From Halobacterium litoreum (GTDB taxonomy: Archaea > Halobacteriota > Halobacteria > Halobacteriales > Halobacteriaceae): a DNA stretch of 64,000 bases. Positions 1 through 64,000 of this stretch are shown here, piece after piece (positions within the stretch are counted from its first letter, which is position 1; each line of letters starts with the position of its first letter). The stretch covers positions 372,001-436,000 of the forward strand of contig NZ_CP089466.1 in the NCBI RefSeq assembly GCF_021233415.1. The letters run 5' to 3'. The translations under genes were made by a program, and so were the position numbers. Below the pieces are notes generated by a model. The model saw only the letters and a list, made by a program, of their open reading frames with translations, had not been told where the DNA came from and ran no database searches.

Positions 1-809
1 ACCGACCCCACCACGTCGCCATCGCGAAGGGCGTCGACTTAGAGAAGATGACGGCCGAAATCTTCGGACGCGAGACCGGGCTCTGCTCGGGGAAGGGCGG
101 CCACATGCACCTCTACGACCCGGACGTGAACTTCGCGTGCTCGGGCATCATCGCGCAGGGCTGTCCGCCCGCCGTCGGGGCCGGCCTCGCCGCGAAGAAG
201 CGCAACACCGACGCCGTCGCCGTCTCCTACCTCGGCGAGGGCGCAATCGACCAGGGCGGCTTCTTCGAGTCGCTGAACTTCGCGGCCGTCCACGACCTCC
301 CGGTCGTGTTCGTCGTGGAGGACAACGACTGGGCCATCTCGATGCCCCAGGAGCGCGTCACCGACGTGGAGAACGCCGCCGACCGCGCCGGCGGCTTCGA
401 CCTGCCCGGCGAGCGCGTCGAGTTCGACGACGTCTGTGCGGTGTACGAGGCCGCCGAGGACGCCGTCGGGCGCGCCAGGAGCGGCAACGGCCCGACGCTG
501 CTGTCGGTGCAGGTCCACCGCCGCATGGGCCACTTCATGGGCGACGCCGAGGCGTACCGGCCCGACGAGGACGTCGAGCGCGCGCAGAACCTCGACTGCA
601 TCCCGCGACTCGAGGACGACCTGCGGCAGGCCGGCGTGAGCGACGACGAACTGATGGAGATTCGGGAGGCCGCCGAACAGCGCGTCGACGACGCCATCGA
701 GTGGGCGAAAGACCAGCCCGAACCGGCGCCCGAGGCGACCTACGAGGACGTGTTCTCGAACCCGCCCCAGGGCCGCCCGATGGCCGCCGAACAGGGGGGT
801 GACGAGTGA
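1..809 (+). CDS. 2-oxoacid (pyruvate/acetoin-type) dehydrogenase E1 component, alpha subunit, 5'-truncated by window edge
   Basis: Thiamine-diphosphate E1 alpha subunit of a 2-oxoacid dehydrogenase complex, a cytosolic enzyme that decarboxylates a 2-oxoacid and passes the acyl group to lipoate. The reading frame is open from base 3 upstream of the first visible Met (base 48), so the true start lies outside the window. Visible hallmarks are SGKGGHMHLYD near the start, then the TPP/Mg motif beginning GEGAIDQGGFFESLNFA and ending in EDNDWAIS, and later the phosphorylation-loop-like GPTLLSVQVHRRMGHFMGD. The stop overlaps the E1 beta start (TGATG), so the two are translationally coupled. The 2-oxoacid cannot be read from sequence; the fold resembles acetoin/pyruvate E1 enzymes. 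Confidence 0.93.
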   Translation, partial: RPHHVAIAKGVDLEKMTAEIFGRETGLCSGKGGHMHLYDPDVNFACSGIIAQGCPPAVGAGLAAKKRNTDAVAVSYLGEGAIDQGGFFESLNFAAVHDLPVVFVVEDNDWAISMPQERVTDVENAADRAGGFDLPGERVEFDDVCAVYEAAEDAVGRARSGNGPTLLSVQVHRRMGHFMGDAEAYRPDEDVERAQNLDCIPRLEDDLRQAGVSDDELMEIREAAEQRVDDAIEWAKDQPEPAPEATYEDVFSNPPQGRPMAAEQGGDE

Positions 810-1828
810 TGAGCCAGCAGGCCAGCGAGCGCGAGGTGACGATGAGTCGCGCGATGGTCGACGCCATCGCGACCGAGATGCGCGAGAACGACGAGGTGTT
901 CTACATGGGCGAGGACGTCGCCGACTACGGCGGCATCTTCGACTCCACGCAGGGCCTCCTAGACGAGTTCGGACACGACCGCGTGATGGACGTGCCCATC
1001 AGCGAGACGGCGTACATCGGCGCCGCGACGGGCGCCGCGATGGAGGGGATGCGCCCCATCGCGGAACTGATGTTCACCGACTTCCTGGGGGTGTGCTTCG
1101 ACCAGATATACAACGCGATGGCGAAGCACACGTACATGAGCGGCGGGCAGGTCTCGGTGCCGATGGTCCTCACCACGGCGGTCGGCGGGACGTACAACGA
1201 CGCCGCCCAGCACTCCCAGACGCTGTACGGGACGTTCGCCCACCTCCCCGGAATGAAGGTCGTGGTGCCGTCGAACGCCCGCGACGCGAAGGGCCTGATG
1301 CACGCCGCCATCCGGGACGACGACCCGGTCGTCTACATGTTCCACAAGCGCTTGATGGGACTCGGGTGGATGCCCGCCCCGGAGGGCCCGAAGACCGCCG
1401 TCCCCGAGGAGGACTACGAGGTGCCAATCGGGGAGGCCGAGGTGAAACGCGAGGGGGCCGACGTGTCCATCGTCACGCTCGGCCTGCACGTCCACCGCGC
1501 GCTGGCGGCCGCCGAAACGCTGGCCGACGACGGCGTCGACGCCGAGGTTATCGACCTGCGGTCGCTCGTCCCGCTGGACCGCGAGGCGATTCTCGACTCG
1601 GTGCGGAAGACGGGCCGCCTCGTCGTCGTGGACGAGGACTACCACTCCTTTGGCCTCACCGGCGAGATTTCCGCGCTCGCCACGGAGCGCGCGTGGGACG
1701 ACCTCGAAGCGCCGCCCGAGCGCGTCGCCAGCCCCGACGTGCCGATTCCCTACTCGCGGCCGCTCGAACAGGAGTTCCTCGCCGATAGCGAAGATATCGC
1801 CGACGCCGCCAACCGCGTCACAGAATGA
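809..1828 (+). CDS. 2-oxoacid dehydrogenase E1 component, beta subunit
   Basis: Transketolase-like beta subunit that pairs with the upstream E1 alpha. The start is the ATG at 809, overlapping the E1 alpha stop; a GTG lies one codon earlier. The 339-residue product has the usual length for E1 beta. It shows the N-terminal pyrimidine-binding region (EVFYMGEDVADYGG, then SETAYIGAATGAAMEG) and the C-terminal domain with VIDLRSLVPLDREAI and VVDEDYHSFG. Its stop overlaps the next ATG (ATGA), so E1 alpha, E1 beta and the lipoyl protein form one operon. No E2 acyltransferase or E3 dihydrolipoamide dehydrogenase follows on this side. Confidence 0.94.
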   Translation: MSQQASEREVTMSRAMVDAIATEMRENDEVFYMGEDVADYGGIFDSTQGLLDEFGHDRVMDVPISETAYIGAATGAAMEGMRPIAELMFTDFLGVCFDQIYNAMAKHTYMSGGQVSVPMVLTTAVGGTYNDAAQHSQTLYGTFAHLPGMKVVVPSNARDAKGLMHAAIRDDDPVVYMFHKRLMGLGWMPAPEGPKTAVPEEDYEVPIGEAEVKREGADVSIVTLGLHVHRALAAAETLADDGVDAEVIDLRSLVPLDREAILDSVRKTGRLVVVDEDYHSFGLTGEISALATERAWDDLEAPPERVASPDVPIPYSRPLEQEFLADSEDIADAANRVTE

Positions 1829-2064
1829 CCGACGTCGACCCAGCGAGCGTCTGGCCCGAGGACGCCGACGACGTCGACGAGGCCGTCGTGGCGAACTGGT
1901 TCGTGCGCGACGGCGCGAGCGTCGAGGAAGGCGAGACGGTCGCCGAGATTCAAATCGAGAAGGTGAGCGTGGACGTGCCCGCGCCCGCCTCGGGGACGAT
2001 AGCGCGCCTCGTCGAGGAGAGCGGGGAGTTCCGCCGCGGCGACGCCATCGCGCGCATCGACTGA
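1825..2064 (+). CDS. stand-alone lipoyl (biotinyl/lipoyl attachment) domain protein
   Basis: A 79-residue protein made of a single lipoyl domain. The motif AEIQIEKVSVDVPAPASG places the predicted lipoylated lysine at K46 on the hairpin turn. Normally this domain is the N-terminal part of E2; here it ends after the domain with no E2 catalytic core. The start overlaps the E1 beta stop by ATGA, so it is expected to be made in step with E1. It is likely the swinging-arm substrate of this E1, handing the acyl group to an E2 encoded elsewhere. A biotinyl carrier role is less likely given the E1 context and the EKV sequence. Confidence 0.9.
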   Translation: MTDVDPASVWPEDADDVDEAVVANWFVRDGASVEEGETVAEIQIEKVSVDVPAPASGTIARLVEESGEFRRGDAIARID

Positions 2065-2080
2065 CCGGGAGTCGCCCCGC

Positions 2081-2368
2081 TCACGTGACCTCGAACCCCT
2101 CCTCGCGGAGGAGGTCGGGGACGCGGTCGCTGTGGTCGCCCTGCAGTTCGATGGTGTCGCCGTTCACGGTGCCGCCTGCCGCGACTTTCTTCTTCAGCCG
2201 GCTGGCGACGGCGTCCACGTCCACGCTGTTCGTGTCGAACCCCTCCACGACGGTGACCGGCTTGTCGTACCGCCGTTTCTCGACGCGCACCGTCAACTGC
2301 TGGGTGGCGGCGTCGAGGTCCGCGGTCGGGTCGTCGGGAATCCCCTCGAACGGGTCGTCCTCGGCCAT
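2081..2368 (-). CDS. SUI1/eIF1-family translation factor
   Basis: A 95-residue SUI1-domain protein, the archaeal relative of eukaryotic initiation factor 1, which acts on the small ribosomal subunit during start-codon choice. The SUI1 core is visible as LTVRVEKRRYDKPVTVVEGFD, then VASRLKKKVAAGGTVNGDTIELQGDH and a C-terminal VPDLLREEGFEV. The start at 2368 is chosen because the family begins just before an acidic stretch (MAEDDPFEGIPDD); a longer open frame upstream has no support. It converges tail-to-tail on the lipoyl-domain gene with a 16-base gap. Confidence 0.88.
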   Translation of the reverse strand: MAEDDPFEGIPDDPTADLDAATQQLTVRVEKRRYDKPVTVVEGFDTNSVDVDAVASRLKKKVAAGGTVNGDTIELQGDHSDRVPDLLREEGFEVT

Positions 2369-2488
2369 ACCGAGGGGTACGGTAGCGAGACGCAAAGCCG
2401 TGTCGCGCGAGCGTCGCCGGCCGGGACTTTCGAGCCGGTGGCTGTCGGCACGGCACAAGAAAAATCGGGGAACGGAAATTCCGAGAAC

Positions 2489-3748
2489 TTACGCGAGGTC
2501 GTGGATGCGCTCGACGACTTCCTCGGCGTACTCGCTCGCGGCGAGTTTGACGCCGCCCTCGACCTGCCGTTCGAGGTCGTACGTGACGCGGTGCTCGCTG
2601 ATCTGGGCTTCGACGGCGTCGTGGACGAGGTCCGCGGCGTCGTCCCAGCCGATGTACTCCAGCATGAGCTTGCCGGAGAGAATCATCGCGGTCGGGTTCG
2701 CCTTGTCCTTACCGGCGTGCTTCGGCGCGGAGCCGTGGACCGGCTCTGCGAGCACGCGGCCGTCGCCGAAGTTCGCGCCCGGCGCGATGCCGAGGCCGCC
2801 GATTTGGGCGCCCGCGGCGTCCGAGAGGTAGTCGCCGTTGAGGTTCGGCATCGCGAGCACGTCGTAGTTCTCCGTGCGCGTGAGGAGTTGCTGGAGCATG
2901 TTGTCGGCGATGCGGTCCTTGACGACGACCACGTCGTCGGGCGCCTCGCCGTCGTACTCGTCCCAGAGCGTGTCCTCGTCGATGGTTTCCTCGGGGAACT
3001 CCTCTTCGGCGACCTCGTAGCCCCAGTCGCGGAACGCGCCCTCGGTGAACTTCATGATGTTACCCTTGTGGACGAGGGTGACCGAGTCGCGGTCGTTCTC
3101 GATGGCGTACTGGATGGCGCGGCGAACGAGACGCTTCGTGCCGTACTCCGTAATCGGCTTGACGCCGATGCCGACGTCGCCGTCGTGGATGGTGGCGTCG
3201 AAGCCCATGTCGTCCTCGACGAAGTCACGGACCTGCTCGACTTCGTCCGTGCCGGCCTCCCACTCGATGCCCGCGTAGACGTCCTCGGTGTTCTCCCGGA
3301 AGTTCACCATGTCCATCTTCTCCGGCTCCTTGACGGGGGACGGAACGCCGTCGAGGTAGTACGTCGGGCGGACGTTCGCGTAGAGGTCGAGTTTCTTGCG
3401 GAGCGCGACGTTCAGGCTGCGGAAGCCGGCACCGACCGGCGTCGTGAGCGGGCCCTTGATGGCGACGCGGTGCTCGCGGATGGCCTCGACGGTCTCCTCG
3501 GGGAGGTTCTCGTCGTACTTCTCGCGGGCGTCCTCGCCGGCGTACACGTCCATCCACTGGATGCTTCGGCCTGTCGCCTCGGCGGCGGCGTCGAGTACCT
3601 TCTGGGCGGCCGGGCCGACGTCCTTCCCGATGCCGTCGCCGTGGAGAACCGGGATGATGGGCTCGTCGGGGACGTGAAGAACGTCGTTGTCCTCGTCGTA
3701 CGTGATCTTCTCCCCGCTCTCCGGGGCGTCGATCTTGTCGTAGGTCAT
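2489..3748 (-). CDS. icd: isocitrate dehydrogenase (NADP-type)
   Basis: Cytosolic TCA-cycle enzyme that oxidises isocitrate to 2-oxoglutarate and CO2. The 419-residue product matches the family. Visible hallmarks are PVLHGDGIGKDVGPAAQKVL, the isocitrate-binding RSLNVALRKKLDLYANVRP, NFRENTEDVYAGIEWE and, near the C terminus, LNGDYLSDAAGAQIGGLG followed by EPVHGSAPKHAGKDKANPTA. The start at 3748 leaves an acidic N-terminal extension usual in haloarchaea; a longer frame upstream is not needed. A TATA-like box on the minus strand at 3774-3782 lies about 30 bases upstream, which fits a leaderless message. It stands alone. Confidence 0.96.
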   Translation of the reverse strand: MTYDKIDAPESGEKITYDEDNDVLHVPDEPIIPVLHGDGIGKDVGPAAQKVLDAAAEATGRSIQWMDVYAGEDAREKYDENLPEETVEAIREHRVAIKGPLTTPVGAGFRSLNVALRKKLDLYANVRPTYYLDGVPSPVKEPEKMDMVNFRENTEDVYAGIEWEAGTDEVEQVRDFVEDDMGFDATIHDGDVGIGVKPITEYGTKRLVRRAIQYAIENDRDSVTLVHKGNIMKFTEGAFRDWGYEVAEEEFPEETIDEDTLWDEYDGEAPDDVVVVKDRIADNMLQQLLTRTENYDVLAMPNLNGDYLSDAAGAQIGGLGIAPGANFGDGRVLAEPVHGSAPKHAGKDKANPTAMILSGKLMLEYIGWDDAADLVHDAVEAQISEHRVTYDLERQVEGGVKLAASEYAEEVVERIHDLA

Positions 3749-3773
3749 TGTCGTTTGCAACTCGGAGGATGCG

Positions 3774-3782
3774 CCTAAAAGG
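3774..3782 (-). promoter_or_regulatory. TATA-like promoter element of icd
   Basis: On the minus strand the sequence reads CCTTTTAGG, centred about 30 bases before the icd start codon. This AT-rich box in very GC-rich surroundings has the position expected of a haloarchaeal TATA box on a leaderless mRNA. The call is by position and composition only. Confidence 0.45.
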
Positions 3783-3910
3783 ACTGCTGTTTCGGACGCC
3801 CGCGTCAAACCTTGCCGCGGTCGGAATCGCGGTCTGCGGTCGGTCCGGTGGGGAGCGGTGCGGACCGCGAACCCGCACCGACTAAGACGCCGCGAGCGGG
3901 AGAACCGCTA

Positions 3911-4816
3911 ATGCGAGTCATCGTACACGGCGGCGCAGGCGGCAGTCCCGACGAACCGGAACCCCGGCAGGCGACACTCGACGAGGCGGCCGACGCGGGC
4001 GCGAGCGAGACCGACCCCGTGGACGCCGTCGAATCGGCGATTCGCGTGCTGGAAGGCGACGCGCGGTTCAACGCCGGGTCGGGCGGCGCGGTGCAGTCCG
4101 ACGGCGTGATTCGGACGGACGCGGGCGTGATGACCAGCGACCGGGAGGCCGGCGCGGCGGCGTCGATGCCGGGCGTCGAGGCCGCCGTCTCGGTCGCGCG
4201 TGCCGTGATGGAGGAGACGCCCCACGTCCTGCTGAACGGCGTGCACGCCGTCGACTTCGCGGCGGACGTGGGCGTGGACGTGGAGTGCGACCTCTGGACC
4301 AAGGACACCCGCGAGCGCTGGGACGACCTCGACGACCACCCCGAGGGCACGCCCACCGAGCACCTCGCGTGGATTCGCGACAAGTTCGGAGAAACGGACC
4401 CGGACGGACGGGACGAGGGTGGGGACGGCTACGAGAAGGACCACGACACCGTCGGCGCCGTCGCCTTCGACGGCGGCCGGTTCGCCGCCGCCACCTCCAC
4501 GGGCGGTCGCTGGCTGGCGCTCGCCGGGCGCGTCGGCGACGTGCCCCAAATCGGGTCGGGGTTCTACGCCGCGCCCGCCGGCGCGGCGTCCGCCACCGGC
4601 GCGGGCGAGGACATCGCGAAGACGACGCTCACGCGGCGCGCCGTCCGCCACCTCGAATCCGGGCTGGACGCCCAGCAGGCCGCCGACCGCGCCATCGAGG
4701 AGTTCGGCGAACTCACGGGGTCGTCGTCGGGCGTCATCGTCCTCGACGACGACGGGAACGCGGGGGAGGCGTTCAACTCCGAGCAGATGCAGACTGCGGT
4801 AGCCCGAACGGAGTGA
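3911..4816 (+). CDS. isoaspartyl peptidase / plant-type L-asparaginase (Ntn hydrolase)
   Basis: A 301-residue member of the T2 asparaginase family, which hydrolyses asparagine and/or isoaspartyl dipeptides from damaged proteins. The N terminus MRVIVHGGAGG and the block FNAGSGGAVQSDGVIRTDAG are family signatures. The autocleavage site is HDTVGAVA, making T180 the predicted catalytic N-terminal threonine after self-cleavage; the substrate-binding TSTGG and GSGFYA follow. The ATG at 3911 is chosen because MRVIVHGGAGG is the family start. The stop codon lies inside the first hairpin of the repeat array at 4797-4990. Confidence 0.93.
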   Translation: MRVIVHGGAGGSPDEPEPRQATLDEAADAGASETDPVDAVESAIRVLEGDARFNAGSGGAVQSDGVIRTDAGVMTSDREAGAAASMPGVEAAVSVARAVMEETPHVLLNGVHAVDFAADVGVDVECDLWTKDTRERWDDLDDHPEGTPTEHLAWIRDKFGETDPDGRDEGGDGYEKDHDTVGAVAFDGGRFAAATSTGGRWLALAGRVGDVPQIGSGFYAAPAGAASATGAGEDIAKTTLTRRAVRHLESGLDAQQAADRAIEEFGELTGSSSGVIVLDDDGNAGEAFNSEQMQTAVARTE

Positions 4817-4990
4817 GGGCTACCGGAATGTGCGAACGCTGAGCGAAGCGAGGCGTGAGCAGCGCGGTCTCGACCGTAGGGAGGGACCTCGTTACGGCGA
4901 GCGGGGAGCGCGTGCCCGACCGCAGGGAGGGCACGGGACGACGAACGGCGACCGGAGGGAGCCGCGAGCGTTCGAACGGAGCGAGCGAAC
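4797..4990. repeat. array of six stem-loops with near-constant 11-base loop and variable paired stems
   Basis: Six hairpins in about 195 bases, each with an 11-base loop close to GAVCGNAGNGA but different stems. Unit 1: stem CGGTAGCCC/GGGCTACCG (4797-4805, 4817-4825), loop GAACGGAGTGA. Unit 2: 4836-4840 with 4852-4856, loop GAGCGAAGCGA. Unit 3: 4866-4871 with 4883-4888, loop GACCGTAGGGA. Unit 4: CGTGCCC/GGGCACG (4911-4917, 4929-4935), loop GACCGCAGGGA. Unit 5: CGGC/GCCG (4946-4949, 4961-4964), loop GACCGGAGGGA. Unit 6: GTTCG/CGAAC (4970-4974, 4986-4990), loop AACGGAGCGAG. The first overlaps the end of the asparaginase gene. Function unknown; could be RNA-level structure, termination or a DNA repeat family. 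Confidence 0.7.
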
Positions 4991-5058
4991 CGGGCATGAG
5001 TGAGACGCCGATTTTGGTCCTCGTTGGCTTCTTCACTCGGGCGGGCGTGGGTCGTGGT

Positions 5059-5325
5059 ATGGCCTCTCGGTTGTTCTTCGACGGTAACGAACTAGATGTG
5101 GGCGCGGTGTGGCGCGAGGCGCTGCCGGTGGCGGCGCTGGTCGCGGCGTTCGGTGCGGCGGCGCTCGTGCCGGTCGCGTTGAACTGGCTGCTGGTGGAGA
5201 CGATGGGGTTCCTGTCGGTGTTCTCGGTGTTGCTCGGGTTCGCCAGCCAGTTCGTGCTCGCCGTCGGGGTGGGCGTAGTTCTGTTGTACGTGGTGGCACG
5301 CGGCAACGAAATAGCAGAAGCGTGA
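5059..5325 (+). CDS. small two-helix membrane protein, unknown function
   Basis: An 88-residue protein with a short polar N terminus (MASRLFFDGNELDVGAVWRE) and two predicted membrane helices: ALPVAALVAAFGAAALVPVA at about residues 21-40 and a longer hydrophobic run at about 50-80 ending VGVVLLYVVARG. The ATG at 5059 is preferred; an in-frame ATG at 4996 would add residues with no recognisable feature. The stop overlaps the start of the next gene (GTGA), so the two membrane proteins are probably co-translated. I do not recognise a named function; it looks like a conserved haloarchaeal family. Confidence 0.7.
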   Translation: MASRLFFDGNELDVGAVWREALPVAALVAAFGAAALVPVALNWLLVETMGFLSVFSVLLGFASQFVLAVGVGVVLLYVVARGNEIAEA

Positions 5326-5726
5326 CTCTCCACTCGCTCCTGTTCGGTCCCGACGAGACGCCGGTCACGCGCGGGCTTCCAGCCGTGCTCGCGTCGGCCG
5401 CGGGCTGCGCGCTCCTGATGGCGTGGACGCTGTCCGGGCAGTCCGGCGGCGTCGTCTTCCCGCTGTGGGCCGTCGCGGTCGGCCTCGCCGGGGGCTTCGG
5501 CTACGCGTACCGGTACGACGCGCTCGTCGTCTGCGTGGCCGTTGGCGTCGCCGCGTTCGCCGGGTCCGACCTCGGTTTCCACGCGATTCACGGCGGCGAA
5601 CCGGTCGTCGGAACCCTCGTGGACTTCGCGTCGGACCCGGAGCCGTCGGCGCTCGGCGCGCTGTTCGGCGGTGCCGGCGGCGTCGCGGGCGCGGCGGCGC
5701 GCCGGGTCGTCTCGCTCGTCCGGTAG
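5322..5726 (+). CDS. small multi-helix membrane protein, unknown function
   Basis: A 134-residue protein starting at a GTG that overlaps the preceding stop (GTGA). Predicted helices are LPAVLASAAGCALLMAWTL, VVFPLWAVAVGLAGGFGYAY, ALVVCVAVGVAAFAGSD and a C-terminal ALGALFGGAGGVAGAAARR. It has no catalytic motif I can recognise. Tight coupling with the 88-residue membrane protein suggests the two act together in the membrane. The methionine aminopeptidase gene follows 56 bases downstream on the same strand but is probably separately expressed. Confidence 0.7.
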   Translation: MTLHSLLFGPDETPVTRGLPAVLASAAGCALLMAWTLSGQSGGVVFPLWAVAVGLAGGFGYAYRYDALVVCVAVGVAAFAGSDLGFHAIHGGEPVVGTLVDFASDPEPSALGALFGGAGGVAGAAARRVVSLVR

Positions 5727-5782
5727 TCCGCCGTCGGGGGCGACCCACAACCTCTTTGCCGCGCTCGGGCGAATCCTCGGGC

Positions 5783-6673
5783 ATGACAGACAGCGTCGAA
5801 GTCGGTTCGGAGGCCTACGAGCAGTACGTGGAGGCCGGCGAGATTCTCACGCAGGTGATGGACGAGGCGGCCGACCGCATCGAGGTCGGCGTCACCCAAC
5901 TGGAGGTCGCGGAGTTCGCCGAGGAGCGCATCCGCGAACTCGGCGGGAAGCCGGCGTTCCCGGTCAACATCAGCGTCGACGAGGAGGCCAGTCACGCCGC
6001 GCCCGGCCGCGACGACGAGACGGAGTTCGGCGAGGAGATGGTGTGTCTCGACGTCGGCGTCCACGTCGACGGCCACATCGCGGACGCCGCGACCACCGTC
6101 GACCTCTCGGGCAACCCCGAACTCGTGGAGGCCGCCGAGGAAGCCCTCGACGCCGCAATCGACGCCGTCGCGCCGGGCGTCCACACGGGCGAAATCGGCG
6201 CGGAGATTCAGGACGTCATCGAGGCCTACGGCTACAACCCCATCGTGAACCTCACCGGGCACGGGATGGACGTGTACGACGCGCACACCGGGCCGAGCGT
6301 GCCGAACCGCGCGGTCGATACGGGCGTCGAACTGCAGGTCGGGGACGTGCTCGCCATCGAGCCGTTCGCGACCGACGGCACCGGAAAAGTCACCGAGGGG
6401 TCGGACACCGAAATCTACGAGGTCGTCGGCGAGGGGAACGTCCGCGACCGCCGCGCCCGCCAACTCCTAGACGACCTCGAAGCGTTCGACGGCCTGCCGT
6501 TCGCGGCGCGCTGGCTGGACTCCTCTCGGGCGGAGATGAGCCTGCGGCGACTGGAGATGGCGGACATCGTGCGCTCGTACCCGGTGCTGAAGGAGGCAGA
6601 GGGCAACCTCGTCAGTCAGGACGAGCACACGCTAATCGTCACCGAGGACGGCTGTGACGTCGTGACGAACTGA
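5783..6673 (+). CDS. map: methionine aminopeptidase, type II
   Basis: A 296-residue metalloprotease that removes the initiator methionine from nascent proteins. The five metal ligands of the pita-bread fold are visible: D90 (CLDVGVH), D101 (HIADAATT), H160 (LTGHGMD), E193 (AIEPFAT) and E281 (QDEHTLI). The roughly 60-residue insert between H160 and the C terminus makes it the archaeal/eukaryotic type II. The ATG at 5783 gives the normal N terminus of an archaeal enzyme without extension. It stands alone, with a membrane-protein pair before it and a converging zinc-finger gene after it. Confidence 0.95.
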   Translation: MTDSVEVGSEAYEQYVEAGEILTQVMDEAADRIEVGVTQLEVAEFAEERIRELGGKPAFPVNISVDEEASHAAPGRDDETEFGEEMVCLDVGVHVDGHIADAATTVDLSGNPELVEAAEEALDAAIDAVAPGVHTGEIGAEIQDVIEAYGYNPIVNLTGHGMDVYDAHTGPSVPNRAVDTGVELQVGDVLAIEPFATDGTGKVTEGSDTEIYEVVGEGNVRDRRARQLLDDLEAFDGLPFAARWLDSSRAEMSLRRLEMADIVRSYPVLKEAEGNLVSQDEHTLIVTEDGCDVVTN

Positions 6674-6724
6674 GCGGGCGTCCGTCGGTGAAAGATAAAG
6701 TGAGGTAGGTCCCGGCGGCAGCGG

Positions 6725-6895
6725 TTACGCGTTGTTCATGCGCTGGCTCGTCTCCTCGCCACACGCGCGACACGTCGCAACTCGGTACGGTTCGCGGGAG
6801 AATTCGGCGTTCTCCGACTTCGAACTCTCAGTTCTGAGTTCGACGGAGACCTGGTGAGGGGTCTCTCGACCGCAGTTCTCACACTGCTCCGTCAT
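6725..6895 (-). CDS. small zinc-ribbon protein
   Basis: A 56-residue protein with two CxxC knuckles (CENCGRETPH at residues 5-14 and CRACGEET at 42-49), separated by a polar segment. This is the pattern of a single zinc beta-ribbon. Haloarchaea carry many such short zinc-finger proteins, and several affect biofilm or swarming, but I cannot assign this one. The start at 6895 begins right before the first knuckle. An oligo-T/AT-rich stretch on the minus strand near 6959-6970 may be its promoter, about 65 bases upstream. Confidence 0.75.
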   Translation of the reverse strand: MTEQCENCGRETPHQVSVELRTESSKSENAEFSREPYRVATCRACGEETSQRMNNA

Positions 6896-7124
6896 CCCGT
6901 CAGACTGTGGTGACTTACTCGCCAATGGAACCACCCTCGAATCTCTCGACACACGCCACAAATAAAAAAGGTTCAGTATGACACGGCGGCGACGGTGCGG
7001 AGCGGAGCATCGGAGAGCGGGCGATAGAGCGAGTTTCCGCGCTGATTCTCGGTTGCGCACCGGCGAGCCGATTCGCCACGCGCGCCACCGAAACACTCCT
7101 GACTCGCGGCGCCGAGGCGTCGGT

Positions 7125-7667
7125 ATGGAGCAGGTGTTCGCGCCGTGGCGCATCGAGTGGGTGGAACGCGAGGAGCAAAACGAGGACGTGGACTGCGTGT
7201 TCTGCGAGTACCCCGAGCGCGAGGACGCCCGCGACCACCTCGTCGTCGCGCGCTCCGAGCACGCGACGGTGATGCTGAACAACTATCCCTACAATCCGGG
7301 CCACTGCATGGTGATTCCGGACGCCCACACCGGGGAGTACACCGACCTCGGGGAGGCCGAACTGCTCGACCACGCGCGCCTGAAGCAGGCGACCTTCGAC
7401 GCGCTCGATGCCGCGCTGAACCCGGACGGCTTCAACGCCGGCCTGAATCTCGGCGGCGGCGCGGCGGGCGGGAGCATCGACGACCACCTCCACACGCACG
7501 TCGTGCCGCGGTGGAGCGGCGACACGAACTTCATGCCTGTCGTCGGCGACACGAAGGTCATCGTGGAGGCGTTAGACGACACGTACGACCGCCTGCACGA
7601 GGCGTTTCTCTCCCGCGAGGGCGCCAGCGAGGGCGCGAGCGGTGCGGTCGTCCTCGATTTCGACTGA
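7125..7667 (+). CDS. HIT-family nucleotide hydrolase/transferase with N-terminal zinc site
   Basis: A 180-residue histidine-triad protein. The catalytic triad is HLHTHVVPRW (H121, H123, H125). A CVFC pair (C24, C27), with H60 in NPGHCMVIP, suggests the zinc site seen in Fhit/AP4A-phosphorylase-like branch members. The N terminus EQVFAPWRIEWV is typical of archaeal and actinobacterial diadenosine polyphosphate hydrolase-like HIT proteins, which cleave dinucleoside polyphosphates or NMP conjugates. The ATG at 7125 is chosen because MEQVFAPWR is the conserved start. The next gene starts 40 bases downstream on the same strand. Confidence 0.92.
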   Translation: MEQVFAPWRIEWVEREEQNEDVDCVFCEYPEREDARDHLVVARSEHATVMLNNYPYNPGHCMVIPDAHTGEYTDLGEAELLDHARLKQATFDALDAALNPDGFNAGLNLGGGAAGGSIDDHLHTHVVPRWSGDTNFMPVVGDTKVIVEALDDTYDRLHEAFLSREGASEGASGAVVLDFD

Positions 7668-7707
7668 ATCGAAACGACGAAAGTGGGGGCGCCCCGAGGG
7701 CCACGTG

Positions 7708-8607
7708 ATGGAGCGAAAGCGCGCAGTCCGACGCGTCGGGTTCGTCGTGCTCGCCGCGAACCTCGCGCTCGTCGCCGCGAAGGGCGGCGCGTGGTGGCTC
7801 ACCGGCAGTCTCGCTGTCGGTTCCGAGGCCGTCAACAGCCTCGCCGACGTGGCGTACTCGCTGGTCGTGCTCGGCGGCATCTACCTCACCACCCAGCCGC
7901 CGGACTTCGAACACCCCCACGGCCACGAGCGCATCGAGCCGTTCGTCTCGCTGGTCGTCGCGCTCGGCGTGCTCGCGGCGGGCGCGGGCGTCATCTGGCA
8001 GGCCGCCACCGCCCTGCAGGCGGGCACGTACGGCCGCTCGGCGAACGTCGCCGCGGTCGTCGTGCTCGTCGGCACCGCCGTCGCGAAGTTCGCGCTCTAC
8101 CGGTACTGCCTGGACGTCGCCGAGGAACACCACTCGCCCGCGGTGCGCGCCACCGCCCTCGACAACCGCAACGACATCCTCACGGCGGGCGCGGCGCTCG
8201 CTGGCGTCCTCGGCTCTGCCGCCGGCTACCCCGTCCTCGACCCCGCCGCGGCGCTCGTCGTCGCCGTCGGTATCCTCTACACGGGCTACGAAATCGTGCG
8301 GGACAACGTGAACTACCTCGTCGGCGCCGCGCCGCCCGAGGACTTGCGCGAGGAGATTCTGGAGCGCGCGCTCGCCCACCCCGACGTCGAGGGCGCCCAC
8401 GACGTGGTCGCACACTACGTCGGCCCCGAGGTGGACGTGAGCCTCCACATCGAGGTGGAGGGCGAGATGACTCTCCACGACGCCCACGACATCGAGACCG
8501 AACTCATCCGCGACCTCGAATCGATTCCGGAGGTCGACGACGTGTTCGTTCACGTCGACCCGAAGGAACTCGGCGAGTGGAAAGACGACGAGCGAGAGGC
8601 GGTGTAG
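7708..8607 (+). CDS. cation diffusion facilitator (CDF) family metal exporter
   Basis: A 299-residue inner-membrane divalent metal/proton antiporter of the CDF family (Zn, Fe, Mn or Co; the metal cannot be assigned). The first helices are followed by GSLAVGSEAVNSLADVAYSL. EHPHGHERIEP is the cytosolic loop, and AVRATALDNRNDILT is the helix-V metal-site region, with N and D where classic ZnT proteins have HxxxD. The C-terminal cytosolic domain (PEDLREEILERALAHPDVEGAHDV) ends with VDDVFVHVDPKE. The ATG at 7708 is preferred; a GTG one codon upstream is possible. It follows the HIT gene closely. Confidence 0.9.
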   Translation: MERKRAVRRVGFVVLAANLALVAAKGGAWWLTGSLAVGSEAVNSLADVAYSLVVLGGIYLTTQPPDFEHPHGHERIEPFVSLVVALGVLAAGAGVIWQAATALQAGTYGRSANVAAVVVLVGTAVAKFALYRYCLDVAEEHHSPAVRATALDNRNDILTAGAALAGVLGSAAGYPVLDPAAALVVAVGILYTGYEIVRDNVNYLVGAAPPEDLREEILERALAHPDVEGAHDVVAHYVGPEVDVSLHIEVEGEMTLHDAHDIETELIRDLESIPEVDDVFVHVDPKELGEWKDDEREAV

Positions 8608-8614
8608 GCCGGCG

Positions 8615-9868
8615 CTACACCGGCTCCGCGAACGCGTAGACGGTCTGGTGGCCGGTCACTTCGACGGTCGCGAAGTCACCGGGTTCGAGGCCGTACTCGT
8701 CGGCGTTCTGGACGATAATCTGGCGGTAGGCGTCGTCGTAGCACTTCACGGAGTCGCCGGTGCCCTCCTCGACGACGAGCACGTCGCGTTCGGTGCCGAC
8801 CATCTCCTCGTAGGCCTCGGCGACCACGTCCATCTTCAGTTCGGACATCGCCTTCGAGCGGTCCTTCTTCGTCTGGCCGCCCAGCCCCTTCATGTCGGCG
8901 GCGTCGGTGCCGGGGCGCTTCGAGAACCGCGTGACGTTGATTTTCTCGGGACGGGTCTCTCGGAGGAGGGCCATCGACTGCTCGTGGTCGTGCTCGGTCT
9001 CGGTGGGGAAGCCGACGATGAAGTCCGTCGACAGCGTCCACTCGTCGAGGTAGTCGTCGAACGTCTCCACGATGTCGACGTACTGTGTGACCTCGTGCTG
9101 GCGGCGCATGTCTTCGAGCACGTCGTCGCTGCCGGACTGCACGGGCGCGTGCAGGAAGTTGTAGATTTCGTCGTGCTCGGCGAACACCTCGGCCAGTTCC
9201 TCGCGGATGCCGTGGACGCCGCCGGGGTTGGCCATCCCCACGCGGACGCGGAAGTCGCCCTCGATTTCGGTGGCGATGCGTTCGAGCAACTCGGGGAGTT
9301 TGCGGTCGCCGGTGTCCCAACCGTAGACGCCCGTGTCCTGTCCCGTAATCCGGATTTCCTTCGCGCCGGCGTGGACGAGCGCGCGGGCCTTCTCGACGTT
9401 CTCCTCGACGGGCGGGGAGTCCACGCGCCCGGTCGCCTGCTTCGTGATGCAGTACGAGCAGTTGCTCATACAGCCCCGCGCGATGGGGAGGATGCCGATG
9501 ACGCCGTCGAGGATGGGTTCGGCGTCGGGCGTCGTCGTCGGGCACTCGCCGTTCGTGACGGCCTCGGGCACCTCGTCCCAGTGCAGGACCTGGGCGTCCA
9601 CGTCCGCGCTGGCGAACTCCTCGCCCTGCGCGAGCGCCATACACCCCGTCACGATGAGGTCGGCCGTCTCGTCGGCGAGTTCCTCGGCCCGCCGGAGCAT
9701 GTTTCGCTCCGTCTTCTCGACGACCGTACAGGTGTTCAGGATGGCGACGTCCGCGTCGTCGGCCCCCTCGACTTTGTGGTGGCCGGCGTCGCGGAGCCGC
9801 TGCTCGATTTCGCGGCTCTCGCCGCGGTTCGAGGTACACCCGTACGTCTCGATGTGGTACCGGGCCAT
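8615..9868 (-). CDS. tRNA threonylcarbamoyladenosine (t6A37) methylthiotransferase, archaeal MtaB/CDKAL1 type
   Basis: A 417-residue radical-SAM enzyme that adds a methylthio group to t6A at position 37 of ANN-decoding tRNAs. The N-terminal UPF0004 domain has three cluster cysteines: C11 (YGCTSNRGE), C47 (NTCTVVEKTE) and C76 (TGCMALAQG). The radical-SAM domain has C133, C137 and C140 (GCMSNCSYC). The C-terminal TRAM RNA-binding domain begins around RDVLVVEEGTGDSVKCYDD. The family branch is inferred from YGCTSNRG, typical of archaeal and eukaryotic members. It converges on the cation exporter, with 7 bases between stops. Confidence 0.94.
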   Translation of the reverse strand: MARYHIETYGCTSNRGESREIEQRLRDAGHHKVEGADDADVAILNTCTVVEKTERNMLRRAEELADETADLIVTGCMALAQGEEFASADVDAQVLHWDEVPEAVTNGECPTTTPDAEPILDGVIGILPIARGCMSNCSYCITKQATGRVDSPPVEENVEKARALVHAGAKEIRITGQDTGVYGWDTGDRKLPELLERIATEIEGDFRVRVGMANPGGVHGIREELAEVFAEHDEIYNFLHAPVQSGSDDVLEDMRRQHEVTQYVDIVETFDDYLDEWTLSTDFIVGFPTETEHDHEQSMALLRETRPEKINVTRFSKRPGTDAADMKGLGGQTKKDRSKAMSELKMDVVAEAYEEMVGTERDVLVVEEGTGDSVKCYDDAYRQIIVQNADEYGLEPGDFATVEVTGHQTVYAFAEPV

Positions 9869-9982
9869 GCGTCGCTCACCGCTTGGGCGTCGGCGAGGAA
9901 AAACGATGCGATACCGCCCGGAACGACGTGCGTGCGCCGCGAGCGGCGACGGCGCGAACGAATCAGCGGTGGTAGCGCTCCG

Positions 9983-10621
9983 CTACCTGTCGAAGGAGTC
10001 GACGATTTCGACGCCGGACGAGGCGCCGATTCGTACCGCGCCCGCGTCGAACATCGCCTGGGCCTGCTCGGCGTTCCCGACGCCGCCGCTGGCTTTGACG
10101 GGGAGGTACTCGCTCATCAGTTCGACGTCCGGCACGGTCGCGCCGCCGTCGGCGAACCCCGTCGAGGTCTTCACCATGTCGGCGTATGCCGCCTCGGCGG
10201 CCTCGCAGGCGGCGTGTTTCTCGTCGTCCGTGAGGAGCGCCGTCTCGATGATGACCTTCACGGGGAGGTCGGTGGCGTCCACGACGGCTTCGACGTCCTC
10301 GCGGACGGTGTCCCGTTCGCCGGCCTTCAGCCGCCCGACGTTGATTACGAGGTCGAGTTCGTCGGCGCCGTCGGCGGCCGCTATTTCGGCCTCCGCGACC
10401 TTCGCGTCGGTGGCGTGCTGGCCGTGCGGGAAGCCGACGACGGTGGCGACGGTGAGGTCGTCGGGGGCGTACGCTCGGGCGTCGGCGACGTAACACGGCG
10501 GGATGCAGACGTTCATGCCGTACTCGACGGCGTCGTCGACGACGCGTTCCACGTCGGCCGGCGTCGTCTCCGGCCCGAGGACGGTGTGGTCGATTCGCGC
10601 GGCGAGTTCCTCGCGGTCCAT
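9983..10621 (-). CDS. deoC: deoxyribose-phosphate aldolase
   Basis: A 212-residue class I aldolase that cleaves 2-deoxyribose 5-phosphate to glyceraldehyde 3-phosphate and acetaldehyde, the last step of deoxynucleoside breakdown. The Schiff-base lysine is K151 in VKTSTGF, the second lysine is K176 in PVKASGGV, and D90 lies in ELDLVINVG. The start at 10621 gives the family N terminus [18 protein letters not shown]-like box on the minus strand (near 10642-10649) lies about 25 bases upstream. Placement near a nucleoside phosphorylase and ribose-1,5-bisphosphate isomerase (14.5-20 kb) suggests a shared role in nucleoside salvage. Confidence 0.95.
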
Positions 10622-10739
10622 GGTTGGGGAACGACCGCCGCGCGTTAAAACACCTCCGTCGCACCCAATCCCCGTCGCGTTGTCTACTGTGATAACCACG
10701 GCCGAACATTGAAATACGGGAACTGTTGCTTCCGAACTG

Positions 10740-11972
10740 ATGGAGAGGGTGACGAGACGCGAGTGGCTCGCAGCGACGGGGGCCGTCGCAGCCACGACGA
10801 CTGGCTGTCTGGGGCTCGGGGGTTCGTCGAAACCGGTGACGGTGGGGTCGCTCCTGCCGTTGTCCGGACCGGGCGCGCTCGGACAGGTGGCAGCGCATCA
10901 CGAACGAGCGGTCGCCGCGGCCGTCGACCACGTCAACGCGGCGGGCGGCATCCACGGCCGCGAGGTCGAGTACGTGCCCAAGGACACGGCGGCGTCGCCG
11001 GACGTCGCCGCCGAGGCGTACGCCGAACTCGCGGACGAGGACGCAATCGGCGTCGTCGGCGCGGTCATCTCCGGGAACACCGCGTCGCTGACCGAGACCG
11101 CCGCCGAGGACGGGCGACCGCTCGTGAGCCCGGCGAGTACGAGCCCCGGCCTCGCGTCGGCGGGCCGCACGGACGACGCGAAGTTCTTCGGGCGGACGTG
11201 CCCGAACGACCGCCAGCAGGCCGCGGTGATGGCGAAAGTGCTCGACGACGAGGGGTACGCGAACGCCGGCACCGTCAGCGTCCTCCACCTGGACGACGCG
11301 TTCGGCGCGGCGCTCGCCGACGCCGTCGCGGGCGCGACCGACGCCGACGTGGTCTCGACTGTCGCGTTCGAGGCGTCGAGTTCGACGCCCGCCGAACCCG
11401 TGGACGCGGCGCTCGCGGACGAACCCGACGCCGTCGCGTTCGTCGGGACGCCCGGCCAGTCCACGTCGACCCGGAACGAACTGCTCGAGCGACGGTACGA
11501 CGGGGACGTGGTGTTGAGTTCGGGGCTCGTCCCGTCGAACCCGAGTACGCGCTTCGACGGCGCCTACACCGCGACGGTCGACAGCGCACAGACGGTCGGC
11601 ACGACGCGTCTCACGCAGGAACTGGCGGACATCGCGCCGCTGATGCCGTACACGACGAACGCCTACGACGCCGCGTTCCTGCTCTCGCTCGCCGCCGAAG
11701 CCAGCGACGACGCGTCGCCGGCCGGCGTCGCGGCGAACCTCCGGGCGGTCTCGGGCGGCGTCGGGCACTCGGTGACGGTCCGGGAGTTCGAGCGCGCGGC
11801 CACCCTGCTCGGGTCGGGGCGCGCGGTGAACTACAGCGGCGCGTCCGGCCCGGTGAACCTCAACGACGACCTCGAACCGCTGTCGAGTTACCTCGTCGAG
11901 CGCGTCGACGAGGGGAGCGTGGAGACACTGGAGTTGCTCCAGCGCACCTTCTTCGGGGGTGGCGAGGCGTGA
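10740..11972 (+). CDS. basB: LivJ-type ligand-binding lipoprotein, BasB-like taxis receptor component
   Basis: A 410-residue extracytoplasmic binding protein. The N terminus carries a twin-arginine signal ([10 protein letters not shown]) and lipobox (TTGC, C23), so it should be a Tat-exported lipoprotein on the cell surface. The mature part is a periplasmic-binding-protein type I fold of the branched-chain amino acid class ([18 protein letters not shown], then [18 protein letters not shown]). No ABC permease follows. Its stop overlaps a transducer start instead, as in the Halobacterium BasB/BasT pair, where BasB presents branched-chain and sulfur amino acids to BasT. The ligand here is inferred only. 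Confidence 0.85.
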
Positions 11973-14482
11973 GCGACAAACTGTCGGGCGTCTTCGAGCG
12001 CGTGCTCCCGAACCGCGTGCGGCGGAGTTACGCGTTCAAGTTCAACGCGCTGTTGCTCGTCGTCGTCCTCCTGCTCGCGGCGGCGGGCGGCGTCGTTCAC
12101 CTCCAGACCCAGCAGTCGGTGGGCGCTGACACGAACGAGGACGTGTCCGGCATCGCGCGCCAGCAGGCCGCGGCGCTCCACGACTGGGTCGTCCAGCAGA
12201 AGACGACGACGCGGTTCCTCGCCTCCGACCTCGGGCAGGGCGCGGTGTGGGCGAGCGACATCGAACCGCGCATCGAACAGAAGTTCGCGACCCTCCAGCA
12301 GAACGCCCACGCGATACACGTCGTCGGGTCGAGTTCCGGGTCGGTGCTCGCGAGCACCGACGACGACCTGTCCGGCGAGACGCTGTCCAGCGGCGACGTG
12401 CCGTGGCTCTCCGACGTCCAGTCCGGCATCAGCGGCGTCCTCGTGTCCGAGCCGTACCAGTCCGACGGCGAGCCCGTGGTGGCGTTCGCGTCGCCCGCCG
12501 ACCAGGCCGGGTGGACCGTCGTGATGACCGTCTCACTGGAGGGACGCTCGCAGGGCTTCGAGTCGCCGGTGCCGACGGGCGACGTGAAGGTCGTCGACGG
12601 CAACGGCAGCGTCGTCTTCGACAACCGGAACCGCGCGCTCCTCGAACCGTACACGACGAGCGACGGGACGCTGCCGTCGGGCGTCGAGACGGCGCGTGAC
12701 GGCGAGACAACCTTCGACGTGGTTGGCGAGCGCACCGGCATGAGCGACGGCCGATACGCCACCGCGTACACGCCGGTCACGGGCACCGACTGGGTGCTCG
12801 CGTACCACGTGCCCCGCGGCGAGGCGTACGCGCTCCAGTCCCAGATTACGACGAGTCTCGCCGCGCTGGTCGCGCTCGCGCTCGTCGGCCTGGTGTTGGT
12901 CGGCGTGACCGTCGGGCGTCGCACGTCGAACGCGCTCGACGAACTCGCCGACAGCGCCACGGCGATTTCGAAGGGACGTCTGGACGAGGAGCCGCCGGAG
13001 ACCGAACGCATCGACGAACTCGGCCAACTGGTGACGTCGTTCCGGTCGATGCGCGCGTACCTCGACACGGCGGCGCGGCAGGCCGACGCGCTCGCCGCAC
13101 AGGAGTTCGACGACGACGTGCTCGACGAGGACATCCCCGGCGCGTTCGGGGAGTCGCTCTCGGAGATGCACGTCCGCCTCGAAGCCCTCATCACGGACAT
13201 GGAGGAGGCGCGCGCTGACGCCGAGGAGACGCGCCGCGAGGCCGAACGCCTCAACGAGCAACTGGAACGCACCGCGGCGGCGTTCGGCGACGAGATGTCG
13301 GCGGCGGCGGACGGCGACCTCACGCGTCGCCTCGACCCGGACACCGACAGCGAGGCGATGCAGGACATCGCCGAGGCGTTCAACGCGATGATGGCGGAGA
13401 TGGAGGCGACACTGACGAGCGTCCGAGACATCGCGGACGCCGTCGACGAGTCCACGACGGACGTGTCGACGAGTGCGGACGAGATTCGGTCCGCGAGCGA
13501 GCAGGTCAGCGAGTCCGTCCAGGACATCTCCGCCGGCGCGGAACGCCAGCGCGACAACTTAGACGAGGTCGGCGACGAGGTCACGTCGCTGTCCGCGACC
13601 GTCGAGGAGATTGCGGCGAGCGCGGACGACGTGGCCGAGACCGTCGAGGAGGCGGCCGAGGCCGGCGAGCGCGGCGCGGACCGCGGCGAGGCCGCGATGC
13701 GTGAGTTGGAACGCATCGAGTCGACCGCGCAGGACGCCGTGGCGCGCGTCGAGGCACTGGACGACGCGGTGGACTCCATCGGCGAGGTCACCGCGGTCAT
13801 CACGGACATCGCGGAGCAGACGAACCTGCTCGCGTTGAACGCGAACATCGAGGCGAGTCACGCCGACGGCAGCGGCGACGGGTTCGCCGTCGTCGCGGAC
13901 GAAGTGAAGGCGCTCGCCGAGGAGACCAAGGAGTCCGCCGCGGAAATCGAGGACCTCGTCGCCGACGTGCAGGCCGAGGTCGACGACACCGTCGCGGACA
14001 TGCACGAGTTGGACGACCGCGTGGACGCCGGCACGGAGACCATCGACGAGGCGCTGTCGTCGCTGGACGACATCGTGGACCGCGTCGAAACGGCGAACAC
14101 GAGCGTGCAGTCCATCAACGAGGCGACCGACGAGCAGGCCGCCTCCACCGAGGAAGTGGTGACGATGACCGACGAGGTCCGGGACCTCAGCGACCAGACC
14201 GCCGACGAGGCCCAGCAGGTGTCGGCGGCCGCCGAGGAGCAGACCGCGTCGGTGACGCAGGTCGCGGACCGCGCGAGCGACCTCGAAGCGCGCGTCAGCG
14301 AACTCAACGACCTGCTGGAGAAGTTCGACGCGAACGCGGGCGGCGACGGCGACCTCGGGGGCGACCGCGAGGCCGCCGCGCCGGGCGCGACGACGGACGG
14401 CGGGTCGGACGAGGAATCGGACGCCGGAACCGACGACGACCCCGACACGCGGACCGACGGCGGCGGCTTCGAGTGGCACTGA
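11969..14482 (+). CDS. basT: methyl-accepting chemotaxis transducer, BasT-like
   Basis: An 837-residue transducer starting at GTG 11969, overlapping the binding-protein stop. Order: membrane helix 1 (about residues 25-45, NALLLVVVLLLAAAGG), an extracellular dCache-like sensor to about 290, helix 2 (TTSLAALVALALVGLVLVGV), tandem HAMP segments (RRTSNALDELADSATAISKG and ELERT-AAFGDEMSAAADGD), then a long coiled-coil signalling domain. The hairpin tip reads IAEQTNLLALNANIEASHA. A Gly/Asp-rich tail ends the protein. It signals to CheA/CheW, which are not in this window. The BasT assignment rests on the co-encoded LivJ-type binding protein. Confidence 0.93.
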   Translation: MSDKLSGVFERVLPNRVRRSYAFKFNALLLVVVLLLAAAGGVVHLQTQQSVGADTNEDVSGIARQQAAALHDWVVQQKTTTRFLASDLGQGAVWASDIEPRIEQKFATLQQNAHAIHVVGSSSGSVLASTDDDLSGETLSSGDVPWLSDVQSGISGVLVSEPYQSDGEPVVAFASPADQAGWTVVMTVSLEGRSQGFESPVPTGDVKVVDGNGSVVFDNRNRALLEPYTTSDGTLPSGVETARDGETTFDVVGERTGMSDGRYATAYTPVTGTDWVLAYHVPRGEAYALQSQITTSLAALVALALVGLVLVGVTVGRRTSNALDELADSATAISKGRLDEEPPETERIDELGQLVTSFRSMRAYLDTAARQADALAAQEFDDDVLDEDIPGAFGESLSEMHVRLEALITDMEEARADAEETRREAERLNEQLERTAAAFGDEMSAAADGDLTRRLDPDTDSEAMQDIAEAFNAMMAEMEATLTSVRDIADAVDESTTDVSTSADEIRSASEQVSESVQDISAGAERQRDNLDEVGDEVTSLSATVEEIAASADDVAETVEEAAEAGERGADRGEAAMRELERIESTAQDAVARVEALDDAVDSIGEVTAVITDIAEQTNLLALNANIEASHADGSGDGFAVVADEVKALAEETKESAAEIEDLVADVQAEVDDTVADMHELDDRVDAGTETIDEALSSLDDIVDRVETANTSVQSINEATDEQAASTEEVVTMTDEVRDLSDQTADEAQQVSAAAEEQTASVTQVADRASDLEARVSELNDLLEKFDANAGGDGDLGGDREAAAPGATTDGGSDEESDAGTDDDPDTRTDGGGFEWH

Positions 14483-14536
14483 ACGACTCGGGCGCGTCGC
14501 CGAACTCATTTTAGGACCCGGCCGCTTAGCCCTCGT

Positions 14537-15478
14537 ATGCTCGTACCGGAGGTCGAGGAGACGGCTGAGGACATCGCGGAGATGGAGATTCGGGGGGCGG
14601 CGACCATCGCCGCCGCGGCCGCCGACGCGCTCGCGGCCCAAGCGGAGGCGAGCGACGCGGAGACGCCCGCCGAGTTCCGCGAGGAGATGCGCTCGGCGGC
14701 CCGCCACCTGCGGGACACGCGCCCGACGGCGGTGAGCCTGCCGAACGCGCTCCGGTACGTCCTCCGGGAGATGGAGGGCGAAACGGTGTCGGAACTCCGG
14801 GCGACCGCCGTCGACGCCGCGGAGGCCTTCGAGGCGCAACTGGACCGCGCGCAGGACGACCTCGGGGAAATCGGCGCGAACCGACTGCGGGACGGCGACA
14901 CCGTGATGACGCACTGCCACTCGACGGACGCGCTGGCGTGCGTGAAGGCGGCCCTCGACGACGGGAAGCACATCGAGGCCATCGTGAAGGAGACCCGTCC
15001 GCGGAAGCAGGGCCACATCACCGCCGAGCAACTCCGGGAGTGGGGGGTGCCCGTGACGATGGTGGTGGACAACGCGGCGCGGCGCTACCTCGACGACTGC
15101 GACCACGTGCTCGTGGGCGCGGACTCCATCGCGGCCGACGGTTCGGTCATCAACAAAATCGGCACCAGCATGCTCGCCGTCGCGGCCCGCGAGCGCGGGA
15201 CGCCCATCATGGTCGCGGCCCAGACGCTGAAACTCCACCCGGACACGCTCACCGGTCACACCGTCGAAATCGAGATGCGCGACGAGACCGAGGTGCTCTC
15301 CGACGAGGAGCGCGAAGCGCTCGGGAACCCCGACGTCGACAACCCCGCGTTCGACGTGACGCCGCCGCGGTACGTCGACGCCATCGTCACCGAGCGCGGG
15401 CAGTTCCCGCCCGAGAGCATCGTCACGCTGATGCGCGAGCTGTACGGCGAGGGCACCACCGAGCCGTGGGCGGAGTAG
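14537..15478 (+). CDS. ribose-1,5-bisphosphate isomerase
   Basis: A 313-residue enzyme of the eIF2B-alpha-like fold that converts ribose 1,5-bisphosphate to ribulose 1,5-bisphosphate. The catalytic pair known from the Thermococcus enzyme is present: C127 in MTHCHSTDAL and D196 in VGADSIAADG. N-terminal IRGAATIAAAAADAL and SVINKIGTSMLAVAARERG are family signatures. C127 and D196 argue against a true eIF2B subunit. The neighbours DUF63 and a PfkB kinase follow on the same strand, with a nucleoside phosphorylase 3.7 kb on. RuBisCO is not in view, so the product may go to a non-carboxylating route. Confidence 0.93.
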   Translation: MLVPEVEETAEDIAEMEIRGAATIAAAAADALAAQAEASDAETPAEFREEMRSAARHLRDTRPTAVSLPNALRYVLREMEGETVSELRATAVDAAEAFEAQLDRAQDDLGEIGANRLRDGDTVMTHCHSTDALACVKAALDDGKHIEAIVKETRPRKQGHITAEQLREWGVPVTMVVDNAARRYLDDCDHVLVGADSIAADGSVINKIGTSMLAVAARERGTPIMVAAQTLKLHPDTLTGHTVEIEMRDETEVLSDEEREALGNPDVDNPAFDVTPPRYVDAIVTERGQFPPESIVTLMRELYGEGTTEPWAE

Positions 15479-15529
15479 GCCGAGCGCGCGAATAGGAACG
15501 CTTTCGGGGCGCGCGCCCGGTCGGCCCGT

Positions 15530-16339
15530 ATGGTCTTGCCCTCTGGGTTCGCGTTGCCGCCGCTCCCCTACCTCGCGGCGGTCGCACTCGCGGTGCTCGC
15601 GGTCGGGTGGGCGCTCGCCCGCGACCGCCCGCCGGTCACCGACCGAACCGTCCTCGCGTTCGCGCCGTGGATGGTCGTCGGGTCGTCGCTGTACGTCTGC
15701 TACCAACTCGAAATCTTCCCCGAGGGCGTCGCCCCCTTCTTCGGGTCGCCGATCGTCTACGCCTCCACGTTCGCCGTCGCCGGCGCGACGTGGCTCGCGA
15801 CCCGGCGGACCGCCCGCCCGCTCGCCGGCCTCGCGGGTGTCGGGTCCGCCCTCGCGCTCCTGCCCGTCGCCGCAGCCGTCCACCACGGCTGGGAGGCGGG
15901 CACGCTGAACTTCGCGTGGCCGCTCGCTGCCGTCGCCGCGGCAGTCGTCCTCGCCCCCGTCGCGTGGCTGGGGGTCCGCCGGTGGCGGCCCCGAGACGCC
16001 GAAATCGTCGGCGCTGCGGGCGTACTCGCCGTCTTCGGGCACGTCCTCGACGGCACCTCCACCGCCGTTGGCGTGGACGTGCTCGGGTTCGGCGAGCAGA
16101 CGCCGCTGTCGGCGCTCATCATGGAGTTCGCGGCCGAACTCCCGACCGCCGAACTGCTCGGCGTCGGGTGGCTGTTCGTGCTCGTGAAGACCGTCCTCGC
16201 GTGTGGCGTCGTCGTCCTGCTCGCCGACTACGTCCGCGAAGTCCGGAGCGAGGGGTTCCTGTTGCTCGCCGTCGTCACCGCCGTCGGCCTCGGCCCGGGT
16301 GCGCACAACGTCCTCCTGTTCGTCGCGTCCAATCCCTGA
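15530..16339 (+). CDS. DUF63 family membrane protein
   Basis: A 269-residue integral membrane protein of the archaeal DUF63 family, function unknown. About seven to eight helices are visible, beginning PPLPYLAAVALAVLAVGWAL. The family marks are APWMVVGSSLYVCYQ near residue 45, GSPIVYASTFAV, FGHVLDGTSTAVGVD near residue 175 and a C-terminal GLGPGAHNVL. It lies 51 bases after the ribose-1,5-bisphosphate isomerase and 34 bases before the PfkB kinase on the same strand. This suggests co-expression, though a TATA-like AAGTCTTTTAG precedes the kinase. Confidence 0.88.
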   Translation: MVLPSGFALPPLPYLAAVALAVLAVGWALARDRPPVTDRTVLAFAPWMVVGSSLYVCYQLEIFPEGVAPFFGSPIVYASTFAVAGATWLATRRTARPLAGLAGVGSALALLPVAAAVHHGWEAGTLNFAWPLAAVAAAVVLAPVAWLGVRRWRPRDAEIVGAAGVLAVFGHVLDGTSTAVGVDVLGFGEQTPLSALIMEFAAELPTAELLGVGWLFVLVKTVLACGVVVLLADYVREVRSEGFLLLAVVTAVGLGPGAHNVLLFVASNP

Positions 16340-16373
16340 AGTCTTTTAGCCGTCCGTCGCGTCCGTCCGGGGT

Positions 16374-17264
16374 ATGGTTCGAGTCGTCGTCGCCGGCCAC
16401 GTCAACTGGGACGTCACGCTCCGCGTGGACGAACTCCCCGAACCCGACGGGGAAGCCCAAATCGTCTCACAGCGGCGCTCCGGGGGCGGGAGCGCGGCGA
16501 ACGTCGCGGTCGCGCTCGCCGGCTTCGACGTGTCGACGGGACTCGTCGGGAGCGTCGGCGACGACGAGAACGGCCTGCTCGCGCGCCGCGAACTCGACGA
16601 AGCGCGCGTGAATCTGGACGCCCTCCGCGTCGTGGAGGACGCCGAGACGAGCGTGAAGTACCTCGTCGTCGCGGACGAGGGCGAAGTGATGGTGCTCGGG
16701 AACGACGGCGCGAACGAGGCCGTCGCACCCGAACACGTCGACTCAGAGTACGTCGCGGGCGCCGACCACCTCCACCTCACCAGCCAGCGCCCGGACACCG
16801 CCGCGTCCCTCGCGCGCACCGCTTCGGAGGCCGGCGTCACCGTCTCCTTCGACCCCGGTCGCCGGCTCGCCGAACGCGACTTCGCCGACACCATCGCGTA
16901 CACCGACGTCCTGTTCGTGAACGACCGCGAGGCGCTGTCCGTCCTCGACGAGGACGCGACGTACGCCGAGTCGGAACTCAGCGACCGCGTCGTCGTCGTG
17001 AAACACGGGTCGGAGGGCGCGACGGCCCACACGCCCGACGGCTCCTACGAACACCCCGGCTTCGACGTGGAACCCCTCGACACCACGGGCGCCGGTGACG
17101 CGTTCGCCGCCGGCTTCCTCACGGTCCTGCTGGAGGACGCCGACGCCCACGAGCGCGCGCTGGAGTACGCGAACGCCTGCGGCGCGCTCGCCGCCCAGAA
17201 AGAGGGCGCGCGCACCGCGCCGTCCGGCCCCGCCGTCGAGGCGTTCCTCGACGAACAGTTCTAG
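16374..17264 (+). CDS. PfkB-family sugar/nucleoside kinase, candidate ribose-1-phosphate kinase
   Basis: A 296-residue ribokinase-family kinase. The N-terminal GGGSAANVAVAL (residues 37-48) is PfkB signature 1, and DTTGAGDAFAAGF (236-248) is signature 2 with the catalytic base D242. Family members phosphorylate sugars or nucleosides with ATP or ADP. In Thermococcus and in haloarchaea a PfkB enzyme makes ribose 1,5-bisphosphate from ribose 1-phosphate, feeding the isomerase encoded two genes upstream. The same role is inferred here from position. A simple sugar or 2-keto-3-deoxygluconate kinase cannot be excluded by sequence alone. Confidence 0.88.
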   Translation: MVRVVVAGHVNWDVTLRVDELPEPDGEAQIVSQRRSGGGSAANVAVALAGFDVSTGLVGSVGDDENGLLARRELDEARVNLDALRVVEDAETSVKYLVVADEGEVMVLGNDGANEAVAPEHVDSEYVAGADHLHLTSQRPDTAASLARTASEAGVTVSFDPGRRLAERDFADTIAYTDVLFVNDREALSVLDEDATYAESELSDRVVVVKHGSEGATAHTPDGSYEHPGFDVEPLDTTGAGDAFAAGFLTVLLEDADAHERALEYANACGALAAQKEGARTAPSGPAVEAFLDEQF

Positions 17265-17288
17265 TGCTGTAGAGCGACACCCTGCGAA

Positions 17289-17295
17289 TTTTTAT
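17289..17295 (+). promoter_or_regulatory. TATA-like promoter element before the membrane protein at 17327
   Basis: The AT-rich block GAATTTTTATCGG (17286-17298) sits about 35 bases before the start codon and is among the AT-richest sites in this intergenic region. It fits a haloarchaeal TATA box. Confidence 0.45.
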
Positions 17296-17326
17296 CGGCA
17301 AGACCGACTGACCCCGCCACGACAGC

Positions 17327-17848
17327 ATGACTGACGGGAGACGCGGTCGCGACGCGAACGAAGTCGAGGTGCTCCGGAGCGCGTGCGAGGAGTCGCGTGC
17401 CGTCCTCAATGACCAACTAACGGAACTCTCGGACATCGGCGACAAGGCGCTTTGGACCGTCCGCACGTCGATGATAGTGCTCGGCGTCGTCGTCTCGGCA
17501 GCCTCGCTCGGCGACGCGAACACGCTCCGACGACTGCACCCCGGTATCCAATTTCTCGCGGCCGGTGGTATCGCCCTCGTTCTCGCGGCTAGCGTCTACG
17601 GTCTCGGCACGTACTTCGTTGCGGACCGCGTACGTGGTGTCGGACCAAATTACCGGCATCGGGCACGAGATGGACTTTCCGAGCGTGAGTGGCGTCGAGC
17701 GCTCCTCGACGGCTACGGCAAGTGGACTACCGAGATGGAGGTGATTACGTCGTACTACGGCGCACACCTGTTTCGCGCTCAGACGGTCCTCGTGTCGGGC
17801 GTGTTCGTGCTGGTCCTCGCCGCAGTTTTATCCATCTGGACGCTGTAA
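17327..17848 (+). CDS. membrane protein of unknown function with three predicted helices
   Basis: A 173-residue protein. A polar N terminus (about residues 1-45) contains a helix-forming LNDQLTELSDIGDKALWTVR and leads into helix 1 (SMIVLGVVVSAASLG). Helix 2 (FLAAGGIALVLAASVYGLG) is followed by a charged loop (about residues 105-145, including LSEREWRRALLDGYGKW) and a C-terminal helix 3 (TVLVSGVFVLVLAAVLSIW). I do not recognise a named family. Third-position GC looks somewhat lower than in its neighbours, judged by eye. A 40-residue basic peptide follows 11 bases downstream. Confidence 0.72.
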   Translation: MTDGRRGRDANEVEVLRSACEESRAVLNDQLTELSDIGDKALWTVRTSMIVLGVVVSAASLGDANTLRRLHPGIQFLAAGGIALVLAASVYGLGTYFVADRVRGVGPNYRHRARDGLSEREWRRALLDGYGKWTTEMEVITSYYGAHLFRAQTVLVSGVFVLVLAAVLSIWTL

Positions 17849-17859
17849 TCTCGGCTGTC

Positions 17860-17982
17860 ATGAGTCGAGACTCCGGGTCTGAGGACGGGGAACTGGAGGG
17901 ACAGCGAGGGACGCGCTCGTCTCCGAGAATCCGGAAGTTCTTCCGCCTGCTCGGCTTCGAGCGCACGCCGAGCGACGAGTAG
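17860..17982 (+). CDS. possible 40-residue basic peptide
   Basis: A short open frame starting 11 bases after the membrane-protein stop. The first half is acidic (SGSEDGELEG) and the second basic and amphipathic (SPRIRKFFRLLGFERT). The spacing and strand suggest translation with the upstream membrane protein. No family is recognised. It may be a small membrane-surface partner or simply chance coding. Confidence 0.4.
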   Translation: MSRDSGSEDGELEGQRGTRSSPRIRKFFRLLGFERTPSDE

Positions 17983-18024
17983 GCGCGACCACGGTACTAA
18001 CTTCTCTCGGAGCCTACTGTTCGT

Positions 18025-18945
18025 ATGCGACTCCTCGCCGCCTACCCGGACCGCGTGCTCGCGTGGGAGGACGACAGCGTCACCACCGTCTTCGAGGGCG
18101 ACGTGCAGTGTCTCGACGCCGGTCCCGCCGGCGTGTACGCCGGCACGAGCGACGGCGTCTACCGGGAGACCAGCGACGGCTGGGAGCGCGCCGTCGGCCT
18201 CGGTGACGTGACCGCGGTCGCCGTGGACGACGGCGTGTGGGCGGGCACGGAACCGAGCGCCGTCTACCGGAGCGAGGACGGCGAGACGTTCTCGGAGTGC
18301 GGCGGCCTCACCGACCTGCCGTCGAGCGACGACTGGGCGTTCCCGCCGCGTCCCTCCACCCACCACGTCAGGTGGATCGAATCGACGCGAGACCGCCTCT
18401 ACGTCGCCATCGAGGCGGGCGCGCTCGTCCGCACCGAGGACGGCGGCGAGACGTGGCAGGACCGCGTCGCCTCCGGCCCCATCGACACGCACGGGATGGA
18501 GACGCATCCGGACCGCCCGCACCTCGCGTACTCGGCGGCGGGCGACGGCTTCTACGTCACGGGCGACGGCGGCGACGCGTGGCACACCGAGGAGGAGGGC
18601 CTCGACCGGACGTACTGCTGGAGTGTCGTCTGCGACCCCGGCGACCCGCCCGCACTCTTGCTGTCGGCGGCCCACGGCCCGCGGCACGCACACGACGCGG
18701 GGACCGCCGAGAGTGCGGTCTACCGCCGGAACGGCGACGGCTGGGAGCGCTGTACCGGCCTCCCGGGGCCGGAGGGCTTGCTCGCGTCCGTGCTCGCGAC
18801 GACGGGCGAAGCCGAAGTCGCGCTCGCGGCGACGAACCGCGGCCTCTACCGCACCGACGATTGGGGCGAGACGTGGACCGAACTCGGCGGCGACTGGCCC
18901 GACGGCCTGACAACCGAGCGCCCGCGCGCCCTCGTCGTCGTGTGA
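18025..18945 (+). CDS. beta-propeller (BNR/Asp-box, Ycf48-like) repeat protein
   Basis: A 306-residue protein built of short repeats carrying the Asp-box pattern: VYRSEDGETFSEC, VRTEDGGETWQDR, YVTGDGGDAWHTE and LYRTDDWGETWTEL. These give a beta-propeller like those in sialidases and Ycf48/HCF136. No signal peptide is seen (the N terminus is MRLLAAYPDRVLAWEDD), so it should be cytosolic. No catalytic sialidase residues are apparent. Haloarchaeal homologues are usually called glycosyl-hydrolase-like, but an enzymatic role is not supported by what I can see; a binding scaffold is as likely. Confidence 0.82.
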   Translation: MRLLAAYPDRVLAWEDDSVTTVFEGDVQCLDAGPAGVYAGTSDGVYRETSDGWERAVGLGDVTAVAVDDGVWAGTEPSAVYRSEDGETFSECGGLTDLPSSDDWAFPPRPSTHHVRWIESTRDRLYVAIEAGALVRTEDGGETWQDRVASGPIDTHGMETHPDRPHLAYSAAGDGFYVTGDGGDAWHTEEEGLDRTYCWSVVCDPGDPPALLLSAAHGPRHAHDAGTAESAVYRRNGDGWERCTGLPGPEGLLASVLATTGEAEVALAATNRGLYRTDDWGETWTELGGDWPDGLTTERPRALVVV

Positions 18946-19040
18946 GCTTGAAGCGGTAGTATTCAGCGTCGTATCGTCTTCGGATACCATCCCGAAAGCC
19001 CCACCCTCAGCCGGGTGGTCAGCCGGTATCGGGTAGGACT

Positions 19041-19140
19041 GAAAGGGGCGAGGGGCTGCGGGAAGCCGGGCGAAGTAAGCACGCGACCATCGGGAGCGCG
19101 CGAAGCGAGCCCCGCGACCGCAGCCCCTCGGGGCTTTCGA
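19041..19140. repeat. long inverted repeat in intergenic region, possible structured RNA or MITE-like element
   Basis: A perfect 13-base inverted repeat, CGAGGGGCTGCGG (19049-19061) and CCGCAGCCCCTCG (19118-19130), encloses 56 bases. Flanking GAAA (19041-19044) and TTTC (19135-19138) can extend the stem. Inside the loop lie two motifs resembling the 11-base loops of the 4.8 kb array: GACCATCGGGA at 19085-19095 closed by CGC/GCG, and GCGCGAAGCGA at 19098-19108. No open frame of note occupies it. It sits between the propeller gene and the nucleoside phosphorylase. It might be a small RNA, a terminator or a dispersed repeat; I see no target-site duplication. Confidence 0.6.
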
Positions 19141-19230
19141 GGTGGTATTGACGGTTCCAACAACCGACTCTACACAGTTCCCTAGTGCGAATCCCGACTC
19201 TTTTTCTCGGGCTGTGTCGAACGGGCGTGC

Positions 19231-19959
19231 ATGGCAAAACAGCCGCACCTGCTCGTCGAGGAGGGGGACGTCCACGACATCGCGCTGATTCCGGGGGACC
19301 CGGGTCGCGTGGACCGCATCGCGTCGCACTGCGACGACAGCGAAGTGGTGGCGGAGAACCGCGAGTACAAGGTCGTCAACGCCACCTACGAGGGCGTCGA
19401 GTTGACCATCAGCTCCACCGGCATCGGCTGTCCGAGCGCCGCCATCGCCGTCGAGGAACTGGCGAAGGTGGGCGTCGAGACGTTCATCCGCGTCGGCACC
19501 ATCGGCGGCCTCCAGGAGGACGTCGAGGTCGGCGACATGATTGTCGCCACCGGCGCCGCCAAGGAGGAGGGGACGAGCAAGCGCTACGAGTCCGAGGTCT
19601 ACCCCGCCGTCCCCGACTACGACGTGCTCACGAGCCTCGTGGATTCGGCAGAAGCCAACGACGAGGAGGTCCACGTCGGCCCCATCGTGAGCGACGACGC
19701 GTTCTACAACGAGAGCGACGAGTACGTCGAGGACTGGAACGACGCCGGCCTGCTCGCCATCGAGATGGAGGCCGCGACCGTGTTCTCGCTCGCGCGCCGC
19801 CGCGGCCTCTCGGCGGGCGCCATCTGCACCGTCGACGGCAACCTCGTCGCGGGCAACCAGAAGGGCGCGGACAGCGACGACGAACTCCCGGAGAAGGCGA
19901 AGAACAACGTCGCGCGCGCCATCGACATCGCGCTCGACTCCGTCGTCGAGTTGGCGTAA
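19231..19959 (+). CDS. nucleoside phosphorylase (uridine/purine phosphorylase family)
   Basis: A 242-residue PNP_UDP_1 family enzyme that splits a nucleoside with phosphate into base and ribose 1-phosphate. The phosphate-binding PGDPGRVDRI (residues 21-30), the signature TFIRVGTIGGLQ (84-95) and the ribose-binding IEMEAATVFSLA are all present. It is closer in look to uridine phosphorylase than to hexameric bacterial purine phosphorylase, but haloarchaeal members may prefer guanosine, so base specificity is left open. Its ribose 1-phosphate product is the expected substrate for the PfkB kinase at 16374. A T-rich promoter-like block lies at about 19199-19206. Confidence 0.92.
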   Translation: MAKQPHLLVEEGDVHDIALIPGDPGRVDRIASHCDDSEVVAENREYKVVNATYEGVELTISSTGIGCPSAAIAVEELAKVGVETFIRVGTIGGLQEDVEVGDMIVATGAAKEEGTSKRYESEVYPAVPDYDVLTSLVDSAEANDEEVHVGPIVSDDAFYNESDEYVEDWNDAGLLAIEMEAATVFSLARRRGLSAGAICTVDGNLVAGNQKGADSDDELPEKAKNNVARAIDIALDSVVELA

Positions 19960-19972
19960 CCGACTCCGTTTC

Positions 19973-21148
19973 TCACACCACCCGCAGGTCTCGCGGGTAG
20001 TCGTTGAGGTTCCGGTAGCCGTCCTCGGTGACGACCACGACGTCTTCGAGGCGGACGCCGCCGACGCCCTGCTCGTAGCAGCCGGGTTCGACGGTGACGA
20101 CGTTGCCGGGTTCGAGTTCGCCGGCGCCCCAGCTCAGTTTCGGTTCCTCGTGGAGGTCGAGGCCGACGCCGTGGCCGGTGGGGTGGTAGAGGCCGTCGTC
20201 GGTCGCCTCGTCGGTGCGGAGCGTCGGGTAGCCCGCGGCCTCGAACACGTCGCAGACGGCGTCGTTGACGGCTTCGCCGGTGACGCCGGGTTCGATGGCA
20301 GCGAGCGCAGTCTCGTAGGCTTCGCGGGTGACCTCGTACCACTCCCGCACCTTCTCGTCGGGGTCGCCTTTGACGAACGTGCGCGTCATGTCGCCGACGT
20401 ACCCCGACGCCTCGTCGCGAGGGAAGACGTCGACGATGACGGGCTCGCCGGCGCGAATCGGTCCCGAACCGACTGCGTGGGCTTTCGCGGCCTCGGGGCC
20501 CGAGGCGACGATGCACTCGCTGAGTTCACAGCCCGCGTCCCGGAGTTCGGCCTCGATTACCTCCCGGACGCGCTCGCTGGTCACGGTGTCGCCGCCGAGG
20601 CGGAGCACGCCGTCCTCGACGGCCGCGTCGGCGAGCAGGGCCTCGACGGCCGCCATCGCGTCCTCGTTCGCGCGCTGGGCGGCGGCGACGGCCTCGATTT
20701 CCGCGGGAGATTTCACGGCGCGCACGCCGGTCACGGCGTCGTCGTAGTCGGCAACGACCTCGATGCCCTCGTCGCGGAGCGCGTCGGCGGTCCCGGTCGG
20801 GAAGTTCGGCGGGACGGACACCGACTCGACGCCGTAGTCGGCGAGGAAGCGCGCCGTCGCGAGCGGGCCGGCGAGCGCCGGCCCGCGCTCCACGACGAGG
20901 TCACCGAAGCCGAACTCTGAGCGCCGGCGCACCGCGTCGGCGTCGCTCTCGGCCTCCGCGCGCGGCGCTTCGAGGTCGGGCACGAGCAAGCGAACCTCGC
21001 CGTCGGCGTACAGCGCCACGAACTCGCCGAGCGAGTCCATCCCGGAGAGGTAGCGCTGATTGCTGTCGTCGCCGTCCGCGTCGAGGAGGTAGCCGTCGGT
21101 GCCCGCGTCGGCGAGGTGGCCGGTCAGGGCTGGGTACGCGTCGGTCAC
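19973..21148 (-). CDS. Xaa-Pro aminopeptidase / M24B family peptidase
   Basis: A 391-residue cytosolic metallopeptidase that releases N-terminal residues before proline. The N-terminal creatinase-like domain (about residues 1-140) precedes the pita-bread catalytic domain. Metal-ligand blocks are visible: VIVDVFPRDEASGYVGDMTR (two Asp), HPTGHGVGLDLHEEP (His), VTVEPGCYE (Glu) and GGVRLEDVVVV (Glu). The GTG at 21148 is chosen because VTDAYPALTGHLADAG aligns with family N termini; the open frame upstream is not credible coding. It converges on the phosphorylase gene with a 13-base gap. Confidence 0.92.
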   Translation of the reverse strand: MTDAYPALTGHLADAGTDGYLLDADGDDSNQRYLSGMDSLGEFVALYADGEVRLLVPDLEAPRAEAESDADAVRRRSEFGFGDLVVERGPALAGPLATARFLADYGVESVSVPPNFPTGTADALRDEGIEVVADYDDAVTGVRAVKSPAEIEAVAAAQRANEDAMAAVEALLADAAVEDGVLRLGGDTVTSERVREVIEAELRDAGCELSECIVASGPEAAKAHAVGSGPIRAGEPVIVDVFPRDEASGYVGDMTRTFVKGDPDEKVREWYEVTREAYETALAAIEPGVTGEAVNDAVCDVFEAAGYPTLRTDEATDDGLYHPTGHGVGLDLHEEPKLSWGAGELEPGNVVTVEPGCYEQGVGGVRLEDVVVVTEDGYRNLNDYPRDLRVV

Positions 21149-21284
21149 GTTCGCAGAAGCCGCGTCCCCCGCAATAGGCCTTGCCCGCCTCCGATAGATA
21201 CTCACAGCCTGGGTGCGCGACCGACCGCGCGACACGGTCCCGGCGAGCGAAAGGCCCAAACCGCTCTCGGTGGACGCTATCGGT

Positions 21285-22727
21285 ATGCTCCGGGAACTGC
21301 GGCGGCGACTGGCGGCGGCGCGCCGCCGCGCGTACCGGTTCGAGCGCCGGGAAGCCCGCGAGTTCCGGCGCTGGATAGAGACGACGAGCAACCTCACTCG
21401 CGTCTCGGTGTTGCTGTTCGTCCCCCTGCTCGTGGGGCTGGTGACGCTGCTCGCGAACAGCGTCGACCTCGTCTCGTTTCTCCTCTTCCCGCCGCTGGCC
21501 TCGGGCACGTACACGCTGTTCTCGGACCCCGAGGGCCGGTACTCGGACCCGCGGAAGTTCGTCGGCGGGATGACCGTCGGCGCGCTCTGCGGGTGGGCGG
21601 CGGTCGCGGGGACCGCGACGTACGTCTACCGCGTGCCGCCCGAGGCGATGGGCGCACACGCCGGCGCGGCGGCGCTCGGCGTCCTCCTCACGGGCGTCGC
21701 GACGTGGGCGCTGAACCTTGAACTGCCGACCGCGTACTCGACGGCGCTGCTCGTGCTCATCACGGGCACCGCCCAGCTCGCGTACGTGGTGAGCGTCGCG
21801 CTCTCGACGAGCCTCGTCGCCATCGTGTTCGTGGTGTGGCGAAACGAGTTCTACGAGGAGCGCGCGCGCTACCTCTACCAGACGACGAAAGCCGACGACC
21901 ACGTCATCGTGCCGATGCGGGGCGAGCACGCGAACCAGACCGCGATGTTCGGCGCTCGCATCGCGGCCGCCCACGACGCCGGGAAGGTCGTTCTCTTGGA
22001 CGTCGTGGCCGACGAAGACGTGGCGGCCGCCGAGCGCGCGAGCATCGACGGCGAGCGCGCCGACTACATCGACGAACCGGAGTCGGCGGCCGAGGAGCAG
22101 GCCGCGGACGCGGCGGCCCGGGAACTCGAACAGCAGGCGTCACGCATCGAGACGCGCGTCGGCGTGCCCTGTGACGTGGTGGTCGCGGTGGCCGACGGCG
22201 ACCCCTCCCGGACCGTTCTGCGCGCCGCCGACGAGACGAACTCGGATTTGGTGGTCGCGCCGTTCGAGACCGAGCGCGGGTCGCTCACGCCGTTCGTCCG
22301 CGGGCTGTTCGGGAGCGACACCGACGTGGTGGCGTTCCGGGGGGACGGCGAGCGAACGCGCTGGAAGCGCATCATGGTGCCCGTGCGGTCGGCGTCGGAC
22401 ACCGCTCACGCGATGCTGGACTACGCGCAGCGTCTCGCGGGGAAGACCGGGAGCGTCAGCGCCTGCTCGTGTATCGACGCGGAGCGGGACCGCCGCACCA
22501 CGGAGTCGATGCTCGCGAACCTCACGGAGACGGTGGATTCGCGCTGCGAGACGCGCGTGTCGCGGTCGGACGTCGAGGAGTTCCTCCGGCGGAACGACAG
22601 CCACTACGACCTCGTCTTCCTCGGCGCGAGCACCGACCGGTCGCGGGCGTCGAAGTTCGTCTCGCGCCCGACCTACGAGCGCGTACAGGACATCGAGACG
22701 GACTTCGCCGTCGTCCACATGGGTTAG
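21285..22727 (+). CDS. HPP-like membrane domain fused to two UspA-type domains
   Basis: A 480-residue protein. A basic N terminus (about residues 1-35) is followed by four to five membrane helices (about 40-185) containing the HPP-like LLFPPLASGTYTLFSDPEG and SDPRKFVGGMTVGALCGW. Two cytosolic universal-stress-protein domains follow: the first from about 205 (DDHVIVPMRGEHANQTAM), the second from about 365 (WKRIMVPVRSASDTAHAML) ending DFAVVHMG. HPP proteins include nitrite transporters in plastids, and UspA domains often bind ATP. A solute channel or transporter gated by nucleotide is a reasonable inference, not shown. Its stop overlaps the K+ channel stop by 4 bases, convergent. Confidence 0.82.
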   Translation: MLRELRRRLAAARRRAYRFERREAREFRRWIETTSNLTRVSVLLFVPLLVGLVTLLANSVDLVSFLLFPPLASGTYTLFSDPEGRYSDPRKFVGGMTVGALCGWAAVAGTATYVYRVPPEAMGAHAGAAALGVLLTGVATWALNLELPTAYSTALLVLITGTAQLAYVVSVALSTSLVAIVFVVWRNEFYEERARYLYQTTKADDHVIVPMRGEHANQTAMFGARIAAAHDAGKVVLLDVVADEDVAAAERASIDGERADYIDEPESAAEEQAADAAARELEQQASRIETRVGVPCDVVVAVADGDPSRTVLRAADETNSDLVVAPFETERGSLTPFVRGLFGSDTDVVAFRGDGERTRWKRIMVPVRSASDTAHAMLDYAQRLAGKTGSVSACSCIDAERDRRTTESMLANLTETVDSRCETRVSRSDVEEFLRRNDSHYDLVFLGASTDRSRASKFVSRPTYERVQDIETDFAVVHMG

Positions 22728-23899
22728 GCGTCCTCGTCGAGCGCGGCGTCGAGACCCACGTCTTCGGCTTCGCGCTCGGCCTTCCGGTCGCCGAACGCGG
22801 AGCGCGCGATGAACCGCGCGCCGATGACTGCGGGGCTGATGACGGTGTCGGCGCCGGCACGCCGGAGTTTCGCCTCGTTCTCGCGTTCGGTGGCGGCGGC
22901 GACGACGCGCACGTCCGGGTGGGTCTCGCGCACGGTGAGGATGTCGAGGGCGTCCTGTCCGTCGTCGTTGGTCGCCGCGACCACCGCGCGGGCGCGGTCG
23001 ACGTTCACGCGCTCCAGTGACGCCTCGTCGCTGGGGTCGGCGACGAGGACGTTCACGTCGCGCTCGCGGAGCCGAGAGGCGGCTTCGTCGTCGTCCGTGA
23101 GCACGACGAGTTCGCGGCCGGCGGCGCGGAGTTCTTCGAGAATCGGTTCCGTCAGGTCGCCGTAGCCCGCGACGACGACGTGGCCGTCGAGGGACTCTAA
23201 CTGGCTCTGTGTCATGCGTCCGAGTGCGCTCGCGAACCGGGCTTCGAGGGCGGGGCCGAGCAGCGCGCCGAGCGCGATGGCGAAACTCGCGGTGCCGAGC
23301 ACGAGCACCGAAAGCGAGAACAGTCGCGCTTCCTGCGTGGCGGGCGTCACGTCGCCGTATCCGACGGTGCTGGCGGTGACGAGCGTGTAGTAGAACGCGT
23401 CCAGGGGCGTCTCGACGGCGGGGAAGCCGTCGCGGAGCGCCCACGTGCCGACCGTCCCGTAGGCCTGCACGCCCACGAGCGCGATGCCCGCCGCGAGTTT
23501 GCTGGTGGAAAGCGAGATGCGGCGGTCGAAGCGCCCGCGCGCCACCGCGAGCACGGGAAAGGCGAGCACCGACAGCACGACGAGAGGCACCGAGTACGGC
23601 GTCGCCTGCACGACGCCCTGTGCGGCCGTCACGGGGAGCAGAATCATCGTGGAGTACCACGCCGCGCGCAGGCCGCGGCGCAGGCCGAGCGCGCTCCCGA
23701 CCATCAGAAAGCCCGTGATGGCGCCCGTGAACTCCGCCGTCTCGCTGGCCGACGCGGGCACCACGTCCGCGAACGGCCCGAAACTCGCGCCCGGGTCGAC
23801 GATGCCGAGAATGCCGACGAGGACGGACAGCGCGGCCACCGCGAGCGTCAACACGACGGCGACGCGCCCGGTCACTCGTTCGACGCCCGGCAGGTCCAT
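22724..23899 (-). CDS. potassium channel with C-terminal TrkA-N (RCK) domain
   Basis: A 391-residue ion channel. Five to six helices precede a canonical K+ selectivity filter, TASTVGYGDVTP (filter TVGYGD at residues 178-183), then an inner helix (about 193-218). The cytosolic TrkA-N domain begins HVVVAGYGDLTEPI at 240. The dinucleotide motif is GxGxxT (G245, G247, T250), slightly off the GxGxxG consensus. There is no clear TrkA-C domain; the tail is short and acidic. The start at 23899 gives MDLPGVERVTGR. It faces away from two TrkA-C-like genes, suggesting a K+ handling locus. Confidence 0.92.
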   Translation of the reverse strand: MDLPGVERVTGRVAVVLTLAVAALSVLVGILGIVDPGASFGPFADVVPASASETAEFTGAITGFLMVGSALGLRRGLRAAWYSTMILLPVTAAQGVVQATPYSVPLVVLSVLAFPVLAVARGRFDRRISLSTSKLAAGIALVGVQAYGTVGTWALRDGFPAVETPLDAFYYTLVTASTVGYGDVTPATQEARLFSLSVLVLGTASFAIALGALLGPALEARFASALGRMTQSQLESLDGHVVVAGYGDLTEPILEELRAAGRELVVLTDDDEAASRLRERDVNVLVADPSDEASLERVNVDRARAVVAATNDDGQDALDILTVRETHPDVRVVAAATERENEAKLRRAGADTVISPAVIGARFIARSAFGDRKAEREAEDVGLDAALDEDA

Positions 23900-24028
23900 A
23901 CCAGTACGCGGGACGGCGCCCCTCTTGAAGGCGGCGGCGCGACGGCGGGCCGACGGCGACACGGGGGCGCCACGGCCCGACGTGGCCGGACGGTAGCGTT
24001 TTGGTCGGGGCGCGTCTGGGTGGCTGGT

Positions 24029-25252
24029 ATGACTTCGACTCCCGTGCAGGTCCTGCAGGGCATCTATCTGGGGCTGCTGGCGGGCGTCGTCCCGGCGCTC
24101 GTGGCGTTCGCGTTCGGGTTCCTCTTCAAGTACGTGACCGGACTCTCGATTCCGGCGTTCGGCGTCGTCGTCCTCGGCGTCGCGCTCGCCGGCGTGAACG
24201 GCGGTCTGCTGGCGTTCGCCGACCCCACGATAACGCAGGCGGCGAACTCCACGACGCTCGTCGTGGCGCTGCTGGTGGTGTCGCTGTCGACGTTCTACAT
24301 GCACGCCGTCGGCGACCGACTCGGCGCGGAACTCCCGAGACGCATCACGCTCCGCGCGCTCCGCGAGCGCACGCTGAACGCGGACGTGGTGAGTCTCGTC
24401 GGCGGCAGCCGCGAGGTCACCGTGCGCGTCGTCGGCGCGGTGCGGGACGTCGAGGGCTACCCGCCGCTGTCCGACACCTTGCGCGCGGAGATTCGGGACG
24501 TCGAGTGGCGGTTCCCCGCCGACCTCCCGCTGTCGGAACTCGAAACGCGGTTCGCCGACCGCCTGCGCTCGGAGTTCGACGTGCAGGAGGCCTCGGTAAC
24601 GCTGGACGAGCGCGCTCGCGCGAGCGTCGCCGCCGCGCCGCCCGCCGCCGGCGTCTCGAAGCGCACGCCGGTCGGGACGCGCGCCGTCTCGGTGCAGACG
24701 CTCGTCCCGTCGGGCGTCGCGCGCGGCGACGAGGTGTCGCTGCTCGTCGGCGACGACCGCGTGGACGGCACCGTCGTCTCGGCGAAGACCGGCGTCACCC
24801 CGGACGGCGACGCCGACTCGGCGGCGGACGTGCGGCCGGACGGCGGCGAGGAGACAGTAGAGCGCGAACCGACGCCGGCGCCGACCACCACCGGCGGCGT
24901 CGGTCGGCTGACGGTCGCCGTCTCGCGGTCGGACGCCGAGCGCCTGCTCTCGGCCGCGGACGCGCGCGTCGTCGTGAAATCGCGGGGGACGCGCCGCGAG
25001 TACGAACTGCTCGGCGTGCTGCGGCGCGCCGGTCAGCGCGTCCGCCGGGTCTCGCTCCGCGAGGACTCGCCGGTGGTCGCGGACGCGAAGACGGCGGCTG
25101 ACGTGCGTGACGAGTTCGGCGTCGCGGTGCTGGCGGTGCGCTCGGGCGGCGACTGGACGGTCGCGCCGCTCGGTGACGCCGCGCTCGCGGGCGAGGTGTT
25201 CGTCGCCGGGTCGCGGGCCGACCTCGACCGGTTCGCGGAGGTGGCGGCGTGA
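24029..25252 (+). CDS. membrane-anchored protein with TrkA-C-like domains (putative K+ transport regulator)
   Basis: A 407-residue protein. The N terminus holds three helices (about residues 7-95: LLAGVVPALVAFAFGFLFKY, FGVVVLGVALAGVNGG and TTLVVALLVVSLSTFYMHAV). A long soluble part contains two TrkA-C/RCK-C-like segments (SVQTLVPSGVARGDEVSLLV and, near the end, RVSLREDSPVVADAKTAADV). I see no nucleotide-binding GxGxxG. The ATG at 24029 is preferred over a GTG three codons earlier. Its stop overlaps the next start (GTGA), and the next product has the same layout, so the pair probably forms a hetero-oligomer. The K+ link rests on the domain type and neighbours. Confidence 0.75.
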   Translation: MTSTPVQVLQGIYLGLLAGVVPALVAFAFGFLFKYVTGLSIPAFGVVVLGVALAGVNGGLLAFADPTITQAANSTTLVVALLVVSLSTFYMHAVGDRLGAELPRRITLRALRERTLNADVVSLVGGSREVTVRVVGAVRDVEGYPPLSDTLRAEIRDVEWRFPADLPLSELETRFADRLRSEFDVQEASVTLDERARASVAAAPPAAGVSKRTPVGTRAVSVQTLVPSGVARGDEVSLLVGDDRVDGTVVSAKTGVTPDGDADSAADVRPDGGEETVEREPTPAPTTTGGVGRLTVAVSRSDAERLLSAADARVVVKSRGTRREYELLGVLRRAGQRVRRVSLREDSPVVADAKTAADVRDEFGVAVLAVRSGGDWTVAPLGDAALAGEVFVAGSRADLDRFAEVAA

Positions 25253-26406
25253 CCGCGTTCGCGCCCGTCCTCGACGAGTTGCAGATGGCGACCGTCGCGG
25301 AGGCGGCCGGACTGGCGCTCGGCGCGGGCGTCGCCGTCGCGGTGCTCGCGGCGGCGTTCCGGTGGTACTTCCGGCAGCGCGTGCCGTTCGGCGTCGCCCT
25401 GCTCGTGGACGCCGCCGTGGTGACGCTGTACCTGAACACGCGGGTCGCGCTCGGCGACGCGGTCGCCGGCGAGACGGACGCGCTCGCGCCGCTCGCGGTC
25501 GGGTTCAACCTCGCGGTGTTCGGTGCGGCCGTGGTGTTGGTGCCGGCGGCGCGCCGCGCGGGCGACCGCGTCGGCGTCCAACTGCTCGCGGCGACCGGCA
25601 CGCGGGAACTGGAGGGCGAGGTCGGGCAACTCGTGCAGGCGGTCGGGCGCGCCGTCGCCGTCGAACTCCCCGAGGACATCGACGACATCGAGGGGTACGA
25701 CCCGGTCGCGCCCGCCGTGAAACGCGACCTCGCGGGGCGCACGCTCATCTTCCCGCGCCGGCTCACCGTCGAGCAGTTGCGGGACCGCGTCGTCACCCGC
25801 CTCAAAGACGACTACGAGGTCGGCTACGTGGACGTGGAAGTCGAGAAGGACGGCACCGCGACGTATCTCGCGCTCGGCCGCCGCACCGCCGGTATCGGGC
25901 ACACGCTCCCGCCGGGCACGGCCGCGGTCGCGGTGCGCGCCGACCCGCCGAACGCGGCGGGCGCGGGCGACCTCGTGCAGGTCTGGGAGACGACCGGCGA
26001 GTCGCCCGAGCGCGTCGCGACGGCCGAGATACGCGGCGTCCACGAGGACGCGGTGACGCTCTCGCTCGACGAGTACGACGCGCGCGGGCTGGCGGGCGGC
26101 GACTATCGCCTGCTCACGCTCCCGTACGAACCGGGCGCGGACCGCCAGTTCGCGAGCCTGCTCCGTGGCGCCGACGAGACGATGACGGTGGCGACGGTCG
26201 CCGCGGACAGCGACCTCGACGGCGCGACGGTCGGCGACGTGGCGGGGACGGTGGTCGCGGTGCGGTCGGCCGACGGCGTGGACGCGATTCCTGCCCGCGA
26301 CCGCGTGCTCGCACCCGAGGACACGCTGTACGTGGTCGCGCGACCGGACGCCGCCCGGAGACTCGACGCCGCGGTCGCGGCGCCCGACGCCGCCGAGTCC
26401 CCGTAG
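25249..26406 (+). CDS. membrane-anchored protein with TrkA-C-like domains, partner of the upstream gene
   Basis: A 385-residue protein that starts at a GTG overlapping the previous stop. Three N-terminal helices (about residues 15-105) precede soluble domains, with QLVQAVGRAVAVELPEDIDD, a beta-rich middle and a C-terminal TrkA-C-like AADSDLDGATVGDVAGTVV ending TLYVVARPDAARRLDAA. The layout matches the upstream gene, so an old duplication is likely. It lacks a nucleotide-binding motif and a pore motif of its own, so it may regulate or scaffold a channel such as the one at 22724 or 27470. Confidence 0.75.
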   Translation: MTAFAPVLDELQMATVAEAAGLALGAGVAVAVLAAAFRWYFRQRVPFGVALLVDAAVVTLYLNTRVALGDAVAGETDALAPLAVGFNLAVFGAAVVLVPAARRAGDRVGVQLLAATGTRELEGEVGQLVQAVGRAVAVELPEDIDDIEGYDPVAPAVKRDLAGRTLIFPRRLTVEQLRDRVVTRLKDDYEVGYVDVEVEKDGTATYLALGRRTAGIGHTLPPGTAAVAVRADPPNAAGAGDLVQVWETTGESPERVATAEIRGVHEDAVTLSLDEYDARGLAGGDYRLLTLPYEPGADRQFASLLRGADETMTVATVAADSDLDGATVGDVAGTVVAVRSADGVDAIPARDRVLAPEDTLYVVARPDAARRLDAAVAAPDAAESP

Positions 26407-26438
26407 CACCTATGGGGGGCGACGGCGGACTGACGGGC

Positions 26439-26717
26439 ATGGAGTGGAAACTGTTCGCGGACCTCGCGGAGGTCGGCGGCGACAAGCACGTCGACGTCGC
26501 GGTGGGCGCGGACGCCACGGTCGGCGACGCGCTCGACGCGCTCTTGGACGCGCGCCCGGCGCTCCGCGACCGCGTGCTCACCGAGGACGGCGACCTGCGA
26601 CCGCACGTCAACGTCCTGCACAACGGCGAGAACGTGCGCACGGAGGGCGACGGGCTCGCCCAGTCGGTCGAGTCGGGCGACGAACTCGCGATGTTCCCGC
26701 CGGTGAGCGGGGGCTGA
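26439..26717 (+). CDS. samp1: ubiquitin-like small archaeal modifier protein SAMP1 (MoaD-like)
   Basis: A 92-residue beta-grasp protein. The N terminus MEWKLFADLAEVGG and the C terminus ELAMFPPVSGG match Haloferax SAMP1, including the terminal Gly-Gly that E1 (UbaA) adenylates for conjugation to lysines. SAMP1 also serves as MoaD-type sulfur carrier for molybdopterin. The ATG at 26439 is chosen because MEWKLFADL is the conserved start; an in-frame ATG at 26412 would add nine residues. The stop overlaps the GDPD start (TGATG). A JAMM desampylase and moaB are elsewhere in the window (55.5 and 52.8 kb). Confidence 0.95.
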   Translation: MEWKLFADLAEVGGDKHVDVAVGADATVGDALDALLDARPALRDRVLTEDGDLRPHVNVLHNGENVRTEGDGLAQSVESGDELAMFPPVSGG

Positions 26718-27469
26718 TGTACGAACTCGCACACCGCGGGTTCGCGGGCGTCGCGCCAGAGAACACGCTCGCGGCCGTCGAGAGCGCGGTGAATCGGGCG
26801 CACGGCGTGGAGGTGGACGTCCAACCGGCGAGTGACGGCACCCCGGTCGTCTTCCACGACCACCGACTCGATGCCGAGGCGGACTCGCGGGGCGTCACCG
26901 ACCGGTCGGGGTTCGTCTGGGACGCCACCCCGGACGAACTCGCGGACGCGGACGTGCTCGGTTCGGGAGAGGGCGTGCCGACGCTCGCCGACGTGGCCGG
27001 CGTCGTGCCGGCGGGCACGGAGTTCCACGTCGAACTGAAATCGCCCGGAAGCGAGGACGCGCGCCTCGGCCTCCCGGGGCCGGACGCCTCGCAGTGGCGG
27101 CCGTTCGTCGAAGCCGTGACCGACGCGCTCGCGGACTGCGACGCGCCCGTCGTCTTCTCCTCCTTTTTCGACGGCGCGCTGGAGGCCGCCCGAGAGGTCG
27201 CCCCCGACACCGCGCGCGCGGCGCTCTGTCTGGACGCCGACCGCGGGCTGACGCGCGCCAGCGAGTTCGACTGCCGGGCGTTCCACCCGCCACTCGACGC
27301 GGTGGACGCCGACCTCGTGGACCGCGCCCACGGGAACGGCCACACCGTCAACGTCTGGACTATCGAGAACTGGCAGGACGCTCACGCGTGCCGCGAGGCG
27401 GGCGCGGACGGCGTCATCACCGACTACCCGGGCGTGCTGGCGTGGGCCGACGGCGGCGCGGGCTGGTAG
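26717..27469 (+). CDS. glycerophosphodiester phosphodiesterase (GDPD family)
   Basis: A 250-residue TIM-barrel enzyme that hydrolyses glycerophosphodiesters, products of lipid turnover, to sn-glycerol phosphate and an alcohol. The catalytic N-terminal signature is AHRGFAGVAPENTLAA (H, R, E and N), followed by the metal ligands in VEVDVQPASDGTPVVFHDH. TVNVWTIENWQDA and DGVITDYPGVL close the barrel. No signal peptide is seen, so it is cytosolic. It starts inside the SAMP1 stop (TGATG), an unexpected but tight coupling. It ends one base before the convergent RCK-channel stop. Confidence 0.93.
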   Translation: MYELAHRGFAGVAPENTLAAVESAVNRAHGVEVDVQPASDGTPVVFHDHRLDAEADSRGVTDRSGFVWDATPDELADADVLGSGEGVPTLADVAGVVPAGTEFHVELKSPGSEDARLGLPGPDASQWRPFVEAVTDALADCDAPVVFSSFFDGALEAAREVAPDTARAALCLDADRGLTRASEFDCRAFHPPLDAVDADLVDRAHGNGHTVNVWTIENWQDAHACREAGADGVITDYPGVLAWADGGAGW

Positions 27470-29104
27470 TCAGGTCTGCTTCTCGAAGTGGCGAATCGAG
27501 CGGTCGGTGCCCGCGACGACCACCTCGTCGGCGGCCTCGATTGTCGTCGATTGGTCGGTGCGCACGTCGCCAGCGCGGACGACCGCGACGACGGTCCAGC
27601 CGTGCTCGGGGTCGCTCGCGCCCGCGAGCGTCTTTCCCGCGAACGGCGCCGCGTCGGCGCGCACCAGCCGAATCTGGCCGACCGGGTCCATCACGCGCTC
27701 GCCGTGGACTTCCGCGGCGACGAGCCGCGCGCAGACCCGCTGGACGGACAGCACGTAGTCGGCGCCCGCGCGCACCGCCGGCGACGCCTTCTCCTCGTCG
27801 GTGACGCGCACGAGGATTTCGAGGTCGTCGGCGAGCGACCGCGCCATCGCCACCGCGAGCAGCGTCGTCGCGTCGTCGTCGACCGTGACGACCAGCGCCG
27901 ACGCGCCCTCGACGTCGGCCTCGCGGAGCGTCTCCGGTTCGGTCACGTCCCCGACGACGTCGGGGTCCGCGTCCGCGCGCTGGTCGACAGTCGTCGCGGA
28001 CACCTCCTCGGGGAGCGCGTCGACGGCCGCCTGCCCGCCCTCGCCGAGCCCCGCGACGACCACGCGACCGCGACTCGCCGCGGGGCGCCGGACGCCCGCC
28101 ACGTCGTTGGCCACCTCGTCGAGGACGCCTTCGGGCCCGGCGACGACGAGGACGGTGTTCGGCGTGAGGCGGTCGCCTGACGACGGCGGTATCCGGAGTT
28201 CGCCGTCGAACCACCCCGCGACCAGCGACAGTTCCGGGTGCGCGGCGACCGGCGAGTCGCCGACGCGGACGCCGTGCAGGTGGCTGCCGCGCCGGACGAG
28301 AATCTCCCGAATCGCCACGTCGTCGCCGACGCTCTCGGGGAGGGCGACGGGCGTCGTCGCTTTCTCCGCGAGTCGCGCGCCGATGAGGGCGTGGGGCGCG
28401 ACGCTGCGGTCGACGCCGACCTCCGCGAGCGCGGCCTTCCGGCGCGTCGACGGCGTGAAACTCACGACCCGGAGGTCCTCGTTCAGGTCGAGTGCGGTCA
28501 ACACGACGCTCGCGGTGCGGTCGCCGGCGTCCGTGATGAGCAGGGACGCCTTCCCGATGCTCGCGCGCTCGAGGTCGGCGGCGTCCTCCGGGTCGCCGTT
28601 GATTGCCTGATAGCCGTCGTCCGAGAGGCGCTTGGCTTCCTCCTCGTCGGACTCCACGAGCACGTAGTCGACGTCGAGCGCTTCGAGTTCGTCGAGCAGG
28701 ACTTCGGTGTCGCGGCGGTACTCCGCGACGACGACGTGGTCGTCCTTCGGCGAGAGGCGGTCGTCGAGATTCAGGGGCGTGCGCTCGAACAGCGGAATCA
28801 CGAGCACGCGCAGGGTGACGAACCCGATGACGACGCCCGTCACCTGCATCAGCGCGACGAAGAGGTTCATCCACGGCGTCTCCCACGGCGAGTCCGCGCC
28901 GAACCCCGTCGTCGTCAGCGTCTCGATGACCGTGTTCAGCGCCTGAAACGGCGTCCGCGGTCGCCCCTCCAGCGTCCGCATTCCCCAGTAGTAGGTCGCC
29001 GTGAACACGAGTACGACGGTGACGAGGCCGCCGAGGAACGCGAGCAGGAGTCGCTGGCGGCGGGTGAGGTCACTCGGGTCGCGTGGGAACCGGAGGTCGC
29101 GCAT
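27470..29104 (-). CDS. two-helix K+ channel-like protein with tandem RCK (TrkA-N/TrkA-C) modules, altered filter
   Basis: A 544-residue protein. Helix 1 (residues 19-41), a pore loop NTVIETLTTTGFGADSP (57-73) and helix 2 (80-106) are followed by two RCK modules. The first TrkA-N starts VVVAEYRRDTE (124-134) and lacks the GxGxxG dinucleotide motif; the second starts RVVVAGLGEGGQAAVD and keeps it. Each is followed by a TrkA-C-like part. The filter reads TTGFG rather than TVGYG. Only one pore unit is present, so a tetramer would be needed, as in MthK-type channels. The start at 29104 is MRDLRFPRDP; a longer frame upstream is unsupported. Confidence 0.9.
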   Translation of the reverse strand: MRDLRFPRDPSDLTRRQRLLLAFLGGLVTVVLVFTATYYWGMRTLEGRPRTPFQALNTVIETLTTTGFGADSPWETPWMNLFVALMQVTGVVIGFVTLRVLVIPLFERTPLNLDDRLSPKDDHVVVAEYRRDTEVLLDELEALDVDYVLVESDEEEAKRLSDDGYQAINGDPEDAADLERASIGKASLLITDAGDRTASVVLTALDLNEDLRVVSFTPSTRRKAALAEVGVDRSVAPHALIGARLAEKATTPVALPESVGDDVAIREILVRRGSHLHGVRVGDSPVAAHPELSLVAGWFDGELRIPPSSGDRLTPNTVLVVAGPEGVLDEVANDVAGVRRPAASRGRVVVAGLGEGGQAAVDALPEEVSATTVDQRADADPDVVGDVTEPETLREADVEGASALVVTVDDDATTLLAVAMARSLADDLEILVRVTDEEKASPAVRAGADYVLSVQRVCARLVAAEVHGERVMDPVGQIRLVRADAAPFAGKTLAGASDPEHGWTVVAVVRAGDVRTDQSTTIEAADEVVVAGTDRSIRHFEKQT

Positions 29105-29209
29105 CTGCCACGTCGATTCTGGCCGATGCGTGATAACGTTTCGCAGAAACGTCGGCGTCGCCGTGCCGGGCACCCCCGAATACTTCCGAGCGTCAGTCGA
29201 ACCCGGCGT

Positions 29210-30463
29210 ATGGTCGAACGCGACCGTCCGGCGGACGCGGACCCGTTGGCGTGGATTAGAGCACAGACGCCCGTTCTGCAGTCACTGGCCGAGGACAGCG
29301 CCGAGCGGTCGCCACTCGACGGGCTGACCGTCGCCGTCGCGTCCCACCTCGAACCGAAGACGGGGGTGTTCGTCGAGACGCTCCACGAGGCGGGCGCAGA
29401 CGTGCTGTTCACTGGGAGCAACCCCCACAGCGTCCACGGGGACGTGGTCGCGCACCTCGACGACCTCGACGGGGTTCGCGGGTTCGCGTGGGAGGGGATG
29501 GACCACGACGACCTCGACATCGCCCAGCACGAACTCCTCGCGGCGGGGCCGGACGTCGTCTGCAGCGACGGGGCGGAACTGCTGGTGAAAGCCCACGCCG
29601 AACACCCCGAGGTGGCCGACGACCTCCTCGGGGCCGCCGAGCAGACCACCTCGGGCGTGAGCCGGGTCGAGGCGATGGACGCGGACGGCGCCCTCTCGGT
29701 GCCGGTCTACCGAGTCAACCACACGCCGGTCAAACACTGGTTCGACAACGTCCACGGCACCGGCGAGAGCGCGCTGGCGAACGTGATGCTCTCGACGAAC
29801 ACCGTCCTCTCGGGTTCGACCGTCGTGGTCGCCGGCTACGGCTACGTCGGGCGCGGCATCGCACAGAAAGCCCGCGGCATCGGTGCCCGCACCGTCGTGA
29901 CGGAGGTGGACCCGCGGAAAGCCCTCCAGGCGCACATGCACGGCCACGAGGTCCGCCCGATGGCCGAGGCCGCGTCAGAGGGCGACCTCTTCGTCACCGC
30001 CACCGGCAACTGCCACGTGATTCGCGAGGAGCACTTCGACCGGATGCAGGACGGCACAGTCCTCTGTAACGTCGGCCACCGGAACGTGGAAATCGCCATC
30101 GACGACCTGCGCTCGATGTCCGTCGACCGGGCGGAGATGGGCGACGGCATCACCTGTTTCGAACTCCCCGACGGCCGCGTCGTCAATCTGCTCGCCGACG
30201 GGGAACTCGTGAACTTGGCGGGGCCGTTCAGCCAGGGCCACCCGGCGGGGGTGATGGACACCACGTTCGGTGCGATGTTCGCGACGGTGCGCCACCTGGC
30301 GACGGCGGACGAGGTGCCGGCGCCGGGCGCGTACGACGTGCCGACCCGAATCGACAGAGAGGTCGCCAGCCGGAAACTCGACGCGCTCGGCGTCGACGTC
30401 GACGAGATGACCGACCTCCAAGAGGAGTACTTGGCGTCGTGGGACCGGGAGTCGGTCGTCTGA
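29210..30463 (+). CDS. ahcY: adenosylhomocysteinase (S-adenosyl/S-inosyl-homocysteine hydrolase)
   Basis: A 417-residue NAD-dependent hydrolase that removes the methyltransferase product S-adenosylhomocysteine. Catalytic residues are visible: H46 (ASHLEPKTG), D120 (CSDGAELL), E144 (AAEQTTSG), K175 and D179-N180 (VKHWFDNVHG). The NAD site is VVVAGYGYVGRGIA, with the glycines at 209-214. Some archaeal members prefer S-inosylhomocysteine; which substrate is used here is not decidable from sequence. A cold-shock gene follows 65 bases downstream with its own TATA-like box. The start at 29210 is MVERDRPADADP. Confidence 0.95.
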   Translation: MVERDRPADADPLAWIRAQTPVLQSLAEDSAERSPLDGLTVAVASHLEPKTGVFVETLHEAGADVLFTGSNPHSVHGDVVAHLDDLDGVRGFAWEGMDHDDLDIAQHELLAAGPDVVCSDGAELLVKAHAEHPEVADDLLGAAEQTTSGVSRVEAMDADGALSVPVYRVNHTPVKHWFDNVHGTGESALANVMLSTNTVLSGSTVVVAGYGYVGRGIAQKARGIGARTVVTEVDPRKALQAHMHGHEVRPMAEAASEGDLFVTATGNCHVIREEHFDRMQDGTVLCNVGHRNVEIAIDDLRSMSVDRAEMGDGITCFELPDGRVVNLLADGELVNLAGPFSQGHPAGVMDTTFGAMFATVRHLATADEVPAPGAYDVPTRIDREVASRKLDALGVDVDEMTDLQEEYLASWDRESVV

Positions 30464-30528
30464 CCGGGAGTCGTGGTACCCCGACCCTCGGAAGTGTTAT
30501 CCGTGGGACGCCCTTCTCTCTGTTCGCA

Positions 30529-30735
30529 ATGGCAGAAGGGAAGGTTGACTTCTTCAACGACACTGGCGGCTACGGTTTCATCTCGACTGACAGCGACGAC
30601 GTGGACGACGACGAGGACGTGTTCTTCCACATGGAAGACGTCGGCGGCCCGGACCTCGAAGAGGGTCAGGAAGTGGAGTTCGACATCGAGTCCTCCCCGA
30701 AGGGACCGCGCGCGACGAACCTCGTTCGTAACTAA
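30529..30735 (+). CDS. cspA: cold-shock domain protein (CspA family)
   Basis: A 68-residue single-stranded nucleic acid-binding protein. RNP-1 is visible in TGGYGFIST and RNP-2 in EDVFFHMEDV, within a five-strand OB-fold starting KVDFFNDTG. An acidic insert (DSDDVDDDEDV) sits between the RNP motifs, a haloarchaeal adaptation. It acts as an RNA chaperone. A TATA-like GTGTTATCC lies about 30 bases before the ATG, so it can be expressed apart from ahcY. A T-rich stretch after the gene (about 30769-30781) may act as terminator. Confidence 0.95.
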   Translation: MAEGKVDFFNDTGGYGFISTDSDDVDDDEDVFFHMEDVGGPDLEEGQEVEFDIESSPKGPRATNLVRN

Positions 30736-30923
30736 GGCGGCGCCGTCCGTCGTCCGCTGTGACGGCTGACGTTTCCGTTTTCTCCCACTATCACACTGCG
30801 TAGCTACGGCGCTGGCGTTCCGCCCGCCGCGGTTACGCCGACAATTCACTCGCCCGGAGCCGAAGGCACGGCGTCCCCGCGCCGAGTCGACAGCCCCCGG
30901 CGGGATTCAGAAGTCGCGTCCCG

Positions 30924-31850
30924 CTACCGCCGGTCGGTCAAATCGCACTCCAGTGCGAACTTCGGTTCGTCGCTGATGCCGGCGCGCGTGTACGCGGCGT
31001 CCGTGACGTGCTGGGTGGACTCGGGGATGAGGACGCGCGTCTCGTCGGCGCCGAGCGCGGCGGCGTCCTCGGCGATGGCGGCGAACAGGACGCGGGCGGA
31101 CTCGGTGTCGTCCCACGTCGCGGCGCCGTACTCCGCCCAGTGGACGTCCTCGCCGTCGTCGTTCTCGCGGTCGTAGTCGCGCACGCGGAACGCCATCGCC
31201 GTCGTGCCGTCGTCCTGTACCGAGAACACCTCGGCGTCGTCGCTCGCATCGTGGAGCGTGTCGCGGGTGAGTTCGCGGAGCGCCCACGACTCCTCGTCGT
31301 CGAGCGCGAGGCCGCCGAGCACGTCCCGGCCGTCGCTGCCCATCCACTGCGTCCACGCCGCGTCCGGGTCGTTCTCGACCGTGGCGTCGGTGTCGAGGCC
31401 GGCGAGCGCGTCCTCGCGAGGGTCCGGGTGGGCCCACCGGAACTCGATGCCGGGTTCGAAGCCGGCGTCGCGGGACGCGCCGAGGCCGGCGTCGTTCCAC
31501 GAGAACACCATGTTCCGGGCGACCGTCGCGCCCTTCTCGGCGGCCCAGTCGAAGGCCGCCTCGTTCAGCAGGCCGGCGATGCCCTCGCCCCGGAACTCGG
31601 GGTTCGAGCGCATCCCCTGCAGCCACGCCTCGTGCTCGGAGAGCAACACGGCCTGACAGATGCCGCCGACGTCGTCCCCGGTGTCCACGACGAACGTGCG
31701 CTGGGTGTCGCCGTCGCCGGCGATCCAGTCGTGGTAGACCTGCGGGATGTAGTCGCCGCTCCGGTCGGTCCAGATTTCGCTCGTGAAGGCGGCGACGTCG
31801 TCGTAGTCCTCGGGCGTCGCCTGCCGGACGGTGAGTTCCTCCGAGGTCAT
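30924..31850 (-). CDS. GNAT-family N-acetyltransferase
   Basis: A 308-residue acetyltransferase. The N-terminal GNAT domain runs from LTVRQATPEDYDDVAAFT and holds the acetyl-CoA pyrophosphate loop GMRSNPEFRGEGIAGLL (the R/QxxGxG/A type), followed by NMVFSWNDAGLGASRDAGF. The remaining half (about residues 150-308) is a second, degenerate GNAT-like or binding domain. The substrate is unknown. The start at 31850 overlaps the gatD stop (ATGA), so it is translated with gatD. A link to tRNA-dependent Gln synthesis is not evident. Confidence 0.85.
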   Translation of the reverse strand: MTSEELTVRQATPEDYDDVAAFTSEIWTDRSGDYIPQVYHDWIAGDGDTQRTFVVDTGDDVGGICQAVLLSEHEAWLQGMRSNPEFRGEGIAGLLNEAAFDWAAEKGATVARNMVFSWNDAGLGASRDAGFEPGIEFRWAHPDPREDALAGLDTDATVENDPDAAWTQWMGSDGRDVLGGLALDDEESWALRELTRDTLHDASDDAEVFSVQDDGTTAMAFRVRDYDRENDDGEDVHWAEYGAATWDDTESARVLFAAIAEDAAALGADETRVLIPESTQHVTDAAYTRAGISDEPKFALECDLTDRR

Positions 31851-33124
31851 TGCCACGGCGTCGACCGCTCGGTGATTTCGCCCGCGAGCGGTTCCTGCAT
31901 CGTCGCCGCGGGGTCGTCGCTGTTCGCGAGCGCCCACATCAGTTTCACCTTCGCGGTGCCGGGGAGCATGTCCTCGCCCTCCACGACGCCCGCGTCGAGC
32001 AGGTCCCGGCCCGTGTCGTAGACGCGGTCGCAGACGCGGCCGTCGAGGCACTGGCTCGTCATGACGACGGTCGTGCCGTCGTCGACCAGTTCCTCGATTG
32101 TCTCCACGAAATCGGTGTGGACGTGCCCGAGGCCCGTTCCCTCGACGACGACGCCGCTCTTGCCCTCGCAGGCCTCGAAGAACGCCTCGTCCATGCCGGG
32201 CGTGAACTTCACCAGTTCCACGTCCTCGTCGAGGTCGGGCGCGATGTCGAGGGGCGCCTCTTCTCGCTCGGTGTACGCCTTCGTGAACGAGACGCCGCGC
32301 GCGTCGCCCGTCGCGTCCTCGCTCGCCTCGTCGTAGTCGACGTAGCCGAGCGGTTCCGCGCCCACGGTCTCGAAGGCGTCCCGGCGACTGGTGTGGTTCT
32401 TCCGCACGCGGGTGCCGCGGTGGAGCGCACACCGGTCGTCGCTCTCGGAGGCGTGCATGCAGACCATCACCTCGGCGGCGTCGGCCTTCGCGGCCTCCAC
32501 CGAGCAGACGGCGTTCATCACGTTGTCCGAGGACGGCCGGTCGGCCGAGCGCTGACTCCCCGTGAACACGACCGGGACGGGCGTGTCGAGGACGAACGAC
32601 AGCGCGCTCGCCGAGTACTGCATCGTGTCCGTGCCGTGCATCACGACGACGCCGTCCGCGCCGTTCTCGATTTCCTCGTGGACGGCCTCGGCGAGGTCCT
32701 GCCAGATGGGGACCTCCATGTTCTCCGAGAGGATGTTCGCGACGACGCGCCCGCGGTAGTTCGCGCGCCCCGCGAGGTCCGGCACCGCTCGGAGCACGTC
32801 CTCGGCGTCGAACTGCGCGGTGACAGCGCCGGTGCGGTAGTCCACCGTCGACGCGATGGTGCCCCCGGTGGAGATGAGCGCGATGGTCGGCAGGTCGTCG
32901 TCGAACTCGACGGCCGAACTCGCGTCCTCGCCGGCGTCGCCCTCGACGTCGAAGACGCCCGATTCCAGTACCTCCACGTCGGCCCCGTCGCGGTCGACGC
33001 CGACGTTGTAGCCGGAGTCGAGTTTCACGACGAGGTGGTCCGGCGACGCCGACGGCAGCAACACGCCCTCGTGGGTCGCGCCCTCGCGTTCGACGCGCAC
33101 GCGGTCCCCTGCGTCTGCAGTCAT
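31847..33124 (-). CDS. gatD: glutamyl-tRNA(Gln) amidotransferase subunit D
   Basis: A 425-residue asparaginase-like subunit of the archaeal GatDE complex, which turns Glu-tRNA(Gln) into Gln-tRNA(Gln); GatD supplies ammonia. An N-terminal AnsA-like leader domain (about residues 1-75) is followed by LISTGGTIAST (catalytic Thr), VVMHGTDTMQYSASAL (second Thr and Asp) and, later, GSQRSADRPSSDN. The GatD-type extension and N-terminal domain set it apart from plain L-asparaginase I. Its partner gatE is not in the window. The stop overlaps the acetyltransferase start. Confidence 0.94.
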   Translation of the reverse strand: MTADAGDRVRVEREGATHEGVLLPSASPDHLVVKLDSGYNVGVDRDGADVEVLESGVFDVEGDAGEDASSAVEFDDDLPTIALISTGGTIASTVDYRTGAVTAQFDAEDVLRAVPDLAGRANYRGRVVANILSENMEVPIWQDLAEAVHEEIENGADGVVVMHGTDTMQYSASALSFVLDTPVPVVFTGSQRSADRPSSDNVMNAVCSVEAAKADAAEVMVCMHASESDDRCALHRGTRVRKNHTSRRDAFETVGAEPLGYVDYDEASEDATGDARGVSFTKAYTEREEAPLDIAPDLDEDVELVKFTPGMDEAFFEACEGKSGVVVEGTGLGHVHTDFVETIEELVDDGTTVVMTSQCLDGRVCDRVYDTGRDLLDAGVVEGEDMLPGTAKVKLMWALANSDDPAATMQEPLAGEITERSTPWQ

Positions 33125-33160
33125 ACGCGATGAGTTCCGGGGCGGCGGAGGAAAAGGTTG

Positions 33161-33811
33161 CTACTCCGCGATGCGCCACTCGCCGCTCTCTCGGGTCACC
33201 ACGTCTCGCTCGTCGAGGGTCTCTAGGACGCCCTCGACGAGCGGCTCCGGGGCGTCCAGCCGGTCGGCGAGCACCTCGACGGTGCGGTCGCCGTCCGCGA
33301 GCGCGGCGAGCACGTCGGCGTACAGGCGCTCGTGGCCGTCGCCGACGGCGTCCGCGAGGCGGTTCTGCACGTCCGCGAGGCGGCCCTGCACCCAGCGCTG
33401 AGCGAGCGACAGTTCGCGTTCGAGGTCCTTCAGGTCCTCCAGTTTCGCCGCCAACTGGGCGACGTCGTCCTCGCGTCGGTCCTCGACGCGCACCGAGATG
33501 TGCTGACAGCGCGTCAAGTCGAGGTCCGCGCTCGCGGGGTACGCGGACTTCGCGCCGAAGTCGAACGGGGACAGCCGGACCTCCAGTCGCAGATTCTCGG
33601 CGATGTGGAAGTACTTGCGGCGCTGGTCGTCGACCTGTGACTCGACGAGGCCGGCCTCCTCCAGTCGCCGGAGGTGGTCGATGACGGCCTTCGGGCTGAC
33701 GCCGATGTACTCCGAAATCTCCGTGACGTAACAGGGCTTGCGGGCGAGCAGGCTGAGGATGCGCCTGCGGTTCTCGTTGCCCAGCAAGTCGAGTAACGCC
33801 CCGGAGTCCAT
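33161..33811 (-). CDS. winged-helix transcriptional regulator, ArsR-like
   Basis: A 216-residue DNA-binding protein. The N-terminal winged helix is LLDLLGNENRRRILSLLARK followed by ISEYIGVSPKAVIDHLRRLE and the wing LVESQVDDQRRKYFHI. A coiled segment around residues 120-150 (LAAKLEDLKDLERELSL) probably dimerises it, and a second helical HTH-like region closes the protein (DRTVEVLADRLDAPEPLVEG). The ligand is unknown. The start at 33811 gives MDSGALLDLLGN. It is divergent from the DUF5802-like gene, and a TATA-like CCTTTTC on the minus strand lies about 28 bases upstream of it. Confidence 0.88.
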   Translation of the reverse strand: MDSGALLDLLGNENRRRILSLLARKPCYVTEISEYIGVSPKAVIDHLRRLEEAGLVESQVDDQRRKYFHIAENLRLEVRLSPFDFGAKSAYPASADLDLTRCQHISVRVEDRREDDVAQLAAKLEDLKDLERELSLAQRWVQGRLADVQNRLADAVGDGHERLYADVLAALADGDRTVEVLADRLDAPEPLVEGVLETLDERDVVTRESGEWRIAE

Positions 33812-33894
33812 TACGCGGACGTTGACGGTCAGCGCTGAAAAGGGTGTCTGCTTCGGCGGTGGAAATGCGCGACGGCTTAAGGGTTCGCCGGAGC

Positions 33895-33901
33895 GCTTAT
33901 C
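33895..33901 (+). promoter_or_regulatory. TATA-like promoter element of the DUF5802-like gene
   Basis: GCTTATC, centred about 30 bases before the ATG at 33928, inside a 116-base divergent intergenic region. It fits a leaderless haloarchaeal promoter by position and composition. Confidence 0.45.
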
Positions 33902-33927
33902 TGTTATCGTGGTAAACGTTAGCACGC

Positions 33928-34266
33928 ATGTTCGAGGCGTTCTCCAGCGGCTACTACCTCGGACGGTTGTACGTCGAACCCGCGGCCGGCGAGCGCGCGG
34001 CCATCAACCGCGCGCACCACCGGCGGGTCAACGAGCAACTGTACACAACCGACGAAGGCATCTCGCGGACGGACCTCCCGCTCGTGATGAAACTCGGCGA
34101 GGCACACCTCGCCGTCGACGGCGAGGACGACGTGCCCGAGCGGACACTCGCCGTCCCCGAGCGACTACTGGAGCGCCTCGACGTCCCGAACCCGCCGACG
34201 CTCGAGGAGGTGTTGCTCGCGAAACGCGAGCACGCGCGCCGCCTCCTCGACATCGGCGCGGTGTAG
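33928..34266 (+). CDS. small conserved haloarchaeal protein, DUF5802-like
   Basis: A 112-residue protein of unknown function. It begins MFEAFSSGYYLGRLYVEP, followed by HHRRVNEQLYTTDEGISRTD and LPLVMKLGEAHLAV, a pattern I associate with the haloarchaeal DUF5802 family. No catalytic motif or membrane segment is apparent, so it should be cytosolic. It is divergent from a winged-helix regulator, and the two may share control. The next gene is 61 bases downstream on the same strand. Confidence 0.8.
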   Translation: MFEAFSSGYYLGRLYVEPAAGERAAINRAHHRRVNEQLYTTDEGISRTDLPLVMKLGEAHLAVDGEDDVPERTLAVPERLLERLDVPNPPTLEEVLLAKREHARRLLDIGAV

Positions 34267-34327
34267 CCCGCCCTCGATTTTCCGCGGACAACGAGAGGAC
34301 TAACACGCTGGCGCGAGACGCCCATCC

Positions 34328-35674
34328 GTGACCCTCGCGTCCGTCCCGCGGTACGACCCCGACGCCGCCGCCCGCGTCGGCGACCACGCCGTCGTCGTCG
34401 GCGGCAGCGTCGCCGGCCTGCTCGCGGCGCGCGTCCTCGCGGACGCCTTCGATCGCGTGACCGTCGTCGACCGCGACGCGTTCCCGGACGACCCGGTCGC
34501 CCGCGACGGCGTCCCGCAGGCCCGCCAGCCACACGTCCTCCTCGAAGCCGGGCGCGCGACCCTCGAAGACCTCTTCCCGGGCTACGGCGAGGACGTGGTC
34601 GCGGCGGGCGGCCTGATGCTCGACTGGACGACCGACCTCGTCCACTACGAGCGCGGCGGCTTCCTCGCGTCCGGCGCGTCCCCGGAGACGCTGTACGCCG
34701 CCAGCCGCCCCCTCTTCGAGCACGCGATTCGAGCGCGCGTCGCGGCCCGCGACGACGTGACTCTCGAAGGCGACTGCGCGTTTCTGGGCTACCGCGCCGA
34801 CGGCGACCGAATCGCGGGCGTGGACGTGCGCCGAGGCGACGGCGCGCGCGCCAGCGTCGACGCCGACCTCGTCGTCGACGCGACGGGGCGTGCGAGCAAG
34901 ACCCCGAGGTGGCTCGCCGACAACGGCTACCCGACGCCGCCCGAGGACACCGTCGACGTGGACGTGACGTACGCCACGACCGTCGTGGAGCGCCCGACCG
35001 ACGACCGGCGCGTGCTGTTCTCGCCGCCGACGCCGCCGCGCACTCGGGGCGGCGGCGCGTTCCCCGTCGAGGGCGACCGGTGGCTCGTGACGATGCAGGG
35101 CGTCCACGGCGACGACCCGCCGACCGACCGCGACGGCTTCGTCGAGTTCGCCGACTCGCTGCCCGTCCCGCAGGTCGCTCGCGTCCTCCGCGAGCAGGCG
35201 TGGGTGACCGACGACATCGCGTCCTACCCGTTCCCGTCGAACCGCCGGCGGCGCTACGAGACCCTCGACGACTTCCCCGAGGGCCTGCTCGTCGTCGGCG
35301 ACGCCGTCGCGAGTTTCAACCCCGTCTACGGGCAGGGGATGTCGGTCGCGGCGCTCGAAGCCGTCTGCCTCCACCGCGCGCTCGCCGACGGCGGCCGCGA
35401 GAACCTCGCCGCCCGCTTCTTCGACCGCGCGACCGCGGCGGTCGACCCGGCGTGGCTGCTGGCGACGTCCTCGGACCTCGCGCGCCCCCAGACCGACGGG
35501 TCGCTCGCGCTCCACGAGCGCGCGTTCGACCGGTACGTCGCCCGTCTCGTGGAGCGCGCCCACGACGACGGCGTGCTGGCGACGGCCTACGGGCGCGTGC
35601 TCACGATGGAGCGCTCGCCGACCTCGCTGCTCCGCCCGCGCCTCGCGGCGCGCACCCTCCTGCCGTCCCGGTGA
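34328..35674 (+). CDS. FAD-dependent oxidoreductase (PHBH/geranylgeranyl-reductase-like fold)
   Basis: A 448-residue flavoprotein. The N-terminal dinucleotide fold is AVVVGGSVAGLLAARVLADA followed by TVVDRD. The second FAD motif is LVVDATGRASKTPRWL, and the C-terminal FAD motif is LLVVGDAVASFNPVYGQGMS. The GD-motif and GQGMS place it in the aromatic hydroxylase / geranylgeranyl reductase superfamily. The substrate is unknown; oxidation or reduction of an aromatic or isoprenoid compound is possible. The start is a GTG at 34328 and gives a short N-terminal arm before the fold. The Vms1-like gene follows 38 bases later. Confidence 0.88.
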   Translation: MTLASVPRYDPDAAARVGDHAVVVGGSVAGLLAARVLADAFDRVTVVDRDAFPDDPVARDGVPQARQPHVLLEAGRATLEDLFPGYGEDVVAAGGLMLDWTTDLVHYERGGFLASGASPETLYAASRPLFEHAIRARVAARDDVTLEGDCAFLGYRADGDRIAGVDVRRGDGARASVDADLVVDATGRASKTPRWLADNGYPTPPEDTVDVDVTYATTVVERPTDDRRVLFSPPTPPRTRGGGAFPVEGDRWLVTMQGVHGDDPPTDRDGFVEFADSLPVPQVARVLREQAWVTDDIASYPFPSNRRRRYETLDDFPEGLLVVGDAVASFNPVYGQGMSVAALEAVCLHRALADGGRENLAARFFDRATAAVDPAWLLATSSDLARPQTDGSLALHERAFDRYVARLVERAHDDGVLATAYGRVLTMERSPTSLLRPRLAARTLLPSR

Positions 35675-35712
35675 GGGAAACGCCTAAGCCCGCGGCCCGT
35701 CGCCGTTCGCCC

Positions 35713-36606
35713 ATGCTGGACGACCTCCTCGGGCGCACGGAACTCAAAGCGCGCATCGAGGAACTGGAGGCAGAGAAGGAGTCCCTCGAAGCCCAGTTGG
35801 ACGCGGAGAGCGAGCGCCGCAGCGAGGCCGCCCGTGAGCGACAGGCGGCCGAGCGCCGCGTGAACGAACTCGAAGACCGGGTCGCTGAACTGGAAGACCG
35901 CGTCGAGCGCGCGGAGGGCGACGACGCCGGCCCCGAGTTCCGGGCGCGCGTCGACCTGAGAGACGAGCGCTTGGAGCGCGTACTCGGCCTGCTGGAGAGT
36001 CTCGACGGCGGCGAGGAAGGGATTCTGACGGCGTACGTGCCCGACGACCCGCCCGAGGCGGTTCGCGAGGCGTTCGGCGACCGGGCGCCGCTGGTCGAGC
36101 GCGCCGCGCCGTGTCTCGTCGTCCGGGACCGCGAGGGAATCGTGTCCGCCGCGCTCCGTCCGCCGAACCCACCGGCGGCGTTCTGCGAGTGGGGCGAACG
36201 CGCGCGAATCGAGCGCGAGTGGCTGGCGCCCACGGGCCGGTACGCGTTCGCGGTGGTGCGCGCCGACGTGTTCGCGCTCGGCGTCTACGACGCGACCGGC
36301 GACGGCGTCGAGCGCGTGCGCTTCGAGGGGTTCGAGAGCGACGTGAAGAGCAAACACTCGAAGGGCGGCTTCTCGCAGGACCGCTTCGAGCGCATCCGCG
36401 ACGACCAGATTCGGAGCCACGTCGAGAAGGCACGCGAGGCGCTCGCTGACGTGGACGCAGACCGGACGTTCGTCGTCGGACAGGAGACGCTGCTGTCGGC
36501 GTTCGACGCCGACGCCACCGCCGCCGTGGACGCCTCGGGGAAGCCCGAGGACGCGCTCGGGAGCGCGCACGCCGACTTCTGGACGGTGGCGCTGTCGCTG
36601 CTGTAG
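35713..36606 (+). CDS. Vms1/ANKZF1-family peptidyl-tRNA hydrolase (release-factor-like)
   Basis: A 297-residue protein. An N-terminal coiled coil (about residues 8-70, LKARIEELEAEKESLEAQL) is followed by an eRF1-like Vms1 domain. The catalytic-loop block SKHSKGGFSQDRFER (213-227) places the presumed catalytic glutamine at Q222, after which comes a helix RIRDDQIRSHVEKA. In eukaryotes Vms1 cleaves peptidyl-tRNA on stalled 60S subunits; archaeal homologues are expected to do likewise in ribosome rescue. The ATG at 35713 starts right at the coiled coil. This assignment is by motif; activity is not shown. Confidence 0.88.
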   Translation: MLDDLLGRTELKARIEELEAEKESLEAQLDAESERRSEAARERQAAERRVNELEDRVAELEDRVERAEGDDAGPEFRARVDLRDERLERVLGLLESLDGGEEGILTAYVPDDPPEAVREAFGDRAPLVERAAPCLVVRDREGIVSAALRPPNPPAAFCEWGERARIEREWLAPTGRYAFAVVRADVFALGVYDATGDGVERVRFEGFESDVKSKHSKGGFSQDRFERIRDDQIRSHVEKAREALADVDADRTFVVGQETLLSAFDADATAAVDASGKPEDALGSAHADFWTVALSLL

Positions 36607-36681
36607 CGAGGACGCCCCGCGCCCGGCGGCGGTATTGCCACCGGCTTCAGGTTTAAGGCGGCGGGTGGCGACCGTCTCTGC

Positions 36682-37695
36682 ATGAAGGTCGCACTCCTGG
36701 CTCACGAGCAGTTCCCCGACCGCGCGAAGACCGCGGTCGGCGTCCTCCGGTACGCCGACTACGACGTCGCGGCGGTCCTCGACCGCGACAGCGCCGGGTC
36801 GCGGGTCACAGACCACGTCCCCGACGTGCAGGACGCGCCGGTCGTCGCGTCGATGAGTGACGTGGACGAGGACGTGGACGCCCTGATTATCGGCATCGCG
36901 CCAATCGGCGGCGGCTTCGAGGAGTCGTGGCGCCCGGACGTGCGCGCCGCGCTCGAACGCGGCTGTGACGTGTACGCGGGCCTCCACTACTTCCTCGCCA
37001 AGGACGACGAGTTCGCCGACCTCGCCGCCGAACACGGCTGTGAACTCTGGGACGTGCGCAAACCCCCCGAGGACCTCGGGGTCGCCGACGGCGTCGCGGA
37101 CAGCGTGGACGCCACCGTCGTCACCACCGTCGGCACGGACTGCTCGGTCGGGAAGATGACCGCCACGCGGGAACTGTACGAGGACGCCCGCGACGCCGGG
37201 ATGGACGCCGCGTTCGTCGCCACCGGCCAGACCGGCATCCTCATCGAGGGCGCGGGCATCCCCGTCGACCGCGTCGTCTCGGACTTCACCGCGGGCGCCG
37301 TCGAGCGGATGGTACTGGACGCGGGCGCGGACCACGATTACGTCTTCGTGGAGGGGCAGGCGAGCATCGTCCACCCCGCGTACTCCGGAGTCACCACGAG
37401 CATCGTCCACGGGTCGATGCCGGACTACCTCGTGTTGTGCCACGAGCACGGCCGCGACACCGTCCACGGCTACGACCAGGAGATTCCGCCGGTCGCGTCG
37501 TTCCCGGAGCGCTACGAGGACTTCGCCGAACCCGTCAGCGACACCGAGTTCGCGGGCGGAATGTTGAACACCCGGAGCGTCGACGACGACGCGGACGCCC
37601 GCGAGGCGGTCGCTGACTTCGCGGACGCCATCGACGCGCCCGCCGACGACCCGGTGCGCTTCGGCACCGAGTCGGTCCTGGAGGTGATTCGATGA
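36682..37695 (+). CDS. dgcN: DUF1611 protein, probable D-glutamate N-acetyltransferase DgcN
   Basis: A 337-residue DUF1611 protein. An N-terminal Rossmann-like region (MKVALLAHEQ) leads to a P-loop, VGTDCSVGKMTAT (about 150-162), and FVATGQTGILIEGAG. Its stop overlaps the start of an enolase-superfamily epimerase (ATGA). This pairing is that of DgcN-DgcA, a D-glutamate catabolic pathway described in marine Proteobacteria and halophilic archaea. There DgcN N-acetylates D-glutamate and DgcA racemises the product. The assignment here rests on family plus gene order; the acetyl-CoA site is not obvious by eye. Confidence 0.85.
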   Translation: MKVALLAHEQFPDRAKTAVGVLRYADYDVAAVLDRDSAGSRVTDHVPDVQDAPVVASMSDVDEDVDALIIGIAPIGGGFEESWRPDVRAALERGCDVYAGLHYFLAKDDEFADLAAEHGCELWDVRKPPEDLGVADGVADSVDATVVTTVGTDCSVGKMTATRELYEDARDAGMDAAFVATGQTGILIEGAGIPVDRVVSDFTAGAVERMVLDAGADHDYVFVEGQASIVHPAYSGVTTSIVHGSMPDYLVLCHEHGRDTVHGYDQEIPPVASFPERYEDFAEPVSDTEFAGGMLNTRSVDDDADAREAVADFADAIDAPADDPVRFGTESVLEVIR

Positions 37696-38726
37696 ACACC
37701 GAGTTCGAGCGCCGCGAGTTCGAACTGGAGTACCCCTTTACCATCTCCCGCGGGACACAGGAGACGGCGGCCGCGGTGGTCGTGCGCGTCCACGACGACG
37801 ACGGCAACACGGGCGTCGGCGCGGCCGGGCCGTCCGCGCACTACGGCGAGACGGCGGGCACCGTCGAAGCCGTCATGCCCGACCTGCTCGACGTGGTCGA
37901 ACGCGTCGACGACCCCGAGAACCTCGCGCGCATCGAGGCCGGGCTGAAGCAGGTGGTCTACGACAACCCCTCGGCGCGCACCGCCGTCAGCATCGCGTGT
38001 CACGACCTCGCCGCGAAGCGCGTCGACCGCCCGCTCTACGAGTACTGGGGGCTCGACCCCGCGAACAGCCTCGAAACGTCCTACACTATCGGCATCGACG
38101 ACGCGGAGACGATGCGCGAGAAGACTCGAACCGCGGTCGACCGCGGCTACGGCACCCTCAAGGTGAAACTCGGAACGGACCGGGACGAGGAACTGCTCGC
38201 GACGGTGCGGGACGCCGCGCCCGACGCCACCATCCGCGTCGACGCCAACGAGGCGTGGAGCCCCCGCGAGGCCGTGAACAACATCGAGTGGGTCGCCGAC
38301 TACGGCGTCGAGTTCGTCGAACAGCCGGTCGCCGCGGAGAACCCCGAGGGCCTGCAGTTCGTCTACGAGCGCTCCGCGCTCCCCATCGCGGCCGACGAGT
38401 CCTGCATCACCGCCAGCGACGTGCCGCGGATTGCGGACAAGTGCGACATCGCGAACCTCAAACTCATGAAGACCGGCGGCCTCCGCGAGGCCAAGCGCCT
38501 GATTCACGCCGCCCGCGCGCACGGCCTCGACGTGATGTGTGGCTGCATGGCCGAGTCGAACGCGAGCATCGCCGCTGCCGCGCACCTCGCGCCCCTGCTG
38601 GACTACGCCGACCTCGACGGGTCGCTGCTGCTCGCTGACGACGCCTTCGACGGCGTGCCGATGCCCGCCGGCCACATCGACCTGGAGAGCGCTGACCGCC
38701 CCGGCACCGGCGCGCGCGAGACGTAA
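37692..38726 (+). CDS. dgcA: enolase-superfamily epimerase, probable N-acetyl-D-glutamate racemase DgcA
   Basis: A 344-residue mandelate racemase/muconate-lactonising-type enzyme. The KxK motif is at K157-K159 (LKVKLG), the metal ligands are D184 (RVDANEAW), E210 (EQPVA) and D235 (ADESC), and the second catalytic lysine is in LKLMKTGG (K260 or K257). CGCMAESN near 283 fits the dipeptide-epimerase subgroup. It would usually be called L-Ala-D/L-Glu epimerase, but the overlap with DUF1611 points to N-acetyl-glutamate racemisation. Archaea lack murein, so a peptidoglycan-recycling role would mean feeding on bacterial remains. Confidence 0.9.
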   Translation: MNTEFERREFELEYPFTISRGTQETAAAVVVRVHDDDGNTGVGAAGPSAHYGETAGTVEAVMPDLLDVVERVDDPENLARIEAGLKQVVYDNPSARTAVSIACHDLAAKRVDRPLYEYWGLDPANSLETSYTIGIDDAETMREKTRTAVDRGYGTLKVKLGTDRDEELLATVRDAAPDATIRVDANEAWSPREAVNNIEWVADYGVEFVEQPVAAENPEGLQFVYERSALPIAADESCITASDVPRIADKCDIANLKLMKTGGLREAKRLIHAARAHGLDVMCGCMAESNASIAAAAHLAPLLDYADLDGSLLLADDAFDGVPMPAGHIDLESADRPGTGARET

Positions 38727-38788
38727 CGTCGCGTTACTCGCGCCTAGCCCGGTCGTAACTATCGGGCTCGCCGCCGTCGGCTGACGGC

Positions 38789-39262
38789 ATGGACCCAGTC
38801 GAGAGCAGTCTCGCCGCCGGCGCCGTCGCCACCGTCGCGTTCGCCGCCGCGCTGTTCGCCGCGGGCGAACTGCTGGGCGGCGGCGGCCTGTTCGTGTTCG
38901 CCACGCTGTCCGCGCTCTGCGAACTCGGCGGCCCGCAGTACTGCGCGCCCGACTCCGCCACCTCGGTTGCGCTCACGCTCGCCGCCTTCGCGCTCCTGTT
39001 CGCCGTGGCGTGGCCGCTGTTCTTCGCCGCCGTGACGTGGGGTCTCCCCGGCCAGTCCGGAATCGCTCACGGCGTCGCGTTCGCAGTCGTCCTCTGGACC
39101 GGGTACGCCGTCACCGCCGCCTACGGCATCGGCTTCGGCGGCGAGACGCTCGCCGGCGACGCGCCCCTGCTCGCCGCGACGTTCGTCGCGTACGTCGTGT
39201 ACGGCGTCGTGCTCGGCGGCGGCTACGACTTCCTCGCCCACCACCGGACGCTCGACGTCTGA
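38789..39262 (+). CDS. four-helix membrane protein, unknown function
   Basis: A 157-residue integral membrane protein. The helices are about residues 8-30 (GAVATVAFAAALFAAGELL), 56-90 (a long hydrophobic run ending LFFAAVTWG), 96-118 (HGVAFAVVLWTGYAVTAAYG) and 126-148 (LLAATFVAYVVYGVVLGGGY). Two cysteines lie in the first outer loop (ALCELGGPQYCAPD) and could form a disulfide. No named family is recognised. It converges on the alpha/beta hydrolase with no gap between the two stops. Confidence 0.7.
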   Translation: MDPVESSLAAGAVATVAFAAALFAAGELLGGGGLFVFATLSALCELGGPQYCAPDSATSVALTLAAFALLFAVAWPLFFAAVTWGLPGQSGIAHGVAFAVVLWTGYAVTAAYGIGFGGETLAGDAPLLAATFVAYVVYGVVLGGGYDFLAHHRTLDV

Positions 39263-40228
39263 CTAGCCGTCGAGGAACGCGCGAACCCGCTCCTCGGTCT
39301 CGTCCCCGGGGTCGAGCCACGGCATGTGGCCGTAGCCGTCGAGTTCGTGGAACGCCGCGTCCGGCATCGAGTCGGCGACCGGGCGCCCGACCTCGGGTTT
39401 CCAGAAGGAGTCCTCGGTTCCCCAGACGAAACACGTCGGGCGCTCGATGCCCGGGAGTTCGTCGGTCAAATCGAAGAGGTCGTGCATCCGCCCGAACGAC
39501 CCCTGCGCGGTCTGGAGCGACCGGAGACTCCACTGCTGGGCGTCCATCCCCGAGGCCGCCGCGAGCACGTCGTAGAACGGCTCCGGGACCGCGGAGTCGT
39601 CGGCGACGAGCAGTTCGGCGGTGGACTCGCGGGCGTTCTCCTCGGCGTCGCCCAGCGAGTTCAGCCAGTAGAGCACGCGGTTCACGCCCCGAACCGTCAT
39701 CAGCTTCCAGAGCGCGGAGAACTCCTTGGAGACGCCGCCGGGCGCGCCGACGAGACAGAGGCGGTCGACGCGCTGGTGGTCGAGCGCGAGCAAAAACGCC
39801 TGCTGGCCGCCCAGCGAGTTCCCGACGACGTGCGGGGAGTCGAGGCCGAGTTCGTCGAAGAGGTCGGCGAGGTACGCGGTCATGAACGACCGCAGGTGCT
39901 TGTTCGTGTACTTCGCGGAGTTGGAGAGTCCGCGCCCCGGGCGGTCCGGGACGACGAGGCGGTAGTCGTCGGCGAGCGCGGAGAGCATCGGGAGCCACGT
40001 CGCCGCCGTCGTCGACACGCCGTGCAGGAACACGACCGGTTCGCCGTCCGGGTCGCCGGCTTCGAGGAAGTGAATCCGGCCCGCGGACTCGGTGTCGACG
40101 GTGCGCGAGGCGACGTCGACGCCGCAGTGCTCGGCGAGTCGCGCCTGCGCGTCGGCGTATCGGCGTTCCGCCTCGGTGCTCCAGCCCTCGGGTGTGCGTC
40201 CCGCGAGCGCGGCTTCGTCGCTGGCCAT
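39263..40228 (-). CDS. alpha/beta hydrolase
   Basis: A 321-residue esterase-fold enzyme. The oxyanion region VVFLHGVSTTAATW, the nucleophile elbow VVGNSLGGQQAF (Ser), a late acid in FVWGTEDSFW (Asp) and ELDGYGHMPW (His) give a complete catalytic triad. A 40-residue N-terminal extension (MASDEAALAGRTPEGWSTEA) precedes the fold. The substrate is unknown; it resembles the MhpC/epoxide-hydrolase-like group. A TATA-like AGTATTATG on the minus strand (40252-40260) lies about 27 bases before the start. It is divergent from thrS. Confidence 0.9.
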   Translation of the reverse strand: MASDEAALAGRTPEGWSTEAERRYADAQARLAEHCGVDVASRTVDTESAGRIHFLEAGDPDGEPVVFLHGVSTTAATWLPMLSALADDYRLVVPDRPGRGLSNSAKYTNKHLRSFMTAYLADLFDELGLDSPHVVGNSLGGQQAFLLALDHQRVDRLCLVGAPGGVSKEFSALWKLMTVRGVNRVLYWLNSLGDAEENARESTAELLVADDSAVPEPFYDVLAAASGMDAQQWSLRSLQTAQGSFGRMHDLFDLTDELPGIERPTCFVWGTEDSFWKPEVGRPVADSMPDAAFHELDGYGHMPWLDPGDETEERVRAFLDG

Positions 40229-40251
40229 ACGCTCGAAGGTCGCGGAACCGA

Positions 40252-40260
40252 CATAATACT
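40252..40260 (-). promoter_or_regulatory. TATA-like promoter element of the alpha/beta hydrolase
   Basis: On the minus strand AGTATTATG, about 27 bases before the ATG at 40228. The region between this gene and thrS is 115 bases and holds a separate box for each direction. Confidence 0.45.
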
Positions 40261-40310
40261 CGGGTGTGGTGGGGTCGATTGGTCTGACGCGTTGGCACGC
40301 TCTCAACAGG

Positions 40311-40317
40311 CTTATGA
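40311..40317 (+). promoter_or_regulatory. TATA-like promoter element of thrS
   Basis: CTTATGA, centred about 30 bases before the thrS start at 40344, the position expected for a leaderless haloarchaeal transcript. The ATG inside it (40314) is in frame with thrS but would overlap the promoter, which supports the downstream start. Confidence 0.45.
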
Positions 40318-40343
40318 GTGCGTCCGGGCGAAGAAACGAGCGT

Positions 40344-42272
40344 ATGAGTTCGGTCACTGTGACGCTGCCGGACGGCTCCACCCTGGAGATGGAGTCCGGC
40401 GCGACGGTCGAGGACGTAGCGTACGAAATTGGGCCCGGCCTCGGCCGTGACACAGTCGCGGGGAAGATAGACCACGAGCTGGTGGCCAAGGAGGAGTCCA
40501 TCACCGAGGACTGCGAGATCGAGATTGTCACCGACCAGAGCGACGAGTACCTCGACGTGCTCCGGCACACCGCCGCGCACGTGCTCGCGCAGGCCATCCT
40601 CCGTCACCACCCCGACGCGAAACTGACCATCGGGCCGTTCACGGACGAGGGCTTCTACTACGACATCGCGGACGTCGAACTGGACGCCGACGACCTCGAC
40701 GAGATTCAGGCCGAAGCCGAGGCCATCATCGAGGAGGACCTCGACGTCGAGCGCGTCGCCTACGGCCGCGACGAGGCCGCCGAGAAGTACGCCGACAACG
40801 AGTTCAAACGCGAGATTCTGGAGACCGAGGCGGCGGGCGACGGCCCCGTGAGTTTCTACCAGCAGGGCGAGTTCGAGGACCTCTGTAAGGGCCCGCACGT
40901 CGAGTCGACGGGCGAGATTGGCGGCTTCAAGGTGCTGGAGACGTCGGGCGCGTACTGGCGCGGCGACGAGGAAAACGAGATGCTCACCCGGGTCTACGGC
41001 ACCGCGTTCCCGACCGAGAGCGACCTCGAAGCGTTCCTCGAACGCCGCGAGGAGGCCAAGGAGCGCGACCACCGGAAAATCGGCCGGGAGATGGACCTGT
41101 TCTCGGTGCCCGAGCACAGCCCCGGTTGTCCGCACTACCACCCGAACGGGATGGCGATGCGGCGCGAACTCGAGGACTACATTCGCGAGCAGAACGACGA
41201 CCTCGGGTTCGACGAGGTGCGCACGCCCGAACTGAACAAGGCCGAACTGTGGAAGCCGACGGGCCACTACGAGACGTTCACCGAGAACGGCGAGATGTTC
41301 GCGTGGCACCAGGACGACACCGAGTACGGCCTGAAGCCGATGAACTGCGCGAACCACGCGCACATCTACTCGGAGACAACGCACTCCTACCGGGACCTCC
41401 CGATTCGGTACTCCGAGTTCGGGAACGTCTACCGGAACGAGCAGTCCGGCGAACTCTCCGGTCTGCTGCGCGTTCGCGGCCTGACCCAGGACGACGGCCA
41501 CGCGTTCGTGCGCCCGGACCAGATTCAGTCCGAGATTCTCGCCATCCTCCGCACCATCGAGGAGATTTACGGCGCGATGGACTTAGACGTGCTGTACAAA
41601 CTGGAGACGCAGGGCGACGACGCGATGGGCAGCGACGAAATCTGGGAGCAGGCGACCGACGCGCTAAAGGACGCTCTCGCCGCCGAGAGCCTCGATTACG
41701 ACGTGGAGCCCGGCGAGGCGGCGTTCTACGGGCCGAAAATCGGTATCAACGCGAAGGACGCGCTGGGCCGAGAGTGGACCATCGGCACGGTGCAGGTGGA
41801 CTTCAACATCCCGCGGTCGCTGGACTTGACCTACATCGGCGAGGACAACGAGGGGCATCACCCGGTGATGATTCACCGCGCGCTCCTCGGCTCCTTCGAG
41901 CGGTTCATGGGCGTGCTCATCGAGCACTTCAAGGGTCGGTTCCCGACGTGGCTGGCGCCCGAGCAGGTGCGCATCCTCCCCGTGACCGACGACAACCTCG
42001 GCTACGCACACCGCCTCGCGAACGAACTCGACGGGTTCCGCGTGGACATCGAGGACCGGTCGTGGACGGTCGGGAAGAAGATTCAGCAGGCCCACGACGA
42101 CAACGTCCCGTACATGCTCGTCGTCGGCGACGACGAGGAGGACGCGAACGCCGTCTCGGTGCGCGACCGACAGGAGCGCGAGGAGAAGGGCGTCGAGATG
42201 GACGCGTTCGTCGACCACCTCGAAGACGAAGTGAGCGAGAAGCGCCTCGAACCCGACTTCCTCGGGGAGTAG
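40344..42272 (+). CDS. thrS: threonyl-tRNA synthetase, bacterial-type with editing domain
   Basis: A 642-residue class II synthetase that charges tRNA(Thr). In order: TGS domain (1-60, [16 protein letters not shown]), editing domain N2 ([18 protein letters not shown], then [12 protein letters not shown]), catalytic core with motif 2 ([20 protein letters not shown]) and zinc ligands ([11 protein letters not shown]), motif 3 ([13 protein letters not shown]) and the anticodon-binding domain ([14 protein letters not shown]). Many archaea have an unrelated editing domain; haloarchaea carry this bacterial-like form. The ATG at 40344 gives the exact TGS start; an in-frame ATG at 40314 lies in the promoter. 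Confidence 0.97.
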
Positions 42273-42308
42273 GCGACAGTTCTCGACTCGGGTCCGGTCC
42301 CGGCGTCG

Positions 42309-42905
42309 CTACTTCGGTCGGTCTTCGACGCCGCCGAACCCCGGGAGTGCGTAGTCGATGGCCACCAGCAGCAGTACCGCCGACAGGATGATACCGCCCT
42401 CCTCGACGCGCGGAAGGATGCCGAGACCGACGATGAGCGTCGTCGCACACGCCGGGGCGTGGCGCAGGTCGGTCGTCAGCATCCCGGCGCTCGTCAGTCC
42501 GACCGACAGCGTCGCGCTGGCCGCGAGTCTCGCTCCGTCGACGCTGAGTGCGGTCGGCAGGCTGGTGACGGCGAGTCCGGGCGCGAGCAGGTGGTACGCG
42601 AGCAGGCCGCCGACCACGCCGAACAGGTGGCCGCCGAACACGCGCTGTGGCCGACTCGTCGCCGACGACGGACTCACTGCCAGCGCGTACGCCGACGGCC
42701 CGAGACTCGGGAAGATGTAGGGCAGGCCGCTCGCCCACGCGACGGCGGCGAGCCCCATCAAGAGACCGCACACCCGCGTCGTCGTCCGAAGCGCGTCTCC
42801 CAGCGGGGGCCGCTCCTCGACCGGTTCGAACAGCCGGCGACGCGCCGCCCGGAGCGCGTCCCACGGGTCCGAGAGTGCGGTCGGCACGGCGTCAGACAGC
42901 GACAC
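42309..42905 (-). CDS. HPP-family integral membrane protein
   Basis: A 198-residue membrane protein. The helices begin about residue 42 (TTRVCGLLMGLAAVAWASGL). The HPP signature region is YIFPSLGPSAYALAVSPSSA followed by RPQRVFGGHLFGVVGGLLAY. A C-terminal helix (EEGGIILSAVLLLVAIDYAL) closes it. HPP proteins of plants and cyanobacteria transport nitrite. The start is placed at a GTG (42905), giving VSLSDAVPTALSDPWD; no ATG is available without a long unlikely extension. It is divergent from a formate/nitrite transporter gene, which makes a shared anion-transport role attractive. Confidence 0.75.
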   Translation of the reverse strand: MSLSDAVPTALSDPWDALRAARRRLFEPVEERPPLGDALRTTTRVCGLLMGLAAVAWASGLPYIFPSLGPSAYALAVSPSSATSRPQRVFGGHLFGVVGGLLAYHLLAPGLAVTSLPTALSVDGARLAASATLSVGLTSAGMLTTDLRHAPACATTLIVGLGILPRVEEGGIILSAVLLLVAIDYALPGFGGVEDRPK

Positions 42906-43074
42906 ACGGCCGTCTTCGTCTCCGCCCTCAAAACGTCTGTTGTCTCGCCGTGAGTCACTCACCACACCGCGTCGCCGGACGCGAGGCTCGGTCCCGTCGA
43001 CGTCGGAACCGGGGGCTCTCGCCCCCTCTCGGAACACCCACTTTAACACGTTTCCCCGATTCGCTTCGAACGAG

Positions 43075-43916
43075 ATGACCGCTGAGTCCGACGACCCCTC
43101 GGGCGCGTCCCTCTCGTACAGGAACATCCTCGAACGCGAGATGGAGAGCGCGCTCAAGAGATTCACCGCCCCCCGAAGGGCGTGTTCCTCTCCGGGCTGT
43201 CGGCGGGACTCAACCTGAGTTTCGGTGCCCTGCTCATGGCGATGGTGTTGACGTACTCGGGCGGATTCGAATCGAAGTTGGTGCAGCAAGTCAGCCTGGG
43301 GGGCGTCTCTTCTATCGCGTTCCTGTTCGTCGTCATCGGTCAGACGGAACTGTTCACCGCTCACTCGACGATGGCGATTCTGCCGGTCCTCGACGGTCGA
43401 GCGTCGGTCGGGGAACTCGGGCGCGTCTGGAGTGTCACGTTCGCCGCGAACATCGCCGGCTGTGTGCTGTTCGCCGGGCTAGTCGCTGTCCTGGGTCCGC
43501 AGTTGGGAATCCTCGACCCCGACGCCTTCGGGACGCTCGCGGCCGCCCTCCTCCCGTACTCGTGGTGGGTGATCTTCCTCAGCGGAGTGGTCGCCGGCTG
43601 GCTGATGGGGTTGGTGACGTGGCTCTCTGCCGCCAGCCGCGACACGGTCAGCCGCATCTTCTTCGTGCTCATCGTCACGGCCGTCATCGGTTTCGGGCCG
43701 TTCCACCACAGCATCCTCGGAACGACGGAAGTCCTCTCCGCGATGCTGCTCGGACAGGGTGTAACCCTCGGGGAGTACGGCCACTTCATCCTCTGGACGA
43801 CGACGGGGAACGTCGTCGGCGGGGCCGTCTTCGTCGGACTCCTCAACTACGGGCACGTGGCACTCGCGGGCGAAGAGCAGAACGTCGACTTCGAGGCCTC
43901 CGACAGAGACGAGTGA
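43075..43916 (+). pseudogene. formate/nitrite transporter (FNT) family gene with frameshift at a C6 tract
   Basis: The gene starts at ATG 43075 with a typical FNT N terminus (LSYRNILEREMESALKRFTA) and leaves frame at CCCCCC (43169-43174). One added C would join it to the next frame as FTAPPKGVFLSGLSAG, the usual first helix. From 43182 the frame is intact: GLNLSFGALLMAMVLTYSGG, TELFTAHSTMAILPV, SVTFAANIAGCVLFAG and, later, GNVVGGAVFVGLLNYG. As written, only an internal GTG (43182) could start a product, lacking the N-terminal 35 or so residues. It may be a real mutation, programmed slippage or a base-calling error in the C run. Intact length would be about 280 residues, normal for FNT. Confidence 0.75.
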
Positions 43917-43989
43917 GACGGACCGACAGCGCACGGATTCGAGTGCGTGGGCGGCGCGTCCGGCGGTCAGCGACTCGCGAGGCGATTCG

Positions 43990-45036
43990 TCACGCCTCCT
44001 CTTCGTAGTCGACTTCCCCGGAGCGGTTCGTCTCCCGGAGGATGAACGGCCCGATGGAGAGCGTGCGCTTGGTCACGGTGACGATGCGGAGGATGTACGC
44101 GAGCAGGATGGCGAACGGGAGGACGGCCACCGTGGTCGCCGCGCTCACGACGACGAGCGCGTGGTTCACTCCGAGCGTGTAGCCCGGGTAGTTCGCGGGG
44201 TTGAAGAACACGAGCGCGACGATGGCGGCGGCGAGCGCGGGCACCGCGGCGTACAGCAGCGTCCGCGAGAGGTCCGACAGTTCCCACTGGAAGTACAGCG
44301 TCTTGAAGTGCTCGCGGGCCGGCCCGAACAGCTTCAGGGTGTCCAGGAGGTCCGCGAGCGCCGCCGTCGCCTCCTCGTCGAGTTCGTCGCCGTACGACGA
44401 CTGGATGCGCTCGCCGGCGTAAATCTTCCACGAGTAGTTGTAGTTCAGCGCCGCCCACACCACGTCGAACTCGCCGAACTGCGCGCCCTCCAGTTGGTCG
44501 GTGACGGCGTCCGCGTTCCCCGTGAGGTTGCTCACGTACGTCGAGACGGCGTCGCCCGCGTCGCCGTCGGGCGCGGCGTCCCGGAGCGACTCGGCCTGCT
44601 CGCGGGTCGCCTCCACGAGGCCGCGCAGGAACGCCGACGGCTCCGTCGGCGCCACGTCCACGCCGGCGGCGTCGGCGGCGTCCTGCCGGAACTGCATCGC
44701 GCCCTCCATGCGGTCTCGCTGGTCGCCCACCGCCCCCAACTCCTGTGAGAGTACGAGTTGGCTCAGCGTCAGCACGAGCGTCACGCCCGTGATGGTGGAG
44801 CCGACGAGCGCGTTGAACAGCGTCTCGTGTGGGTCGCCGTTCGTCAGCAGTTCGAAGGCGGGCGTCGGCAACAGCGTGCCCGCCGCGACCATCGAGAGGA
44901 ACACGACGGCGAGAAAGCCCGCCGCGACCACGCGCCGGTCGGCGTCCAACACCACCCAGAACCGCCGGCTGCCCTGCGGAACGCGCTCGCGCATCCGGTC
45001 ACTCGGCTGGTCGTCGCCGCCTGCGCCCTCGCTCAT
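43990..45036 (-). CDS. four-helix membrane protein, paralogue of the protein at 45770
   Basis: A 348-residue protein of unknown function. Helices lie at about residues 36-56 and 74-96, then a charged, probably cytosolic segment of about 160 residues, then helices at 258-278 and 292-318. Distinctive blocks are SQLVLSQELGAVGDQRDRM (92-110), PTEPSAFLRGLVE (130-142) and AREHFKTLYFQWELSDLS (240-257) just before helix 3. Every one of these has a counterpart in the protein at 45770. The tail is acidic (VDYEEEA). It is divergent from a small hydrolase gene that lies between the two paralogues. No known family motif is recognised. Confidence 0.82.
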   Translation of the reverse strand: MSEGAGGDDQPSDRMRERVPQGSRRFWVVLDADRRVVAAGFLAVVFLSMVAAGTLLPTPAFELLTNGDPHETLFNALVGSTITGVTLVLTLSQLVLSQELGAVGDQRDRMEGAMQFRQDAADAAGVDVAPTEPSAFLRGLVEATREQAESLRDAAPDGDAGDAVSTYVSNLTGNADAVTDQLEGAQFGEFDVVWAALNYNYSWKIYAGERIQSSYGDELDEEATAALADLLDTLKLFGPAREHFKTLYFQWELSDLSRTLLYAAVPALAAAIVALVFFNPANYPGYTLGVNHALVVVSAATTVAVLPFAILLAYILRIVTVTKRTLSIGPFILRETNRSGEVDYEEEA

Positions 45037-45126
45037 TGGCACGGCGTACGCCGCCCCGTCGGAAAACGTTACTCGCCGAGCGCGCGATTCGGGACGGCTA
45101 AACCGCCCGCCCGCCAACCCCGCGGT

Positions 45127-45729
45127 ATGCGACAGGAGACGGTTCTCGTGCCGGGCGGCCGCGACGTGGAAACCACCCTCGACGAACCCGAGGGGGGTGC
45201 GACTGCTTGCGTCGTGCTCTGCCCGCCCCACCCCCAGCATCGAGGCCACCGCGGCGACGACCGCCTCGTGGCGATTGCGGAGTACCTCGCGGAGCGCGGT
45301 ATCGCCGCGCTGCGCTTCGACTACGGCGACTGGGACGAGGGGCTCGGGGAGCGCGAGGACGCACGGAACGCCGTCCGGTGGGCCGACGAGCGCTACGAGA
45401 CGGTCGGCATCGCGGGGTTCAGTTTCGGCGGGTCGATTGCCGCGCTCGCCGCCGCGACCGTCGAAACCGAGTTGTGCGCGGTGGCGATGCTCGCGCCGAC
45501 CGTCGAACTCCCCGCCGGCCTGAACGCCGCCGACGCGCTCGCTGACGTGACCGCGCCGACTCGCGTGGTGTACGCGACGCGGGACACGACGGCGGACTGG
45601 GAGCCGGTCGTGGAGCGCGCCCGCGAACTCGGCGTCGACGTGGTGGAGATGGAGAGCGACCACTTCTTCCTCGGGCGGTTCGGCGACGTTGCGGAGGCGG
45701 TCGGCTCGTTCCTCGTGGACGGCTGCTAG
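45127..45729 (+). CDS. small alpha/beta hydrolase (dienelactone-hydrolase-like fold)
   Basis: A 200-residue hydrolase. VVLCPPHPQHRGHRGDDRLV is the oxyanion/HPH region, IAALRFDYGDWDEG follows, the nucleophile elbow is IAGFSFGGSIAALA (Ser in GFSFGG), and the late His is in MESDHFFLGRF. The HP-loop and short length resemble the YfcE/YqiA-like or KANL3-type small hydrolases. The substrate is unknown. It sits between two paralogous membrane proteins, the downstream one on the same strand 40 bases later, so a functional link with them is likely. No signal peptide. Confidence 0.88.
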   Translation: MRQETVLVPGGRDVETTLDEPEGGATACVVLCPPHPQHRGHRGDDRLVAIAEYLAERGIAALRFDYGDWDEGLGEREDARNAVRWADERYETVGIAGFSFGGSIAALAAATVETELCAVAMLAPTVELPAGLNAADALADVTAPTRVVYATRDTTADWEPVVERARELGVDVVEMESDHFFLGRFGDVAEAVGSFLVDGC

Positions 45730-45769
45730 GGCCACAACGGCTTTCGTGCGGTCGCGCTACTGGCCGGGC

Positions 45770-46738
45770 ATGGGAGACTCCGGACGAATCGACGCACTCT
45801 GGCGGTGGGCGACGCTGACCGGCGACCGTCGAGCGGTCGCCGGCAGTCTGCTCGCCGTGTTCGCGCTCCTGTTCGGTCCCATCGGGCACGCGCTCTCGCT
45901 GGAGGGCGGCGGGTTCGGCCACGACACGACCGTGCCGCTGGTGACGACCCTGCTGTCGGGGAACTTCCTCCTCGTGTCCATCGTCGTCTCGGTGAACTCG
46001 CTGTTCGTCTCGGGCGAACAGAACCCGCTCGGCCAGCAGTTCGGGCGCGTCCGCGACACCACGGAGTTCCGCCGACAGGTCGAGGACGTGGTGGAGGCCG
46101 ACCACGTGCCCACGCACCCCGAGTCGTTTCTGCGCGTGCTCACCGGCGACATTGTGGAGCGCGGCCAGCGCCTCCAGTCCCGCCTGCCGTCGTACGACGT
46201 GGACGTACAGGCGGACCTCGACGCCTACCTCGAATCGCTCGGGGACGCGACCGGCGAGATGAACGCCGCGCTCCGCGGCGTCTCCCGGCCGGCGTCGGTG
46301 GTCGTCGCGACGATGGCGTTCGACTACGCGCGACAGGTCGACGACCTCCAGCGCGTGCGCGCCGAGCACGCCGACGCGATGGGCGACGACGCCGCGGAGA
46401 CGCTGGACGAGATGCTGGAGTTACTGGAGTTCTTCGCCGTCGCCCGCGAGTACTTCAAGACGCTGTACCTCCGCCGGGAGTTCGCGGGGCTGTCGGCGAA
46501 CCTCGTCTACGTCTCCGTGCCGGCAATCGCCGTCGTCTCCTTCGTCATCCTCCACCTCTCTCGGCTGCCCACCTCGCACTGGCTGGTGGTCGGCGTCCAC
46601 GTCCTCTCGCTCGCGCCGTTCGCGTTGCTCTGCTCGTACGTCGTGCGCGTCGCCGCCGTCTCCCGGCACACGGACTCGCCCGGCCAGTTCGCGTTCGCAG
46701 ACGGCGACGGCGTGCCGGGCGTCGGCGACGACCGGTAG
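45770..46738 (+). CDS. four-helix membrane protein, paralogue of the protein at 43990
   Basis: A 322-residue protein of the same architecture as the product of 43990-45036. Helices lie at about 22-40, 55-80, 243-263 and 270-293, with a charged domain of about 160 residues between helices 2 and 3. Matching blocks are GEQNPLGQQFGRVRDTTEF (82-100), PTHPESFLRVLTG (114-126) and AREYFKTLYLRREFAGLS (225-242). The invariant ARExFKTLY just before helix 3 is the best family mark. It lies 40 bases after the small hydrolase on the same strand. No enzymatic motif is seen. Confidence 0.82.
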   Translation: MGDSGRIDALWRWATLTGDRRAVAGSLLAVFALLFGPIGHALSLEGGGFGHDTTVPLVTTLLSGNFLLVSIVVSVNSLFVSGEQNPLGQQFGRVRDTTEFRRQVEDVVEADHVPTHPESFLRVLTGDIVERGQRLQSRLPSYDVDVQADLDAYLESLGDATGEMNAALRGVSRPASVVVATMAFDYARQVDDLQRVRAEHADAMGDDAAETLDEMLELLEFFAVAREYFKTLYLRREFAGLSANLVYVSVPAIAVVSFVILHLSRLPTSHWLVVGVHVLSLAPFALLCSYVVRVAAVSRHTDSPGQFAFADGDGVPGVGDDR

Positions 46739-46816
46739 CCGTCCGGTTCGTGCCACGTACTGGCGCACTCGCTGGCGCTCCGAAACGGTTTTTGCCACGC
46801 CTCGCGCACGGTCAGT

Positions 46817-48454
46817 ATGCCGACGGAGACCGGATACGACCCATCACTGGGGAGCAAGTTCGTGTTCGTCACCGGTGGCGTGATGTCGGGGTTGGGAAAG
46901 GGCATCACCGCCGCCAGTCTGGGCCGCCTTCTCTCGAACGCGGGGTTCGACGTGACTGCCGTCAAGATAGACCCGTATCTCAACGTGGACGCGGGGACGA
47001 TGAACCCCTACCAGCACGGCGAGGTGTACGTCCTGAAGGACGGCGGCGAGGTCGACCTCGACCTGGGGAACTACGAGCGATTCCTCGACGTGGACATGAC
47101 CTCGGACCACAACGTCACCACGGGGAAGGTCTACCAGAACGTCATCGAGCGCGAGCGCGCCGGTGACTACCTCGGGAAGACCGTCCAAATCATCCCGCAC
47201 GTCACCGACAACATCAAGCGACGCGTCCGCGAGGCCGCCGAGGGCTCGGACGTCTGTCTCGTCGAGGTCGGCGGAACCGTCGGGGACATCGAGGGGATGC
47301 CGTTCCTCGAAGCGCTCCGGCAGTTCAGCCACGAGGAGGACGACGACGACATCCTGTTCGCGCACGTCACGCTCGTGCCGTACTCCCAGAACGGCGAGCA
47401 GAAGACGAAGCCGACCCAGCACTCCGTGAAGGAACTCCGGTCCATCGGTCTCCAGCCGGACATCCTCGTGGGGCGCTGCGAGGACCGCCTCGACCCGGAC
47501 GTCCGCGAGAAGATCGCGCTGTTCTGTGACGTGCCGACCGAGGCCGTGTTCTCGAACCCGGACGTGGAGGACGTCTACCACGTCCCGCTCACCGTCGAGG
47601 AGGAGGGCCTCGACGAGTACGTGATGGAGCAGTTCGGCCTCGCCGACGACGCGCTCCCGACCGAGGAGCGCTCGACGGAGTGGCGGGACCTCGTCACTCG
47701 CGACCGCACGGGCGAAGTGGACATCGCGCTCGTCGGGAAGTACGGCCTCGAGGACGCCTACATGAGCATCCACGAGGCGCTCAAGCACGCGGGCTTGGAG
47801 AAGGGCGTGGACGTGAACGTGCTGTGGGTGGACTCCGAGGAGATGCGCGACCACCACGAGGACCGCATCGAGCGCGCCGACGGCATCGTCGTGCCGGGCG
47901 GCTTCGGCTCCCGTGGCACCGAGGGCAAAATCGAGGCGATTCGGTACGCCCGCGAGCACGACGTGCCGTTCCTCGGTCTCTGTCTCGGCTTCCAACTCGC
48001 GGTCGTGGAGTACGCGCGCAACGTCCTCGGGATGGAGGGCGCACACTCCACGGAAATCGACGAGGACACGCCGTACCCGGTCATCGACCTGCTCCCCGAG
48101 CAGTACGACCTCGAGGACCTCGGCGGGACGATGCGACTCGGCGCCCACGAGACCGAGATTCAGCCGGACACGCTCGCTTCGGAACTGTACGGCGGCACCT
48201 CCTGCACGGAGCGCCACCGCCACCGCTACGAGGTCAACCCAGAGTACATCGACGAACTGACGGCGGACGGCCTGACGTTCTCCGGGGAGGCCGGCAACCG
48301 CATGGAGATTGTGGAGTACGACGAGCACCCGTTCTTCTTCGGGACGCAGTTCCACCCCGAGTTCCGGTCGCGGCCGACGCGAGCGAGTCCGCCGTTCGTC
48401 GGCCTGCTGGACGCGGTGCTCGACCGCACGGAACCCACCGAGGTGACAAACTGA
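46817..48454 (+). CDS. pyrG: CTP synthase
   Basis: A 545-residue enzyme that aminates UTP to CTP with glutamine and ATP. The synthase domain starts [20 protein letters not shown] (P-loop) and contains [20 protein letters not shown] and [14 protein letters not shown]. The glutaminase domain has the Cys nucleophile in [12 protein letters not shown] and the His/Glu in [12 protein letters not shown]. The stop overlaps the GMP synthase start (TGATG), so both nucleotide amination steps are in one operon. The upstream TATA-like block (AAACGGTTTTTG, about 46782-46793) lies about 30 bases before the start. Confidence 0.97.
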
Positions 48455-49371
48455 TGGTAGACGTAACTGAGTTCATCGACGACGCGAAGGCAGAGATTCG
48501 AGAGGAACTGGGCGACAGCACCGCAATCATCGCGCTGTCCGGCGGCGTCGACTCGTCGACGGCGGCGGCGCTCGCGTACGAGGCTGTCGGCGACCAACTG
48601 GTCCCGGTGTACGTGGACACGGGCCTGATGCGGAAGGGCGAGACCGAGGAGATTCGGGAGGTCTTCGACTACATGGAGAGCCTCCGCATCGTGGACGCAA
48701 GCGACCGCTTCTTCGCCGAACTCGACGGCGTCACGGACCCCGAGGAGAAACGCCACCGCATCGGCGAGCAGTTCATCCGGGAGTTCGAGACGGTCGCCGA
48801 GGAGGTCGACGCCGACTACCTCGTGCAGGGCACCATCTACCCGGACCGCATCGAGAGCGAGGGCACCATCAAGTCCCACCACAACGTCGGCGGCCTCCCC
48901 GACGCCGTGGACTTCGAGGGCATCGTCGAACCGATGCGCGACCTCTACAAGGACGAGGTCCGCGAGGTCGCGCGCGCCCTCGACCTCGAAGAAATCATCA
49001 GCGAACGCATGCCGTTCCCGGGACCGGGCCTCGCGGTGCGCGTCATCGGCGAGGTGACGCCCGAGAAGGTCGAGGTCTGCCGGGAGGCGACCGCCATCGT
49101 CGAGGAGGAACTCGAGGAGTACGACCCGTGGCAGGCGTTCGCCGCCGTGCTCGGGCGCGCCACCGGCGTGAAAGGCGACAACCGCGTGCACGGCCACGTC
49201 GTCGCCGTGCGCTCGGTCGAGTCCCGCGACGGCATGACCGCTCGCGCACAGGAACTGGAGTGGGAGACGCTCCAGCGCCTGCAGTCCCGCATCGCCGGCA
49301 CCATCGACGAGGTGTCCCGCGTCGTCTACGACGTGACCCACAAGCCGCCCGCGACCATCGAGTACGAATGA
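48454..49371 (+). CDS. guaAB: GMP synthase, ATP-pyrophosphatase subunit B
   Basis: A 305-residue subunit that makes GMP from XMP. The PP-loop is [19 protein letters not shown] near the N terminus, and the C-terminal dimerisation domain has [16 protein letters not shown] and [11 protein letters not shown] at the end. In archaea the glutaminase subunit (GuaAa) is a separate gene, not in this window, and this length fits the split form. It is translationally coupled to pyrG upstream and, by ATGA, to a 106-residue protein downstream. Confidence 0.96.
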
Positions 49372-49688
49372 AGGCAATCGTCGTCGGTTCGGACGCAGGT
49401 ATCGCCGACGCCCTCGAAGCCGAGGGCGTGGAAGTCACGCGACTGGAGGGCGTCGCCTCCGGGGAGCGCCTCGAAGACGCCGGCGTCGCGGACGCCGACC
49501 TCCTCGTCGTCACGGACGTCGGGGAAGCCACCGCGATTCCGGTCGCGAGAGAGCACAACCCCGACCTGAAGACCGTCGCGTACACGGGCGACGGCGTCCC
49601 CGAGTTCGTGAAGGGCGTCCTCGACTTGACCGTCGACCCCGCCCTGCTGGACGCCGCGGCGGTCGCCGAGGAACTGGTCGGCGCCTGA
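49368..49688 (+). CDS. small Rossmann-like protein, conserved in haloarchaea
   Basis: A 106-residue protein overlapping the guaAB stop (ATGA). It starts with an apparent Rossmann half-fold ([20 protein letters not shown]) and continues [20 protein letters not shown] and [20 protein letters not shown]. The pattern alternates strand and helix like a CTP/NAD-binding or receiver fold, but no catalytic motif is present. I believe homologues follow guaAB in other haloarchaea, which would suggest a role near GMP synthesis. I do not assign a function. Confidence 0.78.
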
Positions 49689-49728
49689 CCGCCCCGACTG
49701 CTAAGTCGGTGGGCGGCCTCGGTCCGGT

Positions 49729-50043
49729 ATGGCACTCGACCGCTACCCAGACCTCGACCCGGACGACGGCGAGGTCGTCACCGAGGAGTTGTTCTTCAGC
49801 GAGGACGCGCTCGTGAAGGCGTTCGCGCTCGGGCCGGGCGCGGAAGTCGACGCGCACGAGCACCCCGACCAGACCAACGCGTTCCACGTCCTCGACGGCG
49901 AGGTGGTGGTCGTACAGGGCGACGAGTCGGAAGCGGTCGCGGCGCCGGGCGTGGTCGTCCACGAGCGCGGCGTGCCCCACGGCGCGCGCAACGAGACCGA
50001 CGAGGTGGCGGTGTTCACGGCGACGATGGCGCCGATGGGGTAG
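49729..50043 (+). CDS. cupin-domain protein
   Basis: A 104-residue single-domain cupin. Motif 1 is visible as EVDAHEHPDQTNAFHVLDGE (metal-ligand histidines and Glu/Gln) and motif 2 as VVVHERGVPHGARNETDE. The metal site looks intact (His-rich in motif 1, His in motif 2). The substrate is unknown; small cupins include isomerases and dioxygenase-like or sensor proteins. It follows the guaAB group by 40 bases, in the same direction. Confidence 0.88.
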   Translation: MALDRYPDLDPDDGEVVTEELFFSEDALVKAFALGPGAEVDAHEHPDQTNAFHVLDGEVVVVQGDESEAVAAPGVVVHERGVPHGARNETDEVAVFTATMAPMG

Positions 50044-50108
50044 GTCGGCCAGTTCTCGGTAGCCTGCTGGACGATACAGATACGTCGAATAACTGCGACT
50101 TCTCTCGC

Positions 50109-50456
50109 ATGAGCACGACCGAATCCGTACTCGACCACCACCTCGCGATGTTCGGCGAGCGCGACCTGGACGGCATCCTCTCGGACTACGCCGAGGACGC
50201 GGTTCTCGTGACACAGGACGGCGTGTTGCGCGGGCACGACGAGATTCGCGGCCTCTACGAGGAGTTGTTCCCGGAGTTCGCGGCCGACGAGGCGATGTTC
50301 TCGCTCGACCACCAGACCGTCGAGGGCGAGTACGCGTACATCGTCTGGCACGCGGAGACGCCCGAGACCGTCTACGAGTTCGCCTCGGACACGTTCGTCG
50401 TGCGGGACGGCGAAATCGTCGCGCAGACGCTCGCCGCCGACACAGCGGCGAAGTAA
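50109..50456 (+). CDS. SnoaL/NTF2-like domain protein
   Basis: A 115-residue alpha+beta cone protein. The N terminus VLDHHLAMFGERDLDGILSD, followed by YAEDAVLVTQDGVLRGHDEI, is the ketosteroid-isomerase/SnoaL pattern, and the later strands carry YAYIVWHAETPETVYEFASD and FVVRDGEIVAQTLAAD. Members bind or isomerise small hydrophobic ligands. No substrate can be named. A TATA-like CGAATAACTG (50085-50094) lies about 20 bases before the ATG, so it is likely expressed on its own. Confidence 0.82.
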   Translation: MSTTESVLDHHLAMFGERDLDGILSDYAEDAVLVTQDGVLRGHDEIRGLYEELFPEFAADEAMFSLDHQTVEGEYAYIVWHAETPETVYEFASDTFVVRDGEIVAQTLAADTAAK

Positions 50457-50687
50457 CGACCGCGGCGACGCGACCGCGTCCGCACTTCTCTTGTAGTCGG
50501 CACCCTCCCGACGGCTTCTCTGAGGGGTTCCTGCGGCGATTTGGGGCTTTCCCGCGGCGTCCGTGCGGGCGCCGGGTAACCAACCGGAGAATACGCTTTC
50601 CAGTGGATACGTTGACTGCTAGCACGTACCACACACGCAACCATTCGACGGCGGCACAGGCACCCGAACGACGACCACACCAGACCA

Positions 50688-51809
50688 ATGCAAAGTTACA
50701 GACGGGACGTCCTCAAGGCGACCGGCGGGTCGTTCGCGCTCGGCCTCGGCGCGACACCGGTCGCGGGCGGACAGTCCACGGACCGCGCGGTACAGGAACA
50801 AGAACAGGAGACGGGCGACGACGTGCTCGCGTCGTACTGGGCGCACGCCGGCGACGTGAAACCGTTCACGAGCCGGGAGTGGAGTCCGTGGGACTTCGAG
50901 CGCCGCGTCGAGATGCTCGCCGAGGTGGGCTTCGACGGCATCGGCATCTACCACGCCGACCTCCAGCACATGGTCGAGGAGGAGGGCCGCACCCTCGAAG
51001 CAATCGGGCAGACGCTCTCCGAGGCCGGCATCGACATCGTGGAACTGGAGTTCCTCGTGAACTGGATGCTGCCGGAGAGCGACTACCGCCGGCAGGCCGA
51101 ACAGGAGACGCGGCAACTCCTCCTCGACGCCGCCGACGTGCTCGGCGCGCGCCACATCAAGGTCGGGAACATCAACGGCTACCCGGTGGAGACGAGCCAA
51201 CTCCAGTCCGCGTTCGCGCAACTCTGCTCGGAGGCCGCCGACGTGAACACGATGGTCGGCATGGAGATTCTGCCGCCGGACCCGAACGCCGAGACGATGG
51301 ACCAGGTCCTGGAGTGGGTTCGCGGCCCCGAAAACGGCGGACTGTTCCTCGACACGTGGCACATCAACAACATCGAGGGCATCTCCTACGAGGACGTCGC
51401 GAACCTCGACGCGAGCGACGTGACGGCCGTGGAGATGGACGACGGCTTCTCGGGCATCGAGGGGCCGGGGTTCATCGAGCAGACGGTGAACCTCCGGCGC
51501 GTCCCAGGCTACGGCGACTTCGACGTGCAGGGGTTCGTCGACGCGGTGCGCGCCACCGGCTTCGACGGCCCGTGGGGCAACGAGATTCTCTCCGAGGAGT
51601 TCCGCCGCCTGCCGATGGAGCCGGCCTACCGGCGCGTCTACGCCGGCGCGCAGTCCGTGCTCGGCACCGACGCCGGCGACGGAATGGGGGACGGAAACGG
51701 CGGCGACGGCGAGGGAACCGGCGACGGGAACGGAGACGGCACGACGACGCCGGGCAACGGCACCACGACGACGACACCGGGCAACGAGACGACGACTACG
51801 ACCCAGTAA
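50688..51809 (+). CDS. Tat-exported TIM-barrel (sugar phosphate isomerase/epimerase-like) protein with Gly/Thr-rich tail
   Basis: A 373-residue secreted protein. The N terminus has a twin-arginine signal (YRRDVLKATGGSFALGLG) and no lipobox cysteine, so it should be released. The core is an AP_endonuc_2/xylose-isomerase-like barrel (FERRVEMLAEVGFDGIGIYH, MVGMEILPPDPNAETMD, LFLDTWHINNIE). Those Glu/Asp/His residues could bind a metal. The last 50 residues are low-complexity: GDGMGDGNGGDGEG-type, then TTTPGNGTTTTTPGNETTTT, with two possible N-glycosylation sequons (NGT, NET). The substrate is unknown. Such barrels are usually cytosolic, so export is unusual. The 230 bases upstream hold no gene. 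Confidence 0.85.
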   Translation: MQSYRRDVLKATGGSFALGLGATPVAGGQSTDRAVQEQEQETGDDVLASYWAHAGDVKPFTSREWSPWDFERRVEMLAEVGFDGIGIYHADLQHMVEEEGRTLEAIGQTLSEAGIDIVELEFLVNWMLPESDYRRQAEQETRQLLLDAADVLGARHIKVGNINGYPVETSQLQSAFAQLCSEAADVNTMVGMEILPPDPNAETMDQVLEWVRGPENGGLFLDTWHINNIEGISYEDVANLDASDVTAVEMDDGFSGIEGPGFIEQTVNLRRVPGYGDFDVQGFVDAVRATGFDGPWGNEILSEEFRRLPMEPAYRRVYAGAQSVLGTDAGDGMGDGNGGDGEGTGDGNGDGTTTPGNGTTTTTPGNETTTTTQ

Positions 51810-51818
51810 GCCGCCCCG

Positions 51819-52064
51819 TCACAGCGACAGCGCGACGGGCCGCCCCTCCGGGGGGTCCTCCTCGTCGTCCACCGACGCGGAGAAGGGGCTGACGTGCTCC
51901 CAGCAGACGAACGTCTCCACGCGGCCGGGTTCGTAGAGGAAGTAGTCGGCGGGCTTCGAACAGCGCGCACACGTCGGGTCGCCGTCGGCGGCGGCGAGCG
52001 CGTCGGACAGCGCCGCCGCCGCGTCGGGGCTGGCGTCCGCGCCGCCCTCGTCGCGCGCTGGCAT
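51819..52064 (-). CDS. small zinc-binding protein, last gene of the moaB operon
   Basis: An 81-residue protein with a likely zinc site made of CARCSKPADYF (two Cys) and a later FVCWEHV (Cys and His). The first 25 residues are an acidic/Ala-rich segment and the tail is disordered. It starts 25 bases after the 5-formyltetrahydrofolate cyclo-ligase stop on the same strand. No function is recognised. It converges on the secreted-barrel gene. Confidence 0.75.
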   Translation of the reverse strand: MPARDEGGADASPDAAAALSDALAAADGDPTCARCSKPADYFLYEPGRVETFVCWEHVSPFSASVDDEEDPPEGRPVALSL

Positions 52065-52089
52065 ACCGCGTAATTCGCCGGCCTCCCGC

Positions 52090-52806
52090 TTAAAGTTCGT
52101 CCCGGAGGCGGGCGAGTACCGGCATCTCGGCGATTCGTTCCTCGCTCAAGGCGTCCCAGTCGACGCCCGTCGGTCGGTCGTACTCGGTGTCGGTGCGGAC
52201 CGTGCGCTCGGGCGTGACGACGAGGTCCATCGGTACGTCGTGGTCGTCCGGCGCGATTTCGGCGTCGTCGACCACCTGCATCTCGTGGACCGTCGTCGCT
52301 ATCGTCGTGTCGTCGTCCACGAGGCCGAGGTCCGAGAGGACGGCGAACTCGAGGTCGCTGTACCCCTCGCCCTTCCCGACGCGGGCGCCCGCCTCGGTGA
52401 CGGCGACGCTCCCCGACAGCACGAGGTCGACGTGCGGGAGGGCGTCCGGGCCGACCTGCGTGGCGTGCTCGTCGACGTGTGAGAGCGTCGGTGCGGCGTC
52501 CAAATCCGACACCGCCTCGGGGTCGAGTTCGAGGAAGCACTTCTCGTCTCGCAACCGCGGCACCGCCATGTAGACGGTCTTCCCGTCGCGGAGCGCGCGC
52601 CGCCGCGCCGGGAGCTGTGGCGCGTCCGGGTTCGCCTTCACCGCGTCGGCGGTCCGCCACGCCTCGGTCTCCGCGAGGCGGTCGGCGGCGTCGCTCGCGC
52701 CCGCGAAGTTCGGGATGCGACCGTGAGGGGGGAACGGGAACCGCGCCTCGCCGCTGTCCTCGAGGGCGTCCCACACGCGCTCGCGGAGCGCCTGCTTGTC
52801 CGGCAC
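52090..52806 (-). CDS. 5-formyltetrahydrofolate cyclo-ligase family protein
   Basis: A 238-residue protein of the 5-FCL-like family, which converts 5-formyl-THF to 5,10-methenyl-THF with ATP. N-terminal ALRERVWDALEDSGEARFPF and VKANPDAPQLPARRRALRDG supply basic residues for the phosphates and folate tail. The glycine-rich loop is ARVGKGEGYSDLEFAVLSD, the expected ATP site, followed by TIATTVHEMQVVDD. It begins 1 base after the moaB stop, so it is in that operon. A pterin/folate-linked role fits the company of moaB, but activity is inferred from the family. Confidence 0.88.
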   Translation of the reverse strand: MPDKQALRERVWDALEDSGEARFPFPPHGRIPNFAGASDAADRLAETEAWRTADAVKANPDAPQLPARRRALRDGKTVYMAVPRLRDEKCFLELDPEAVSDLDAAPTLSHVDEHATQVGPDALPHVDLVLSGSVAVTEAGARVGKGEGYSDLEFAVLSDLGLVDDDTTIATTVHEMQVVDDAEIAPDDHDVPMDLVVTPERTVRTDTEYDRPTGVDWDALSEERIAEMPVLARLRDEL

Positions 52807-52807
52807 G

Positions 52808-53392
52808 CTACTCCCGGCTCGCGAGGCCGACGAGGTGCTCGATTTCGGGGACGATGACGTCCTCGCTCCCGAGGCGCGCGGCGTTCTCGCTCCCCGGCAG
52901 ACAGAACACGGGCGTCCCGTCCGCGACGCCCGCAGTGGCGCGCGTGCCGACGACTTTCGTCCCGACCTCGTCGTAGGAGAGCCGGCGGAACAGTTCGCCG
53001 AACCCGGGGAGGTCCTTGTCGAACAGCGGGCGCACCGCTTCGACGGTCACGTCGTCGGGCGTCACGCCCGTCCCGCCGGTGGTGACGACCACGTCCACGT
53101 CGCCGCGGCCGACGAGGTTGTCCACGGACCCCTGGACGTTGTCGTAGCCGTCGGCGACGAGTTCGCGCGTGACAACGCTGTGGCCGGCGTCTTCGAACGC
53201 CGCCGCTATCGCGTCTCCGCCGGGGTCGTCGTCCAGCGACCGCGACGACGAGACGGTGAGCACGGCCGCGCCGACGGTGTCGGCGTCGTGGTCGTGGTGA
53301 TGGTCGTCTGTCTCCGCCTCGTCAGCGTCGTCGTCCCCGCCGTCGTCCGTCTCCTCGTCGCGTCGCGTGTTCCGAGACTGAAAATCGACCAT
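52808..53392 (-). CDS. moaB: molybdenum cofactor biosynthesis protein MoaB/MogA, with His/Asp-rich N terminus
   Basis: A 194-residue protein that adenylylates molybdopterin in the molybdenum cofactor pathway. The first 40 residues are an acidic, low-complexity leader with a [10 protein letters not shown] cluster that could bind metal. The MoCF domain has [35 protein letters not shown] and [17 protein letters not shown]. Its operon carries a folate cyclo-ligase and a zinc protein. The start at 53392 is [11 protein letters not shown]; six residues upstream could be added. It is divergent from the alcohol dehydrogenase. Confidence 0.93.
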
Positions 53393-53464
53393 GCGCCCCC
53401 TTCGCACCCGCCCGACAAAAGGATAGACCCCACAGTTTTACTCGCGCGCCGCGACCCACGGAGT

Positions 53465-54505
53465 ATGCAAGCAGTCCGGTTCGACGGTCACGGCGACACG
53501 GACGTCATCGACTACGGCGACGTCCCCGACCCCGAGGTGGGGCGGGACGACGTGCTCGTGGACGTGAAGGCGGGCGCCTTGAACCACCTCGACGTGTGGA
53601 CGCGCCGCGGGATGCCGACCCTCGACCTCGCGATGCCCCACGTCCCCGGGAGCGACGCGGCGGGCGTCGTCCTCGAAACCGGCGCGGACGTGACGCGATT
53701 CGCCGAGGGCGACCGGGTCGCCGTCTCCGCGGGCGTGTCGTGTGGCGACTGCGAGTTCTGCCGGGACGGCGACTACCCGCTGTGTACCTCGTTCCACGTC
53801 ATCGGCGAGCACGTCCCCGGCGTCCACAGCGAACTCGCGGCCGTCCCCGAGGACAACCTCGTCGCCGTCCCCGACGGCGTGGACTGGGAGACGGCGGCGG
53901 CCGCGCCGCTCGTCTTCCAGACGGCGTGGCGCATGCTCAACACGCGCGCCGACGTATCGCCCGGCGAGTCCGTCCTCGTGCTCGGCGCGAGCGGCGGCGT
54001 CGGGCACGCAGCCGTCCAAATCGCCGACCACGCCGGCGCGGAGGTGTACGCGACGGCGTCCAGCGAGGAGAAACTCCGGTACGCCGAGGAAATCGGCGCC
54101 GACCACGCCATCGACTACGAGTCGACGGACTTCGCCGACGAGATTCGCGCGCACACCGGAAAGCGCGGCGTCGACGTGGTGGTCGACCACGTCGGCGAAG
54201 CGACGTGGGACGACTCCCTGAAGTCGCTCGCGAAGGGCGGCCGCCTCGTGACGTGTGGCGCGACCACCGGCGGCCGCCCCGAGACGCACGTCCAGCGGCT
54301 GTTCTGGAACCAACTCGACATCCTCGGGTCCACGATGGCGACGCCCGGCGAAGTCGACGACGTCCTCGAACTCGTCTGGGACGGCACCTTCGACGTGCGC
54401 ATCCGGGACGTGCTCCCGATGAGCGAGACGGCCCGCGCCCACGAGATGTTGGAGAACCGTGAGGGCTTTGGGAAAGTGGTCGTTAGACCAGACAGCGACT
54501 ACTGA
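53465..54505 (+). CDS. zinc-binding medium-chain alcohol dehydrogenase / quinone-oxidoreductase-like
   Basis: A 346-residue MDR-family oxidoreductase. The substrate/catalytic start is AGALNHLDVWTRRG (Asn in place of the usual catalytic zinc ligand Cys), and the structural zinc site is CGDCEFCRDGDYPLC (four Cys), so this is zinc-containing MDR with only the structural zinc plain to see. The NADP fold is VLVLGASGGVGHAAVQIADH. It probably acts on an aldehyde or quinone; the substrate is unknown. The stop overlaps the next small ORF (TGATG). A TATA-like CAGTTTTAC lies about 30 bases upstream. Confidence 0.92.
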   Translation: MQAVRFDGHGDTDVIDYGDVPDPEVGRDDVLVDVKAGALNHLDVWTRRGMPTLDLAMPHVPGSDAAGVVLETGADVTRFAEGDRVAVSAGVSCGDCEFCRDGDYPLCTSFHVIGEHVPGVHSELAAVPEDNLVAVPDGVDWETAAAAPLVFQTAWRMLNTRADVSPGESVLVLGASGGVGHAAVQIADHAGAEVYATASSEEKLRYAEEIGADHAIDYESTDFADEIRAHTGKRGVDVVVDHVGEATWDDSLKSLAKGGRLVTCGATTGGRPETHVQRLFWNQLDILGSTMATPGEVDDVLELVWDGTFDVRIRDVLPMSETARAHEMLENREGFGKVVVRPDSDY

Positions 54506-54732
54506 TGCGTCCCTACGAACCCGAGACGGCCGCCGGAAGCGACGACATGAGCGACCGTACCCAGTGGCTGGTGGTCGCCGTCCTCCTCGTCTCGGGGATT
54601 CTCGCGCCCGCGTTCCTCTACTTCGTCGACCCGACCACGTTCGGCCTGAGTTACCGCGACACCTTCCTCGCGGTGCCGATGATTCCCGCGATTCTGCTCG
54701 GCGCCATCGGCGTGTGGACCGCCGTCAGGTAG
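54505..54732 (+). CDS. small two-helix membrane protein
   Basis: A 75-residue protein that starts inside the dehydrogenase stop (TGATG). Helix 1 is about residues 22-42 (QWLVVAVLLVSGILAPAFLY) and helix 2 about 53-72 (FLAVPMIPAILLGAIGVW). An ATG at 54547 (MSDRTQ) is an equally plausible start, removing 14 soluble residues. It may be co-expressed with the dehydrogenase. No family function is known to me. It converges on the next gene without a gap. Confidence 0.7.
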   Translation: MRPYEPETAAGSDDMSDRTQWLVVAVLLVSGILAPAFLYFVDPTTFGLSYRDTFLAVPMIPAILLGAIGVWTAVR

Positions 54733-55410
54733 CTACTCGGATGTCACCTCCTCGTCGGCGTCGCCGCCCGGCCCCAGCAACGACGACGCGATAGCCGCGT
54801 TCGCCCTGGCGAAGGCGTTCAGGACGTGGAGTGCCACGACGCCGAGGACGGCACCGACGGGCACCGCGAGCAGTCGTTGGGTGGCCGTCTCGAAACTGCG
54901 GGCGACCCGCCAGCCGGACACCTCTACGTTGAACACGCCACCGGGGAACAGCGGCAACACGAGGAGCTCGAGCGCGACGCCGAGAAGCGAGACGAGGAGG
55001 ACGAACGAGAGGACGCCGAGCGGGAACTTCAGCGCCACGAAGCCGAGCCCTCGCCACGTCGAACCCGCACTGAGGTAGGCTTTGGTCGTCTCCACGAGGC
55101 CGCCGTCAGTCTCGACGTCGTCGGGGGCGTCAATCTCCGTGCCGAGCAGTCTGTTCGAGAGACCGCGCTCGAAGGACGCGACGAACCGCAGTCCGAGCAC
55201 CGTGCCCGCCAGAACCACCAGCCCGACGAGTATCACCGACAGCGCGACGCCCAGGGTGAACCCGAGCACTAACACGACGTAGTAGAAAATTCCCAGCGGG
55301 AACGCGAGAAAGAGGTAGAGAACGTTCCTGTAGGTCTGTGCGTCCGCGACGATGCCGACCACGTCCGCGAGAGAGCGCGCGCCCGCTCCCGTGTCGACTG
55401 CTTCACGCAT
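54733..55410 (-). CDS. membrane protein with putative sensor domain (PF13796-like)
   Basis: A 225-residue membrane protein. After a soluble N terminus (MREAVDTGAGARSLADVVGI) come two clustered hydrophobic pairs, LYLFLAFPLGIFYYVVLVLG with ALSVILVGLVVLAGTVLGL and, later, GFVALKFPLGVLSFVLLVSL with LELLVLPLF. The repeated FPLGxxxxVxL is typical of the Sensor (PF13796) domain found in haloarchaeal and actinobacterial kinases and regulators. Here it stands without a kinase. An alternative ATG seven codons upstream (55431) is possible. It ends next to the 75-residue membrane protein, convergent. Confidence 0.78.
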   Translation of the reverse strand: MREAVDTGAGARSLADVVGIVADAQTYRNVLYLFLAFPLGIFYYVVLVLGFTLGVALSVILVGLVVLAGTVLGLRFVASFERGLSNRLLGTEIDAPDDVETDGGLVETTKAYLSAGSTWRGLGFVALKFPLGVLSFVLLVSLLGVALELLVLPLFPGGVFNVEVSGWRVARSFETATQRLLAVPVGAVLGVVALHVLNAFARANAAIASSLLGPGGDADEEVTSE

Positions 55411-55538
55411 GCTACCGGGGAGTCGTGCCACGACCGTTTAAAATTCCGCCGCCGAGTCAGCCGCTGAGAACCGCGAGGCGGGTTCGACACGGGCGACATC
55501 GCGCACCGACCACCGCACTCCACGCCGCCGACGCACGG

Positions 55539-55949
55539 TCACCGCACCGCCACCGCCACGTCCTCGAAGTCCTCGCCCGTCCAGAGCCACGCGTCCAGCG
55601 TCGGCGGGCGCGCCGCGAGCGACGCCACGACGTACACCTTCTCGGGCCACGCGGCCTGCTCGCGGTCGGTGACGCTCGGCCGACTCGGGCCCGTGGGATG
55701 CGAGTGGTAGAACCCCACGACTTCGCGACCCGTCGCCTCGGCCTCGTCGAAGACGGCCATCGTCGCCTCGGGGTCGAGTTCGTACCGGACTCGCGGGGCG
55801 TCCGCGACGTTCGGCACTCGGCGCACGGTCTCCACGTGGCGCTCGCCGTCCTCGCGCGTGCCGACGAGCACGCCACACGCCTCCAGTGGCTGGTCGGCGC
55901 GCGCGTGGTCGAGAATCGACTCGTAGGCCGCCCGAGAGAGCGCGAGCAC
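55539..55949 (-). CDS. JAMM/MPN+ metalloprotease, desampylase (HvJAMM1-like)
   Basis: A 136-residue single-domain JAB protein. The full zinc motif is present: E23 (ACGVLVG context), then H82-S-H84 followed by seven residues, S92, two residues and D95 (HSHPTGPSRPSVTD). In Haloferax, HvJAMM1 cleaves SAMP modifiers from proteins and from linear fusions. A SAMP1 gene is in this window 29 kb upstream. The short length and absence of other domains match HvJAMM1, but a tRNA- or siderophore-related JAB cannot be fully excluded. It stands alone. Confidence 0.9.
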   Translation of the reverse strand: MLALSRAAYESILDHARADQPLEACGVLVGTREDGERHVETVRRVPNVADAPRVRYELDPEATMAVFDEAEATGREVVGFYHSHPTGPSRPSVTDREQAAWPEKVYVVASLAARPPTLDAWLWTGEDFEDVAVAVR

Positions 55950-56072
55950 ACTCGTAGTTGGGACGCGCGCGAGGAAAAGCCCGTGGGCTGGTACTCCGTA
56001 GTTCTCCGGTGGTTCCTTGCTCGAACGGAGCGCCGAGAAAATCGATTGCGGCGGGGCGGTCGGGGCCGAATT

Positions 56073-56696
56073 CTACTCCCGAGTGCCGTCCGGGACGGGG
56101 TCGGCGTCGCCCTCGAAGTCACGGCGCATCGCGATTTCGAACCACGGGCAGAGGCGGAGCTGGCGGTAGAACCGGGGGTTCTCGTAGAGGTCCTCGTAGT
56201 CGACCCACGTGACGCCGCCGACCTCGTCGAGGTCGCGGTCGAAACTGGTGTCGTGGAGGGTCGCCTGCAGGACGGCACAGACCTCCCACTCGAGGCCCTC
56301 GTCGAGGTAGTGGCGCTTGTACTCGAAGCGGTCGGTGACTTCGAGGTCGTCGTACTGGTCGGGCGTAATGCCGAGTTCCTCTTCGAGGCGCTCGCGGGTG
56401 GCCTCCTTCTGGGTCTGGCCCTCGATTGGGTGGCTGGCGACGGTGCCGTCCCAGTGGGTGTCCCAGAGGCGCTTGCGGGCGGCGCGCTGCGCGAGCAGAA
56501 TCCGGCCGTCCTCGTCGAACAGGAGACAGGTGAACGCGCGGTGGCGGACGCCGTCGCCGGTGTGGGCGTCGAGGCGGTTCACGAGGCCCTCTTTCTCGTC
56601 GTACGCGTCGACGCTGACGACGGCCTGCTCTGCGTTCTCGGCGGTCTCGTCGTCCCGCGCGGACTCCACGGGGACGCTCGGCTCGGTGTCGCTCAT
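56073..56696 (-). CDS. idi: isopentenyl-diphosphate delta-isomerase, type I
   Basis: A 207-residue Nudix-fold enzyme that interconverts isopentenyl and dimethylallyl diphosphate for isoprenoid lipids. The catalytic Cys is expected in RHRAFTCLLFD, the metal site in WDGTVASHPIEG and the Glu-rich Nudix helix in RERLEEELGI, with WEVCAVLQATL following. The acidic leader (MSDTEPSVPVESARDDETAE) is haloarchaeal. The start at 56696 is the first ATG before the leader. It lies just beyond the Lrp regulator and is transcribed in the same direction as it (minus strand). Confidence 0.93.
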   Translation of the reverse strand: MSDTEPSVPVESARDDETAENAEQAVVSVDAYDEKEGLVNRLDAHTGDGVRHRAFTCLLFDEDGRILLAQRAARKRLWDTHWDGTVASHPIEGQTQKEATRERLEEELGITPDQYDDLEVTDRFEYKRHYLDEGLEWEVCAVLQATLHDTSFDRDLDEVGGVTWVDYEDLYENPRFYRQLRLCPWFEIAMRRDFEGDADPVPDGTRE

Positions 56697-56737
56697 GGTC
56701 GCACGGACGCGGACCCCAAGTAATAGCGCTTCGACTC

Positions 56738-57151
56738 TCAGCCGAGTTTCTCGTCCAGAATCAGGCGGGTCTTCGTGGAGACGACTTCCTCCTGTTCGCG
56801 GGCTTTCGAGACGAGTTGGTTGACGCCGCCGGTGTCCGTGGCGTCGACGACGAGCACGATGTCGTCCTCGCCGGAGACCTGCCAGACGAAGTCGACCTCG
56901 TTCCAGTCGACCATCCGGTCGCCGATTTCGTGGGTGTTGACGTCCATCGCCACGCCGATTTCTATCATCGCTTTGACGTTCCCGGTGGAGGTGGCGACGG
57001 TGAATCGCTCGATGACGCCGTCGTCGACGAGGCTGTCGACGCGGTTGCGGACGGTTCCCTCGCTGACACCGATGTCTTCGGCAATCTCCGTGTAGGGGGT
57101 GCGGGCGTCCCGTCGGAGGGTGTCCAGAATCCGTCGGTCGATGTCGTCCAT
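56738..57151 (-). CDS. Lrp/AsnC-family transcriptional regulator
   Basis: A 137-residue regulator. The N-terminal HTH is MDDIDRRILDTLRRDARTPY with EIAEDIGVSEGTVRNRVDSL, and the C-terminal RAM domain has IEIGVAMDVNTHEIGDRMVD and DDIVLVVDATDTGGVNQLVS, the usual effector-binding fold. The start at 57151 is the family start; a longer frame adds seven residues. It is divergent from carA, and the 97-base gap contains a perfect palindrome (57183-57197), so self- and carA regulation is likely. From memory, Halobacterium has an Lrp homologue (Trh3) in this place. The ligand could be an amino acid such as glutamine or arginine. Confidence 0.94.
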   Translation of the reverse strand: MDDIDRRILDTLRRDARTPYTEIAEDIGVSEGTVRNRVDSLVDDGVIERFTVATSTGNVKAMIEIGVAMDVNTHEIGDRMVDWNEVDFVWQVSGEDDIVLVVDATDTGGVNQLVSKAREQEEVVSTKTRLILDEKLG

Positions 57152-57182
57152 ACCCCGACTTCCGGCGCCCACACAAAAAGGA

Positions 57183-57197
57183 TTACGAAAATCGTAA
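57183..57197. promoter_or_regulatory. palindromic operator between the Lrp-family gene and carA
   Basis: A perfect interrupted palindrome, TTACGA-AAA-TCGTAA, in the divergent lrp-carA gap. A second half-site (TACGAAA, 57204-57210) lies exactly 20 bases on from the TACGAAA of the first, about two helical turns. The palindrome is about 18 bases upstream of the carA TATA box and abuts the lrp one (minus-strand CTTTTTG near 57174-57180). The same motif, 13 of 15 identical, recurs upstream of carB (63779-63793). It is a likely binding site for the adjacent Lrp protein. Confidence 0.7.
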
Positions 57198-57214
57198 CTT
57201 CATTACGAAAGCAA

Positions 57215-57222
57215 GATTTATA
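57215..57222 (+). promoter_or_regulatory. TATA box of carA
   Basis: GATTTATA in AAGATTTATACTCC, about 30 bases before the ATG at 57249, the position for a leaderless transcript. Together with the operator 18 bases further upstream it forms a compact promoter. Confidence 0.6.
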
Positions 57223-57248
57223 CTCCGTTGCTCCGTGGGTATCTCGTA

Positions 57249-58310
57249 ATGACGGACGCCTACCTCGCGCTGGAGACCGGCGACGTGGTGGAAGCCAACG
57301 CACGCGCACCGGGCACAGCACAGGGCGAACTCGTCTTCACGACCGCGTACACGGGTTACGAGGAGAGTCTGACCGACCCGTCCTACGAGGCACAAGTGCT
57401 CACGTTCGCGTACCCCCTCATCGGGAACTACGGCGTGCGCCGAGAGCGCTTCGAGTCCGACCGCGTCCACCCCAGCGCGGTCGTCGCGCGCGAACTCACC
57501 GACGACGTGGCCGACTGGCTCACCGAGGAGGGCGTCCCCGCCGTCGACGGCCTCGACACCCGCGACCTCGTTCTCGACATCCGCGAGGGCGGCGCGATGA
57601 AGGTCGGCATCGCCGCCGGCCCCGACGCCACCCCCGAGCAGGCGCGCGCCCAACTCGAGGACTGCCCGCACATGAGCGACATCACGGACATCGGCGAGCG
57701 CGTCAGCGTCGACACGCAGGAGACGTACGGCGACGGCGACACCGACGTCGCGCTCGTCGACTGCGGCGCGAAGCAGTCCATCGTCGACTCGCTCGTCGAA
57801 CGCGGCGCGACCGTCCACGTCCTCCCGCACGACACCACGCCGGAGACGGTCGCCGACCTCGACCCGGACGTCCTGTTCGTCTCGAACGGCCCCGGCGACC
57901 CCGCGAACTTCGAGGCCGCCGAACGCCTCGTCGACGAGTACATCGGCGAGGTGCCCATCGCCGGCATCTGCCTCGGCCAGCAGGTCGTCGCCCGCTCGCT
58001 CGGCGGCGACACCGAGAAGATGGACTTCGGCCACCGCGGCGTCAATCAGCCGGTCCTCGACCACGACTCCGGGCGCGTCGTGATGACCACGCAGAACCAC
58101 GGCTACACCGTCGCCGACCCCGGCGACCTCGACGTGACGCAGGTCAACGTCAACGACGACACGCCCGAAGGCCTCGACTCCGAGGAACTCGACGTGATGA
58201 CCCGCCAGTACCACCCCGAGGCGAACCCCGGCCCGAACGACACCCTCGACTTCTTCGACGACGTGCTCTCGATGGCCGCCTCGCGTCGAACGCCGCTGGC
58301 CGCCGACTAA
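57249..58310 (+). CDS. carA: carbamoyl-phosphate synthase, small (glutaminase) subunit
   Basis: A 353-residue class I glutamine amidotransferase subunit that supplies ammonia to CarB for carbamoyl phosphate, the entry to pyrimidines and arginine. The N-terminal domain begins YLALETGDVVEANARA, with GYEESLTDPSYEAQV and PLIGNYGV. The glutaminase has FVSNGPGDPANFEAAE, the Cys nucleophile in AGICLGQQVVA and RQYHPEANPGPND (His, Glu). carB is 2.3 kb away on the opposite strand, so the two are not in one operon. The ATG at 57249 sits directly after the TATA box. Confidence 0.97.
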   Translation: MTDAYLALETGDVVEANARAPGTAQGELVFTTAYTGYEESLTDPSYEAQVLTFAYPLIGNYGVRRERFESDRVHPSAVVARELTDDVADWLTEEGVPAVDGLDTRDLVLDIREGGAMKVGIAAGPDATPEQARAQLEDCPHMSDITDIGERVSVDTQETYGDGDTDVALVDCGAKQSIVDSLVERGATVHVLPHDTTPETVADLDPDVLFVSNGPGDPANFEAAERLVDEYIGEVPIAGICLGQQVVARSLGGDTEKMDFGHRGVNQPVLDHDSGRVVMTTQNHGYTVADPGDLDVTQVNVNDDTPEGLDSEELDVMTRQYHPEANPGPNDTLDFFDDVLSMAASRRTPLAAD

Positions 58311-58837
58311 TCCAGCGACACTTCCCTGTTCGCGAGCCCGCGACACTGGGCGAGTCCCGACTCCCCGAGAACGCCGCGAGCCGTCGCCAACACGCACCGC
58401 GCGTTCCGCTCGCGGACGGCGTTCGCCACCGAGTCGACGAGCCGGAACAACCGCTCTCGCGAGACGTACATCGACAGGACGCCGATGTTGTCCACCACGA
58501 CCCAGCCGTCGTCCGGGCGGACGTGCTTGAACGCCTCGGAGAACTGGATGCTCACGCCCGTCAGGTCACCGGGGTTCACGCGGTCGGTCGTCCACAGCGG
58601 CCCGTCGTAGTTCACCGACGACCCCGTGATGGGGACGACACCGACCCGATTCGGGTTACCGTGAGCGCTCACGATTCGCTCCAGTCGTCGCAGGTCGCCG
58701 TTCGTCGTCAGCAGGAGGAGATTCTCGAACGCTGCCGGCGGGAGCACCTCGACGATTCGGTCGCCGCTCGGGTGAACACAGAGCACCACTTCGCCAGCGG
58801 ACAGGTCGTCGAACGGCGTCGCCGCCTCACCGTTCAT
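58307..58837 (-). CDS. haloarchaeal DUF7504-like (RecA/KaiC-like fold) protein
   Basis: A 176-residue protein. The strand-helix pattern (ENLLLLTTNGDLRRLERIVS, then VGVVPITGSSV and WVVVDNIGVLSMYVSRERLF) resembles the core of KaiC/RecA-like ATPases, as in the haloarchaeal DUF7504 family, but I see no Walker A lysine loop. It is therefore probably not an ATPase. Its stop overlaps the carA stop by 4 bases. It heads towards the end of an operon with two small membrane proteins upstream (58827 and 59183), overlapping the first by 11 bases. Confidence 0.72.
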   Translation of the reverse strand: MNGEAATPFDDLSAGEVVLCVHPSGDRIVEVLPPAAFENLLLLTTNGDLRRLERIVSAHGNPNRVGVVPITGSSVNYDGPLWTTDRVNPGDLTGVSIQFSEAFKHVRPDDGWVVVDNIGVLSMYVSRERLFRLVDSVANAVRERNARCVLATARGVLGESGLAQCRGLANREVSLD

Positions 58838-59186
58838 CCTCGAACCCTCCGACGAACTCCCGCCGGTCCACGTCCACCGTGCCGTCTTCGCCGAACTCCA
58901 CGAACTCGCGGGCGAACTGCCACGTCGCCGCGACGCTGACCAGTCCGCTCACCGCGTACCAGACGTAGGCCACCACCTCGCCGAGCACCCCGATAGCGCC
59001 CGCGTCGACGGCCAACTCGAGGACAGCGCCGACGACGAGACAGCCGAACGCGGCTGTCAACAGTACCACGCCCTCCCGGTAGAGGACGTTCTGCGAGTAC
59101 GCGATTACGGGGTACCCGAACCCGACACAGAGCGCTGCGAGCGCCGCGACCTCGAGCAGCCACAACCCCAGCGACGCGAACGTCAT
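58827..59186 (-). CDS. small membrane protein, operon with 58307 and 59183
   Basis: A 119-residue protein with three predicted helices: about residues 5-28 (LGLWLLEVAALAALCVGFGY), 36-60 (GVVLLTAAFGCLVVGAVLEL) and 67-90 (VLGEVVAYVWYAVSGLVSVA). A cytosolic tail follows, rich in Glu and Asp (FVEFGEDGTVDVDRREF). It overlaps its upstream neighbour by ATGA and the DUF7504-like gene downstream. No named family is certain; it looks like a haloarchaeal three-helix DUF. It is likely a membrane partner of the DUF7504-like protein. Confidence 0.75.
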   Translation of the reverse strand: MTFASLGLWLLEVAALAALCVGFGYPVIAYSQNVLYREGVVLLTAAFGCLVVGAVLELAVDAGAIGVLGEVVAYVWYAVSGLVSVAATWQFAREFVEFGEDGTVDVDRREFVGGFEDER

Positions 59187-59500
59187 CTCGTCACCTCCCG
59201 TCGCTCCGTCAGGAGGCTGACGAACCGCCAACAGCAGACGGCGATGGCGACGATGGCGACCCCCCACAGCACGACGACCGCGCGGCCGCCGTCGGCCGGC
59301 GACGCGGGGTGGAGCGTCACGCCCGTGGACACGGTCATCGCCGCGAACACGACGGGGAGCGGGGCGAGCGCGCGCCCCCACTCGGTGCCGCGGAAGCCGA
59401 CCGCGGCGACCGCGGAGAGCGTGAACGCGACGGTCGTGGCGGCGAACGTCACGATGTTCAACGCGACGGTGACGTTCGTCGCCCACGTCGATGCCTGCAT
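59183..59500 (-). CDS. small membrane protein, first gene of the three-gene operon
   Basis: A 105-residue protein with three predicted helices: about 8-32 (NVTVALNIVTFAATTVAFTL), 43-64 (ALAPLPVVFAAMTVSTGVTL) and 75-93 (VVVLWGVAIVAIAVCCWRF). It ends SLLTERREVTR, and its stop overlaps the next start (ATGA). No family is recognised. It leads a set of two membrane proteins and one soluble RecA-like protein. Confidence 0.72.
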   Translation of the reverse strand: MQASTWATNVTVALNIVTFAATTVAFTLSAVAAVGFRGTEWGRALAPLPVVFAAMTVSTGVTLHPASPADGGRAVVVLWGVAIVAIAVCCWRFVSLLTERREVTR

Positions 59501-59544
59501 GTTGTCGATAGCGTACCGACCGCGCCGTCAAATCAGTTGGGGCG

Positions 59545-60240
59545 TCAGTCGTCCGGCCACGCCCAGTCAATATCGACGAGGCCGCGCGCTCGCCCCCGGA
59601 GCCCGTCCCGACTCACCACCTCGAAGGTTCGGTTCGCGGCCGCTGGCGTGTCCAGCGCGGCGACCATCAGGCGCGCCACGTCCGCCCGCGGGACGGTCCC
59701 CGAGACGGTCGCGCCGCCCTCGGCGACGAGCACGTCCCGAGTCGCCGGGGCGTCGGTGAGACCGCCCGGACGGACGATGACGTGTTCCAGCCCGCTCGTG
59801 CGGAGTTCGGCCTCGGCGCGGTTCTTTGCGTCCAGCACCGGCCACAGGAGGACGCGCATCCAGCGCGCCATCTTCGCCTTCGAGTCGCCGACGCCGATGG
59901 CGGACTCCAGCACGAACCGGTCGACGTCGGCGGCGACGCTCGCGTGCACGAGATTCCTCACGCCCCGGTCGTCCACGATGCCGCTGGCCACGAGCAGGCG
60001 CGGGTCGGGCTTGCTCCCGACCGCACACAGCACGCGGTCGACGCCGCGGACGGCGCGCGCCGCGGCGTCCCGGTTCGTCAGGTCGCCGACCGCCACGTCG
60101 TCGGCGCCGGCGTCCAGTAAGCGCTCGCGTTTGCTCGCCGAGCGCGTGGTCGCGCGCACCTCGTAGTCGGTGGCGGCGAGCGCGTCGAGCAGTCTCAGGC
60201 CGGTCCCACCGCTCGCACCCGCGACGAGGACAGTCGCCAT
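59545..60240 (-). CDS. NAD(P)-binding atypical SDR (NmrA/YwnB-like)
   Basis: A 231-residue NAD(P)-binding protein. The N-terminal nucleotide motif VLVAGASGGTGLRLLDALA is the GxxGxxG form of atypical SDRs. VRATTRSASKRERL then sets the NADP preference, and DRVLCAVGSKPDPRL with FVLESAIGVGDSKAKM continue the fold. The Tyr-x-x-x-Lys catalytic pair of classic SDRs is not plain; NmrA-like members often act as redox sensors or epimerases. The substrate is unknown. It is divergent from a small membrane-protein gene. Confidence 0.88.
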   Translation of the reverse strand: MATVLVAGASGGTGLRLLDALAATDYEVRATTRSASKRERLLDAGADDVAVGDLTNRDAAARAVRGVDRVLCAVGSKPDPRLLVASGIVDDRGVRNLVHASVAADVDRFVLESAIGVGDSKAKMARWMRVLLWPVLDAKNRAEAELRTSGLEHVIVRPGGLTDAPATRDVLVAEGGATVSGTVPRADVARLMVAALDTPAAANRTFEVVSRDGLRGRARGLVDIDWAWPDD

Positions 60241-60315
60241 ACCGAACGGTTCGTGCTCGCCCCTCGTCGCTGTTTCCCCGAAGAACTAAATTCCGCGCGC
60301 GATACCGGAAAACCA

Positions 60316-60582
60316 ATGTCCGAGTCGGTGTTCTCCGAGAACGCATTCACCTTCCGCGAGTGGCACGCCGTCGTCCTCGGCGGCGCAATCGGCGCGCTCG
60401 CGGCCTACCTCCCGGTCGAGGGGTTCGAGGCCGTCGGCGCCGGGCTCGCCGTGGCGTTCGCGCTCGCGGCGCTCGGCGTCTACCGGTACGGGAGCGTCGC
60501 GGGCCGAACCGTCAGAAAGGAACCGTGGTACGCGCTCGCCGGCCTCGTCGCCGCCGGCGCCGCCGTCAGGCTACTCGCCTGA
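60316..60582 (+). CDS. small two- or three-helix membrane protein
   Basis: An 88-residue protein with hydrophobic segments at about residues 15-36 (WHAVVLGGAIGALAAYLPVE), 40-58 (EAVGAGLAVAFALAALGVY) and 70-87 (PWYALAGLVAAGAAVRLLA). A short soluble N terminus (MSESVFSENAFTFRE) precedes them. Its last 12 bases overlap the end of carB on the other strand. No function is recognised. An AT-rich block (AACTAAATTCC, about 60285-60295) may be the promoter. Confidence 0.68.
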   Translation: MSESVFSENAFTFREWHAVVLGGAIGALAAYLPVEGFEAVGAGLAVAFALAALGVYRYGSVAGRTVRKEPWYALAGLVAAGAAVRLLA

Positions 60583-63500
60583 GCCCCACTTCGCGTCCCG
60601 AATCGGGCGGTCGCCGACCGGCGCCACGTCCAGGTCGCCGTCGCTCGCGTCGAGACCCTCCACGAGCGCCTCGGCGGACGCCGCCGTGGAGACGTAGGCA
60701 ATCTCCTCGTCCACGGCCTCGCGGAGCGCGTCGCGGTCGTCGGTCACCACGAGGTCGACCTCGCCGCGGCGAATCGCCGCGGGGACGTCCTCGAACGTCG
60801 CGAGTTCGAAGTGCTCCTCGAAGCCCTCCACGGGCAGGTCGACGACCGCGGTGCCGCCGGCCTCGGGCGCGTTGAACGCCGCGCGCTGGGCCTTCCAGTA
60901 CGCCATTCCGGGGTCGCTCGCGGTGCCCATCACTTCGCCCGTGGACTTCATCTCCGGGCCCAGACGCGGGTCCGAGTTCGGCAGGCGGTCGAACGGCAAC
61001 ACGACCTCTTTCACGCTGTACTGCTCGGGGACGCCCTCGCTGGCGTCGAGGTCGGCGAGCGAGTGGCCCGCCATCACCTTCGCCGCGAGTTTCGCAATCG
61101 GGACGCCCGTCGCCTTCGACACGAACGGCACCGTCCGCGAGGAGCGCGGATTCGCCTCGAGGACGTACACCTCGCCGTCTTTGACTGCCAACTGGACGTT
61201 CAGCAGGCCGACGGTGTCGAGTGCGGTCGCAATCTGCTCGGCGACCTCGCGGACGCGCCCCATCGTGTCGTCGTCCAGCGAGCGCGGCGGAATCACGCAC
61301 GCCGAGTCGCCGGAGTGGACACCCGCGGACTCGACGTGTTCCATCACGCCGCCGATGAGGACTTCCTCGCCGTCGCTCACGGCGTCCACGTCCAACTCGA
61401 CTGCGTCTTCGAGGAACTCGTCGACGAGAATCGGCTTGTCCGGGCTGACGCGGACGGCCTCCTCCATGTAATGTTTGAGTTCGTCGTCGTCGTGGACGAC
61501 CTCCATCGCGCGCCCGCCGAGGACGTACGAGGGGCGCACCAGCACCGGGTAGCCGATGTCGTGCGCGAGGTCGAGCGCTTCGTCTTCGCTGGTCGCGGAG
61601 CCGCCCGAGGGCTGGCTGATACCGAGGTCGTCCATCAGGCGGTTGAAGCGGTCGCGGTCCTCCGCGAGGTCCATCGCGTCCACGCTCGTCCCCATCACCT
61701 CGCAGTCGAGGCCGCGGCGCTCCAGTTCGGCTTCGAGCGGTTCGCCCACGTCGACGCTCGTCTGCCCGCCGAACTGCACCATCGCGCCGTCCGCGTTCGT
61801 CGCCTCCACCACGTCGGCGACCTCCTCTGCCGTGACCGGTTCGAAGAACAGGCCGTCGGAGGTGTCGTAGTCCGTGGAGACGGTCTCGGGGTTGTTGTTC
61901 ACGACGTGGGCTTCGATGCCCTCCTCGCGGAGCGCGCGCACCGCGTGGACCGTGCAGTAGTCGAACTCAACGCCCTGCCCGATGCGAATCGGGCCGCCGC
62001 CGACGATGACGACACTCTCGGCGTCCCGGTCGGCCTGAATCTCGTCACGCATCGACCCGGCCGAGCGCGCCGAGTAGTAGTACGGCGTGGAGGCGGCGAA
62101 CTCGCCCGCGCAGGTGTCGACCTGCTTGAACGTGCGGTCGGGCGCGTCGGCCTCGACGTCGCCCACTTCGACGGCTCCGCCGTCGCTCGCGAGGTCCGCG
62201 ACCTCGGCGTTCGTGAAGCCGAGTTCGGCGGGCGTCGCGAGGTCGCCCTCGCTCGCCGCGACCGACGCCTCCGCGACGTTCTGGAAGCGCTCGAGGTACC
62301 ACTCGCGGTAGTCGGTCAGGGCGTTGACTTCCTCGACGGTGTAGCCGCGCTCGAACGCCTCGAACACCGCGTACGGGCGGTCCGGCGTCGGCGTCTCCAG
62401 GTAGTCGGCTTCGAGCTCGTCGTCGCTGACCTCGGCCCACTCCACGTCCGGGTCGTACTCCGAGGAGCGAAGCGCCTTCAGCAGGGACTCCTCGAACGTC
62501 CGCCCGATGGCCATCGCCTCGCCCGTGGACTTCATCGCCGTGGAGAGTTCGAAGTCCACGTCCGGGAACTTGTCCTTGGGCCATCTGGGGACTTTCGTCA
62601 CGATGTAGTCGATTGCCGGCTCGAAGGCGGCGGTGGTCTCGCCCGTAATCTCGTTCTCTATCTCGTGGAGGCGCTTCCCGAGTGCCACCTTCGCGGTGAC
62701 GCGGGCGATTGGGTAGCCGGTCGCCTTCGACGCGAGCGCAGAGGAACGAGAGACGCGCGGATTCACCTCGACGACGCGGTACTCGCCGCCGGGCGTGCCG
62801 TCGTCGCGCCACGCGAACTGGATGTTACACCCGCCCTCGATGCCCAAATCGCGGATGACTTCGAGCGCGGCGTCCCGCATCTCCTGGTGGCCCTTGTCGG
62901 GGATGACCTGCGACGGCGTGACGACCGTGGACTCGCCCGTGTGGATGCCCATCGGGTCGATGTTCTCCATGTTGCAGATGATGACGGTGGAGTCGCCGGC
63001 GTCCCGCATCACCTCGTACTCCAGTTCCACCCAGCCAGCGATGGACTCCGTGATGAGGACCTCGCTGTTCCGTGAGAGCCGGAGGCCCTTGCGAACGCGC
63101 TCGTACAGTTCCTCGATGTCTTCGACGACGCCCGACCCGGAGCCGCCGAGCGTGTACGTCGTCCGGGAGATGACGGGGAGGCCGCCGACCGCGTCGACGG
63201 CGTCGTCCACGCGGTCGCGGAGCGCGTCCTCGTCTAGGTCGGTGGTCGTCTCGTCGTCGTCGAGGACGATGGTGGTGGACTTGGGGACCGGCTGTCCCAA
63301 CTCCTCCATGCGCTGGCGGAACAGGTCGCGGTCCTCGGTGGCGTAAATCGTGTCGAGTGGCGTCCCCATCACGTCCACGTCGTACTCGTCTAAGACACCC
63401 TCCTCGGCGAGTTCGGCGGTGACGTTGAGGCCGGTCTGTCCGCCGAGGCCGGCGATGACGCCGTCGGGGTTCTCTGTTGCGATGACCTCCGCGATGGCCT

Positions 63501-63711
63501 CGGTCGTGATGGGTTCGATGTACACCGCGTCGGCCATCTCGGGGTCGGTCATGATGGTCGCGGGGTTGGAGTTGACGAGCACGACTCGGACGCCCTCTTC
63601 CTGGAGGGCGCGACACGCCTGCGCGCCCGAGTAGTCGAACTCCGCCGCCTGTCCGATTTGAATCGGTCCGCTCCCGATGAGCAGTACCGTCCGGTCGTCG
63701 TGCTCAGACAT
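60571..63711 (-). CDS. carB: carbamoyl-phosphate synthase, large subunit
   Basis: A 1046-residue enzyme with two homologous ATP-grasp halves that make carbamoyl phosphate from bicarbonate, ammonia from CarA and two ATP. The N-terminal half starts VLLIGSGPIQIGQAAEFDYS and the second half restarts VVIVGGGPIRIGQGVEFDYC near residue 570. ATP-grasp blocks include RTTYTLGGSGSGVV and RPSYVLGGRAMEVV. A C-terminal MGS-like allosteric domain ends AKWGSGE. The start at 63711 follows a TATA-like box on the minus strand at 63740-63746. Upstream lies a palindromic operator matching that of carA. Confidence 0.97.
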   Translation of the reverse strand: MSEHDDRTVLLIGSGPIQIGQAAEFDYSGAQACRALQEEGVRVVLVNSNPATIMTDPEMADAVYIEPITTEAIAEVIATENPDGVIAGLGGQTGLNVTAELAEEGVLDEYDVDVMGTPLDTIYATEDRDLFRQRMEELGQPVPKSTTIVLDDDETTTDLDEDALRDRVDDAVDAVGGLPVISRTTYTLGGSGSGVVEDIEELYERVRKGLRLSRNSEVLITESIAGWVELEYEVMRDAGDSTVIICNMENIDPMGIHTGESTVVTPSQVIPDKGHQEMRDAALEVIRDLGIEGGCNIQFAWRDDGTPGGEYRVVEVNPRVSRSSALASKATGYPIARVTAKVALGKRLHEIENEITGETTAAFEPAIDYIVTKVPRWPKDKFPDVDFELSTAMKSTGEAMAIGRTFEESLLKALRSSEYDPDVEWAEVSDDELEADYLETPTPDRPYAVFEAFERGYTVEEVNALTDYREWYLERFQNVAEASVAASEGDLATPAELGFTNAEVADLASDGGAVEVGDVEADAPDRTFKQVDTCAGEFAASTPYYYSARSAGSMRDEIQADRDAESVVIVGGGPIRIGQGVEFDYCTVHAVRALREEGIEAHVVNNNPETVSTDYDTSDGLFFEPVTAEEVADVVEATNADGAMVQFGGQTSVDVGEPLEAELERRGLDCEVMGTSVDAMDLAEDRDRFNRLMDDLGISQPSGGSATSEDEALDLAHDIGYPVLVRPSYVLGGRAMEVVHDDDELKHYMEEAVRVSPDKPILVDEFLEDAVELDVDAVSDGEEVLIGGVMEHVESAGVHSGDSACVIPPRSLDDDTMGRVREVAEQIATALDTVGLLNVQLAVKDGEVYVLEANPRSSRTVPFVSKATGVPIAKLAAKVMAGHSLADLDASEGVPEQYSVKEVVLPFDRLPNSDPRLGPEMKSTGEVMGTASDPGMAYWKAQRAAFNAPEAGGTAVVDLPVEGFEEHFELATFEDVPAAIRRGEVDLVVTDDRDALREAVDEEIAYVSTAASAEALVEGLDASDGDLDVAPVGDRPIRDAKWGSGE

Positions 63712-63739
63712 TGCTTGTCCGTGGAGAGTTCGCTCATCG

Positions 63740-63746
63740 TAATAAG
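63740..63746 (-). promoter_or_regulatory. TATA-like box of carB
   Basis: On the minus strand CTTATTA (from TAATAAG), about 30 bases before the carB start, the spacing of a leaderless promoter. It overlaps a TCGTAA half-site (63737-63742), so a repressor bound there would block it. Confidence 0.55.
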
Positions 63747-63778
63747 TCCGGCGGAACTATGCGACCTACGAAACTCAA

Positions 63779-63793
63779 TTACGAATATCGAAA
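63779..63793. promoter_or_regulatory. operator-like palindrome upstream of carB, matching the carA operator
   Basis: TTACGA-ATA-TCGAAA, 13 of 15 bases identical to the carA/lrp operator at 57183-57197, with one arm mismatch (TCGAAA for TCGTAA). A further TACGAAA lies at 63767-63773. The site is about 35 bases upstream of the carB TATA box and between carB and a divergent lipoprotein gene. It is best explained as a binding site of the Lrp-family regulator next to carA. Confidence 0.65.
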
Positions 63794-63838
63794 CTCTCGG
63801 AACGACGGAACTTTGCGCGAGCCGGCGAACCGAGGCGC

Positions 63839-64000
63839 ATGCACCGACGCACACTGCTCACCACCGCCGCGGCTGGAACGACTGCCGCGCTCGCCGGCTG
63901 TCTCGGCGGCTCCGGCGGCGACGGCGACGCGCCCGACTCGGACGCGAACCCCCGCGACCTGCTCCCGACGGCCCCCGACGGCTGGACGCGCAGCGACGTC
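63839..64000 (+). CDS. Tat lipoprotein, cut by window end
   Basis: The first 54 residues of a lipoprotein. The signal is HRRTLLTTAAAGTTAALAGC, with twin arginines and a lipobox (LAGC), so it should be Tat-exported and lipid-anchored. The mature start is low-complexity Gly/Asp (GGSGGDGDAPDSD), then NPRDLLPTAPDGW. The rest is outside the window. It is divergent from carB and shares its intergenic operator region. Confidence 0.75.
   Translation, partial: MHRRTLLTTAAAGTTAALAGCLGGSGGDGDAPDSDANPRDLLPTAPDGWTRSDV

What the first reader, a model, noticed from the sequence alone, without database searches (positions are those of the whole stretch)
4797..4990. Six hairpins with a near-constant 11-base loop and covarying stems
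Reading base by base gives six stem-loops in under 200 bases. Loops are GAACGGAGTGA, GAGCGAAGCGA, GACCGTAGGGA, GACCGCAGGGA, GACCGGAGGGA and AACGGAGCGAG. The stems differ (CGGTAGCCC, ACGCT, GGTCTC, CGTGCCC, CGGC, GTTCG), yet each pairs with its own partner (unit 2 and unit 3 each use one wobble pair). Constant loop with changing paired stems is the mark of selection on structure and on the loop bases. It is not a CRISPR array, whose repeats would be constant. I know of no name for this element; it could be an RNA- or protein-binding site, a terminator, or a dispersed repeat family. The intergenic element at 19.0-19.1 kb contains similar 11-base loops.
Basis: seen in the sequence. Interest (0 to 1): 0.65.

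Follow-up and report, generated by a model that had tools for sequence, protein, structure and literature searches.

The report
Haloarchaeal GA-capped hairpin repeat arrays
The six hairpins belong to a large, apparently undescribed family of repeated DNA palindromes scattered between genes in haloarchaeal genomes, whose tip stays constant while the stem is rewritten from species to species but stays self-complementary.

Summary
Window 4797-4964 carries five in-register hairpins; the sixth (to 4990) is an out-of-register palindrome. The "11-base loop" is not open: it reads GA-x-C-GNA-G-x'-GA with x:x' covarying, i.e. a GNA triloop on two base pairs, then opposed GA/GA. All 242 haloarchaea searched carry the core pattern; the A:T form occurs up to 65 times per genome, reversed control ~0. 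In 2.0 Mb sampled, 109 of 114 hairpins are intergenic, with no orientation bias to genes (26 sense, 24 antisense), so the family is not a terminator or UTR element. A short form has a second GA/GA exactly 5 bp out (32/38, against 1/72 at other stem lengths). In seven congeners hairpin 1 keeps its place and 98.7% of its pairs while its arms differ at 48% of sites (adjacent coding 16%, core 0%), nearly always on both sides. In the short form G.T exceeds A.C 59:5, so pairing is kept on the purine strand. No Y1 transposase is in this genome or linked to the hairpins in congeners. Best reading: a core-chromosome, BIME-like palindromic repeat that works as a single-strand hairpin, more likely ssDNA than RNA, with arms rewritten by unit exchange or template switching. 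Function is unproven.

The parts
4797..4825 (+). long (L) hairpin 1: 9-bp stem, cap GA-AC-GGA-GT-GA; its cap supplies the TGA stop codon of the upstream gene
   Evidence: sequence; position and pairing conserved in 7 congeners
4832..4860 (+). short (S) hairpin: GC-GA-ACGCT-GA-GC(GAA)GC-GA-GGCGT-GA-GC, two GA/GA steps 5 bp apart
   Evidence: exact pattern match at G000:C1:376832-376860; rule tested
4866..4888 (+). L hairpin 2: 6-bp stem with one T.G, cap GA-CC-GTA-GG-GA
   Evidence: congener G023 has GGTTCT/AGAACC with x:x' G:C at the same place
4911..4935 (+). L hairpin 3: CGTGCCC stem, cap GA-CC-GCA-GG-GA; part of a module repeated at dozens of places in congeners
4946..4964 (+). S-like hairpin: CGGC stem, cap GA-CC-GGA-GG-GA, outer GA/GA present (GACGA...GCCGCGAGC)
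4965..4990 (+). degenerate sixth unit: palindrome GTTCG...CGAAC, out of register with the cap
3911..4816 (+). upstream gene, Asparaginase_2 (Ntn) family; ends ...ARTE* inside hairpin 1
   Evidence: Pfam PF01112 E 6.7e-64; orthologues
4996..5325 (+). downstream small ORF without Pfam match; absent at this place in G035 and G067, where the array abuts the M24 peptidase gene, and replaced by other genes in G094

Best explanation
The site is one array of a haloarchaeal interspersed palindromic repeat family. Shown: hairpins have a constant cap (opposed GA/GA, a 2-bp helix with covarying x:x', a GNA triloop) on variable perfect stems. There are two kinds, L (single GA/GA, usually 6-9 bp) and S (a second GA/GA exactly 5 bp out). 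In the best arrays L and S alternate on one strand with fixed linkers (about 60-65 nt per L+S). Arrays sit between genes without regard to gene direction. Pairing is kept on the purine (GA) strand. In the congeners checked they lie on the main contig only. Inferred: they act as single-stranded hairpins, more likely in DNA (lagging strand, repair or recombination ssDNA) than in RNA, because d(GCGAAGC)-type GNA minihairpins are exceptionally stable DNA and the arrays ignore transcription direction. Inferred: the arms are rewritten as a unit by exchange between copies and/or replication template switching, while the non-complementary GA/GA steps, which simple arm-copying would erase, are kept by selection for a structure read by an unknown hairpin-binding factor, or for the folded DNA itself. 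In function they would resemble REP/BIME elements, without a RAYT-type transposase.
For: Core pattern in 242/242 haloarchaea above reversed control; A:T form 7-65 per genome in most against ~0 control. Stems >=5 bp in 58 of 137 caps with x:x' paired against 2 of 61 unpaired, Fisher 1.5e-9; altered caps near 0. 109/114 intergenic, 26 sense against 24 antisense, 33 divergent, 19 convergent; 20 of 24 multi-hairpin regions on one strand. S rule 32/38 against 1/72, p 1.6e-20; S pattern in 106/234 genomes, control 0 in all. G.T:A.C 59:5, distinct sequences 42:5, p 2.5e-8. Orthologous hairpin 1 in 7 congeners: 98.7% cells paired, 8 of 11 pairs with double changes; arms 48% different, coding 16%, core 0%; 68 both-sided against 4 one-sided differences. 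Tips replaced by other palindromes in otherwise near-identical flanks, L266/L274 and L270/L277. All 92 hits of G067 and G349 lie on the main contig, ~14 expected elsewhere, p 6e-7. No TATA-like motif upstream of arrays. DNA minihairpin stability: PMC4686876. Template switching: PMC8794818.
Against: No experiment and no transcript data. G.T is tolerated in ssDNA and G.U in RNA, so strand-specific pairing does not separate the two. Copies are related, so pair counts are not independent. In L hairpins G.T against A.C is only 6:4. No association with replication strand was found once arrays are masked (Fisher 0.34). No binding protein or mobilising enzyme was identified. A few single hairpins with T-runs do look like RNA terminators.
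Confidence: 0.5

Rival explanations
1. RNA elements: the GA-strand hairpins act in RNA (3'-end stabilisers or terminators, protein-binding sites, or independent ncRNAs).
For: G.T(U) far exceeds A.C on one strand. GNA triloops and opposed GA/GA also fold in RNA. About six single 6-7-bp hairpins are followed by T-runs, mostly downstream of a gene in sense.
Against: 26 sense against 24 antisense in tandem gene pairs, 33 hairpins in divergent regions; no TATA-like motif upstream of arrays; no Rfam match.
Confidence: 0.22
2. A non-autonomous mobile element (MITE/REP-like) spread by a transposase in trans; arrays are insertions, including nested ones.
For: BLASTN finds 3-37 dispersed partial copies per congener genome in 12 of 13. 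A 60-nt L-S module sits exactly in the S loop (insert 63 instead of 3 nt) at five loci with differing host stems. Perfect 77-bp tandem array in L276.
Against: Y1 transposases (PF01797) are absent from this genome and from G127, G023 and G094, and are not near hairpins (1 found, 4.3 expected). No hits off the main contig of G067 or G349; 2 plasmid records, 0 phages. Positions persist between species. No clean filled/empty site pair was obtained.
Confidence: 0.18
3. Purely mutational palindromes: template switching makes and repairs perfect inverted repeats, with no selected function.
For: Both arms change together, 68:4, faster than flanking coding DNA; known mechanism (PMC8794818).
Against: Opposed GA/GA steps and GNA are not complementary yet invariant, and would be erased by simple arm copying; strict 5-bp spacing in S; strand-specific G.T over A.C.
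Confidence: 0.1

Closest known systems
Bacterial REP/BIME elements with RAYT transposases (PMC2817692)
   Same: High-copy intergenic palindromes, combined into modular arrays; pairing preserved through complementary changes
   Different: No GTAG head in the consensus; constant cap and variable stem; arrays on one strand rather than alternating; no RAYT/Y1 in this genome; archaeal host
GTAG/CGTC-tagged palindromic repeats (PMC3733652)
   Same: Short palindromes found as singles, dimers and groups
   Different: Those are defined by a conserved tetranucleotide at one end; here the conserved part is the apex, GA-xC-GNA-Gx'-GA
d(GCGAAGC)/GNA DNA minihairpins (PMC4686876)
   Same: The commonest core GA-GCGAAGC-GA contains the published ultra-stable 7-mer (Tm 78 C) literally
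   Different: That is a chemical and aptamer tool, not a described genomic repeat family in haloarchaea
Bacterial palindromes seen here with the same cap (Phycisphaerae MAG, DRR093004_bin.13, Acidobacteria gp5, Bacteroidales, Rhizobiales)
   Same: Same 11-nt cap in palindromes, multi-copy in some of these genomes
   Different: Different outer frames (for example TGTCATTGCGA..., CCTCTCCC...); the haloarchaeal S spacing was not seen in the copies printed
Haloquadratum MITE, PATE and SMR elements (PMC3119063)
   Same: Transposase-free repeats in a haloarchaeon; PATEs have near-terminal palindromes related to IS605
   Different: Mobile, with IS605-type or unknown enzymes; sequences not compared here; our arrays lack any Y1 link

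Membership tests
REP/BIME with RAYT (TnpA-REP) | extragenic, high copy number, palindromic | tested here: met
   109/114 intergenic; 112 core hits in this genome
REP/BIME with RAYT (TnpA-REP) | cognate Y1 (HuH) transposase in genomes rich in the repeat, flanked by it | tested here: not met
   no PF01797 match in G000, G127, G023 or G094; 1 hairpin near 23 Y1 loci, 4.3 expected
REP/BIME with RAYT (TnpA-REP) | GTAG (or CGTC) head tetranucleotide at one foot | tested here: not met
   flank consensus of S is GCGA...GAGC, of L CG...CG; no GTAG in the consensus
REP/BIME with RAYT (TnpA-REP) | repeats in alternating orientation within arrays | tested here: not met
   20 of 24 multi-hairpin regions are all on one strand
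Intrinsic transcription terminators | downstream of genes in sense, followed by a T-run | tested here: not met
   no sense bias; T-run after 7 of 102 hairpins; met only by a small subset
CRISPR array | near-identical repeats with variable spacers | tested here: not met
   stems vary, caps and linkers are conserved
Rfam RNA family | score above a curated covariance-model cut-off | tested here: not met
Classical MITE | terminal inverted repeats matching an autonomous transposon, with target duplication | tested here: inconclusive
   no terminal repeat shared across copies was evident by eye; exact ends and target duplications not resolved

The most novel reading that the evidence does not exclude
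A previously undescribed class of chromosomal element: strand-specific, single-stranded DNA hairpins with a fixed GA/GA + GNA cap and continually rewritten stems, limited to resident core chromosome, read by an unknown structure-specific factor (replication, recombination or chromosome organisation) in haloarchaea, with the same cap reused independently in scattered bacteria.
Probability: 0.3. Interest if true: 0.85.

Novelty: new variant of a known kind. Interest (0 to 1): 0.62.

Why it matters
The cap pattern is in every haloarchaeal genome examined, often over a hundred times, yet no name, Rfam model or paper with the sequence was found in the held library. It shows a rule opposite to most repeats (constant tip, free stem) and gives many natural examples of stems whose two arms change together, which bears directly on how palindromes and RNA stems evolve. 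If a factor reads the cap, it would be a new structure-specific system in archaea, and it is testable in Haloferax.

Tried and rejected
Terminator/UTR reading: rejected for the family by orientation and divergent placement. REP-RAYT: rejected, no Y1 in this genome and no linkage. Independent ncRNA genes: no upstream TATA-like signal. Replication-strand bias: an apparent link to GC skew disappeared when arrays were masked; an apparent run of + strand hits is a listing artefact. Plasmid or virus origin: almost no hits. Clean empty site for the nested module: L266/L274 looked like one, but the alignment of the repeat units is ambiguous, so it is not claimed. A first gene caller put genes on the wrong strand; it was retrained on acidic-protein ORFs, and only later results are used. 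Literature by sequence string and by topic: nothing describing the element.

Full report
WHAT IS THERE. Window 4797-4990 lies between an Asparaginase_2 gene (3911-4816, +; Pfam PF01112) and a small ORF (4996-5325, +). Five hairpins share one register, GA-x-C-G-N-A-G-x'-GA, on stems of 9, 5, 6, 7 and 4 bp; the sixth is a palindrome out of register. The TGA stop codon of the asparaginase is part of cap 1. Markov sequences of the same composition give 0.05 such hairpins per 64 kb, and the region folds at z -4.45 against shuffles.

THE LOOP IS A CAP. In 464 kb of this genome and 762 kb of others (both strands), x:x' is A:T, G:C or C:G; T:A was not found. When x:x' pair, stems of 5 bp or more follow in 58 of 137 cases; when they do not, in 2 of 61; altered or reversed caps give almost none. 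An unbiased scan of all hairpins with stems of 8 bp or more ranks these caps first among 11-nt loops and GAA first among 3-nt loops. The structure is therefore stem / opposed GA-GA / two base pairs / GNA triloop. The commonest form, GA-GCGAAGC-GA, contains the DNA minihairpin GCGAAGC, Tm 78 C, with a G-A pair inside the loop (PMC4686876). That the GA/GA step is a sheared tandem pair is my inference from known chemistry; it was not tested.

TWO HAIRPIN KINDS AND ARRAYS. Among 114 hairpins, those with exactly 5-bp stems carry a second GA/GA just outside in 32 of 38 cases; other stem lengths in 1 of 72 (background 1.7%). The short form S reads GC-GA-RCGNN-GA-xC-GNA-Gx'-GA-NNCGY-GA-GC. In the asparaginase arrays of congeners, long (L) and short (S) hairpins alternate with fixed linkers, about 60-65 nt per L+S. 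A 60-nt L-S module sits exactly inside the S loop (insert 63 instead of 3 nt) at five loci whose outer S stems differ. One array is a perfect 77-bp tandem repeat (L276). Some family members use other triloops (ACC, AAC, AGC) on the same GA/GA + 2 bp frame.

WHERE THEY SIT. In 2.02 Mb sampled, 109 of 114 hairpins are intergenic. Between co-directional genes 26 point with the genes and 24 against; 33 lie in divergent and 19 in convergent regions (gene calls from my own codon-usage caller, which places the window's genes correctly). Of 24 regions with two or more hairpins, 20 have all of them on one strand. No TATA-like signal precedes arrays. A small subset of single hairpins followed by T-runs does look like terminators.

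HOW THEY EVOLVE. Hairpin 1 is at the same place in seven congeners: 98.7% of cells paired, 8 of 11 pairs with changes on both sides, against 27-44% paired when partners are slid. Arms differ at 48% of sites, adjacent coding at 16%, the constant core at 0%; 68 pair differences are two-sided and 4 one-sided. In two further orthologous pairs the hairpin tip is replaced by a different palindrome within nearly identical flanks. Arms seem to be rewritten as a unit, by exchange between copies or by template switching (mechanism in PMC8794818); this is inferred. The covariation is thus partly mutational. However, the GA/GA steps, which arm copying would erase, stay fixed, and in 150 listed S copies G.T exceeds A.C 59:5 (distinct sequences 42:5). 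That asymmetry means pairing is preserved on the GA strand. Copies are related, so the probability (2.5e-8) is optimistic. For L hairpins the count is 6:4, which is uninformative.

HOW WIDESPREAD. The core pattern occurs in 242 of 242 haloarchaeal genomes, in nearly all well above its reversed control; the A:T form reaches 65 per genome with a control of about 0, and is rare in the rest of the phylum. S is in 106 of 234 genomes, 40 of 72 genera, control 0. The cap also occurs in bacteria and is multi-copy in a few: Phycisphaerae MAG 28 against 0, DRR093004_bin.13 55 against 1, Acidobacteria gp5 21 against 1, Bacteroidales 9 against 0, inside other palindromes. Whether this is convergence or exchange is open. 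In G067 and G349 all 92 hits are on the main contig (about 14 expected elsewhere), and G349 has none between 0.88 and 1.74 Mb. That the other contigs are plasmids is inferred. Plasmid, phage and viral collections hold almost none.

MECHANISM. Best supported: an interspersed palindromic repeat acting as a single-strand hairpin. DNA is preferred over RNA because placement ignores transcription and the cap is a known ultra-stable DNA fold; this preference is a judgement. No Y1 transposase is in this genome, and none is linked to hairpins in congeners, so it works like REP/BIME elements in layout but is not a member of the REP-RAYT family. No function has been shown.

NOVELTY. No Rfam family matches, and no paper in the held library gives the sequence or describes the element; subscription papers were not searchable. 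I rate it a new variant of a known kind.

Noticed in passing
L054, L082, L100, L105, L130: Single 6-7-bp GA-capped hairpins directly followed by TTTT(T), mostly downstream of a gene in sense: candidate haloarchaeal intrinsic terminators using the same cap.
   Followed up: partly
window 4817-5783; L064, L065, L066: The interval between the asparaginase array and the M24 peptidase gene has different genes in different congeners (none in G035 and G067, two small ORFs here, other genes in G094): arrays may mark rearrangement-prone junctions.
   Followed up: partly
G349:C1:884-1735 kb: About 0.85 Mb without a single A:T-type cap (about 14 expected by density); two Y1 transposase genes and a partial Y1 match lie in this stretch. 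Possibly a recently acquired region.
   Followed up: no
bacterial loci L139-L217: The same cap sits in several cross-phylum palindromes (TGTCATCCTGAGCGAA..., TGTCATTGCGA..., CCTCTCCCC...GGTGAGGGG), apparently also with nested GA/GA steps.
   Followed up: partly
L071 12610-12688: Two identical copies of a GA-capped hairpin 54 bp apart (a multiple of 3) inside a long predicted gene; one search lists a third cap at the same spacing.
   Followed up: no
window 18990-19150: GC-rich palindromic intergenic element with the string CGCGCGAAGCGAGC; no in-register cap. Not identified.
   Followed up: partly
L266 / L274 first hairpin: GCGGC-GCGCC(AAA)GGCGC-GCCGC against GCGGC-AGTCC(GCT)GGACT-GCCGC in otherwise nearly identical sequence: a palindrome tip swapped between two species.
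   Followed up: partly
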